A stretch of DNA of 35,286 bases. Source: a virus. Numbering within the stretch: the first letter of the stretch is position 1; every line of letters begins with the position of its first letter. The DNA lies in IMG/VR virus record IMGVR_UViG_3300032242_000796, positions 1-35,286 of that record. The stretch is one strand, 5' to 3'. The position numbers were made by a program, and so were the translations under genes. Below are positions 1 to 35,286 of this stretch, piece after piece. Under the pieces are notes generated by a model. It had not been told where the DNA came from, did no database searches, and saw only the letters and a list, made by a program, of their open reading frames with translations.

Positions 1-123
1 CCATTATTGAACTCCTAACCTTTTTTTAATTTGTGCTGACCTTGGGTCTTTAGGATTAGCGTTTGCCCAATCTAACGCTTGCTTATCTTGTGGACTAATT
101 TCTTTAGCTGGAGCAGAAGTATC
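1..123. repeat. Left copy of terminal direct repeat (assembly overlap)
   Basis: These 123 bases are identical to positions 35164-35286. Coding frames continue cleanly across the join, so this is the overlap expected when a circular, or circularly permuted, genome is linearised by an assembler. It is less likely to be a biological short terminal repeat, because it lies inside two coding genes. Confidence 0.95.
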
Positions 124-1539
124 ACCGCCATAAGGAACGTATGACCTTTGTTTGGCTCTTTCCTGAATTTCAGGAATAGTTAATCCCATGTCTTGCAAGT
201 TGTTGTACAGAACTTTTCTGCGCTGCTCTAACAAAGCATCGTAAGTTTCTGGCTTATAGTTAGTCGGGTCAAGAACAGGTCCGACCATTTTCATATCTTG
301 AACAGTTATACGTTGACCGCCTTTAGCCGCACGTTCAATAGCATACGTTTCTAGCAACGCATCTTTTAAGAACAGTGTAGTTTTGTCATTTCCTGTTAAT
401 AATGAATCAACAGCAGTTTCAAAATTAACTTCTTTAGGGTTTGAAATAGAATTAATTTTTTGCAATAACGGAGCTAACTTAGAAGTTAATCCAGTACGAA
501 TTTCAGGGTCACGCAATTGACGTTGCAAGTTCTCAATGCTTCTTACACCTTGAGTCATTGTCATTACTTCTTTGTCATTCTTACGGTCTTCATTAGTACG
601 TTTTTTACCTTCATTAGCAAGACGCTTATCAAGCCTGTCTTCAGATGCTCTTAATGTAAGAAGCAAACGATTCATTTGGTCTTGAGAACGCTTTTCAGCC
701 ATTTTCTCTTTTACAGCTATTTCTTCTTCTTTAATATCAAGTTTTCTTGTTTCTAAGTTTTCTTTAAATTGCTTTTCAAAACCAGTTTGCAATTCTTTAA
801 CAAACTTAACAGCTTCTTGAACGCCCTGAAGGTCAGCCTTTTGTTTAAGAATCTGGCTACCTGTTTTTGCAACTAACTCTTGAACCATTGCTTCAGCTTT
901 TTGAACGTCATAAGGCAACATCTTTAAAGCTAAGTCAGCTTCTTTAGCGGCAGCATCAAGGTTGGCTTTAATCTGAGCCATATCCTTTTCAAACTTAATT
1001 GTTTCTTGCCTCCAAAGGTCAGCACGACCCTCTCGCCAGCCTTTCATCATTCCTGTCATAGAGTTAAGCGCACCCATAGCGGACAGCTTGTTCTTGCTGC
1101 CACCACCAATAGATATAACGCCTAGCAAACTAAACAATGTTGAAAGACTTTGAATGTTTTCTTGAGTAGGAATAAATTTAGGCAATGGATTTTCTGCTTT
1201 AATTCTTTCCTGACCTGCACGAATGTCGTTGGCAGTATCAGACGCATATTGCTTAACGCCTGATTCTCCAATGCTTTTACCGTAAGCAGCAGAAGACTCA
1301 AGTTCTCCAATGGACTGACGTAATCTTTGCTGCTGGTCTTCTAATGTTCCTAATTCAGTAGCAGCAGCCGCTCTGTCTTTTACACGACCTTGAATGTCTG
1401 AAATTTTAGGTGCGCCGGGAACGCCTTCCATGTTGACGTTCAACGCTTGAGCAATTTTGCCAGTATCAATATAGTCAGCAGGACTTCTTTTCTTCTGTCC
1501 TGTTGGGTCTATATTAGGTTGTGAAATTGGGTCAGCCAT
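4..1539 (-). CDS. Large coiled-coil virion (ejection-type) protein, 511 aa
   Basis: I recognise no named family. The protein is rich in Lys, Glu, Gln and Ala, with long predicted helical coiled-coil segments at about residues 60-115 and 165-320. A short hydrophobic Gly-rich stretch lies near residue 135, around the segment FSLLGVISIGGG. It is the third of four consecutive large late proteins (316, 363, 511 and 672 aa) that follow the tail-fibre genes, the usual place for podovirus internal virion or DNA-ejection proteins. Its ATG overlaps the upstream stop as TAATG. Its own stop overlaps the ATG of the 672-aa gene across the circle join. The ejection role is inferred from size, order and composition, not from a motif. 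Confidence 0.75.
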   Translation of the reverse strand: MADPISQPNIDPTGQKKRSPADYIDTGKIAQALNVNMEGVPGAPKISDIQGRVKDRAAAATELGTLEDQQQRLRQSIGELESSAAYGKSIGESGVKQYASDTANDIRAGQERIKAENPLPKFIPTQENIQSLSTLFSLLGVISIGGGSKNKLSAMGALNSMTGMMKGWREGRADLWRQETIKFEKDMAQIKANLDAAAKEADLALKMLPYDVQKAEAMVQELVAKTGSQILKQKADLQGVQEAVKFVKELQTGFEKQFKENLETRKLDIKEEEIAVKEKMAEKRSQDQMNRLLLTLRASEDRLDKRLANEGKKRTNEDRKNDKEVMTMTQGVRSIENLQRQLRDPEIRTGLTSKLAPLLQKINSISNPKEVNFETAVDSLLTGNDKTTLFLKDALLETYAIERAAKGGQRITVQDMKMVGPVLDPTNYKPETYDALLEQRRKVLYNNLQDMGLTIPEIQERAKQRSYVPYGGDTSAPAKEISPQDKQALDWANANPKDPRSAQIKKRLGVQ

Positions 1540-2630
1540 TATGGAGTACCTCTAACTTGTTGAGGGTTAAAGCCGTATGTACCGCCACCAGCGATTGCAG
1601 CCAGTTGCGTATAAAACTGCTGATTTGCCTGATTAAGCTGCTGGTCAAGCTGCATACCCGTTCTAATAGCACCCAACGCAATGTTGTCGCCAATCTGAGA
1701 AACCTGTAAACCAAGGTTGTACTGATTAGCTAGTAATTGCTGACGGAAGGCTTCTGTCTGTGCTTGGGCTTGAGCAACGCCAACACCACCCCTAGACTCA
1801 ACACCTTGAGCTAACTGCGCTCTCATAGCTTGATATGCCTGTGCGCTTTGTGGTGTAAGTTCACCTGACATTGCAGCGCGTTGTAATTCTGTACCAGCTT
1901 GTTGATATGGCTGACCTATATTCTTTTGCTCTTGTGTAGCTTGCTGTACTTGTTGTGCAGCTTTCTGAGCTTGCTGTCTGCCAACAATTGCACCTGCACC
2001 TGCACCGCCAACACGAAGAAGGTCAGCACCAGTTAAACCTGTTTCTTTCTTTAGTGATGCTAACGGGTCACCAACAAATCTTTGTAAGAAACTTCTTTGG
2101 TCTCCTGCTGCTGTACCTCCACCAGATGCCTGTGCAGCCGCTTGTTGCTCAACAGCTTTTCTAGCTTCAGCAGATACTCGCGCAGGAGGTTGGACAGCAG
2201 GAACTCCAAAAACATTTGCAGGGGAAGGAGCTTCTGCCGCAGCTTGAGGAGGTGTTAATTCAACCGGAGTAGACGGCTGATAATAAAAATCTTGAGTTCC
2301 AACTTGAGAAGGTGGTTCGTACTGAGTGTATGAAGGGCTGTACGCTACTTCTCCACTAGCAACCTCTGGTGAGAATGTTTCTGCTGGTTGATAAGATTCC
2401 GGAACAAGTTGTTCAGAAGAAAATTCATCGTAAAACTCTAGCAATCCAGTTTCAGGATTGACTGTTCCGGCACCGCCAGCTTCTTTCAGCAAGCTGACCT
2501 CTTTCGGCGTTATATGAGCAAGAATGGTGTCACCACCCCGGCCTTTATTGGCGAGCATCTTAGCAATTGATTTTAAATCGCTAGTTTCTTGAATATCAGC
2601 CCGTAAAAGCCGTGCTAGTTTTTTAGTCAT
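1539..2630 (-). CDS. Virion-associated protein with conserved phage N-terminal motif, 363 aa
   Basis: Residues about 20-70 carry a motif seen in many phage proteins: GRGGDTILAHITPKEVSLLK followed by GGAGTVNPETGLLEFYD. No biochemical function is known for it. The middle is Pro/Ser/Thr-rich and likely disordered. A short Gly/Ala hydrophobic segment (residues about 205-215) precedes a long Gln/Ala-rich helical tail (about 215-345). A GGAGG-like ribosome site lies just before the ATG. The gene sits in the ejection-protein block between the 316-aa and 511-aa proteins, so a role inside the virion or in DNA delivery is inferred. Confidence 0.72.
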   Translation of the reverse strand: MTKKLARLLRADIQETSDLKSIAKMLANKGRGGDTILAHITPKEVSLLKEAGGAGTVNPETGLLEFYDEFSSEQLVPESYQPAETFSPEVASGEVAYSPSYTQYEPPSQVGTQDFYYQPSTPVELTPPQAAAEAPSPANVFGVPAVQPPARVSAEARKAVEQQAAAQASGGGTAAGDQRSFLQRFVGDPLASLKKETGLTGADLLRVGGAGAGAIVGRQQAQKAAQQVQQATQEQKNIGQPYQQAGTELQRAAMSGELTPQSAQAYQAMRAQLAQGVESRGGVGVAQAQAQTEAFRQQLLANQYNLGLQVSQIGDNIALGAIRTGMQLDQQLNQANQQFYTQLAAIAGGGTYGFNPQQVRGTP

Positions 2631-3581
2631 TTAAGCCTCCGAATTACCCATATAGCGCAACGATTCCACGTTCCAGCCAGCTTTTTTACCTTCTTCCTTA
2701 TCACCGCCAAATATCGGCGCACCAGCGTCGCCAATACGTAATGCTTGAGATAACGCTTGAGAACCAACAGACGCCTGTGTTTGTATCGGACTAACAGGCT
2801 GTTGTTGTTGAGTTGTTTGAGTTGTCGCAGTACCTCTTGGAGCAGACGTAGGAGCTTGCTGCTGCTTGCCAAACAAAGTCGAATACACCGCTGGATACAA
2901 CGCACTAGACAACAATTTACTTTCTGTTGGACCAATAGCAGACTCGGTTGGCAATGGCACTCCGGGAGCCAACTGTTGCTGCGCGTACTCAGGGTTTACA
3001 CCGAGAGCGTTAGGGGTTGGTCCTAGGCTTGGGTCTACAACAGGCTGTCCGGTAGCTGCATCTACTGACCGTTCTTCAATAGGTGCTGACGGAGTAACAT
3101 CCGTTTGGAAACCTGCTTTTAATCCTTCAATCGTTCCAGATGTAATGCCGCCAACCGCAAATGCTTTAGCACCCGCTGACAATGCGTCAGATAAACTTTG
3201 ACCTTTAGCTAAAGCTGTCAATGTGGTTTGCGTAGACGCTCCTGTAGCACTGGAAGCAATTTGTCCAGCAACTTTAGAATCTACGGCAGAAGCAACTTCT
3301 GCACCAACGGCTTTACCGGCATATTGCCCCGCAGTGGCAGCAACATAAGAAGTAGCAATATCTTTAACGCTGCCACCATTGGCAGCAGTAACAACAGCAG
3401 AAGAAACAGCCGGAGGAACACCAACAGCAGTTAATGCAATTGTCTCAATAACTGGCAATGGATTTTTAATGACGTTAGTAACAGCTTTACCAACATTAGC
3501 CGCAACTTTTTGAACGACTTTAGTAACAGACTTTACCGCGCTAGAAACGGCTTTAGTAACAGCTTTGACTGCGCCACCCAT
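2631..3581 (-). CDS. Ala/Val-rich amphipathic virion protein, probable ejection protein, 316 aa
   Basis: The N-terminus (residues 1-40) is a run of short amphipathic repeats of the form AVKAVTKAVSSAVKSVTKVV. It is followed by Ala/Val/Gly-rich hydrophobic segments to about residue 175, which could insert into membranes. The C-terminal half is Pro/Gln/Thr-rich and low in complexity. Start and upstream stop overlap as TAATG, with GGAGA as ribosome site. Podovirus ejection proteins often combine such helices and disordered tails, and the location supports this. No family is assigned with certainty. Confidence 0.68.
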   Translation of the reverse strand: MGGAVKAVTKAVSSAVKSVTKVVQKVAANVGKAVTNVIKNPLPVIETIALTAVGVPPAVSSAVVTAANGGSVKDIATSYVAATAGQYAGKAVGAEVASAVDSKVAGQIASSATGASTQTTLTALAKGQSLSDALSAGAKAFAVGGITSGTIEGLKAGFQTDVTPSAPIEERSVDAATGQPVVDPSLGPTPNALGVNPEYAQQQLAPGVPLPTESAIGPTESKLLSSALYPAVYSTLFGKQQQAPTSAPRGTATTQTTQQQQPVSPIQTQASVGSQALSQALRIGDAGAPIFGGDKEEGKKAGWNVESLRYMGNSEA

Positions 3582-4066
3582 TAAAATTCTCCTATGCCAA
3601 TTAAGCCCGGAGTAACACCGTCATCCAACACGGTTCCGCTTGGCTGAGTCTTAATGTCAATGCCAGCCATCTTTAAAACCTTCATGATTTGAGGATTATC
3701 AATATCAAATTTTCCGGTTTTAAATCCTGCTATTTTCATTGCTTTCCTAAACTCTTTAATGCTTTCAACCAAAGCTCTAGGAGAGTCAGCCGTCTCCATT
3801 GCTATATCAACGCTGCCATCTTTATTGTTGTTGTAAATAAATAGCGTGTTATTCGCTCTCATCACTCTGAAATCAGGGTCAGCAGTAACCAAGTCAGCAA
3901 ACGTGTTGTACAACTTAATGGCTTGCGCTCTATCTCCAGTAGCCGATTCCAGAATGTCGATGACATCCATAGGTTCTGCTGGCTGACGTTGCTTCTTAAC
4001 CTGCTCCATAACAGCTTGATTATTTGACAACTCAAAATCTGATTTTTTTTGGGGGACGGGGAGCAT
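3581..4066 (-). CDS. Conserved phage protein of unknown function, 161 aa
   Basis: The protein is soluble, mixed alpha/beta, with no signal peptide or membrane segment. A compact region from about residue 33 to 140 contains a strand pair around RVMRANNTLFIYNNN and a helix around PRALVESIKEFRKAMKIAGF. The N-terminal 30 residues are basic and polar. It opens the ejection-protein block, the position of T7 gp13-like internal proteins, but I see no motif that proves homology. AGGAC precedes the ATG. Function unassigned; virion or assembly role inferred from place only. Confidence 0.62.
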   Translation of the reverse strand: MLPVPQKKSDFELSNNQAVMEQVKKQRQPAEPMDVIDILESATGDRAQAIKLYNTFADLVTADPDFRVMRANNTLFIYNNNKDGSVDIAMETADSPRALVESIKEFRKAMKIAGFKTGKFDIDNPQIMKVLKMAGIDIKTQPSGTVLDDGVTPGLIGIGEF

Positions 4067-4068
4067 TT

Positions 4069-4407
4069 TTATAGTCCTAAAGAAGCTGCGATTTGTTCAT
4101 GAATGTACAAATGGCTGGCTATCCAGTCATAGAAATCAGACTCATTATTGAAGTCAACGTCCAACATATTGAACGGATTATTCAATCCTAAAAGGCTTGC
4201 AAACGCTTGATGCTCGACTTGGTGAGCCAATAACCAGTCATCTAGGTTGTCTGTTTGGGCGTCAATAATGGGGTAAATAGGTACTGAAATGCCGCTATCC
4301 ATGAATACTTCTTGGAATAACTTATGTTGCAGACCATTTTCAAACAAAAACTCTCCTAGGGAATCATTGTTCCCGTATTCAACAATGGAGAGCGTGTCCA
4401 TATTCAT
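4069..4407 (-). CDS. Small acidic His-containing protein with three helical repeats, 112 aa
   Basis: I do not recognise the family. Three similar helical units can be aligned at residues 17-35, 55-74 and 92-111. Each has an aromatic residue near the start and a central His, and two of them end in the same Ala/Ser-Leu-Gly-Leu pattern (LLGL and SLGL). Units two and three carry H-x3-H (H62/H66 and H99/H103); unit one keeps only H28. The protein is acidic with no membrane segment. Its ATG overlaps the preceding stop (TAATG). The paired His might bind metal, but that is a guess. It lies between a membrane protein and the ejection block. Confidence 0.6.
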   Translation of the reverse strand: MNMDTLSIVEYGNNDSLGEFLFENGLQHKLFQEVFMDSGISVPIYPIIDAQTDNLDDWLLAHQVEHQAFASLLGLNNPFNMLDVDFNNESDFYDWIASHLYIHEQIAASLGL

Positions 4408-4628
4408 TACTTGTCTGCCTTGTTCTCTAAGCGGTCAAATATCTTGCCTAACATTCCTTTAATGTCAGCAATGTCTGTCTTGTAATCATCTTTGCTTAAA
4501 TATATGTGAGGTATCTCACGAATATCGTCATCTATACGATTAAGCATCCGTGTAATGTTGTTCAGCGTCCAGCCACCAAAGAAAGCAGCAACGCCAACCA
4601 CTAAATTAAACAAAGATTGTCCGTCCAT
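4407..4628 (-). CDS. Small single-pass membrane protein of a widespread phage type, 73 aa
   Basis: One membrane segment near the N-terminus (residues about 7-23, FNLVVGVAAFFGGWTLN) is followed by a charged helical tail ending in a pattern I associate with many phage genomes: YxSKDDYKxDIxxIKxMLGKIFDRLExKADK. Such proteins are often found near lysis or tail genes and are usually left unnamed. A holin-accessory or virion role is possible, but here it sits between a tail fibre and the ejection block, away from the lysis cassette at about 30-31 kb. GGGG precedes the ATG. Confidence 0.65.
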   Translation of the reverse strand: MDGQSLFNLVVGVAAFFGGWTLNNITRMLNRIDDDIREIPHIYLSKDDYKTDIADIKGMLGKIFDRLENKADK

Positions 4629-5714
4629 TTAAACCCCGTAATATGGAACTTTAACAACAGTTGAATTAGCCAAAGTAAATTGCAAATATCCAGCGGGAAC
4701 CAAAGGCAAACTAGGCGTTGCAAATGTAGCTGTTGCGGAAGTTGGTTGACCAAGAGAGTTAATAGTCACACTATTGTTTCCGTTAATAACCATTGCGCTA
4801 CTTGTTGACGCATTTGCATTAGCAAGAAAGTGAACAGAGTTTGCGTTCCATGTAGCAATGGCTACGTTTCCGTTATAGCCAACAAAAAAACTTGCATTAG
4901 GATTAGATACAGCATTGTTTGGAAAGCCAGCAGCAGAAAAACTATAATTGCTGCTATTAATTCCCATATCACTATAAGCAGTAAAACCATCATTGATGGC
5001 TGAAATGCTTGCATACGATGTGCTACTGTTATTAGTGTTTTGAACAGCAACATAAGAATATGTAGAGGCATTTCCAACAAAGCTAGAAATAATACCAATG
5101 TCAGGATTAGACAATCCTCCACCAACATTGAGCGCACCAGTATTGGAGCTTGTCCCTCTATATGTAATGTTGACATTGCCAGCAGTTACATTGTTAAGCG
5201 TTGCGTTGCCGCTAGAAATTGTTACATTGGTTTGTGTGACGTTATCTGTTGTGCCGCCAGTAATCAAAACACTATTAGCGTTTTGGATAGACATCGTACC
5301 CAAGCCAGACACCGCAGAATTGCTAATGGCTATGGTTACGTTAGACGCAGAAGTCACGCGACCTTTAGCGTCAACCGTTACCTGAGACACCTGAGAAGCC
5401 GTGCCATACGTGCCAGCAGTTACACCGCTAGTATTTAACGTAGGGCTTGGGTAGGTTCCAGTTAAATCACCACCAGCAGAGCCACCGGGAGCCACACCTG
5501 TAATTGTTACGTTAGCCGCCGCTGTTAGCTGACCTTGAGCATTAACTGTAAATGTGCCTACCTGAGTAGCAGAACCATAAGCAGCAGCCGTAACAGCAGT
5601 GTTAGCAATAGAAATAGTTCCATTAGACGTAATGGGACCGCCAGTTAAACCCGTACCAGTATTGATATTGGTTACTGTGCCGCTACCGCCTGTGCTACCT
5701 GCTGTCTTTAACAT
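4629..5714 (-). CDS. Repeat-containing tail fibre protein, 361 aa
   Basis: The protein is rich in Thr, Ser, Asn, Gly and Val, as in phage fibres. Two copies of a fibre repeat are visible: residues about 39-69 ([20 protein letters not shown]) and about 103-133 ([20 protein letters not shown]), separated by [13 protein letters not shown], which is also common in phage fibres. The rest is a run of short beta repeats. A perfect AAGGAG lies before the ATG. It follows the adhesin cluster on the same transcript, so a receptor-binding or distal fibre role is likely. Receptor unknown. Confidence 0.82.
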
Positions 5715-5723
5715 CGCTACTCC

Positions 5724-6053
5724 TTATAGGCCGTCGCCGGGCGTAATGTAAATTGTTGCGCTTCCACTTGCCGTTATGCCAGTAAAGTAAGCATTAGGCA
5801 CAAACGTCAAAATCTCATCCGTGTTTGGCAATAACGGAAATGACGGACCCGTAGTCGTTACTACACCAGCGTTAGTCGTAGCATTAGCCGCATCTTGACC
5901 ATAGCCAAGAAACACCGTTACAAGGCCGTTATTGATAACACGGTACTGGTTGCCACCCAAGGTAGTAGATAGGCACTGGACAGGCGTAGGAGCCGCTACG
6001 TTGGCTGTAAACGCTACTGTGTTGCCTGTTTTGGTAAACGCATTAAGTCCCAC
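5724..6053 (-). CDS. Small beta-rich virion protein, GTG start, 109 aa
   Basis: I place the start at the GTG at 6053-6051, because GGGAGG lies six bases upstream. The open frame extends further, to an ATG at 6140, but without a comparable ribosome site. The 5' end overlaps the upstream gene by 11 bp. The protein is beta-rich, Asn/Thr-rich, and ends in YITPGDGL. The protein at 32156-32509 has the same size and layout and ends in YFTPGEGI, so the two look like distant paralogues. A small capsid- or tail-decorating domain is the likely role; no named family is claimed. Confidence 0.68.
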   Translation of the reverse strand: MGLNAFTKTGNTVAFTANVAAPTPVQCLSTTLGGNQYRVINNGLVTVFLGYGQDAANATTNAGVVTTTGPSFPLLPNTDEILTFVPNAYFTGITASGSATIYITPGDGL

Positions 6054-6405
6054 TGACCACCTCCCATGTTTGATTAGCTTCATTCCAGCTATACATATTC
6101 CCGTCCGTAGGCATTGGAGTAGGTGCTTGCCATTGAGCATTAGCGTCTAATGTCCAACTTGAATAAGGCTTAGGCGGTACAAACGAATCTATGTCAGCTT
6201 GGTAGGTATAACCAATTCCAGCGTAGTTCTTACGGATTCTGCCGTTATAGCTTGTCTGCTTCCAAGTGCCGCCAAACAAACGCTCGCAGAACGCTGCACC
6301 GATGTATTCTTTTTCTACACCGTGAGCGTCAGCAGTGTCCTTGTTATCAACAACAATAACTTGTACAACTACATTGTTTTCATCAAGCTGCGCGTAATGA
6401 GCCAT
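6043..6405 (-). CDS. Conserved tail-fibre-associated phage protein, 120 aa
   Basis: The N-terminus MAHYAQLDENNVVVQVIVVD is characteristic of a small protein found beside tail-fibre genes in many marine and freshwater phages; I know no tested function. Trp and Tyr residues are frequent in the second half (WTLDANAQWQ, MYSWNEANQTWE), giving a short repeated strand pattern. AGGAGA lies before the ATG. It overlaps the upstream gene by 23 bp and the downstream GTG gene by 11 bp, so the three are translated as a coupled set. A role in fibre assembly or attachment is inferred. Confidence 0.75.
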   Translation of the reverse strand: MAHYAQLDENNVVVQVIVVDNKDTADAHGVEKEYIGAAFCERLFGGTWKQTSYNGRIRKNYAGIGYTYQADIDSFVPPKPYSSWTLDANAQWQAPTPMPTDGNMYSWNEANQTWEVVSGT

Positions 6406-6664
6406 CTGCTTCTCCTATTGCTTTTTGAAATTCTTCCATCTCGCCGGTCATTTTTTCTAAATCTTCAGGTAGCCACATCGTAGGAATAGAATCCTCAAAC
6501 TCTTTTATCTTGTCCATTACCCAAACCACTTCTTCCCAACTTGGGCAGGGTCTAGGGTCATCCCAACGAGTAAACATCGTATTTGATATTTCCCACTTAG
6601 CATTCGGACGCAATAACTGCATTGCAGCGTCTATTCCATACAATCTATAAACTTTAGTTTCCAT
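6383..6664 (-). CDS. Small acidic phage protein in the tail-fibre cluster, 93 aa
   Basis: No family with a known function is recognised. The N-terminal half has the segment LRPNAKWEISNTMFTRWDDP followed by a Trp-rich helix, PSWEEVVWVMDKIKEFEDSI. The C-terminal third is a charged helix. No membrane segment is present. The ribosome site is weak, and translation may be coupled to the adhesin gene that ends five bases upstream. Its place between adhesin and fibre-associated genes suggests a chaperone or assembly role, as seen for small proteins next to fibres in other phages, but this is inference. Confidence 0.62.
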   Translation of the reverse strand: METKVYRLYGIDAAMQLLRPNAKWEISNTMFTRWDDPRPCPSWEEVVWVMDKIKEFEDSIPTMWLPEDLEKMTGEMEEFQKAIGEADGSLRAA

Positions 6665-6668
6665 GTGT

Positions 6669-8324
6669 TTATTGGTTAATTTTAATAATTACGATACCGG
6701 AGCCACCGCTACCACCCGCGCCAGCGCTTGGACTAGCTCCGCCACCTCCACCACCGCCACCGCCGGTATTTGCAGTTCCATTATTTCCTGTCCCATTTAC
6801 TACACCAGCGCCACCACCACCACTACCGCCAGTTCCAAGTGTTCCGCCATTATATGTAGCACCACCTCCGCCTCCAGCGTAGGTAACAGAACTTCCTGAA
6901 ATGCTAGAAGCAGTTCCAGAACCACCAGCGCCCCCAGTTGTGCTAGTTCCATTGCCACCAGAAGCACTAGCTCCACCTCCGCCACCGCCTCCATAATTAG
7001 GGCTGCTAAAAGGCCCAGAACCTCCATTGCTACCCTGACTTGGGGTTGTGGCTGGAGTATTCCCAGTTCCACCAGCTCCAGATGGAACACTTGGAGAAGA
7101 AGAACCTCCGCCACCAGAACCGCCATTTGCGCCAATTTGTATATTGCCGGGGTCAGCCCCACCACCCCCACCGCCTCCATTAGAAGTGATTGTGCTAAAT
7201 ATTGAATTGCCACCACTTGAGCCTTGACTTGGAGATGAAGATGATGCTCCAGCGCCTCCTGCGCCAACAGTAATTGTATATTCCGTTCCCGCCGTTACTG
7301 ATAAAGCGGAACCAGCCCTATAGCCACCCGCCCCACCACCACCGCCTCGATTAAATCCACCACCTGCACCACCAGCCACGACTAAATAATCAACTGAGGT
7401 CACACCTGTTGGTGCTACCCATGCAGTCGATGATTTAAACGTAAATATTGTTTGTGATGGAGCGGTATAAGAAAGGATAACTATGCCGCTGCCACCAGCG
7501 CCGCCAGCTCCCGGTCCGGTGTTAGGGCCACCACCACCGCCGCCACCTGTGTTCGCGGTTCCGGCGGTTCCACTGCCACCATTACTATTGCCACCTGCAC
7601 CACCACCACCCGCGCCTCCAGCACCAGCTACAGTAGTAAATCCAGAGTCAACGCCACCACCGCCGCCACCAGCGTAGGTTACTGAATTACCGCTAATGGT
7701 TGAAGCAGTTCCTGCCCCGCCAGCTCCACCAGCATTAGGGCTTAAAACATTATTTGAACCAACCGTACTAGCACCACCACCGCCAGCCGCTGAACGCTGA
7801 TTTCCTGATGGAGTTGAACCGCCTGCATTTCCTTGTGACGGACTTGTTGACGGAGTGTTGCCAGCACCACCGGGGCAAGCTGGACCAGTGTTTACACTTC
7901 CACCGCCGCCACCACCAGAACCACCAGCTACCCCACCTGATGCGGTAGGAGCTTGATTATTACTAGCACCACCTAATCCACCGCCAGTAGAAGTAATTGA
8001 CGAAAAAATAGAATTACCACCATTACTGCCGCCACTAGGAGAGCCTCCGGGGCCGCCAGCGTTTGTCATTCCAGAACCACCTGCTCCAACCGTAATAGTG
8101 TAGTCAGTTCCAGCGGTAACAGCTAAAGCAGTGCCAGTTCTAAACCCCCCCGCACCACCTCCGCCACCTGCTTGACCACCACCGCCACCACCGGCAGCGA
8201 CCACAAGATAATCAACAGCAGTCACGCCAGCTGGACAAGTCCACGTGCTAGACGCAAGAAAACGCTGAACTATCGTGTAGTTACCAGCACCTCTAGCTAA
8301 TAAGGCTTGAAGTATTCCGCTCAT
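6669..8324 (-). CDS. Glycine-rich tail adhesin with duplicated domain, 551 aa
   Basis: The ATG at 8324 overlaps the previous stop (TAATG); an in-frame ATG ten codons upstream lies inside the previous gene and is less likely. After a short N-terminal segment, two copies of a glycine-rich domain follow at about residues 18-285 and 290-551. Each opens with STxWxxPxGVTxVDYLVVA, continues with a VTAGTxYTITVGAGG signature, and ends in GGSGIVI. Runs of GGGGGGG are frequent. Proteins of this kind sit at phage tail tips, and polyglycine-rich lattices form the receptor-binding face of some adhesins. Receptor binding is inferred. The high Gly content makes this segment locally GC-rich. Confidence 0.82.
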   Translation of the reverse strand: MSGILQALLARGAGNYTIVQRFLASSTWTCPAGVTAVDYLVVAAGGGGGGQAGGGGGAGGFRTGTALAVTAGTDYTITVGAGGSGMTNAGGPGGSPSGGSNGGNSIFSSITSTGGGLGGASNNQAPTASGGVAGGSGGGGGGSVNTGPACPGGAGNTPSTSPSQGNAGGSTPSGNQRSAAGGGGASTVGSNNVLSPNAGGAGGAGTASTISGNSVTYAGGGGGGVDSGFTTVAGAGGAGGGGAGGNSNGGSGTAGTANTGGGGGGGPNTGPGAGGAGGSGIVILSYTAPSQTIFTFKSSTAWVAPTGVTSVDYLVVAGGAGGGFNRGGGGGAGGYRAGSALSVTAGTEYTITVGAGGAGASSSSPSQGSSGGNSIFSTITSNGGGGGGGADPGNIQIGANGGSGGGGSSSPSVPSGAGGTGNTPATTPSQGSNGGSGPFSSPNYGGGGGGGASASGGNGTSTTGGAGGSGTASSISGSSVTYAGGGGGATYNGGTLGTGGSGGGGAGVVNGTGNNGTANTGGGGGGGGGASPSAGAGGSGGSGIVIIKINQ

Positions 8325-8998
8325 TAGGTCAATCCCGAACCAGAAATAATCCAAGAGGTACTAGTAATTTTTACAGCAGTTGCCATGCCGTATTGCGCAA
8401 GCGTTCTGCTTCCCGTAGTACCCGCTGAAGACAAATACATAGTGTCAGTAGTAATTGCAACAGTCACCGCATTAGCTGACAGGTTGATAAACGTAATAGC
8501 TGCACCAACAGAAAACGCTACGTTAGAGTTAGCCGGTATTGTGTATGTAGCAGCAGCCTGACCAGTAGGGTGGTACAAGTGTCTTCCGGTATCAGCTAAC
8601 ACGACGTTGTATGCGCCGTTCTGCGAGTTCTGTGGAATAGTCAGATAACCGACTGTATTGCTTCCGTCAATCGTGCTGTTGGCTACGTTAGCCGTTACGT
8701 TTCCGCTGCTAATGGTTACATTAGTTAACGTCAAGTTACCAATACTAGAAACCGTAGAGCCAAGTGTTAGCGTTGTATTTCCTACAATAACATTGCTATT
8801 AGCAAGATAGTTGTTTGGAAATCCAGTAGATACAGAACTAATAGTGACGTTAGCTAACGTCATATTATTTAATGTAGTAACAGTATTTCCAAGTTGGATA
8901 GCCGTGTTACCAAGCGTTATTGTCGTAGCAAAGTTGCTATCTAGTTGCGACAACGGAATAGCCGATGTAGCCGTAGCAAAAGTATATGGGACAGCCAT
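8324..8998 (-). CDS. Tail fibre / virion attachment protein, 224 aa
   Basis: The N-terminus (MAVPYTFATATSAIPLSQLD) is the type found at the virion-anchoring end of many phage fibre proteins. It is followed by two or three short beta repeats containing NTVTTLNNMTLANVTISS and STVSSIGNLTLTNVTISS, then a compact C-terminal domain around residues 125-224. GTGAGG lies upstream of the ATG. It is translated immediately after the gp10-like stabiliser and is coupled to the glycine-rich adhesin. It probably links tail and adhesin; this is inferred from position and composition. Confidence 0.76.
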   Translation of the reverse strand: MAVPYTFATATSAIPLSQLDSNFATTITLGNTAIQLGNTVTTLNNMTLANVTISSVSTGFPNNYLANSNVIVGNTTLTLGSTVSSIGNLTLTNVTISSGNVTANVANSTIDGSNTVGYLTIPQNSQNGAYNVVLADTGRHLYHPTGQAAATYTIPANSNVAFSVGAAITFINLSANAVTVAITTDTMYLSSAGTTGSRTLAQYGMATAVKITSTSWIISGSGLT

Positions 8999-10975
8999 TT
9001 AGAACCTCACTCTCAATTCATGTTCGTACTCAAAACCGTTGTACACAATTCCGGCACCGGACGATGTAACGGTCATACCTAAATATTTTCCGTATTGCTT
9101 TGCGTCAGTCTTATATAACGTGTATCCACCAGTACCACCAGACCAAGGTATTACAACACTGCTGTTGTTTATCCAAGGAATAATCATAGAAAAATTATTA
9201 ATCCAATTTATATTTGTTCCAAGAACAACTATTGGACTTGAATTACTTTCAGAATCTACGCTTACACTAATAGTTGACGCATTTTGCAATGTCGCTTCAA
9301 TACCAATCTTTAATGCTTGCTTGGTACGAATTGGGTCTTTCATTGGGTTCAGAGAAGTCTGAACATAACTGTTTATTGATGCAGTTGTGTTTGCATACAT
9401 CTTCACGCATGAAGTGCCATCGGTACCGTACAGAGTAATCTTTCCTCCAACGGGAACCGACGCAACAAACTTTAAATTGTCTCCAGCATTTGTAAAAAAC
9501 CATTTCTTCTCAAAGAATATAGCTTGTATGTATCTGCTACTGCTTGATGTTCCTAAGCCACCTGTGTACCTAAAATTAAATGCGGCACACAAAATGTTGT
9601 TCAACAAAACTTGACCACCATTAGCGTTGCCAGTTGTAAAGTCTATGTTTGGAAATACGCCGTCTAATGAATCAGAAATCTTTGACGTTGTTGAACCTAC
9701 CAACGCATACACACCGTAATCATTCATAAACAACACTGAACGGAAGTACGGGAAAATGGCATACGCTCTTTTTGTACCCACCGATGCACTGACGTTGGTG
9801 TTTGTAAATAGCGTCGTGCCAACCGTTGTAACTCGAACGTCTGAAAACACGTTAATGCTATCGTCGCCAAAAATATACAAAAAGTTATTAGCTGACAATA
9901 ATTGAACAATGTTTCCGTGCAATGTAGCGTCAGTAAGCACTACCGTACCAGCGGATACCGTTACAAAGTCACTGTAAGAACCAGCGGCTGAGTAGTAAAT
10001 TGTTCTACCGTTAGAAATCCAAACACGACCAGAAAACGATTGAATGCCTGAATTAATGCCGGTATTAATAATTGCTTTAGCTGTAGCGTTAGAACCACCA
10101 CCACTTGATATTGAAACTGTAATGTTGGCTGTGTTTGTATAACCAGAGCCGACATTAGTCATAATGACTTGCGTCACAATGTTGCCGCTAACAATAGCTT
10201 GACCTGCTGCATTAACGCCGCCGCCACCGGAAATAGTCACGGTTGGGTTAGACGTATAACCAACACCACCGTTAGTCACTAAAACAGCTACAGTGCCTTG
10301 AGCAAATGTGGTGATAGACGCTACAGCATTAGCACCAGAACCTCCGCCGCCGTTAAAAGTAACAGTCGGAGAAGACGTATAACCTGTGCCAGCTTCTAAC
10401 AAAGTAACAGACGAAACGGCATTAGCCGAGATGGTAGCAATAGCTGTAGCTTGTATTCCGTTCGTCTGATTCGGTGCGGATATAACGACAGAAGGGGCAG
10501 ACGTATATCCTGACCCTTTACTGACGATACCAATAGAACCCACTGAACCAATAGAAATTAAATCAACCGCATCCCACGTAAAGTAACCTTTAGCCGGGTC
10601 AATAATAAGAACACGGTCATTTTTCCACTGGCTAACATTCATGCCGCTGGTTGAGAACGTACCAGCCGCTGCTATTGTTCCTTTAACATTGGTTGTTAAG
10701 TTTACGTATTCACAGCTTCCGTCATCTTGAAAAGCTACTAAATAATCCGTAATGCCAATGTTTGCTGAGAAGAAATTAACAACAGTATGAGCAAATGTAA
10801 CGCTACCAACAGCGTCATACGTAGGAGTAATCTTTAGGTTGCCATAGCCAATAGGCATGGCGTTCTCAAGCCAGTAGAACTCATCGTCACCAATAGCCGT
10901 GCGGTTAGCTTTCGTGTTGACGCCACGAAAGTTCTTAACGACTTCATACGATTTTTTTTGTTCTGCCGCTGCCAT
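8999..10975 (-). CDS. P22 gp10-like packaged-DNA stabilisation / tail hub protein with repeat insertion, 658 aa
   Basis: The N-terminus (residues 10-45, with NFRGVNTKANRTAIGDDEFY) and the long beta-rich body with segments such as SGRVWISNGRTIYYSA match the family of phage stabilisation or tail-hub proteins that plug the portal after packaging. Between residues about 147 and 305 there are four tandem copies of a roughly 40-residue unit beginning G-x-GYTSxP-T-V and followed by a Gly-rich loop (GYT at about 156, 198, 239 and 278). This looks like a beta-solenoid insertion in the hub. It follows the gp4-like connector directly. Confidence is good for the general role and moderate for the exact homologue. 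Confidence 0.78.
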   Translation of the reverse strand: MAAAEQKKSYEVVKNFRGVNTKANRTAIGDDEFYWLENAMPIGYGNLKITPTYDAVGSVTFAHTVVNFFSANIGITDYLVAFQDDGSCEYVNLTTNVKGTIAAAGTFSTSGMNVSQWKNDRVLIIDPAKGYFTWDAVDLISIGSVGSIGIVSKGSGYTSAPSVVISAPNQTNGIQATAIATISANAVSSVTLLEAGTGYTSSPTVTFNGGGGSGANAVASITTFAQGTVAVLVTNGGVGYTSNPTVTISGGGGVNAAGQAIVSGNIVTQVIMTNVGSGYTNTANITVSISSGGGSNATAKAIINTGINSGIQSFSGRVWISNGRTIYYSAAGSYSDFVTVSAGTVVLTDATLHGNIVQLLSANNFLYIFGDDSINVFSDVRVTTVGTTLFTNTNVSASVGTKRAYAIFPYFRSVLFMNDYGVYALVGSTTSKISDSLDGVFPNIDFTTGNANGGQVLLNNILCAAFNFRYTGGLGTSSSSRYIQAIFFEKKWFFTNAGDNLKFVASVPVGGKITLYGTDGTSCVKMYANTTASINSYVQTSLNPMKDPIRTKQALKIGIEATLQNASTISVSVDSESNSSPIVVLGTNINWINNFSMIIPWINNSSVVIPWSGGTGGYTLYKTDAKQYGKYLGMTVTSSGAGIVYNGFEYEHELRVRF

Positions 10976-10978
10976 GAC

Positions 10979-11824
10979 CTAGTACGCTCTAGAGTAAGGG
11001 TCAGGCAGTCTCCGAGTGTAGATGGACGCCTGAACCGCTTGGATTTGCTGTTTGTACTGCCCTAAATAAATCTCAGCCTCACCAAACGACTGTTCATAGT
11101 ATTTGGCTAAATAAGCAGCATAAAACTTAACTGGATTAGAAAACGGGTCGTTAATGTTGTCCGTATCAGACAAATTCACTAAATCTGTCGGCAGAAGAAC
11201 CGTATCTAAATCAATTGTGTAAGCTATGTCAGGAACGGGTCCAATATAAATTTGAGATTGCCCGTAAATACTATAGGCAACCGGCGTTCCGATGCGGTTC
11301 TGCCAATAACGCAACTGTGCGTTAAAGTCAGTCCAAGCCATATACCGCAACGGTATTCTGGAATTTCCCCAATAGAGGTTAATGTTGATGACGTCCAGAG
11401 TAAGATTTCCAGACGGCAAACAAGAATAATTAATTAATTCTGAGGGTCCGGCATACTGAATCGTGGCCGTGCCGCTAGTAAACGGTGTACTTGGCGGGTA
11501 AATGTTGTTTGCGGAAGGGTAATTAGGAGCGTCTCCTAAAATACCGCCAACAGTTACCGCATAAATAAAGATATTGGAAAATACGTAATCACCCGCATTT
11601 ACAACTAAGCCGGATGCCCAAATAACAGGGGTTTTACCGCCAGCCACCGGGGTGCAGGGCGTTTGGCTTGTTTGGACCGTGCGGAGACACCCTGTATCAC
11701 GAACAACACGCGCTCTAGCACTGTTAATGTAGTCGGTTAGCTGACTATTAGTGTAAAAGTTTGCGTTTGCATCGTGCAACAGGTATCTGACAGAAGTAAT
11801 GTAGCTTTGCAGGGTCTGCGACAT
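10979..11824 (-). CDS. gp4-like head-to-tail adaptor protein, 281 aa
   Basis: The N-terminal helical pattern (ITSVRYLLHDANANFYTNSQ followed by LTDYINSARARVVRDTGC) is typical of phage adaptor or tail-accessory proteins of the P22 gp4 type, which dock under the portal. Later strands include LRYMAWTDFNAQLRYWQNR. The C-terminus has Tyr-rich helices (NPVKFYAAYLAKYYEQSFGE). The size fits, somewhat longer than gp4. The gene is directly upstream of the gp10-like stabiliser, which fits a connector-assembly order. Confidence 0.75.
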   Translation of the reverse strand: MSQTLQSYITSVRYLLHDANANFYTNSQLTDYINSARARVVRDTGCLRTVQTSQTPCTPVAGGKTPVIWASGLVVNAGDYVFSNIFIYAVTVGGILGDAPNYPSANNIYPPSTPFTSGTATIQYAGPSELINYSCLPSGNLTLDVININLYWGNSRIPLRYMAWTDFNAQLRYWQNRIGTPVAYSIYGQSQIYIGPVPDIAYTIDLDTVLLPTDLVNLSDTDNINDPFSNPVKFYAAYLAKYYEQSFGEAEIYLGQYKQQIQAVQASIYTRRLPDPYSRAY

Positions 11825-11836
11825 TTACGGTCCATA

Positions 11837-12169
11837 TTAAGCTGCTACGTTGACTTTTCCCCCTGCCTCTTTAGAAGGCAAGGGTACTCTTTCAACCACC
11901 GGGGATAACGAGTGGACTTTTTTTGGCGGCTGGTCCGTAATCAGAATCTTTTCAAGGATTTTTAATCCGGCAGGAATATCTGCCTTCGTCTGAATCATCG
12001 CCAACCGCGCCATATACGGTTCTTTATCAGGGTCGTTATGCCCGAATATGTGACAAACAGCCTCCAGAGGCACCTCCACACTCTCACCCACCGGAAACGT
12101 GTAAGGTATGTAGTTGTAGCTAAAGGTTATGGGTTTTTCCCATTTGTTTGTCACATAGACGGTTTGCAT
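11837..12169 (-). CDS. Conserved structural-region phage protein, 110 aa
   Basis: No named family is assigned. The first 45 residues form a likely small beta domain (VYVTNKWEKPITFSYNYIPY then FPVGESVEVPLEAVCHIFGH). A helical part around TKADIPAGLKILEKILI follows, and then a Pro/Val-rich tail. It is soluble, without a signal peptide. Lying between the decoration-like genes and the adaptor, it is probably a virion or head-completion protein. No ribosome site is obvious; coupling to the gene two bases upstream is likely. Confidence 0.65.
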   Translation of the reverse strand: MQTVYVTNKWEKPITFSYNYIPYTFPVGESVEVPLEAVCHIFGHNDPDKEPYMARLAMIQTKADIPAGLKILEKILITDQPPKKVHSLSPVVERVPLPSKEAGGKVNVAA

Positions 12170-12171
12170 AA

Positions 12172-12618
12172 TTAGAAGTTCACTGTATCGCCATATACGC
12201 GAATGTCAACAGTGCCAGCTACGTTGGCATTGACCTTCACATATAGAGCTTGGCTGTTGTAACCCGACACGATGACGTTGCCACCATTGATAGCAACATC
12301 TTGGAACGTGCCAGTACCCGTAAGACTAGTGAGAGTAACATTAGCGACTACTGCGTTGCTAACATTGCCGTCGTTACTAGACAGAATCGCAATGTTGCCA
12401 GTTGTTACGTTGGCACTTGGATTTTGAATAGTAACGCGACGAACGATAACAGAACCAGAAGTAACTACGCTATTACCAGAAGTCAAACCACCAATAAGGA
12501 TGGGAAGGGCAACAACAGCATTTCCAGTGGCAGCCAAAGAAACTCCGGCAGCCGAAGCAATTGCATAATTGCCGAAACTATCAGGTAGTCTTTGTCCGAC
12601 TGAATCTGGATTTGCCAT
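12172..12618 (-). CDS. Beta-rich head decoration-like protein, 148 aa
   Basis: The protein is made of short Val/Thr/Asn/Ala-rich strands (VIVRRVTIQNPSANVTTGNI, then ALYVKVNANVAGTVDIRVYG) and has almost no Lys, Glu or Cys. This matches small jelly-roll or Ig-like phage surface proteins. It lies two genes downstream of the capsid gene. AGGGGG precedes the ATG. A capsid-decorating or fibre-like role is inferred; no specific family is recognised. Confidence 0.66.
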   Translation of the reverse strand: MANPDSVGQRLPDSFGNYAIASAAGVSLAATGNAVVALPILIGGLTSGNSVVTSGSVIVRRVTIQNPSANVTTGNIAILSSNDGNVSNAVVANVTLTSLTGTGTFQDVAINGGNVIVSGYNSQALYVKVNANVAGTVDIRVYGDTVNF

Positions 12619-12627
12619 GATTCCCCC

Positions 12628-12954
12628 TTACGATGCGAAGGTGCTGCTGACGCTCTGACCACCGTTGGTAGCCAACAGAGTCACAACATCGCTTGTTGCA
12701 GTTGTCTTAGCGTACACGTTGACACCATCAGAGATGATGACACCACCAGTGTTAGCTGGCAGAACTGTAGCGTTTGACGAACCGTTGTAAGCCAAAATGG
12801 AAGTATTGGCTTGTGGGAACATAACGTAAACACCGGCTGGAACAACTGTACCGTTACCTGTGCTAACTGCCGTAACAGTTGTTGTCAGGAAATAGGCACC
12901 AGCGGTGTTCGATTGTGCGCCAGCAAGAATAATTTTATTGGTACTTAGTGACAT
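12628..12954 (-). CDS. Small beta-rich capsid-associated protein, 108 aa
   Basis: The protein starts SLSTNKIILAGAQSNTAGAY and continues in short strands rich in Val, Thr, Ala and Gly, such as VVPAGVYVMFPQANTSILAY. It has no Cys and few charged residues. Directly downstream of the major capsid gene and preceded by AAGGAG, it fits a head decoration or stabilising protein, a common partner of HK97-fold capsids. No clear similarity to lambda gpD is visible. Confidence 0.66.
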   Translation of the reverse strand: MSLSTNKIILAGAQSNTAGAYFLTTTVTAVSTGNGTVVPAGVYVMFPQANTSILAYNGSSNATVLPANTGGVIISDGVNVYAKTTATSDVVTLLATNGGQSVSSTFAS

Positions 12955-12964
12955 GGTTAGCTCC

Positions 12965-13966
12965 TTAGATGCTTAGAGAGTTGTAACCCGACACCACTGA
13001 CATCGACTTAGGCTTAGTTGAAACCAACTCAGCAATCATCAATACAGCACCAACATAACCAATCTGCCAGTTTGGCAGGGTCGATTCAAAACCAGTAAAC
13101 ACGAACGAACCTTGCTCATGGATGTAAAGCGACAGGTAATTAGTGTTCAGGAAGTAAACCGTACCTTCTGGACAGTAGGGGTCAGGATAAATAGGTACAC
13201 CAGCAACCATCAAAGCACGGAACGCTGCTTGTGGGCCGTTTGTGTCGCCGTCAAAGCCGTGACCGGGAGTGATGACGTACTGCTCTTGACCGACAAAGTC
13301 TTGAGCCAACAGGGTCCATGTACCAAAACCGCAAACACCAAACGAAGGCACTTCAGCACCGTTTTTAACAGTACCTGAAATGTATTGCAGGATGTTTTGA
13401 CGAGTTGGGTTCACGTTACCGGCTGAGTACGACTTTGACTGCCACCAGCTATAGGCTGAACGGCTGATATTGCCGTATGTGCCTGAAGCAGAAACAGCGG
13501 CTGGCAAGCCAGTGAACTGTTGCGTGTTAGTGCTGTTGGTGTACAAGGCTGTTGCCATTGCATCCATCATCACGTTAGTCGCATCGTTCATACGGGCTTC
13601 AATCAATGGAATGATTGCAGCATCTTGCTGAACTGCACCTTCCATACCGAGGAACGGTACTGGAGCAATCATCAGCTTCAGGTCGAATTCAGCGTTGAAA
13701 GCACCTTGCTGGACTGATGGCTGGTTAAACGAACCAGAGTAGTCAGACCATTGTGCGTTCACAAACTGTGCGCCTTGAACGGGAACGGTTACGGAAGAAA
13801 CACCACCGGAAGCCTGTTGCGAGTTAGCAATCAGAGCCGCCATGAGCGGTGTCGAGTTGTATAGTTGAACTACCAGCTTCGGAATGAACGCACGCCGTGT
13901 GACGTAAGTCAACTCGGTATATTGCGTACTACCTGTTGCTGGAATGATACCGCCACCAATAGGCAT
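12965..13966 (-). CDS. Major capsid protein (HK97-type), 333 aa
   Basis: Length and position after a coiled-coil scaffold-like gene and before decoration-like genes fit a podovirus major head protein. The N-terminal part contains ELTYVTRRAFIPKLVVQLYN and then STPLMAALIANS, as in phage capsid proteins of this class. Further segments are FLGMEGAVQQDAAIIPLIEA with RMNDATNVMMDAMATALY (spine-helix-like) and FGTWTLLAQDFVGQEQYVI. GGAGA lies upstream of the ATG. No fused scaffold domain is seen. HK97 fold is known for the family and is inferred here. Confidence 0.85.
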   Translation of the reverse strand: MPIGGGIIPATGSTQYTELTYVTRRAFIPKLVVQLYNSTPLMAALIANSQQASGGVSSVTVPVQGAQFVNAQWSDYSGSFNQPSVQQGAFNAEFDLKLMIAPVPFLGMEGAVQQDAAIIPLIEARMNDATNVMMDAMATALYTNSTNTQQFTGLPAAVSASGTYGNISRSAYSWWQSKSYSAGNVNPTRQNILQYISGTVKNGAEVPSFGVCGFGTWTLLAQDFVGQEQYVITPGHGFDGDTNGPQAAFRALMVAGVPIYPDPYCPEGTVYFLNTNYLSLYIHEQGSFVFTGFESTLPNWQIGYVGAVLMIAELVSTKPKSMSVVSGYNSLSI

Positions 13967-14000
13967 GGTTATCTCCTAAAAAACTTTATCCCCTACTAAA

Positions 14001-14531
14001 TTAAAATCCAATAGGACGTCTGTTTTGACGTAACTCTTGGAGTGCTTTTGATGCTTCGTCTCTAGCTGCACCGACAGGGTTCTTGTAGTATTTACCTAGG
14101 TCGAACTTGCTGACGGCTGACGGGTTGTAACCTGTTGGCGTTGGTGTAGCGGATTGTTTCATCCACTGCCAGTATTCCGCAGCCGACTCATGGTTAGTTA
14201 TGCCTTTTTCCAGCATAATTTTTTCCACTTCATGAATATCGTCTTCAGTCTGCACAAAACCTTTTTTCATTAGCTTGCTACGGCGTGATTCAAGGTCGCG
14301 TACAGCATCTTGCTCTCTGTCTTTTGCGTCACGTTCCATAAGCCGCTGTTCTAGCTTATCGACATACGATTTTGTGCTGGTTTCAATATCCAACTCAGGA
14401 ATGACGAGGTCTGGTTTAATTTGCTTAGTTAAACGCAAAACATCTTTTCTAGTTGCTGGATTGTGTGAAAGTTCTTCCATTAACAACGCCATTTGGTCGC
14501 GTTGCTCAAAAGACATATCTTCAAGACTCAT
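14001..14531 (-). CDS. Probable capsid scaffolding protein, 176 aa
   Basis: The protein is highly charged and mostly helical (residues about 5-125), with a coiled-coil segment around KSYVDKLEQRLMERDAKDRE. A Pro/Thr spacer (TPTPTGYNPS) follows, then a basic C-terminal tail ending RQNRRPIGF. Phage scaffolds commonly are helical with a basic capsid-binding C-terminus, and the gene lies directly upstream of the capsid gene. AGGGGA precedes the ATG. The role is inferred from these features. Confidence 0.72.
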   Translation of the reverse strand: MSLEDMSFEQRDQMALLMEELSHNPATRKDVLRLTKQIKPDLVIPELDIETSTKSYVDKLEQRLMERDAKDREQDAVRDLESRRSKLMKKGFVQTEDDIHEVEKIMLEKGITNHESAAEYWQWMKQSATPTPTGYNPSAVSKFDLGKYYKNPVGAARDEASKALQELRQNRRPIGF

Positions 14532-14549
14532 TTTTATCCCCTAATTACG

Positions 14550-14735
14550 TTAGATTACTTTTTTACCGTCACCGGGCTTTTGAACGCCCATCTTGTTCTT
14601 GCTACCAATCTTGCCAGCAGCATTAAGACCGCCAAATTCTTCATAGCGGGGAGGGTTCGTTACAACACCGTTTTGCTGGTTGTTGTCGGTAGGACGGCGA
14701 GGGCTGTTAGCACCTCTTGGTTTAAACAGGTCCAT
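14550..14735 (-). CDS. Small basic disordered phage protein, 61 aa
   Basis: A short polar protein rich in Pro, Gly, Asn, Lys and Arg (MDLFKPRGANSPRRPTDNNQ), with no membrane segment and no recognised domain. AAGGAA precedes the ATG. It lies between two scaffold-like genes in the head operon, so a minor head or assembly role is possible, but nothing in the sequence proves it. Confidence 0.6.
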   Translation of the reverse strand: MDLFKPRGANSPRRPTDNNQQNGVVTNPPRYEEFGGLNAAGKIGSKNKMGVQKPGDGKKVI

Positions 14736-14744
14736 GATAATTCC

Positions 14745-15245
14745 TTACATTGGAGTGGGTTGAGGTGAAGCACCGCCACCACCGGCACCGGGCATACTCA
14801 TCGGAGAAGGTGCTGCTCCGGGCATTGGCGGGAGGTTCGGGACCATAGGAGCTTGCGACATTGCACGGCCTTCTGGTGTTGCTCCACCGGCTTGCGGCAA
14901 GTTCTGTAGCATCTGAATAATTTCAGATTGCTGGAGTTCATTTGTTTTTTGCTTGCGAGGGCCAATCAAGCCAGTTAACGCACGAATAGCGTTCAATGCT
15001 TTTTGACCTTCTGGAGATTCACTACCTAGACTTGGCAAGGCTTGTTCAATCAAATCCATTGCCATCGAGATGTTGACTAGCGCACCTTCACGATTTCCCA
15101 TCTTTGGTTCTGGCGTAGACATCGGTGCCGACATAGGGGCCGTTGTCGAGTCAGACATTGCTGTCGTGTTCTCAGGAGCAGCTTCAGCGGGGTTACCCTG
15201 TTGCTTGCCAATCAATTCCATTAACTTATCGGGTGGTACGCTCAT
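14745..15245 (-). CDS. Met/Pro/Ala-rich head-operon protein, 166 aa
   Basis: A low-complexity N-terminus (residues 1-50, Pro, Ser, Met, Thr) and a Gly/Pro/Met-rich C-terminus (about 120-166) flank one helical core, ALVNISMAMDLIEQALPSLG through ALNAIRALTGLIGP. Proteins of this make-up occur before scaffold and capsid genes in several podovirus-like phages and are thought to assist head assembly; no function is proven. It is the first gene after the internal promoter at 15275-15302. AGAGG precedes the ATG. Confidence 0.68.
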   Translation of the reverse strand: MSVPPDKLMELIGKQQGNPAEAAPENTTAMSDSTTAPMSAPMSTPEPKMGNREGALVNISMAMDLIEQALPSLGSESPEGQKALNAIRALTGLIGPRKQKTNELQQSEIIQMLQNLPQAGGATPEGRAMSQAPMVPNLPPMPGAAPSPMSMPGAGGGGASPQPTPM

Positions 15246-15258
15246 AAATAACCTCTAT

Positions 15259-15272
15259 CGTCTAGCTAGACG
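15259..15272. promoter_or_regulatory. Perfect 14-bp palindrome at predicted start of head-operon transcript
   Basis: CGTCTAGCTAGACG is fully self-complementary. It lies three bases downstream of the leftward -10 element at 15275-15280, so the predicted +1 falls inside it. It could be an operator for a dimeric repressor or form a hairpin at the 5' end of the mRNA. No matching second copy was noticed elsewhere in the window. Confidence 0.5.
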
Positions 15273-15274
15273 CG

Positions 15275-15302
15275 ATTAGACCAGACTATCAGTAAATGTC
15301 AA
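15275..15302 (-). promoter_or_regulatory. Leftward sigma70-like promoter for scaffold-capsid genes
   Basis: On the minus strand a perfect -35 (TTGACA, 15302-15297) is followed by a 16-bp spacer and a -10 of TCTAAT (15280-15275, five of six consensus bases). The leader to the ATG at 15245 is short, about 20 nt, and holds an AGAGG ribosome site. This would supply extra transcript for scaffold, capsid and decoration genes. Confidence 0.62.
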
Positions 15303-15304
15303 GT

Positions 15305-15347
15305 GGGGGAGTACATCCCCTCCCCCTTGGGTTTAATCCACAAGGGG
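15305..15347 (-). other. Two mutually exclusive hairpins upstream of head-operon promoter
   Basis: On the minus strand CCCCTTG (15347-15341) can pair with CAAGGGG (15329-15323), or GGGGGAG (15326-15320) can pair with CTCCCCC (15311-15305). The two 7-bp stems share bases 15323-15326, so only one can form fully. There is no T run, so this is not a standard terminator. It lies between the micro-genes and the -35 box and may mark an attenuation, pausing or RNA-processing point. Confidence 0.4.
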
Positions 15348-15352
15348 ATTAA

Positions 15353-15394
15353 TTACTTACGACCTTTACGGCCTTTACGTTTCATGCGTGCCAT
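15353..15394 (-). CDS. 13-codon basic micro-gene (second of a pair)
   Basis: The ATG at 15394 encodes MARMKRKGRKGRK and then TAA. GGAGA is seven bases upstream. Eight of thirteen residues are Lys or Arg. The peptide resembles the one encoded at 15463-15504 in length, basic pattern and ribosome site. Such a peptide could bind nucleic acid or a phage or host RNA-binding factor; it could also be a translated leader. Too short for family assignment. Confidence 0.45.
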   Translation of the reverse strand: MARMKRKGRKGRK

Positions 15395-15462
15395 GGTTTA
15401 TCTCCAATATGCAGCGGCCAACTTAAAAGAGGAAGTCAGCCATACCTCATCCCTTGCGGGAA

Positions 15463-15504
15463 TTAACGACGGGTCTTGCGACCACGCTTCATTTTTTTGT
15501 ACAT
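15463..15504 (-). CDS. 13-codon basic micro-gene (first of a pair)
   Basis: The ATG at 15504 encodes MYKKMKRGRKTRR and then TAA, with TAGGAG six bases upstream. The TAG of that ribosome site is also the stop codon of the 54-aa gene before it, so translation is likely coupled. Eight of thirteen residues are basic. The match in length and composition to 15353-15394 argues for a duplicated, selected peptide rather than chance. Confidence 0.48.
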   Translation of the reverse strand: MYKKMKRGRKTRR

Positions 15505-15513
15505 GATGTACTC

Positions 15514-15678
15514 CTATCGCTCAGTCATGCGGCCCGTCCTTCTTGCTTGACGGGGGTTAAAAGACTTAATGCCCGACACCCGATACTGCATGGATGGCGC
15601 AGCCTCGGTCCTTTTCAGTTCGCCGGTCGATACTCTCGGCTGGTCGGATTTCGGCGTGTAATCAGGTCTAGTTGCCAT
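15514..15678 (-). CDS. Small basic protein behind the portal gene, 54 aa
   Basis: The ATG at 15678 overlaps the portal stop (TAATG). The protein begins MATRPDYTPKSDQPRVSTGE and ends ARRTGRMTER. It is basic and polar, probably disordered, with no membrane segment. The frame is uninterrupted from the coupled start to the ribosome site of the next micro-gene, supporting a real gene. Its role may be in portal or head assembly, by position only. Confidence 0.6.
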   Translation of the reverse strand: MATRPDYTPKSDQPRVSTGELKRTEAAPSMQYRVSGIKSFNPRQARRTGRMTER

Positions 15679-17300
15679 TATTCACCTACCGCTTTCAAAT
15701 CAGGTTTGCCTTCAGGCTTTTGCTGCGGCTGTTGCGCTTGTTGCTTTTCGCGCTTTTTCAATTTATCTATTAACAATTGTTTCATTGGCGGTTCTAGCAA
15801 GTCAAGCAGAGATTCCTTGTCGATTGCTTGTGCCTTGTACAAGTTGAACGCCAACTGACGCATATCTTCCGTAAATATTGGGCTGTTGGAGTGAGCGTCC
15901 ACTTTCACCACATAATCCTTGGTGAATTGTTCAGCAATGAACTTGTTGCCTTCTTCGTCTTTGAAGTGTGTGTTGTCGTAGGCTTGCATTAGCTTTAGGT
16001 ACAGTGTGGCTACTTTTTCTAAGCTGTCTTCTACGATTAGGGCGCGTTTCTTTGCGCGAGAACTTCCAAGACGGGCCAACTGAGAAGCATGACCAGCGGA
16101 GCGTACACCCTGCTCACCACGACCAGACAGAACGCTTGATATTCCAGATGCTTCTGCAAACATTGCATCAATTTCATGGATTACCTCAAAGAGTGACGCT
16201 GGCATCTCCGGTGCAATGGAGTCTACCTTCGCGTTTGGCATATCACTGGAGACAAACGAACCCGGACGGTCAAACGCAAATGCTTTCTCATCCGTGATAC
16301 CCATAAAGCCAGAGAAGACTTTTGGAGGAGAGGCTTGCTTAGAGAGCAGGTCCAAAATCTCTGTCATACGATTGTTTCGTATAGCTTGCAGCAAGTTTAG
16401 ACGAGCAACTTCACTCTGACCCCAATAATAATCAAACTGAGGATTAGGGCAGATTTGAACGAACGGCAATTCACCACGTAAGAAGACGGACGCACCCGGA
16501 CGGTCATAAATGAAGATGTCAGGGTCAGCCATCGTGACCACTTGGTAATCCTGAGTCTCATCGTTCCACACCCACAACTCATACATCTTCACGGTGTCTT
16601 CAGCAACACGGGCTTTGTAGCGGTTAGTGCCGGTCAAGTCTAGGTTGACGTTACCGTAGATGGTTGGGTTGGATTGACTCATGATGATGCGGTCAAGACC
16701 TTCCGGCAAATCTTCAGTCTTGGTGTGCATCGCTGTTTGTATACGCTTGACGATGTCTTCCCGTTTAGGGTGACTATACAATCGATTATACAAATCGGAT
16801 TTCGTAATGTAATAGGTTTGTACTATTGCCTCTTGCCTGTCGGTGTAGGTGACGTCTTCACGCAGAACACCTACAGAACTTGGTTCCACCATGTAGGGGT
16901 GAATACCGTTGTTGACTACAAGTTTTACAAAGGTTGTGTTAAAGACCAGTGCCCATGTCAGAGCAGACGAGAATACTTGGTCGGCATTGGAGTTTAGCCA
17001 CTCATCGTTTAGGGCGAGAGTAAGTCTTGGAATCTTGATGTGTTCTTGTTCTGGAACCGCAGCACCCACGTTGATTGAGAAGCGGGTTGTTTCAGCGGAA
17101 TAGAGGAACGATGTTAGCTGGTCTACGTGCGGGAAAATCTTATTGAACAGGGCAGGATTTTCATTGGTGCCAGCACCGAACAAAAACCAAGAGCGCAGAG
17201 AGGCGTAATCCCCTTTGCGCTCTGCCAAAGATACCATGCACTTTTCGATTAAGTCGCGGTAGAAGAACTCCCGTTCTAAGTCTTTGGTTGGTATCCGCAT
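15678..17300 (-). CDS. Portal protein, 540 aa
   Basis: Length and place after the terminase block and before scaffold and capsid genes are those of a portal. Segments such as ALVFNTTFVKLVVNNGIHPY, FFYRDLIEKCMVSLAERKGDY and GQSEVARLNLLQAIRNNRMTE fit the wing and stem regions of podovirus portals. The C-terminal Gln/Lys-rich tail (KREKQQAQQPQQKPE) is typical of a flexible barrel or tail. The portal forms the dodecameric DNA gate of the head and docks the terminase and, later, the gp4-like adaptor. Confidence 0.82.
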   Translation of the reverse strand: MRIPTKDLEREFFYRDLIEKCMVSLAERKGDYASLRSWFLFGAGTNENPALFNKIFPHVDQLTSFLYSAETTRFSINVGAAVPEQEHIKIPRLTLALNDEWLNSNADQVFSSALTWALVFNTTFVKLVVNNGIHPYMVEPSSVGVLREDVTYTDRQEAIVQTYYITKSDLYNRLYSHPKREDIVKRIQTAMHTKTEDLPEGLDRIIMSQSNPTIYGNVNLDLTGTNRYKARVAEDTVKMYELWVWNDETQDYQVVTMADPDIFIYDRPGASVFLRGELPFVQICPNPQFDYYWGQSEVARLNLLQAIRNNRMTEILDLLSKQASPPKVFSGFMGITDEKAFAFDRPGSFVSSDMPNAKVDSIAPEMPASLFEVIHEIDAMFAEASGISSVLSGRGEQGVRSAGHASQLARLGSSRAKKRALIVEDSLEKVATLYLKLMQAYDNTHFKDEEGNKFIAEQFTKDYVVKVDAHSNSPIFTEDMRQLAFNLYKAQAIDKESLLDLLEPPMKQLLIDKLKKREKQQAQQPQQKPEGKPDLKAVGE

Positions 17301-17798
17301 TTAGGGCTTCACTTGAAGGTTTTCATGGTCAGCTATATAACTCGCCGCCTTGGGTCCTGTCAAGTTTCCTGCGTCTCTAGGGTTCATTCCGACCGATTCG
17401 CCCATTACGGACCGCACAGCCCCGCCTTTTAAGAGGTTACCCATGCTATATCGGGAATCCCCACCCCAAATAGCGGAATCACCCGGTCTTGGCTCTCTTG
17501 GACGCTGAGAAGCGATAGCTGCTTCCTTCTCAAGCTGCTTTTTCGATGTTTTGTTCTTTCTGGTAAAGAATCCAGACTGATTCTCGCCTTCACGGGTGGA
17601 TTTGATGTTTGTCATGTCAAAATCCATCGCTAACTGCTTAATTGTCTTGTCGTTCTTCTTTGTGCCGTCCGATACTAGCCCAACAGGCTGCAAATAGACG
17701 ATTGCGACCTCATCAACGCAGTCTTTCATCGGACATTGCGCTTTTCTGCTCTCAAAGTACCCGTGTCTTGGGCATTTGTAGTCATGTAGAACTGCCAT
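17301..17798 (-). CDS. Zinc-ribbon phage protein, 165 aa
   Basis: I choose the ATG at 17798, because AAGGGG lies at the correct distance upstream; an in-frame ATG five codons earlier sits within that ribosome site. Residues 4-30 form a likely zinc ribbon: CPRHGYFESRKAQCPMKDC, with three Cys and one His as candidate ligands. The rest is charged and Gly/Pro-rich with no domain recognised. Similar short zinc-ribbon proteins occur between terminase and portal genes in related phages; their function is not known. A packaging-related role is inferred. Confidence 0.72.
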   Translation of the reverse strand: MAVLHDYKCPRHGYFESRKAQCPMKDCVDEVAIVYLQPVGLVSDGTKKNDKTIKQLAMDFDMTNIKSTREGENQSGFFTRKNKTSKKQLEKEAAIASQRPREPRPGDSAIWGGDSRYSMGNLLKGGAVRSVMGESVGMNPRDAGNLTGPKAASYIADHENLQVKP

Positions 17799-18189
17799 TG
17801 TTATCCCCTTCAAATAATGGTGGTTGCGAATAATCGTCTATATTCCTCATACCCAATCTAATCCCTATCTTGCCATTAATCATTTGTAGGCCAGTAGTGG
17901 GCATGATTCTCGGTTTTGCTTCCCTGCGGTATTCAACGTATTTGCTACGGTTACGCAATTGCATGATGGCTACCTCGCCACGTTGCCATGCCTTGTAGCC
18001 CTTATCGACTCTGCGCTGGATATATTCGGTCAGAGGCTCAGAGCGATACCAGAAGACGTCTAGCAGGTGAGCTTTGTTGACCCCACACAAGTCTGCAAAG
18101 AGCTTCATGGAGATGCCGCGCTCCTTATCCCTAATGAAGCGGCGCATCTGCGTCATTAACTCACGCTTGGTAAGAACCGTTTGCGACAT
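17782..18189 (-). CDS. Helix-turn-helix-like conserved phage protein, 135 aa
   Basis: Residues about 22-50 (RDKERGISMKLFADLCGVNK then AHLLDVFWYRSEPLTEYIQR) look like a small helix-turn-helix, with ISMKLFADLCGVNKAHL as the turn region. A basic stretch with RNRSKYVEYRREAKPRIMP follows. It could bind DNA as a packaging-recognition or regulatory protein. Lying between a glycosyltransferase-like gene and the zinc-ribbon gene near the terminase, it is an alternative candidate for a small-terminase role. It overlaps both neighbours. Confidence 0.68.
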   Translation of the reverse strand: MSQTVLTKRELMTQMRRFIRDKERGISMKLFADLCGVNKAHLLDVFWYRSEPLTEYIQRRVDKGYKAWQRGEVAIMQLRNRSKYVEYRREAKPRIMPTTGLQMINGKIGIRLGMRNIDDYSQPPLFEGDNNGSST

Positions 18190-18961
18190 AGTTGAGTATG
18201 TAACCTTTGGTTTGCAGGAAGTCTAAGAACTCTTTTTCCCGATAATAGTTTTCTACGCCCATCGGCAGGAGAATCTCATTGTCTCGGATTAGCTTACGAG
18301 TCGTTGAATGATGACCAAGGAGTTTAGAAAAGTCCATATCGTCATGAAACTTGGGAGCAATGTGTTCCATCGAAAAGTATTTAGCAACTTCGTTGGGAGC
18401 GTAGGTAAATCCCAAGGACTCAAAGAGTCCACGCTTTAGGCAAGACAGTTGTATGTCTTCATTCCAGAGATGGATTTCATCGGAATACGATTGAACAATG
18501 CCTAGCTTTGTTGGAGCTTCTAAGAAGCGTTTGCTACGCAAAGAAAAGCCGCCGTTTAGAACAAGCGTTGGGTTTTCAAACTTAGTCCACTCAAAGCCTA
18601 GATGTAATGTGTTGCCCACCAGACCAGCATGAGTAATGCCGCCAATGTAATCGTAGGTGTAATAATCTTCTCTCCAGTTGGACCCGTCCAAAACCCATCC
18701 GTCATCTTGCACAATGAGACAGAAGTCCGTCATGATGTATTCATGCAAGCAGTGCATGATAAATGTGCTGTAACCCCGGTAGTCAAAAGGAAAGCAATGC
18801 AGCCATTGGATTTCCTCTGGCAAGTTCTCTGGTTTTGCTGGAGAAATTAATAAACCTTTTGAACCCGGCAACTCTCGCATACTGCGAACAATGGACGGCA
18901 AGGTGGCTGACCCATCTGTGTGTCCATGAACTGACACAATGGTTAATTGATTATGCGCCAT
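18161..18961 (-). CDS. DUF5672-type glycosyltransferase-like protein, 266 aa
   Basis: The ATG at 18961 overlaps the terminase gene by 11 bp; a TTG three codons upstream is possible. The motif FCLIVQDDGWVLDGSNW (about residues 80-96), then YTYDYIGG and LNGGFSLRSKRFLE, fit the DUF5672 family, related to GT-A glycosyltransferases, with the acidic pair after VQ as probable metal/sugar-nucleotide site. No signal peptide. It may modify host surface sugar or a virion component; substrate unknown. It is unusual to find it between terminase and portal genes. Confidence 0.74.
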   Translation of the reverse strand: MAHNQLTIVSVHGHTDGSATLPSIVRSMRELPGSKGLLISPAKPENLPEEIQWLHCFPFDYRGYSTFIMHCLHEYIMTDFCLIVQDDGWVLDGSNWREDYYTYDYIGGITHAGLVGNTLHLGFEWTKFENPTLVLNGGFSLRSKRFLEAPTKLGIVQSYSDEIHLWNEDIQLSCLKRGLFESLGFTYAPNEVAKYFSMEHIAPKFHDDMDFSKLLGHHSTTRKLIRDNEILLPMGVENYYREKEFLDFLQTKGYILNYVANGSYQA

Positions 18962-20711
18962 ACACACCAATCGCTTTCAAGTAGTTGGATACGCCCTTGC
19001 CTACAGACAATTGCTCCGGGGTCTTTGCTTCTAATTCTCTGGATACTTTTCGGCTTAACTTGCGTTGAATTAATTGGGGCTGAACCTGTTCCGAATAAGC
19101 AGCGCACGCTAAAGCCATCGCCATTACACGGTCATCTTTGTTGCGGCCTGATGCCTCGATAGATGCGCCGTCACGGATAATGGTCTTCATCTCCTCAATC
19201 GTATCAACGGAATAGACGTCAAGCATTCCGCGCTCGAACAAGTCTTTGGTGTAACTCATCATTCGCTCTTTAGTTGCCGCCGTTGTTAGCCAGCCTAGTG
19301 AGTTAGAAATGCCGCCCATCGTGTCGTTACGACGCCAGATGTAGTTAGACATAGAACCAAAGACGTCCATCAGACTCTTGCCCATTGCATTGCCCATGCT
19401 GGCAGCTTGACGGCGTAAGTTCTTAATCTCATTTAGCACAGCCTGTCCCGGCCCGTTAACTTCCAGATTAAGCGTCGAGTTCTTGTAGGCTCCTGCCAAA
19501 TGAGCGATAACCCATGCAAACTGGTACGTATTAAGTTCTGAAGTGGCAAACTCAGCAACCTGCTCCATTCCGTCCGAATAGCAGCGGAAGACTTGAATAC
19601 AGAACCTATCAGCCCAATCAGAAGAACCATAAGCAGGGTCTGCACCGATAACGTAGTAAGCAGTATCAATCGGTTCCTCCCATACCTTTAACGTAGACAG
19701 ACGTTCAGTAGACTTCAACACTTCCGTGTCTTGGAAGTTAACCCCCATCGCGTAGCGGTAATGGTCGCATAGAATCTTCTTCGCAATCTTCATGGCGTCA
19801 GTACACCGTGAGTTAGAGAAGAAGGATGTGCCCGTCATGACGAACGCATAATCTTCTGTTGGCGGAAACTCTTGATACATCAAGGAATCGTCTTTGATGC
19901 CTTCTAGCATCTTCCAACGCCACCACGCCATCTGGCGCGAGTTAATCTCAAAGTTGTAGAGTTTCTTAATATCTCGCGTCCACTCTTTTTCTTCTGGCGT
20001 TAGTTTGCCGTCCCAATAGACTTTGTAGACGTCTGTATCTGGAGCAGCAGAATAAAACTCATTGCGCCACCAGCCGCAGAAGATTGCTTTCTGAGTTCTA
20101 GCTCTCTTGGCTGTTACGTACATATCGTGAAACATATTAAAGCCGCGAGCAGTGGACTCGAATATGTAGAGACGTTTAGGGTTGGTTTCAGCTAAAGACG
20201 CAAGCAGAGATGCTAGTCCTTCTTCGTCTCCCCACGAAGACGTCTCTGTTCCATGAAGGAATGTGATGCCCTTGCCACGACCAAGACTTCCTTTCGCTCT
20301 AAGCCCTGCGACTTGATAAAAGATACGGCTGCGGTTCTTGAGGGCCAGTGAGTTTCGATTGTGTGCAAGTATGGGTATCTTGTACTCTTTTGGCAGACCT
20401 TCCATGTAGCTGCCGAGCGTGCCTCGAAACATATCTCTGTTTTCTTCTGTGTCTGTAACAAGTGTTCCATTTAACCCCGCATTGATGTAGTGCCAGTAAA
20501 GGTCTAGGGCTAGGCTAATCGTAGTGATACCAAGCTGACGGCCTTTCAAGATAACAAAGAAATGGACACCGCTTTCCAAGCCGCTAGTAATCTCATCCAT
20601 GACATAGGTCTGAGTGCCGAGAAGGTTATCCATCTTGCGTAACCCTTGCTCTTTGGTTTCAATCTTTAATTCAGAGCAGAAGGCGTAGAACTGTTTGAGA
20701 TTGAACTTCAT
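18951..20711 (-). CDS. terL: Terminase large subunit, 586 aa
   Basis: This is the DNA-packaging motor ATPase and nuclease. The adenine/Walker A region is VILKGRQLGITT (residues 53-64), the terminase variant with Arg-Gln in the loop. FLHGTETSSWGDEEG (151-165) fits the Walker B/catalytic Glu region, and FESTARG (184-190) fits the coupling motif. QEFPPTEDYAF (280-290) is the usual linker motif. The RuvC-like nuclease begins at YYVIGADPAYGSSDW, with D358 as the first metal ligand. Length is normal. It is translated from an ATG overlapping the preceding gene stop. Confidence 0.93.
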   Translation of the reverse strand: MKFNLKQFYAFCSELKIETKEQGLRKMDNLLGTQTYVMDEITSGLESGVHFFVILKGRQLGITTISLALDLYWHYINAGLNGTLVTDTEENRDMFRGTLGSYMEGLPKEYKIPILAHNRNSLALKNRSRIFYQVAGLRAKGSLGRGKGITFLHGTETSSWGDEEGLASLLASLAETNPKRLYIFESTARGFNMFHDMYVTAKRARTQKAIFCGWWRNEFYSAAPDTDVYKVYWDGKLTPEEKEWTRDIKKLYNFEINSRQMAWWRWKMLEGIKDDSLMYQEFPPTEDYAFVMTGTSFFSNSRCTDAMKIAKKILCDHYRYAMGVNFQDTEVLKSTERLSTLKVWEEPIDTAYYVIGADPAYGSSDWADRFCIQVFRCYSDGMEQVAEFATSELNTYQFAWVIAHLAGAYKNSTLNLEVNGPGQAVLNEIKNLRRQAASMGNAMGKSLMDVFGSMSNYIWRRNDTMGGISNSLGWLTTAATKERMMSYTKDLFERGMLDVYSVDTIEEMKTIIRDGASIEASGRNKDDRVMAMALACAAYSEQVQPQLIQRKLSRKVSRELEAKTPEQLSVGKGVSNYLKAIGVYGA

Positions 20712-20974
20712 TTAGACTTTCGTCGTTCATTGCTGAACTGTTCTAGGTTCCAGTTAGCTATCCGGTACCGTGCGTCTTTGTCTTTGGCAACCCGCAGCAA
20801 CTCCTCAACTATCTCAGGCTTATACATCTCACCCCAAGTCTGCAAGAGCTTACGCTTATCGGCAACCGTAATAGCTTTAGTAGCCCGAAGCATCTCATTT
20901 TTTAAGATGGTGCGGGAAAGCAGAAGTTCTTCTGCGTACCTATCAGTTGATGGTACTGAGTCGCTCAAGAGCAT
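20708..20974 (-). CDS. Possible terminase small subunit, 88 aa
   Basis: A small, charged, helical protein directly upstream of, and overlapping, the large terminase gene. This is the usual location of the small subunit that recognises DNA for packaging. The helices LLSRTILKNEMLRATKAITV and YKPEIVEELLRVAKDKDARY are visible, but no clear DNA-binding motif. The ATG at 20974 has AAAGG directly against it, too close; the in-frame TTG at 20968 has AAAGGA at five bases and may be the true start. The role is inferred from place only. Confidence 0.6.
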   Translation of the reverse strand: MLLSDSVPSTDRYAEELLLSRTILKNEMLRATKAITVADKRKLLQTWGEMYKPEIVEELLRVAKDKDARYRIANWNLEQFSNERRKSK

Positions 20975-21149
20975 CCTTTAATCGTGCCGCTTCATCGGTT
21001 GCATCTCGCAGCAACTTAGCTGACTCTGTGTGAACACGCATAAGCTCATGAAATAGCTCTGCATGGCTCATCGTGTAGACCTTCTCCATGTAGGCTTTCT
21101 TCACATCCTCCATCGCTAGAGGCATCATGGTTTGAATTGTTTCTGTCAT
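20943..21149 (-). CDS. Small helical protein of the terminase block, 68 aa
   Basis: An acidic helical protein (KKAYMEKVYTMSHAELFHEL then MRVHTESAKLLRDATDEAAR) with coiled-coil character in the second half and no membrane segment. It overlaps the 2OG oxygenase gene upstream and the possible small terminase downstream, so it is translationally coupled in the packaging block. No family is recognised. A terminase-accessory role is possible. Confidence 0.58.
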   Translation of the reverse strand: MTETIQTMMPLAMEDVKKAYMEKVYTMSHAELFHELMRVHTESAKLLRDATDEAARLKDALERLSTIN

Positions 21150-21742
21150 AGCAGTAACTCCGTTAGGTTTTGATTATCTCCAGCAATACCTTCAACAAAG
21201 GTATTGAATGCAATACTTATCCTTGTGTCATCCGTCTGAACTGTCTCAACCATATGGGTTAGGTTTGACGGGAATAAGACAACCTTGCCTGTTCCCACTT
21301 CAAACCACCAGCTCTCGCTGTTCCATTGATTCCACGACTCCGTTGTGACTTTAATCTGCTGATACCCGTCTTTGTAAAAGAAGATGCGGTCTTTAAGCGG
21401 GTCAGCAGCCACATAGAAGACGCCAGAGATAAAGCTATTGGGATGACTATGCTTGTGATGGAACTGACCCTTGTTCGTATAGTTAGCCCATGACTGAGTT
21501 ACATACGGTTTGACCTTATGCTTTGGGGCATAGACTGCTTGGAAGTAATCCTGAACAGACTTGTCTATAAAGGCAGCAATGCGTTTCATCTCTTTGGCTT
21601 TTAAGAGATAGTTGTCTACGCTAGTTGTGTTTCCGTCATTAGCCCGAGTATCCAAGTCTTTAATGAACTGGAGTTCCTTTGTAGTTACCGGCTTATCCAA
21701 CTCATAGAAGCCTACAGCGGTAGGGAACAAGTTATTAATCAT
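21146..21742 (-). CDS. 2-oxoglutarate/Fe(II)-dependent oxygenase, 198 aa
   Basis: It carries the motif FHHKHSHPNSFISGVFYV (residues 94-111), in which H98 and H100 match the HxHPNS signature of the putative 2OG-Fe(II) oxygenase family common in phages, with SGVFYV as the next strand. VVLFPSNLTHMVETV supplies the distal iron His (H163) and TRISIAFN supplies the 2-oxoglutarate-binding Arg (R174). All expected active-site residues are present. Substrate unknown; hydroxylation of a phage or host protein or nucleobase is possible. It lies early in the leftward operon next to the terminase genes. Confidence 0.84.
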   Translation of the reverse strand: MINNLFPTAVGFYELDKPVTTKELQFIKDLDTRANDGNTTSVDNYLLKAKEMKRIAAFIDKSVQDYFQAVYAPKHKVKPYVTQSWANYTNKGQFHHKHSHPNSFISGVFYVAADPLKDRIFFYKDGYQQIKVTTESWNQWNSESWWFEVGTGKVVLFPSNLTHMVETVQTDDTRISIAFNTFVEGIAGDNQNLTELLL

Positions 21743-21935
21743 TGTCAGCTACCGGTGTACTCATGTAAGCCAGCAACTCATGGCAAGCACGACGAACCCT
21801 AGGGTCACTCTCAAACCTCAAGGTGTCCTTCATACGCCAAATCATGTACTGGTCCAAGAAGTCATCAACAGTCATATCAACATTAAAGTTCAATACGCCG
21901 CCGTCTTCTGAATCATCATCTATGCTGTTCTCCAT
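21735..21935 (-). CDS. Small acidic phage protein, 66 aa
   Basis: Very acidic N-terminus (ENSIDDDSEDGG), then a helical segment around MTVDDFLDQYMIWRMKDTLR and a C-terminal helix. No family recognised. GGGGGTAAGG lies before the ATG. It overlaps both neighbours, supporting it as part of the leftward operon. Its charge would allow DNA mimicry or binding to a basic partner, but that is speculation. Confidence 0.58.
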   Translation of the reverse strand: MENSIDDDSEDGGVLNFNVDMTVDDFLDQYMIWRMKDTLRFESDPRVRRACHELLAYMSTPVADND

Positions 21936-22132
21936 ACCCTTACCCCCTCTACTTCCTTCCTCGCTATGAACTGCATCCCTAACCGCTTGGATGCCCTGTA
22001 ATTGGCATTACACACCACCTGTAACTTCCCACTGTCTACAAAGAAGCTGTCACCGATGTCCATCTCCTTGTAGGGATACCGCTTCTTGCCTTCAGGCAAC
22101 GGCACTGACTTCTCTACTTCTAAGTTAATCAT
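21920..22132 (-). CDS. DUF7303-like small protein, first gene of the leftward operon, 70 aa
   Basis: The pattern RYPYKEMDIGDSFFVDSGK (residues about 18-36), followed by a helix with YRASKRLGMQFIARK and ending VRVWRTA, is that of a small protein common in phages and bacteria (DUF7303-like). Its function is not known. AAGGGA lies five bases before the ATG. The predicted leftward promoter at 22159-22187 is only about 20 bp away from the start. Confidence 0.72.
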   Translation of the reverse strand: MINLEVEKSVPLPEGKKRYPYKEMDIGDSFFVDSGKLQVVCNANYRASKRLGMQFIARKEVEGVRVWRTA

Positions 22133-22158
22133 ATCTATCCCTTCTAACCAATATACAC

Positions 22159-22187
22159 ACTATAGACGAAAAAAAGGGACCCCACAA
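22159..22187 (-). promoter_or_regulatory. Candidate leftward (late) promoter overlapping a terminator hairpin
   Basis: On the minus strand TTGTGG (22187-22182) is spaced 17 bp from TATAGT (22164-22159). The -35 is poor (three of six) and the -10 good (five of six). The -35 lies in the loop of the terminator hairpin at 22169-22197. A start near 22152 would give a 20-nt leader to the first late gene. Late activation might need a phage or host activator because of the weak -35. Confidence 0.42.
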
Positions 22188-22197
22188 GGGAGGTCCC
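22169..22197 (-). terminator. Leftward intrinsic terminator before the late operon
   Basis: Read on the minus strand, GGGACC (22197-22192) pairs with GGTCCC (22181-22176), extended inward by a T-G and a C-G pair, and is followed by seven T (22175-22169). It is a strong Rho-independent terminator, yet it faces the late genes. Any leftward transcript starting in 22198-22670 would end here before reaching 22132 unless antitermination occurs. On the plus strand it lacks a T run. Confidence 0.7.
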
Positions 22198-22474
22198 AAA
22201 ATGACTACGCCAAGCGAGAAAGAATGCGTAGCCAACACAGAAGGAAATCAAAACAGAGATTAGCAGAATCCTAGAAAAACACATATTTTTTTTGGGGTGG
22301 AATGCGAGAGGGGCACGCACCCACAGACCCCCAAGTCCAACTCAAAGCCAACTCAGCGGCGTGTCATCGCATCGAATCAGGCCAACCCTACCCGATTGCC
22401 AATCCAGTTCAGCGTATGCGCTCTGGTTCCATGCAATGCGTAGGTATGCAAGCTGATGCAGTACCCAATGGACA

Positions 22475-22508
22475 ATTGTTAAATCAAAGAGGGGGGAGAG
22501 TTAACAAT
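22475..22508. repeat. 8-bp inverted repeat ATTGTTAA / TTAACAAT
   Basis: ATTGTTAA at 22475-22482 faces TTAACAAT at 22501-22508, with an 18-bp purine-rich segment (GGGGGGAGAG) between. It may be a bipartite operator, two protein-binding half-sites, or a hairpin in a transcript from the control region. Confidence 0.45.
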
Positions 22509-22511
22509 CAC

Positions 22512-22557
22512 AAGTGTTATCCGTTTAGCTATTAGGTATGCTTAATATATAACACTT
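22512..22557. repeat. 9-bp inverted repeat AAGTGTTAT / ATAACACTT
   Basis: AAGTGTTAT at 22512-22520 and ATAACACTT at 22549-22557 are perfectly complementary, with 28 bp between. It lies next to the other inverted repeat (22475-22508), inside the divergent control region. Candidate regulator-binding sites or cruciform. Confidence 0.45.
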
Positions 22558-22673
22558 ACAGTATAAGTAGATTATGTATAGATATATCCTTACTATATAT
22601 ATATATAGTTACTATGATATGTAGATACTATGATTTATACGTATTCAATAAATAAATACAATATACTTATCCG

Positions 22674-22701
22674 TTGACATAACCTATATAATCACTATAA
22701 T
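22674..22701 (+). promoter_or_regulatory. Consensus sigma70 promoter of the rightward early operon
   Basis: TTGACA (22674-22679), a 16-bp spacer, and TATAAT (22696-22701): both hexamers match the consensus fully. Expected start is near 22708, leaving a leader of about 40 nt to the ArdC-like gene at 22749. This is the strongest promoter I see in the window and fits immediate-early expression by host RNA polymerase. Confidence 0.85.
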
Positions 22702-22705
22702 AGGT
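22682..22705. promoter_or_regulatory. Candidate operator dyad overlapping the early promoter -10
   Basis: ACCTAT (22682-22687) and ATAGGT (22700-22705) form a 6-bp dyad with 12 bp between, spanning the spacer and the -10 box. A dimeric repressor bound here would shut off the early promoter. A related TAGGTAT occurs at about 22533-22539. No repressor gene is identified, so this remains a candidate. Confidence 0.4.
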
Positions 22706-22748
22706 ATCAGCAACACTTGATTAAACCTAATTCCTAAAGGTAAAAACA

Positions 22749-23606
22749 ATGTCAAAAGCTATTTATCAAGAAGTTACCGACTCAATCATCAAGCAATTGG
22801 AATCCGGTGCAGCACCATGGATAAAACCATGGAAAGCCGATTCAACTGCCGATAAAAACTTCATTAGTCAAAAACCTTATCAGGGCATCAATCGCTTGAT
22901 ACTTGGTCTATCGTCAATGGTTAGCGGATTCGATACGCCAGTTTGGGCATCATTCAAACAATGGCAATCACTTGGCTGCAATGTTCGTAAGGGTGAAAAG
23001 GGCACCAAAATAGTGTTTTTTAGTCCAGTGACTAAAGAATGCAAGGTAACCGGCAACACTGAGGTTTATAACCTGCTTAAAAGCTATTACGTGTTTAATG
23101 CTAGTCAGGTTGACGGCGTAACTATTGAAGCACCTAGCACTGTAGACAAGCCGTTTAACTCAATCATTGAAGCGGATGAAAGAATCGCAAAGACCGGTGC
23201 AATTATTCGTCATGGCGGTGATTCTGCTTTCTTTGCTCCATCGATGGACATTATTCAAATGCCCAATAAATCGGCTTTTAGTGATGAATCCAGTTATTAC
23301 GCAACAATGTTTCATGAGTTGACTCATTGGACTGGTCATGAGTCACGTTTAAAGCGCGAATTCGGTAAACGATTCGGCAATCCTGAGTACGCTTTCGAGG
23401 AACTGGTCGCGGAAATGGGTGCTGCTTTCTTATGCCAAGATTATCGGATTCAAGGTGAATTACGCCATGCCGGATATATTCAGAACTGGTTGACGGCTTG
23501 CCGGAAGGATTCCACTGCTATTTTTAAAGCTGCTGCATTAGCGCAAAAAGCAGCCGATTACATCAATTCTCTTGATTCAGTAGTTGCAATGCCATTAGCA
23601 GCATAA
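22749..23606 (+). CDS. ArdC-type antirestriction protein (ssDNA-binding plus zincin domain), 285 aa
   Basis: The N-terminal domain (about 1-125) fits ArdC_N/DUF1738: PW.KPW at 23-29, PYQGINRLIL at 43-52, WASFKQWQSLGCNVRKGEKG at 66-85. These proteins bind single-stranded DNA. The C-terminal zincin-like metallopeptidase domain has HELTH (H189, E190, H193) in MFHELTHWTGH and the downstream helix AFEELVAEMGAAFLC with a likely third ligand Glu. It is the first gene behind the strongest promoter, so it probably protects incoming DNA from host restriction or other defence. Length is typical for a compact ArdC. The ribosome site is AAAGG. Confidence 0.88.
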   Translation: MSKAIYQEVTDSIIKQLESGAAPWIKPWKADSTADKNFISQKPYQGINRLILGLSSMVSGFDTPVWASFKQWQSLGCNVRKGEKGTKIVFFSPVTKECKVTGNTEVYNLLKSYYVFNASQVDGVTIEAPSTVDKPFNSIIEADERIAKTGAIIRHGGDSAFFAPSMDIIQMPNKSAFSDESSYYATMFHELTHWTGHESRLKREFGKRFGNPEYAFEELVAEMGAAFLCQDYRIQGELRHAGYIQNWLTACRKDSTAIFKAAALAQKAADYINSLDSVVAMPLAA

Positions 23607-23633
23607 AACCGTTTGCCGGTACGGTTTACCGGC
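23606..23633 (+). other. Two mutually exclusive 7-bp hairpins after the ArdC-like gene
   Basis: AAACCGT (23606-23612) can pair with ACGGTTT (23621-23627), or GCCGGTA (23615-23621) can pair with TACCGGC (23627-23633). Bases 23621 and 23627 are shared and each stem invades the loop of the other, so they compete. The second is followed by TTT only. It may be a weak or conditional terminator, or an mRNA-stabilising or processing site that sets expression of the small genes behind it. Confidence 0.5.
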
Positions 23634-23659
23634 TTTCCTAACCTAATGGAGTAATAACC

Positions 23660-23854
23660 ATGTCAACACTTGCAATGTCAGAAGTTAATCAGAAAATCTG
23701 TGATGAATTCGATTTATATGAATATGGCTATGCTTATCTGGTAACCATGCCTGATGGGTATCGTTTTGTTCTAAGCAATTCAACCAATGAACAAGATGAA
23801 AAACTTATACGTATGGGTGCAACTATTGAACATTTAACCGAATTAGGGGGTTAA
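23660..23854 (+). CDS. Small early protein, copy 1 of a duplicated pair, 64 aa
   Basis: The family is not recognised. It is clearly paralogous to the product of 23958-24152: both start MSTLAMS, share the core DxFxLYEYGxAYLxTMPDGYRF, and end in a helix with LxELG. It is compact, acidic and without a membrane segment, plausibly a small alpha/beta binding domain. It is preceded by the TTTCCTAACC leader motif (26 nt before the ATG) and a GGAG ribosome site. A host-takeover or counter-defence role is plausible for early duplicated small genes, but unproven. Confidence 0.66.
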   Translation: MSTLAMSEVNQKICDEFDLYEYGYAYLVTMPDGYRFVLSNSTNEQDEKLIRMGATIEHLTELGG

Positions 23855-23856
23855 TC

Positions 23857-23943
23857 ATGCCTAAATCATTTGCTGAATTATTAATGGGTTTAATCGGCTT
23901 TGCTCTGTTTTATGTGTTTTTCTTTGTTTTGCTTTCTTTCTAA
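23857..23943 (+). CDS. 28-aa single-pass membrane microprotein
   Basis: The ATG at 23857 follows GGGGG at a suitable distance and lies two bases after the previous stop. The product begins MPKSFAELLMGLIGFALFYV and continues with a Phe/Val/Leu-rich end, so nearly the whole peptide is one membrane helix with a single basic residue near the N-terminus. It lies between the duplicated 64-aa genes. It may act on the host inner membrane; function unknown. Confidence 0.52.
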   Translation: MPKSFAELLMGLIGFALFYVFFFVLLSF

Positions 23944-23957
23944 CCTAGGGGATAACC

Positions 23958-24152
23958 ATGTCAACACTTGCTATGTCAGTCAAAGACCAAGAAATATGCG
24001 ATAAATTCAATTTGTATGAGTATGGCGGTGCGTACCTGATAACCATGCCGGACGGTTACAGGTTTATCGCTCAACACATTGATGACAACATTCTGAGCGA
24101 ATTAGTACAAGCACAAGCAACAATAAATTTATTGTCTGAATTGGGAGCTTAA
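23958..24152 (+). CDS. Small early protein, copy 2 of a duplicated pair, 64 aa
   Basis: The paralogue of 23660-23854, identical in length, with the same start (MSTLAMS) and central motif LYEYGGAYLITMPDGYRF. The region after the motif has diverged strongly, which suggests a conserved fold with a changed binding surface. It is preceded by TTTCTAACC and AGGGG. It lies two bases before the next gene. No known family. Confidence 0.66.
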   Translation: MSTLAMSVKDQEICDKFNLYEYGGAYLITMPDGYRFIAQHIDDNILSELVQAQATINLLSELGA

Positions 24153-24154
24153 TC

Positions 24155-24406
24155 ATGGGTAAAGTTAAACAATCACTAATTATTGAACAAGAAAACATAG
24201 ATTTAGATTTCAGGCCGTTTAAGCCGATTGAACGCTTATCTGATGTCGAAGTATCGGCAGCCTATTTAAAGCCTTCTAAGGGGCTTTTAGACGGTCGAGA
24301 ATGGACACCTAGTTCACAAACTGATGTAACAAAGACTTGGCGTAAGTTTGGCTGGCGTCCTATTGCTGAAATAGTAGCCGAGGGAAAAGAGGTAAATAAA
24401 AAATGA
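24155..24406 (+). CDS. Small early protein of unknown function, 83 aa
   Basis: A polar, basic protein with the central segment LDFRPFKPIERLSDVEVSAA and a later Trp-containing region (REWTPSSQ, TWRKFGWRP). No membrane segment, zinc motif or family recognised. The ATG lies two bases after the preceding stop, and the end overlaps the next gene by four bases (ATGA), so it is translated as part of the first early operon. Confidence 0.58.
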   Translation: MGKVKQSLIIEQENIDLDFRPFKPIERLSDVEVSAAYLKPSKGLLDGREWTPSSQTDVTKTWRKFGWRPIAEIVAEGKEVNKK

Positions 24407-24654
24407 CTAAAGACGACATCATTTGTATGGCTTTTAAAGCGGGCTTAACCTATGGGACAAATATATCCGGAATTGGATTAGTAGGGTCTCCAGCAGATAT
24501 TGGAATAGCTCACATTACGCTTGATGAGATGCACCATTTCGCGGACATAGTCGCAGCAGCAGAGCGCGAAGCAATTGCTCAAATGGTTGAAATTTGTAGT
24601 CTACGCGCAACTCCTAAAGGTATTGCAGCAGCTATTCGAACAAGAGTTAAATAA
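24403..24654 (+). CDS. Small early phage protein with AAAEREA-type helix, 83 aa
   Basis: The C-terminal half carries a helix with FADIVAAAEREAIAQMVEI and ends in IRTRVK, a pattern frequent in small early proteins of many phages, whose function is not known. The N-terminal half is hydrophobic and Gly-rich (YGTNISGIGLVGSPADIG). It overlaps the upstream gene by ATGA and the downstream microprotein by TAATG. Confidence 0.6.
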   Translation: MTKDDIICMAFKAGLTYGTNISGIGLVGSPADIGIAHITLDEMHHFADIVAAAEREAIAQMVEICSLRATPKGIAAAIRTRVK

Positions 24655-24767
24655 TGCTTGCCAGTTTATTTACAATCTTAGTCGGGGGGATATTTATGGG
24701 CATGGGCGTAATGCTTTTGACAGTCGTTGCATGGATTTTGTGGACTTTTTTAACGCCAGAGGATTGA
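24654..24767 (+). CDS. 37-aa single-pass membrane microprotein
   Basis: The ATG overlaps the previous stop (TAATG). The product starts MLASLFTILVGGIFMGMGVM and continues as one long hydrophobic Gly/Met/Val/Trp-rich helix, ending in the acidic TPED. It has no Lys or Arg. It closes the first early gene block; the candidate promoter -35 at 24764 overlaps its stop. With 23857-23943 it gives two membrane microproteins in the immediate-early operon. Role unknown. Confidence 0.52.
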   Translation: MLASLFTILVGGIFMGMGVMLLTVVAWILWTFLTPED

Positions 24768-24793
24768 CAAAATCCCCCACGCGCATGTATGTT
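24764..24793 (+). promoter_or_regulatory. Candidate promoter for the structured small RNA
   Basis: A perfect -35 (TTGACA, 24764-24769) overlaps the stop of the microprotein gene. An 18-bp spacer leads to TATGTT (24788-24793), four of six consensus bases. The expected start is near 24800, just before the structured segment. The -10 is weak, so activity is uncertain. Confidence 0.4.
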
Positions 24794-24799
24794 CCTAAC

Positions 24800-24902
24800 C
24801 GTTGACGTGATGGTCAATGAATAGAAGCCAGTTACACATGAGTCTGTCTCCCCGCCGATTTAGGGGAACCATCACCGGACTCAGCTGTAACTGGCTTTTT
24901 TT
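24800..24902 (+). ncRNA. Candidate structured small RNA of about 100 nt ending in an intrinsic terminator
   Basis: Hairpin 1: TTGAC (24802-24806) with GTCAA (24813-24817). Basal stem: AAGCCAGTTACA (24825-24836) with TGTAACTGGCTT (24886-24897), 12 perfect pairs, then seven T (24896-24902). Inside are TGAGTCTG (24839-24846) with CGGACTCA (24876-24883), one pair being T-G, and TCCCC (24849-24853) with GGGGA (24863-24867). The loop region GTGATGGT (24807-24814) is fully complementary to ACCATCAC (24868-24875), the only long unpaired stretch between the inner stems. No known RNA family is recognised. A 55-codon frame from ATG 24817 is an alternative but has only a weak ribosome site. Confidence 0.5.
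24825..24902 (+). terminator. Long-armed Rho-independent terminator of the first early operon
   Basis: The 12-bp perfect stem (24825-24836 with 24886-24897) directly followed by T7 is enough to stop rightward transcription after the small early genes. The large, branched apical part is not needed for termination, which is why I also list an RNA. Confidence 0.72.
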
Positions 24903-25204
24903 ATTGCCCAAAGCGTTTACCGTACCCCGCACGATAGTAGGCAGACTGACTGTACTGGCTCGGGAGAAATGCGGTTTACCTTGACCAAGGGGGACGGGTA
25001 CGCGAGTGTGCCGCCACAAGCGATAAACGGGCTAATAGGCTGATTGAGAGCGTCAGGGATGACGAGAAACATCGCCCGATAAATAAAGCAGCGGAACGCA
25101 GTATGACTGTGGACAACCAATAGGTTGAAGTATCGGCATGACTCATCATCATCCCTATACGTAGCCCTTGCTATTGCCAAAAGAAAGTGAGGTGAAAAAA
25201 GATA
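24903..25204 (+). other. Gene-free, hairpin-rich stretch; possible second structured RNA
   Basis: No good gene is seen on either strand; the longest minus frame (24917-25180) has five Cys and no phage-like features. Short perfect stems are dense: CGTACCC/GGGTACG (24921-24927, 24996-25002), CCGCA/TGCGG (24927-24931, 24970-24974), TGTG-CCGC-CACA (25007-25018), CGGGC/GCCCG (25028-25032, 25074-25078) around CGTCA-GGGA-TGACG (25051-25064), CCGATA/TATCGG (25076-25081, 25131-25136) and CAACC-AATA-GGTTG (25114-25127). Some may be chance. It looks more GC-rich than the AT-rich promoter segment that follows. Confidence 0.3.
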
Positions 25205-25233
25205 TTGAACATAATCTAAATAATGTATATAGT
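25205..25233 (+). promoter_or_regulatory. Promoter of the recombination operon
   Basis: TTGAAC (25205-25210), a 17-bp spacer and TATAGT (25228-25233): each hexamer has five of six consensus bases or nearly so, with ideal spacing. The expected start is near 25240, giving a leader of about 29 nt that includes the TTTCCTAACC motif and AAAGGGG before the ATG at 25269. Confidence 0.72.
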
Positions 25234-25242
25234 CCTACTGTA

Positions 25243-25252
25243 TTTCCTAACC
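25243..25252 (+). repeat. Leader motif TTTCCTAACC, repeated before several early genes
   Basis: Copies of TTTCCTAAC(C) occur at 23634-23643, 25243-25252 and 25485-25493, each beginning exactly 26 nt before an ATG (23660, 25269, 25511). Shorter versions lie at 22731 (TTCCTAAAGG), 23937 (TTTCTAACC) and 24792 (TTCCTAACC, at the predicted start of the small RNA). The copy at 25485 is inside a coding gene, so the motif has been kept there despite coding constraint. Confidence 0.6.
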
Positions 25253-25268
25253 ATCAAAGGGGTAAATC

Positions 25269-25514
25269 ATGAGTGAACCAAAGCTCTGCATCGACTGTAA
25301 GCACTACAAATCACGCAATTGCTACCATCCAGAGAACGGCATCGACTTAGTTGACGGCGGTCTAAAGTCAGATATGTGCGTTGTCATGCGCTCAGAGGCC
25401 GGCAAATGCAAACCTTCCGCACTGCTGTTTGAACCACAAGAGGCTGTCATTTATGACCTTGCCGAACTATTTCCAGACGTTAATTTTCCTAACATCAGAG
25501 GACAAAACCAATGA
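25269..25514 (+). CDS. Cys-rich zinc-binding early protein, 81 aa
   Basis: Residues 7-47 hold CIDCKHY, NCYHPEN, MCVVMR and GKC, a pattern of five to six Cys plus His found in small early proteins of many phages. Zinc binding is likely. The function of this group is not known. Phe/Pro-rich C-terminus. It is the first gene behind the promoter at 25205-25233 and overlaps the next gene by four bases. Confidence 0.7.
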   Translation: MSEPKLCIDCKHYKSRNCYHPENGIDLVDGGLKSDMCVVMRSEAGKCKPSALLFEPQEAVIYDLAELFPDVNFPNIRGQNQ

Positions 25515-25699
25515 GCATCCAAACAGATACCAGAGGCATAGAAGCAATCGGCCTAAATGACCTTCTCAGACCATTTGAGAAAGACATGGAAAAAATGCAA
25601 ATGCGTGACCAGATTGAAATGATGGAGCGTGAAATAGACCGTCAATCAACCATCATTGACGCACTTATTAAAGCAATCAAAGTTATTGAGAGGGGTTAA
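25511..25699 (+). CDS. Small coiled-coil early protein, 62 aa
   Basis: Mostly one charged helix (LRPFEKDMEKMQMRDQIEMM then EREIDRQSTIIDALIKAIKV), suggesting a coiled-coil oligomer. No known family. The ATG overlaps the previous gene (ATGA) and the stop lies two bases before the exonuclease gene, so it may be an accessory to the recombination proteins; inference from place only. Confidence 0.62.
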   Translation: MSIQTDTRGIEAIGLNDLLRPFEKDMEKMQMRDQIEMMEREIDRQSTIIDALIKAIKVIERG

Positions 25700-25701
25700 T
25701 C

Positions 25702-26604
25702 ATGGCAAATGACCAGAACGATTTCGCGCCTGAGGTACGCAATAGCGCATGGTGGAGTGGTGACAGTAGGAAAGCAGCCAACGGCAGGGGTAATGAAGCT
25801 GTCCTTGAGAAGCTAGGATTGAAAGAGCGTCCAGACCTGTCTCAAGTGGAAGCTGTCCAAATGGGTCACGTTATGCAGCCAACTATCGGCAGACTAGCGC
25901 AGGACAAACTACAGATTGAATTAAAGGACGCTGACTATGCTCTCACGCATCCGAAAGAAACATGGCTTAAATCTCACTTTGACTTCATATCTGCTGACGG
26001 GAAAACGCTGGTTGAAGCTAAAAACTACAATGCGAATGTTCGTAACAAGTTTGATGCCGAAGCCAACATCATTCCAGCGGCTGACATGGCGCAACTTGTA
26101 CACGAAGCGTCATGTCACGGTGTTGAGAACATTGTCCTTGCAGTCTTATTTGGTGGCCAAAACTTTGAGACGTTTGAATTCCACATTTCAGAAGCCCAAA
26201 AGGAAAGCCTCATTAAGGACATGGCGAGGTTTTGGGCTGCCGTCTCAACCAAGACTCCACTTGAGCCAGAGACAACAGAACAGACAAAACTTGTCTATGC
26301 TCAAGATAAAGGAACATCCATTGTCGCAATACAACCTATTGAGAAAGCAGCCGAAGCTCTCAAATTTGTTAAGGAAGAAATCAAGCGTTTAGAGGAAAAA
26401 GAGGAACATCTCTTAACTGCTATCCAGAATCATATGCAATGGTCGAGCGAACTGGTGAGTTTCGATGGAAAAGTTCTCGCTACATGGAAAAACTCTAAAG
26501 GCAGCAAACGATTCGACGCTAAGTTATTCCAAGCCCAACACCCCGACATCTACGAGAAGTTTGTCTCGGAAACGTCAGGTTCTCGCCGCTTCTTACTCAA
26601 GTGA
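25702..26604 (+). CDS. YqaJ-type viral exonuclease (lambda exonuclease-like), 300 aa
   Basis: PD-(D/E)XK nuclease core: WLKSHFDFIS (D94) followed by KTLVEAKNYN (E105, K107), with the upstream helix GHVMQPTIGRLAQDKL where the family usually has a Glu (Q59 here). The N-terminus RNSAWWSGDSRKAANGRG fits the family opening. Residues about 225-250 form a charged coiled coil (EEIKRLEEKEEHLL), a common C-terminal addition. It probably degrades 5' strands at DNA ends and hands 3' single strands to the RecT-like protein encoded two genes downstream. Confidence 0.86.
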   Translation: MANDQNDFAPEVRNSAWWSGDSRKAANGRGNEAVLEKLGLKERPDLSQVEAVQMGHVMQPTIGRLAQDKLQIELKDADYALTHPKETWLKSHFDFISADGKTLVEAKNYNANVRNKFDAEANIIPAADMAQLVHEASCHGVENIVLAVLFGGQNFETFEFHISEAQKESLIKDMARFWAAVSTKTPLEPETTEQTKLVYAQDKGTSIVAIQPIEKAAEALKFVKEEIKRLEEKEEHLLTAIQNHMQWSSELVSFDGKVLATWKNSKGSKRFDAKLFQAQHPDIYEKFVSETSGSRRFLLK

Positions 26605-26611
26605 GGTGACT

Positions 26612-26809
26612 ATGTACGCATATCCATCTGGACACAATCCAAAAACAGGTACGCAAGAATCAGGAATGAAATTGCGTGATTACTTTGCAGCTCGCGTTAT
26701 GGAATATGAATTAAAAAGAACTTCCGAACTAAGCGATGACTATTATGGTTTTGTAGCCAGAAAATGTTACCGGATGGCTGATGAAATGATGAAAGCGAGG
26801 GACTTATGA
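26612..26809 (+). CDS. Small early protein between exonuclease and RecT-like genes, 65 aa
   Basis: I choose the ATG at 26612, because GTGAGG lies just upstream and it follows the exonuclease stop; the longer frame from 26465 is a shadow of the exonuclease gene. The motif GMKLRDYFAARVMEYEL and the Met-rich end YRMADEMMKARDL are of a kind common in small phage early proteins. No function known. It overlaps the RecT-like gene by four bases. Confidence 0.68.
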   Translation: MYAYPSGHNPKTGTQESGMKLRDYFAARVMEYELKRTSELSDDYYGFVARKCYRMADEMMKARDL

Positions 26810-27603
26810 CCGCCTTAGTACCGATTACAGAAATTAGAGAAATGGCTGAAGTTGCAGCCAAGAGCAAGATGTTTGGCTTTAAATCTCCAGACGAAGCAAT
26901 GGCTATCATGCTGCTCTGTCAAGCTGAGAACCTGCATCCAGCAATTGCTATGCGTGATTTTCATGTCATACAAGGCCGTCCTGCATTAAAGGCAGATGCC
27001 ATGCTTGCACGCTTTCAGCAAGCCGGTGGAGCTGTCAAATGGGAGGAATATACAGATGAAAGAGTATCTGGCACCTTTAGCCATCCTAACGGCGGCAGTG
27101 TTACTGTCACTTGGACATTCGAGATGGCAAAGAAAATCGGGCTTACCGGCAAGGATAACTGGCGCAACTATGCGCGAGCCATGCTTAGAGCCAGATGCGT
27201 TTCCGAAGGCGTTAGAACAGTCTATCCGGGTTGCGTCGTTGGAGTTTACACGCCAGAAGAAGTCGAGACGTTCAAGACGCCTAGCCCGACTGTCAAGGAC
27301 ATGGGCGAAGCGGAAATCGTTATTGAGGAACAGGTAACGGAGTATCAGTTATTTTTGCCGGACGGTAGCGTTTACGTTAATTGCTTCGATTGGAGAGATT
27401 ACATCCAAATTTATGTTGGTATGTTAGAAGCTATTGAAAACTCGCCAAAGTTGAAAAAAGAAGAAAAAGAAGAAAAGCGTAAATCTTGGGATGCGGCAAA
27501 CGCTGAAACAATCAAGCGCATGGATGCACTGACCAAGACACAATTTATAGCAGCCAAGCAGGGAGTCGACACCTTTGCAGACTTGGAGGACGCTATTGAG
27601 TAA
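26806..27603 (+). CDS. RecT-like single-strand annealing protein, 265 aa
   Basis: Segments MAIMLLCQAENLHPAIAMRD, HVIQGRPALKADAMLARFQ, GLTGKDNWRNYARAMLRARC and YPGCVVGVYTPEEV are those of phage RecT-family recombinases. The protein would coat 3' single strands and promote annealing, partnering the YqaJ-type exonuclease. A charged, Lys/Glu-rich spacer (about 214-235) precedes the C-terminal helix. With no phage polymerase present, such a pair may help form concatemers or repair DNA for packaging. Confidence 0.84.
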   Translation: MTALVPITEIREMAEVAAKSKMFGFKSPDEAMAIMLLCQAENLHPAIAMRDFHVIQGRPALKADAMLARFQQAGGAVKWEEYTDERVSGTFSHPNGGSVTVTWTFEMAKKIGLTGKDNWRNYARAMLRARCVSEGVRTVYPGCVVGVYTPEEVETFKTPSPTVKDMGEAEIVIEEQVTEYQLFLPDGSVYVNCFDWRDYIQIYVGMLEAIENSPKLKKEEKEEKRKSWDAANAETIKRMDALTKTQFIAAKQGVDTFADLEDAIE

Positions 27604-27618
27604 TTTCAGGCATGGACA

Positions 27619-27642
27619 GCCCCAAAGCATCGGGGCATTTTT
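27619..27642 (+). terminator. Small intrinsic terminator within the recombination operon
   Basis: GCCCC (27619-27623) pairs with GGGGC (27632-27636) round an eight-base loop, followed by ATTTTT (27637-27642). The stem is short but all GC. It lies in the 61-bp gap after the RecT-like gene and could lower expression of the genes behind it. Confidence 0.5.
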
Positions 27643-27664
27643 ACCAAAGATAAAGGAACCCATT

Positions 27665-27946
27665 ATGAGTGAAGCAAGAGAGTACACAAAGTTTATTCCC
27701 CAAGAACTAAAGGGGCGTATTACGCACAACAAATACAAACAGAAGGATACAGAGCCAGACATGAAAGGCACATTGTGCGTCAAAGGACAGATTATCAATT
27801 TCGGTATTTGGAAGAATGATGGTCCTCACGGTGAATACTTCAATATCAAGGTATCTGACCCTGACTGGAAGGATAAGCAGAAGGATGCTCAGTATCCTAA
27901 AGAGATAACGCCAAAATCTAAGATGGCTGGCGATATTCCTTGGTAA
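27665..27946 (+). CDS. Small protein of the recombination operon, possible OB-fold, 93 aa
   Basis: The start is at 27665, with AAAGGAA upstream; the longer frame from 27575 overlaps RecT and is not preferred. The alternation of strands in MKGTLCVKGQIINFGIWKND and GEYFNIKVSDPDW suggests a small beta-barrel, such as a single-strand DNA-binding fold, which would suit its place between RecT and RusA. This is only a structural guess. The C-terminus ends in GDIPW. The stop overlaps the RusA start (TAATG). Confidence 0.6.
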   Translation: MSEAREYTKFIPQELKGRITHNKYKQKDTEPDMKGTLCVKGQIINFGIWKNDGPHGEYFNIKVSDPDWKDKQKDAQYPKEITPKSKMAGDIPW

Positions 27947-28329
27947 TGCACGTATGGCTTGAGTTGCCGTTCCCGCCTAGTCTTAACACGTACTGGCGTA
28001 ACTTTCGAGGGAGAACTGTTCTCTCAAAAAATGGACGGCAATTCAAGATAGCTGTGCAGGACTACATCATAGAAAAGAACATTCCTAAATTTGGGGACAA
28101 GAAGTTGAAGATAACAATGATTTTGCGCCCTAGAGATAAGAGGAAAATTGACATCGATAACCGGATTAAGGCGGTGCTAGACAGCCTTCAAGACGCAGGG
28201 GTTTTCGATGATGATTTTCAGGTAGACCACATTGAGATGATTCGAGGAGAACAAATCAAGGGTGGCCTTATACGGGTTTTGATTGAAGAATTGCCAGACC
28301 CCCGTCAGACCGAGGGCGAGTCCCTCTGA
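27946..28329 (+). CDS. rusA: RusA-family Holliday junction resolvase, 127 aa
   Basis: The ATG overlaps the previous stop (TAATG). PFPPSLNTYWR (8-18) and the core KIDIDNRIKAVLDSLQDAGV then FDDDFQVDHIEMIRG match RusA. The catalytic acidic residues are D69, D71 and D90. Length fits the family (about 120). It cuts four-way junctions made by the annealing and exonuclease proteins and may debranch DNA before packaging. Confidence 0.92.
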   Translation: MHVWLELPFPPSLNTYWRNFRGRTVLSKNGRQFKIAVQDYIIEKNIPKFGDKKLKITMILRPRDKRKIDIDNRIKAVLDSLQDAGVFDDDFQVDHIEMIRGEQIKGGLIRVLIEELPDPRQTEGESL

Positions 28330-28393
28330 GGACAGGTTAGGAACGCTTGGGCAACGTCTCGGTCAGCCCACTAATTCAACTAAAGGGGATTAC

Positions 28394-29134
28394 ATGAATA
28401 AGCATCTATTTGTCGCAACACCTATGTATGGTGGACAGTGTTTCGGTTTCTACACGCAATCTTGCTTACAGCTTCAAATGCTGTGCAAGAACGCAAACAT
28501 GAATGTCAGCTTTTCCTACCTGTTTAACGAATCATTGATTCAACGGGCTAGGAACCTATTAGTGCATCATTTCCTAAAGTCTGATGCTACTCATATGATG
28601 TTTATTGACGCTGATATTCGCTTCAATCCAAACGACATCTTTCCGATGATGGAGGCTGACAAAGACATTATTTGTGGCATCTACCCAAAGAAGGAAATCA
28701 ACTGGCAAACCGTCCGTAACGCAATTGAGGCTGGTGTACCCAATGAGCAGCTAAAACACCATACAGGCGCATTTGTGGTCAATCTGGTGGACTATCAGAC
28801 TGAGGTCACAGTGCCGGTTAATCAGCCGGTTGAGATTTGGAACGGTGGCACGGGCTTCATGCTCATTAAGCGTGAGGTTTTCGAGGGTTTAATCGGAAAA
28901 GTGCCGATGTACCTAAATAACGTGCTGGATTTGCAAAGCAACCAGAACGGCGAAACCATTCATGAGTTTTTTGCAACGCAAATTGAGCCAGAATCCAAGT
29001 TATTGCTGTCTGAGGACTACGACTTTTGCAAAAAGGCTAGAAACGCTGGTTATAAGGTATGGGCAGCTCCTTGGGTGCAATTAGCCCACGTTGGCACGTA
29101 TGCGTTTGAAGGTCAGTTGCTACAAACGCCATGA
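28394..29134 (+). CDS. Phage glycosyltransferase (GT-A fold), 246 aa
   Basis: The start is at 28394, with AAAGGGG upstream; a longer frame from 28283 overlaps rusA and is rejected. The opening MNKHLFVATPMYGGQCFGFY, the DxD-type motif THMMFIDADIRFNPNDIFPM (metal and sugar-nucleotide binding, D72-D74), WNGGTGFMLIKREVF, and SEDYDFCKKARNAGYKVWAA follow the GT-A order. Substrate not known; it may alter host surface sugars or phage DNA/proteins. It is early expressed, unlike the late DUF5672 protein. Confidence 0.82.
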   Translation: MNKHLFVATPMYGGQCFGFYTQSCLQLQMLCKNANMNVSFSYLFNESLIQRARNLLVHHFLKSDATHMMFIDADIRFNPNDIFPMMEADKDIICGIYPKKEINWQTVRNAIEAGVPNEQLKHHTGAFVVNLVDYQTEVTVPVNQPVEIWNGGTGFMLIKREVFEGLIGKVPMYLNNVLDLQSNQNGETIHEFFATQIEPESKLLLSEDYDFCKKARNAGYKVWAAPWVQLAHVGTYAFEGQLLQTP

Positions 29135-29484
29135 TGCGCGACAAATACGCTCCCCATGTTGATTTTGGGGAGTTGTCCGGCTTGCTTGGCAAGGTTTTGC
29201 CGTCAAATCTGGATATGGTCCTAGAACGCAAGGGACACTTCCTATTCGGCGAATGGAAGCGAGACGGGGAAAAGATAAGCAAAGGCCAAGAAATCCTCTT
29301 AAAAGCCCTCTCAGGGCTTCCTAAGACCACGGTTTTAGTGGTCTCTGGGGACACGGACAACGGGATGCGTGTAGAGCGTTTCTGGAGGATTCTGCCGGAC
29401 GGCAGTTACGCTCAATCCGGCAAAGGCTTAATAGAGTTTAAAGACTATATTACTGAATGGTACTTAGTAGCTGATATAGGATAA
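29131..29484 (+). CDS. PD-(D/E)XK nuclease-like protein, 117 aa
   Basis: PSNLDMVLERKGHFLFGEWK (24-43) followed by SKGQEILLKALSGLPKTTVL has the order of a minimal PD-(D/E)XK fold: D28, then E41-x-K43, then Gln in the next helix (Q53). Such compact nucleases are often phage resolvases, repair nucleases or restriction-like enzymes. The start overlaps the glycosyltransferase by four bases. It ends the early operon. Active-site assignment is by pattern only. Confidence 0.66.
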   Translation: MMRDKYAPHVDFGELSGLLGKVLPSNLDMVLERKGHFLFGEWKRDGEKISKGQEILLKALSGLPKTTVLVVSGDTDNGMRVERFWRILPDGSYAQSGKGLIEFKDYITEWYLVADIG

Positions 29485-29509
29485 TGTTGCAGCGCAACAT
29501 ACAGTTTTT
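29485..29509 (+). terminator. Weak terminator at the end of the rightward operon
   Basis: TGTTGC (29485-29490) pairs with GCAACA (29494-29499) over a three-base loop. T5 begins five bases later (29505-29509), so it is not an ideal terminator. It lies in the short gap between convergent operons and begins right after the stop codon of the last early gene. Confidence 0.45.
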
Positions 29510-29527
29510 CTTGGGGGATGGACCAGC

Positions 29528-30043
29528 TTATTTAAATCCCCAGAAATACAGGTCTTTGGCATCTTCGTTCGTGCTGAACTCGTAGTAGTAAAACTGACCT
29601 AAATCGCAATCCCTACGAATGTCTTCTTCCGTGATGTTGCGGTAATAGTCGTGAGCCGTGAATGGAGAGTCCCAAGGGTTAGTTTTGGTCGTGCCATGTT
29701 CAAGCCGTCCGGTTGTAGCGCAAGTAAAGAACACTAGCTTGGATGACATCCTAGCCATGTTATTGAATATCCTAGCCCACTCAGGGGCGTGTTCAAAGCA
29801 CTCACAAGAGGCTACAACGTCAAAAGAACCATCGCTGTAGTCCAAGTCCTCACCTTTGCCGACAACGTCAACGCAGGGGCCTTTAGCAAGGTCTACGCCG
29901 ATGTAGGTGCATTGCTCAAAAAAGTCTCTTATTGTGCCATTCAGATTCAAACTGCCCACTTCTAGTACAGATTTGTTCCTGAACATATCAGGAAAGCGTT
30001 CCTTCAGACCGGCTATAAAAGCCAGTTGTGCTGGATGTGACAT
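29528..30043 (-). CDS. Class I SAM-dependent methyltransferase, 171 aa
   Basis: Motif I SVLEVGSLNLNG (25-36), motif II acidic residue in YIGVDLAKG (D51), then EDLDYSDGSFDVVASCECFE as motifs III-IV (Methyltransf_11 type). The C-terminal region is short, with YYRNITEEDIRRDC and Tyr-rich strands. Substrate not shown; sugar or small-molecule methylation is more likely than DNA, because no DPPY/NPPY motif is present. Last gene of the leftward late transcript, preceded by AGGGG. Confidence 0.82.
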   Translation of the reverse strand: MSHPAQLAFIAGLKERFPDMFRNKSVLEVGSLNLNGTIRDFFEQCTYIGVDLAKGPCVDVVGKGEDLDYSDGSFDVVASCECFEHAPEWARIFNNMARMSSKLVFFTCATTGRLEHGTTKTNPWDSPFTAHDYYRNITEEDIRRDCDLGQFYYYEFSTNEDAKDLYFWGFK

Positions 30044-30063
30044 AGTTATCCCCTATGATTTGA

Positions 30064-30216
30064 TTAACGACGGCCTTTTCGTACCGTCTTCTTTGACTTC
30101 CTAAATGCTGCTGCTGTTGGGGCACCTTTGCTGCCCGGTGTCCTCATACGCTCACCAGAACCCTTGGCAATGCGTCTACGTTTAGCGTGAATGTTTGCGT
30201 ATAAACCCGGTTTCAT
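30064..30216 (-). CDS. Small very basic phage protein, 50 aa
   Basis: The ATG at 30216 overlaps the preceding stop (ATGA). The sequence begins MKPGLYANIHAKRRRIAKGS and ends KSKKTVRKGRR; about one third of residues are Lys or Arg. Similar short basic proteins with the MKPGLYANIHAKR opening occur in other phages, including cyanophages, next to DUF6321-like genes. Function unknown; nucleic-acid binding is likely from charge. Confidence 0.68.
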   Translation of the reverse strand: MKPGLYANIHAKRRRIAKGSGERMRTPGSKGAPTAAAFRKSKKTVRKGRR

Positions 30217-30437
30217 CTACACCCCCAACGACGTCTAGCTGCTTTACCTCTCTCACCCTTCCAGTTCTTAGACCTTGCACAGAAAGACTTGTGTCTTGGT
30301 CCTGATTTGGTTGGAGCTTTTAAATTACTGCCGGTAGCACGGTTGTACTTATTACGTCCTTTAGCGGTCAGACCACCACCAGCTTTGACAGAGAGCTTCT
30401 CACCGCGACCTACTGATAAATTGGTATCTTTAGACAT
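30213..30437 (-). CDS. DUF6321-like basic protein, 74 aa
   Basis: The central pattern LSVKAGGGLTAKGRNKYNRA, then TGSNLKAPTKSG and RKSFCAR-like HKSFCARS, matches the DUF6321 type common in marine and freshwater phages. Very basic, no membrane segment, one central Cys. Known function: none. It lies between lysozyme and the 50-aa basic protein, overlapping both neighbours, so it is expressed late. Confidence 0.75.
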   Translation of the reverse strand: MSKDTNLSVGRGEKLSVKAGGGLTAKGRNKYNRATGSNLKAPTKSGPRHKSFCARSKNWKGERGKAARRRWGCR

Positions 30438-30937
30438 TACGCCCCCAAATACATAGCACGCTCATCATTACGTCTAATCACTAGCCCTTTTTGGATGACG
30501 CCAGCAGCTAAACGATACTTCAAAAAGGCATCAGCCGCCCCATTAAAGTCACCGCGATTGTGGCACTGTCTAATACTAGACTTTTGAAGCCCACCCAACC
30601 CTGCATTGAAGGCAAATGAGCAAAGTGCGTCAAACCTTCCCTGAGTAAGATTAGCAGGGCACAAACGTAAAACACCTCGCTCAAATCGAACCAAGTCTTT
30701 CTCAAGAATCTCAAGGACTTCATCATCACTTAGCTTTCTATCCCACTCACTAGGGCACTTCAACTTGCCAGCAGCTTTCGCAGCCTTACGCTCATCCAAT
30801 TTCATAGCTAAATGCTCTGGCGGCGCGATTAAGTGACCAACACCCGTAGTCCAAAGCAGTACGCTATCCAGATAAGGCTTCTTCCTGACACCCTCATGGT
30901 GCGCTAGAGCTACCCTACCTTTGTTTGACACCTTCAT
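30437..30937 (-). CDS. Endolysin: T4-type lysozyme (glycoside hydrolase 24), 166 aa
   Basis: It cuts the host peptidoglycan glycan strands. HHEGVRKKPYLDSVLLWTTGVGH (13-35, given here in parts: E15, D24, T30) reproduces the E-x8-D-x5-T catalytic spacing of T4 lysozyme (E11, D20, T26). LTQGRFDALCSFAFNAGLGG is the conserved second region. No signal peptide, so release depends on a holin; the holin gene lies directly upstream with a four-base overlap. Confidence 0.92.
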   Translation of the reverse strand: MKVSNKGRVALAHHEGVRKKPYLDSVLLWTTGVGHLIAPPEHLAMKLDERKAAKAAGKLKCPSEWDRKLSDDEVLEILEKDLVRFERGVLRLCPANLTQGRFDALCSFAFNAGLGGLQKSSIRQCHNRGDFNGAADAFLKYRLAAGVIQKGLVIRRNDERAMYLGA

Positions 30938-31416
30938 TTTTTAAACGCTTGAGTTCCAAACCAGAACGCTATGACTGAAGCCCATATCTGTTGGGTATCG
31001 TCATCCCACAACTGGTCTAGCATTAACTTAAAGTCTACGTCATGCGCCCAAGCATAAGCAAAACCAGCTATGTCTATAAATACCAGAAGGCCAAACAAGC
31101 CCAAAGTAATGACAGGACGAACGGAAGCGCGAAGATTAATAACCCATTGGGCCGCACCTTTGCCAATCTCAATGTCATGCTGATAAAGTGCTTTACGTTC
31201 ATCTGCTGCGGTCTGTATCTGTATCTGTTCAGTGTGTATATCTTCTATTCGTTCCTGAGACGCAAAGCCAGCAGCCTGTAACTTCATTTGCTGGTCCATC
31301 TGCATCTGAGCAAGCTCTAACTCATGCTTCTTGTCAGACTTGTCTTGGAAGAAGTCTAGGATTCGCGGCAAGCCACCGGAGAGAAAACTGATTAAAGTTG
31401 AGAGGATAGTCAGCAT
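30934..31416 (-). CDS. Holin of the GTA_holin_3TM type, 160 aa
   Basis: It contains a short hydrophobic N-terminus (LTILSTLISFLSGGLPRILD), a charged coiled coil (about 26-80), and two clear membrane segments: VITLGLFGLLVFIDIAGFAY (about 100-119) and IWASVIAFWFGTQAF (about 144-158). This layout and the FWFGTQAFKK end fit the three-helix holin family first described for gene-transfer-agent release. It pairs with the lysozyme just downstream. Start and upstream stop overlap as TAATG. Confidence 0.8.
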   Translation of the reverse strand: MLTILSTLISFLSGGLPRILDFFQDKSDKKHELELAQMQMDQQMKLQAAGFASQERIEDIHTEQIQIQTAADERKALYQHDIEIGKGAAQWVINLRASVRPVITLGLFGLLVFIDIAGFAYAWAHDVDFKLMLDQLWDDDTQQIWASVIAFWFGTQAFKK

Positions 31417-31709
31417 TATTCACCTTGCAATTCAAGTAATAGTTTAGTCCTCAACGCACGCATCTTTCTTGTTTCCTCTAACGCTGCATTGGTCGCTGTG
31501 TTCATATCCATGTACATGACAGCCATGACAGGGATAACAATAATCAGCACAATACACAAGACCACCAAGGCGACGAGAAATGATAACGGTACGTCTGGCT
31601 CATCCTTATCAGTATCATTACGCATAGAAACCAACACATTATGAATACGACCGCGAGAATTGAGGTCAGTTGTTCCCCTATTTTTCTTCTTATATTTGCC
31701 CGTCGCCAT
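31416..31709 (-). CDS. Single-pass membrane protein overlapping the upstream gene, 97 aa
   Basis: Basic N-terminus (about 1-30), one strong membrane helix (PLSFLVALVVLCIVLIIVIP, about 41-60), then a charged helix (NAALEETRKMRALRTKLLLE). It shares 166 bp with the previous gene in another frame. CAGGT precedes the ATG at 31709. The type II membrane layout followed by a helix, next to holin and lysozyme, makes an inner-membrane spanin or holin regulator possible; no lipobox partner was found, so the role stays open. Confidence 0.6.
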   Translation of the reverse strand: MATGKYKKKNRGTTDLNSRGRIHNVLVSMRNDTDKDEPDVPLSFLVALVVLCIVLIIVIPVMAVMYMDMNTATNAALEETRKMRALRTKLLLELQGE

Positions 31710-32155
31710 TTCGCTACCTGTTGCTTGCGTAATTCTTGACGTTGTACTTCTTCCCGTTCTGCCTTAACTCTTTCCCGCATGGCCTCAAACTCTGACCAGA
31801 TAGCCCCCAACTGCGGGGGTGCCGAGTACACAAGAGTTTCGCGTAACTCGGTTTCTAACCTGTTCATTTCTTTGATAGCCATCACCCGGTTAAATGCCTC
31901 CTGATTCAGAGACAACTCCGGGTCACGTACCTTCTTACTCTTTAGTTCTTCCTCATGAACGTGCTTTTCAAGCTGCTCATGCGCTTTAAAAAAGTGCCCC
32001 AAATGACCGCTAATGTCAGCAACGACGTCCTTGGCTTGACCGTAAGCGTCCACCAGCTCCATACCTTGTGCTTTGTACTCTTGATAAAGCTCACAGCCTT
32101 TGCGTATAGCAGCGGCAGCAGTCTTAGCAGCGGCAAGGATGGTAAGCGGGTCAAT
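31544..32155 (-). CDS. Coiled-coil protein with C-terminal membrane anchor, apparent AUU start, 203 aa
   Basis: The frame is open from the TAA at 32158-32156, directly followed by ATT (32155-32153). GAGGG lies seven bases upstream. Reading from this ATT gives (M)DPLTILAAAKTAAAAIRKG, which fits the opening of similar phage proteins (MDP-LAA-IKKG type); starting at the first ATG (32062) would lose this segment. Next come a charged helical part with LNQEAFNRVMAIKEMNRLET and QLGAIWSEFEAMRERVKAER, and a membrane helix near the end (LAVVFIMCWFLCVMIL, about 165-180). Function unknown; late, next to lysis genes. Confidence 0.68.
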   Translation of the reverse strand: MDPLTILAAAKTAAAAIRKGCELYQEYKAQGMELVDAYGQAKDVVADISGHLGHFFKAHEQLEKHVHEEELKSKKVRDPELSLNQEAFNRVMAIKEMNRLETELRETLVYSAPPQLGAIWSEFEAMRERVKAEREEVQRQELRKQQVAKWRRANIRRKIGEQLTSILAVVFIMCWFLCVMILIRMSQTYRYHFSSPWWSCVLC

Positions 32156-32509
32156 TTAGATTCCCTCGCCCGGAGTAAAGTAACACTCAGACGCAGCCTC
32201 ACCAATGAACGCAATGTACATATTCGTTGTGTTACTGAATTGGTACGGTATTGTGTAAGACTTAATAGAAGCTGGAACCGATACCAAACAATATTGAGGA
32301 CTACCGTTAGTTGGCAGTGAGGCAGTAATACTAGCGTTAGAACTTACGACAAAATAAACGGGCTGACCAGTAGCTCCACTTGGCTGATGGTTAGATACTA
32401 AAAGCTGATTGCAAGGACTGTCAGCCGTAATAGTAATGGTCTGACTAGCCGTTGTTACGTTGGCCTTATACGTCTTGCCTTGCGCTTGAAACGGTATGTT
32501 ATTAGCCAT
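32156..32509 (-). CDS. Small beta-rich virion protein, paralogue of the 5724-6053 product, 117 aa
   Basis: Opening MANNIPFQAQGKTYKANVTT, a series of Thr/Ser/Ala-rich strands (TITITADSPCNQLLVSN, YFVVSSNASITASLP), and the ending YFTPGEGI, which parallels YITPGDGL of the protein at 5724-6053. No charge clusters and no membrane helix. Such domains often decorate capsid or fibres. The stop is a single TAA in frame with the next gene. Confidence 0.66.
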   Translation of the reverse strand: MANNIPFQAQGKTYKANVTTASQTITITADSPCNQLLVSNHQPSGATGQPVYFVVSSNASITASLPTNGSPQYCLVSVPASIKSYTIPYQFSNTTNMYIAFIGEAASECYFTPGEGI

Positions 32510-32715
32510 TAGTACACCTTTTTGCCGCCACCTGTGGTTGGGCTGCTCTTAGTCTGCTCACCATTGCCGAAATCCCAAACAGAGATATACCCTGCTGGCA
32601 TCCGGTCTGTATTGTTCTGACCGTCTCTGCTGCCGTCTCTTGGCAACTGTTGACGAACTGATTTAGCAACCTGTTGGTTTAAGTCACTATGACGCTTGTG
32701 TAGTTTGTCTTTCAT
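32509..32715 (-). CDS. Small basic polar protein, 68 aa
   Basis: Polar and basic: HKRHSDLNQQVAKSVRQQLP, then Arg/Asp/Asn-rich, and a Gly/Ser/Lys end (TTGGGKKVY). Likely disordered. AGGAA lies five to six bases before the ATG. It overlaps both neighbours (29 bp with the two-helix membrane gene, one base with the next), supporting translation. No known family; function unassigned. Confidence 0.58.
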   Translation of the reverse strand: MKDKLHKRHSDLNQQVAKSVRQQLPRDGSRDGQNNTDRMPAGYISVWDFGNGEQTKSSPTTGGGKKVY

Positions 32716-32908
32716 CGTTCTTCCTTTCCTCGACCTTTACTAAAAGGTAACTGAAAATTACAAATATCGCTAGGGTTGTCACCCGTTCCCATTTCGGGTC
32801 CCACATTGTCCAGCAACCTAGGCCAAACGATGTCAATAGTGCCAAAATCGTGATGAGCCGGTCTGAGATGACGCGCAAAGCAATAGTGACTAAAGTAACT
32901 CCGTCCAT
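32687..32908 (-). CDS. Two-helix membrane protein, holin-like, 73 aa
   Basis: Two hydrophobic segments (ITILALLTSFGLGCWTMW, about 20-37, and TTLAIFVIFSYLLVK, about 44-58) joined by a short turn with DPKWERV. Short charged ends (KVEERKNDERQ). AGGGG is seven bases upstream of the ATG, favouring this frame over the overlapping 74-aa frame at 32712-32936. Proteins with the GCWTMWDPxxER turn recur in phages. It may be a second holin or holin accessory; proof lacking. Confidence 0.64.
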   Translation of the reverse strand: MDGVTLVTIALRVISDRLITILALLTSFGLGCWTMWDPKWERVTTLAIFVIFSYLLVKVEERKNDERQTTQAS

Positions 32909-32939
32909 GAATATCCCCTAAATGAAAGAGATTCACAGT

Positions 32940-33149
32940 CTAATCCTTATCGTCCTCATCGTCCATACCAAAGCCGGAACCCCACTCATCGTCCGACAGC
33001 TTGAGCTTAATAGCCTCCAGCTTTAACGCCCTATCCAAAACCTTTGTCTTGTCTGTAATGGACGCCATTGGGTCATTCATTACAGCAATCAACATATGAG
33101 CAATAGCACTCTCAAGCTCTGGATTTATCCCCTTTTGTTTCTTAGCCAT
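32940..33149 (-). CDS. Conserved small phage protein, 69 aa
   Basis: A helical protein with a recurring phage pattern: AHMLIAVMNDPMASITDKTK, VLDRALKLEAIKLKLSDDEW, then GSGF and a very acidic tail (DDEDDKD). Function unknown. Start overlaps the preceding stop (TAATG). The acid tail and helical core resemble small assembly or terminase-associated proteins, but the gene is far from the terminase block. Confidence 0.68.
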   Translation of the reverse strand: MAKKQKGINPELESAIAHMLIAVMNDPMASITDKTKVLDRALKLEAIKLKLSDDEWGSGFGMDDEDDKD

Positions 33150-35167
33150 TACTGATTCCCGTAACGAACCGCACCATAAGCCGCGCCACCGGCTACACCG
33201 TATCCCAAAATCCTTGCTGCTAAAGAAGCCAATTGTTTTTTGGCTTGTTCCGTATCGGTTACTTGTTTTATTACTCTGTCAGATTCCAAGCGCATGGTTT
33301 CGTATTGACGGTTATTAATCATTCCTTCGTCTAATAACTTTTTAGCAAAGTTTTTGTGCAGACCTGCAATTTCATCTGGTTTTGTTGCCGTATTTAAATC
33401 TGAATTAAACTTTGCAAAATCTTGTTGTAACGCTCTTTGCTTTCTTGTTACATCACCAGCTTCTTTGGCAATAGTTGTTCCTGTTTCTGCACGTTTTGCG
33501 GCTTGAGCTGCTTGAGCATAATACTTTTCAGCCATGTCTCTTGCGCCAGTTACGTTCAACATGGTTCTGTTGTCTTTAATAAACTTTTCTATCTTTGCAG
33601 GGTCATTAGCTAACTGTTCCATCTTGGATGCAAAGTATTTACGTGCTTGGGCTTCAGCAAATTGTTTGTTTCCGCCGGCAGCCTCTATCAATCCTTGGTA
33701 AGACTCTCGGTTAGCAAATAATTTAGATGGTATGTTTTCTGACGCAACCTTGGAATAACCTTTAACACCCGGCAACTGTTCCTCAAAAATCTTTCCAGCC
33801 CTAGTTCCAAATACACGCAAAGGTTCAGAATCTTGCTTGTATTGAGTCAAAAACTTTTCTAACAAAGAAACTTTTTCACCGGGTTTGGTAGTAAATTCTT
33901 TCATTGCCTTTGTCAGCATATCGGCATACTTACCCGCCTCTGCTTGAGGAATAGCATCAAATCCAGTTTCGGGAACACCATATTGACGGTCTTTTAGCAA
34001 ACGTCTAACTTTTTCTAAGCCTTCAAAACTAACGTCTCTACCAACAACAACGCCAGAAGCAGGGTCAACCTGTTTCCCTGAAACTAAACGCTCAATCTCA
34101 CGTATTTGATTACCAATGCTTCCGGGAGCATTAGACAATCCAGCTTCTGATTTTCTGGCTTTTTCTAAAGAAATCATCATTTCTCTAAAGCCTTCGGTAT
34201 CAGCCACCTTTTGCTTGTTCATTTCTTTTTCGGCGGCAAAATCAAATGCTGCGCCTTTGTTTTTCTCTGCTCTTGCGTTACGAGCTTCTTTTAATGCTTT
34301 AAATGTATTGTTGACGTATGTCCTAATTTCATCACCAATGGATTGCTCAGAAGCAGGAATAGGCCGGAAACGACCAGCCTCTTTTTGCGTAGTTGTGCCC
34401 GGCAATTCTTTGTATGCTTCCTCGCCACGACGAGCTTGTCGAGTAGCCGACGTTTCAGCTATGCCAGCTTTTTGTTCTGCCTCATCAGCAAGTTTTTTAG
34501 CGGCGTCAGCTTCTGCACCAGTACGTTTTTGAGCATAGTCACGTAAAGCAGTAGCCATACGTTTAGCATCGCCACCAAACGCTTGGTCCATTAACTTAGA
34601 AACATATTTATATCCCTTGGATGCTATCTGACCCGCCAAAGGAACTGTTCCAGAAAGAACACCACCAACAACTGCGCCTTGCAATCCTGACTCTGCTTTT
34701 TTCTTGCCAATATCACTGTAATCAGGAGCTTCAGTCAAAAATGCTTCTGTACCTCCGGCAACAGCCGCGCCACCAAGAGTTCTAGCTAAAAACTGAGGAA
34801 CCATTGATAAGCCAGCCGTAAATTCAATTCCTTTACCAATAGGAATAAGGCCAGCACCACCTTTAGTTATTTCTTTGCCGAGAGTGCGTGCGCCAATAGT
34901 TCCGCCGGGAGCAATGTACTCAGGTTTGGCTTCGACACCTTTGACATATTCAGCAGCTTTACGTTGTAGTGGTTCATAAGGAATAGATTGAACCGCACCA
35001 GCAATAGGCAATGACATACCCTGAAAAAACTCACCAACTTGCTCAAGTTGAGATGGTTCTGCTTTATCTTTAGGTGTAGGTGACGCTTTTTTAGACAAAT
35101 AAGCATCTGGGTCAAAACCGGTTGATGGTTCTGACTCCGCTAAGTATTTATCAGGGTCGAAAGCCAT
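33149..35167 (-). CDS. Large internal virion (ejection-type) protein, 672 aa
   Basis: The N-terminus has two copies of a short motif (FDPDKYLAE and FDPDAYLSK, residues 3-28), a form frequent in phage internal proteins. Ala/Gly-rich hydrophobic segments occur at about 107-180 (GGAAVAGGTEAF, GAVVGGVLSGTVPLAGQIAS) and at the C-terminus (about 650-668). Between them are long charged helical coils. It is the largest late protein and last of the ejection block, the place of T7 gp16-like proteins, but I see no lytic transglycosylase motif. Its ATG overlaps the 511-aa gene stop across the circle join. Confidence 0.72.
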   Translation of the reverse strand: MAFDPDKYLAESEPSTGFDPDAYLSKKASPTPKDKAEPSQLEQVGEFFQGMSLPIAGAVQSIPYEPLQRKAAEYVKGVEAKPEYIAPGGTIGARTLGKEITKGGAGLIPIGKGIEFTAGLSMVPQFLARTLGGAAVAGGTEAFLTEAPDYSDIGKKKAESGLQGAVVGGVLSGTVPLAGQIASKGYKYVSKLMDQAFGGDAKRMATALRDYAQKRTGAEADAAKKLADEAEQKAGIAETSATRQARRGEEAYKELPGTTTQKEAGRFRPIPASEQSIGDEIRTYVNNTFKALKEARNARAEKNKGAAFDFAAEKEMNKQKVADTEGFREMMISLEKARKSEAGLSNAPGSIGNQIREIERLVSGKQVDPASGVVVGRDVSFEGLEKVRRLLKDRQYGVPETGFDAIPQAEAGKYADMLTKAMKEFTTKPGEKVSLLEKFLTQYKQDSEPLRVFGTRAGKIFEEQLPGVKGYSKVASENIPSKLFANRESYQGLIEAAGGNKQFAEAQARKYFASKMEQLANDPAKIEKFIKDNRTMLNVTGARDMAEKYYAQAAQAAKRAETGTTIAKEAGDVTRKQRALQQDFAKFNSDLNTATKPDEIAGLHKNFAKKLLDEGMINNRQYETMRLESDRVIKQVTDTEQAKKQLASLAARILGYGVAGGAAYGAVRYGNQ

Positions 35168-35286
35168 TATTGAACTCCTAACCTTTTTTTAATTTGTGCT
35201 GACCTTGGGTCTTTAGGATTAGCGTTTGCCCAATCTAACGCTTGCTTATCTTGTGGACTAATTTCTTTAGCTGGAGCAGAAGTATC
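35164..35286. repeat. Right copy of terminal direct repeat (assembly overlap)
   Basis: Identical to positions 1-123. Bases 35168-35286 repeat the 3' end of the 511-aa gene and should not be annotated as a separate partial gene. Removing one copy gives a 35,163-bp circle. Confidence 0.95.

Follow-up and report, generated by a model that had tools for sequence, protein, structure and literature searches.

A pseudoknotted, apparently undescribed RNA element in phage genomes and the exchangeable structured RNAs found behind it

Organisation of the locus

The window is a 35,286 nt stretch of the viral record IMGVR_UViG_3300032242_000796, in which a small RNA had been predicted at 24800–24902. The genes upstream run in the same direction as this RNA element, and downstream of it are a second structured RNA, small ORFs without family matches and a gene for a RecE-like exonuclease (25702–26604). 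The parts of the locus are listed in Table 1.

Table 1. Positions of features in and around the RNA element
Feature	Position	Strand	Evidence
Promoter: TTGACA (24764–24769), 18 nt spacer, TATGTT (24788–24793)	24764–24793	+	Window sequence and 48 distinct loci
Whole RNA element, approximately 100 nt	24800–24902	+	Fold, loop/bulge complementarity in relatives, 27-sequence alignment
P1 hairpin (24800–24805 with 24814–24819), loop carrying pseudoknot strand	24800–24819	+	Alignment
Pseudoknot 5' strand, GTGATGGT, in P1 loop	24807–24814	+	Relatives, alignment, second clade, RF02932-chosen set
P2 basal stem, 5' strand (partner 24886–24897)	24825–24836	+	Alignment
P3, 5' strand (partner 24876–24883)	24839–24846	+	Alignment
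P4 apical hairpin (24849–24853 with 24863–24867)	24849–24867	+	Fold and alignment of close relatives
Pseudoknot 3' strand, ACCATCAC, between P4 and P3 with no spare bases	24868–24875	+	Relatives, alignment
P2 3' strand, then T-run; terminator-like 3' end	24886–24902	+	Window sequence, 48 distinct loci
55-codon reading frame, rejected as gene	24817–24984	+	Start codon and indels in relatives
Type A cassette, a second structured RNA immediately behind element	24906–25190	+	Alignment of ten sequences

The nested fold of 24795–24905 alone has a predicted free energy of −48.2 kcal/mol (z −6.6), and none of 200 shuffled sequences was as stable. The coordinates originally given for the two complementary strands were confirmed in the window sequence. 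A perfect 12 bp stem followed by seven Ts had also been described; the stem is present, but the T-run (24896–24902) is not separate from it, as its first two Ts are also the last two bases of the stem. The basal stem and T-run can be read as either 10 bp followed by T7 or 12 bp followed by T5. The P4 loop is 9 nt and varies in both sequence and length, and the linker is mostly 1–10 nt across elements. From geometry, we infer that the helix and linker lengths would permit P1 and the pseudoknot to lie alongside P2 and P3. No correlation between linker and helix lengths was seen.

The predicted transcription start, at approximately 24800, is the first base of P1. The original prediction had placed a TTGACA −35 box at the correct distance upstream, and this is borne out by its 18 nt spacing from TATGTT and its presence in 43 of 48 distinct loci, where a −10-like hexamer follows 16–19 nt later. 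At the position of TATGTT, close relatives have TAGATT. Across the 48 loci P1 begins 6–9 nt past the −10 hexamer, and all 48 have a U-run of at least 6. The element thus has the sequence features of an intrinsically terminated sRNA, namely its own promoter and a 3' end made up of a stem and U-run. We conclude from these features alone that the promoter is of the sigma-70 type and that the 3' end resembles a terminator. Transcription, termination and any target are inferred, as there are no transcript, terminator or probing data.

Covariation in the stems and pseudoknot

Scanning with 20 bases of the left stem, without using the pseudoknot in the choice, found nine further viral contigs. In these the P1 loop is GTGATGGT, GTGAAGGT or GTAGTGGT, and the bulge between P4 and P3 is always its exact complement. 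Among close relatives the flanking P2 and P3 stems are unchanged while the letters of the loop and bulge differ. As these relatives were chosen by the stem, the exact complementarity argues on its own for real pairing.

An alignment of 27 sequences was built without regard to structure. All seven pseudoknot pairs form in all 27 sequences, five of the seven are doubly changed, and there are no G-U pairs. P2 is paired in 99.6% of cells, with eight of 10 counted pairs doubly changed, while P3 is paired in 96.2% (six of six counted pairs doubly changed) and P1 in 95.6% (two pairs with double changes). Over the whole structure, 98.3% of cells are paired, compared with 79% when partners are shuffled and 31–51% when they are slid. 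Compensatory changes exceed those for both column shuffles and slid partners, as required of a structured noncoding RNA. The original prediction had cautioned that the loop match might have arisen by chance and had ranked the stems above the pseudoknot as evidence. The close relatives and the fully paired pseudoknot of the alignment refute the former, and the pseudoknot proves to be evidence at least as strong as the stems. The compensatory changes that it had proposed to look for in homologous phages are found in stems and pseudoknot alike.

Further clades behave similarly. A second clade has a 10 bp pseudoknot whose middle four pairs vary on both sides, while 17 of 22 P2 and P3 pairs are invariant. 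Within clades, all counted pseudoknot differences are double changes (e.g. 25/25 and 114/114). The clade with GTGGAAA has variable stems around an invariant pseudoknot, from which it appears that the pseudoknot is free to change but does not always do so quickly. Overall, the pseudoknot ranges from 7 to 10 bp.

The alignment and clade sets were gathered partly with a descriptor that requires the pseudoknot, and are therefore biased. Covariance models lacking the pseudoknot found four loci (L167, L159, L220 and L228) in which it is intact, and also the pair L165/L218, which has only eight of 10 pseudoknot pairs. The latter (positions 33–147; TGTGACGGCA versus TGCCGCATACA) is the sole relative seen with a damaged pseudoknot.

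An independent set was chosen solely by scanning viral contigs for the core pattern of Betaproteobacteria-1 (RF02932), an orphan structured RNA. The strict descriptor matched within 400 nt upstream of the RF02932 core at 35 of 103 sites, compared with two of 1078 sites drawn at random from these contigs, and the U-run of these matches lies at a near-constant distance from the core. A terminator hairpin was found directly upstream at 46 of 94 distinct RF02932-core sites. In 41 of these 46 hairpins a pseudoknot of at least 7 bp can form with the 5' flank, where 3.9 would be expected from shuffled flanks. There are 46 different pseudoknot 7-mers among 82 distinct elements, and many of these phages share little element sequence.

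On this comparative evidence, we conclude that the pairing of loop to bulge is real, and that the element is a real structured noncoding phage RNA that is apparently undescribed. The pseudoknot is a clean natural experiment, in which several clades have swapped letters on both sides while the neighbouring stems remain fixed between close relatives. With strong covariation and no Rfam match, the element adds a structured RNA class to those of phages. One lineage (L303, L324, L328 and L341) seems to have, alongside the first, a second loop pairing of CGGAAG with CTTCCG.

Downstream RNAs and distribution of the element

The second structured RNA in the window, here called the type A cassette, has compensatory double changes at 22 of 67 predicted consensus pairs in an alignment of ten sequences. 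The minimum free energy of 24903–25190 gave no signal (z −0.2), and the conserved pairs appeared only in the later alignment. It carries the blocks AAGCGATAAACGGG and CCCGATAAATAAAGCA and has no Rfam match. Judged by its alignment, 24906–25190 is a conserved structured RNA that is undescribed. The U-run and the cassette are too close together to accommodate a promoter.

The element is carried by many environmental phages and usually has a structured RNA directly behind it. Among relatives, this position is occupied by type A or its kin at 35 loci, RF02932 or its kin at 19, a third type at 18, a fourth at five and a fifth at two, with partial overlap of these counts in source contig. In L202 (approximately 1735–1930) a type D cassette lies directly behind a TTGACA-N17-TAGATT promoter and the element is missing. 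RF02932 is directly behind the element in many phages, and both are found in early phage regions, but it is a separate RNA with its own fold; relatives carry it beside the element rather than as the element, and its covariance model matched neither the element nor the cassette in the window. RF02932 without the element was found in Burkholderiaceae genomes and in Acidovorax phage AP1, and the element was missing from the chromosomal copies examined. In Burkholderiaceae contigs (L292–L295) RF02932 often occurs twice, 3–40 kb apart per contig, and some of these four regions have transposases close to it, along with genes resembling defence genes (Shedu, KAP NTPase, MTES_1575 nuclease and CHAT).

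The comparison of loci shows that the locus has two parts, with the element at its 5' end and one of several exchangeable structured RNAs behind. The original prediction of a self-contained RNA gene overlooked the cassette, and the element may be only the first half of such a locus. The orphan Betaproteobacteria-1 RNA is placed in phages and beside a physical partner, so that the function of both can be tested.

The RecE-like exonuclease has hundreds of relatives in viral contigs, which are from uncultivated sources, and in most of the loci that extend sufficiently the element is found upstream of the exonuclease, both being on one strand. One sense copy was found per phage record searched; weak antisense matches reflect the palindrome of the stem. 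The strict descriptor has a background of approximately six matches per 1.4 million simulated bases and 11 per 1.9 million bases of unrelated loci. Because chance matches were numerous with relaxed descriptors, these were not used, and E-values of the custom covariance models are rough. Exact matches to 14-mer and 16-mer patterns outside the family, in viral and bacterial genomes, were attributed to chance.

The whole window returned no match in Rfam 15 at gathering thresholds, and with E up to 10 the only matches for the region 24740–24960, to eukaryotic miRNA models and a single sRNA model, were at chance level and scored far below thresholds. Among cultured phages searched by DNA similarity, three queries gave no match to the element and a fourth gave RF02932-like matches only. 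A covariance-model search of 299 Burkholderiaceae genomes, run without a positive control, did not find the element. No description of the element or of RF02932 was found in the literature that could be searched, which excludes most subscription journals.

Four relatives (L178, L204, L251 and L252) lack both element and cassette, and we conclude that the element is not essential to the phage group. In these, TTGACA remains shortly before the leader of the downstream operon. In the unrelated 57 kb phage MW202545.1 a tRNA array is followed by the promoter, the element and RF02932, in that order. L214 contains two copies of the architecture, unrelated in sequence and on opposite strands (5409–5532, minus; 9804–10056, plus), the second of which precedes RF02932. 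A possible far member was seen in L212 (MW202753.1; approximately 2975–3100), with a CGCG stem, the loop CTGATAAC and its partner GTTATCAG, followed by a type A cassette; it shares no sequence similarity with the element and its promoter reading is ambiguous.

Possible roles of the element and comparison with known RNAs

We propose, with moderate confidence, that the element is a self-terminating phage RNA of approximately 100 nt that is locked into a compact fold by its pseudoknot, is made early in infection and acts in trans, the cassette RNA arising by occasional read-through. The fold, the promoter and the linkage to the cassette are shown by analysis of sequence; the remaining steps are inferred. 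Sequence comparison places the sigma-70-type promoter just ahead of P1, and after the linker P2, P3 and P4 form a long hairpin ending in the U-run. The P1 loop pairs over 7–10 bp with the 3'-side bulge that separates P4 from P3. By inference, P2 with the U-run would serve as an intrinsic terminator that releases the RNA. The pseudoknot may tie it into a compact, nuclease-resistant rod of two parallel stacks, P1 and the pseudoknot beside P2 and P3, which could present its shape to a host or phage protein.

Action in trans via shape is favoured because the shape is conserved despite variable sequence, the loop has no conserved phage mRNA to pair with, and the element is not directly followed by a gene. 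Conservation of shape suggests, but does not prove, a protein partner. Complements of the loop elsewhere in the whole window, and in the parts of relatives' contigs that were searched, are rare and at no shared place, and a phage mRNA target is therefore unlikely.

Across lineages, neighbouring genes encode a primase, a helicase, replication initiation, a RecE-like exonuclease and an Erf annealing protein, as well as an ArdC-type anti-restriction protein and a Mom-like DNA modification protein. This replication, recombination and anti-restriction neighbourhood points to host takeover or counter-defence. RF02932 and Acidovorax phage AP1 only suggest a betaproteobacterial host. More tentatively, and only as a possibility, the locus may belong to a widespread phage two-part RNA system in which a pseudoknotted 5' RNA, conserved in shape but variable in sequence, would act jointly with one of several exchangeable cassettes (RF02932 and others) to stop or divert some host process early in infection. 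Hosts or rival phages would then exert the pressure under which pseudoknot letters and cassettes are exchanged.

In these loci a separate promoter for the second RNA would not fit, and polymerase must therefore read through the U-run on occasion. This fits a single longer RNA just as well as a short RNA plus a cassette RNA, and the nearest rival to a stable RNA acting in trans is that the element is the 5' domain of one bipartite RNA of approximately 400–450 nt, in which the cassette is the active part and the U-run does not terminate transcription but is an unpaired linker or a site of processing. Only one promoter serves both parts, the cassette begins shortly past the U-run, a cassette without the element is driven by a promoter of this kind in L202, several relatives lack both parts together, and RF02932 is right behind the element in unrelated phages. 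We nevertheless consider the bipartite RNA unlikely, as the stem and U-run have textbook terminator anatomy kept at every one of the distinct loci, cassettes unrelated in sequence follow the same element, and RF02932 also occurs without it.

It is still more doubtful that the element is a conditional terminator, or attenuator, in which co-transcriptional folding of P1 and the pseudoknot tunes the passage of polymerase into the cassette RNA. It does lie between promoter and cassette, and transcription would reach the pseudoknot strand shortly ahead of the strands that close the terminator stem, from which a kinetic role can be inferred as possible. However, the pseudoknot is compatible with the terminator hairpin rather than exclusive of it, and a search for antiterminator pairing of the 5' part with either P2 strand found none beyond that in shuffles (means of 4.6 versus 4.9 pairs and 5.7 versus 5.5 pairs).

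The original prediction had also allowed for a plain large-loop terminator, here of the upstream genes, with an incidental loop match. Although there is a hairpin with a T-run and the upstream genes run in the same direction, this is very improbable, being contradicted by covariation of the pseudoknot and by the element's own conserved promoter just before P1. There is equally little to recommend a DNA element (replication origin or cruciform) or a replication primer RNA: the inverted repeats and the replication and recombination genes nearby are consistent with one, but G-U pairs are tolerated in P1, P2 and P3, and the promoter and T-run confer a strand. A 55-codon gene starting at 24817, the other alternative raised originally, has practically no prospect of being real, as the frame, though open in the window, has ATA in place of ATG in eight of 10 close relatives, is shifted by P4-loop indels in several relatives (e.g. 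L002 and L008) and does not change in the codon-like manner that would have counted against an RNA.

The element can be compared with known structured RNAs. In the pistol ribozyme, the loop of a 5' hairpin pairs inside the following hairpin, the partner strand being on the 5' side of an internal loop. The 5' hairpin loop of the element also pairs within the following hairpin, but its partner strand is 3' of P4 in 27 of 27 sequences and its linkers are variable rather than a conserved core. The pistol covariance model did not match 24740–24960 with E up to 10. The phi29 pRNA conserves shape with little sequence and has compensating loop pairs; these kiss between molecules, and the RNA serves the gp16 motor at the genome end. 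The element likewise keeps its shape with little sequence and compensating loop pairs, but its partner strand is in the same RNA, though sequence cannot separate intramolecular from intermolecular pairing, and the phage has an ordinary large terminase. No Rfam match to pRNA was found at 24740–24960.

ToxI consists of a series of short repeats that precede a toxin gene. The type III antitoxin RNAs, among them ToxI and the pseudo-ToxI of phages, are pseudoknotted and are found in a phage context with a terminator (PMC3475682). The element is likewise pseudoknotted and phage-borne with a terminator-like end, but it is a single unit without an Rfam match, and the next feature is another RNA, then small ORFs. 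As there are no tandem pseudoknot repeats ahead of a toxin gene, it does not qualify as a type III antitoxin. The put RNA of phage HK022 is a structured RNA made right after an early promoter, and it binds polymerase and prevents termination. The element is similarly structured and right after a promoter, but it finishes in a terminator-like U-run.
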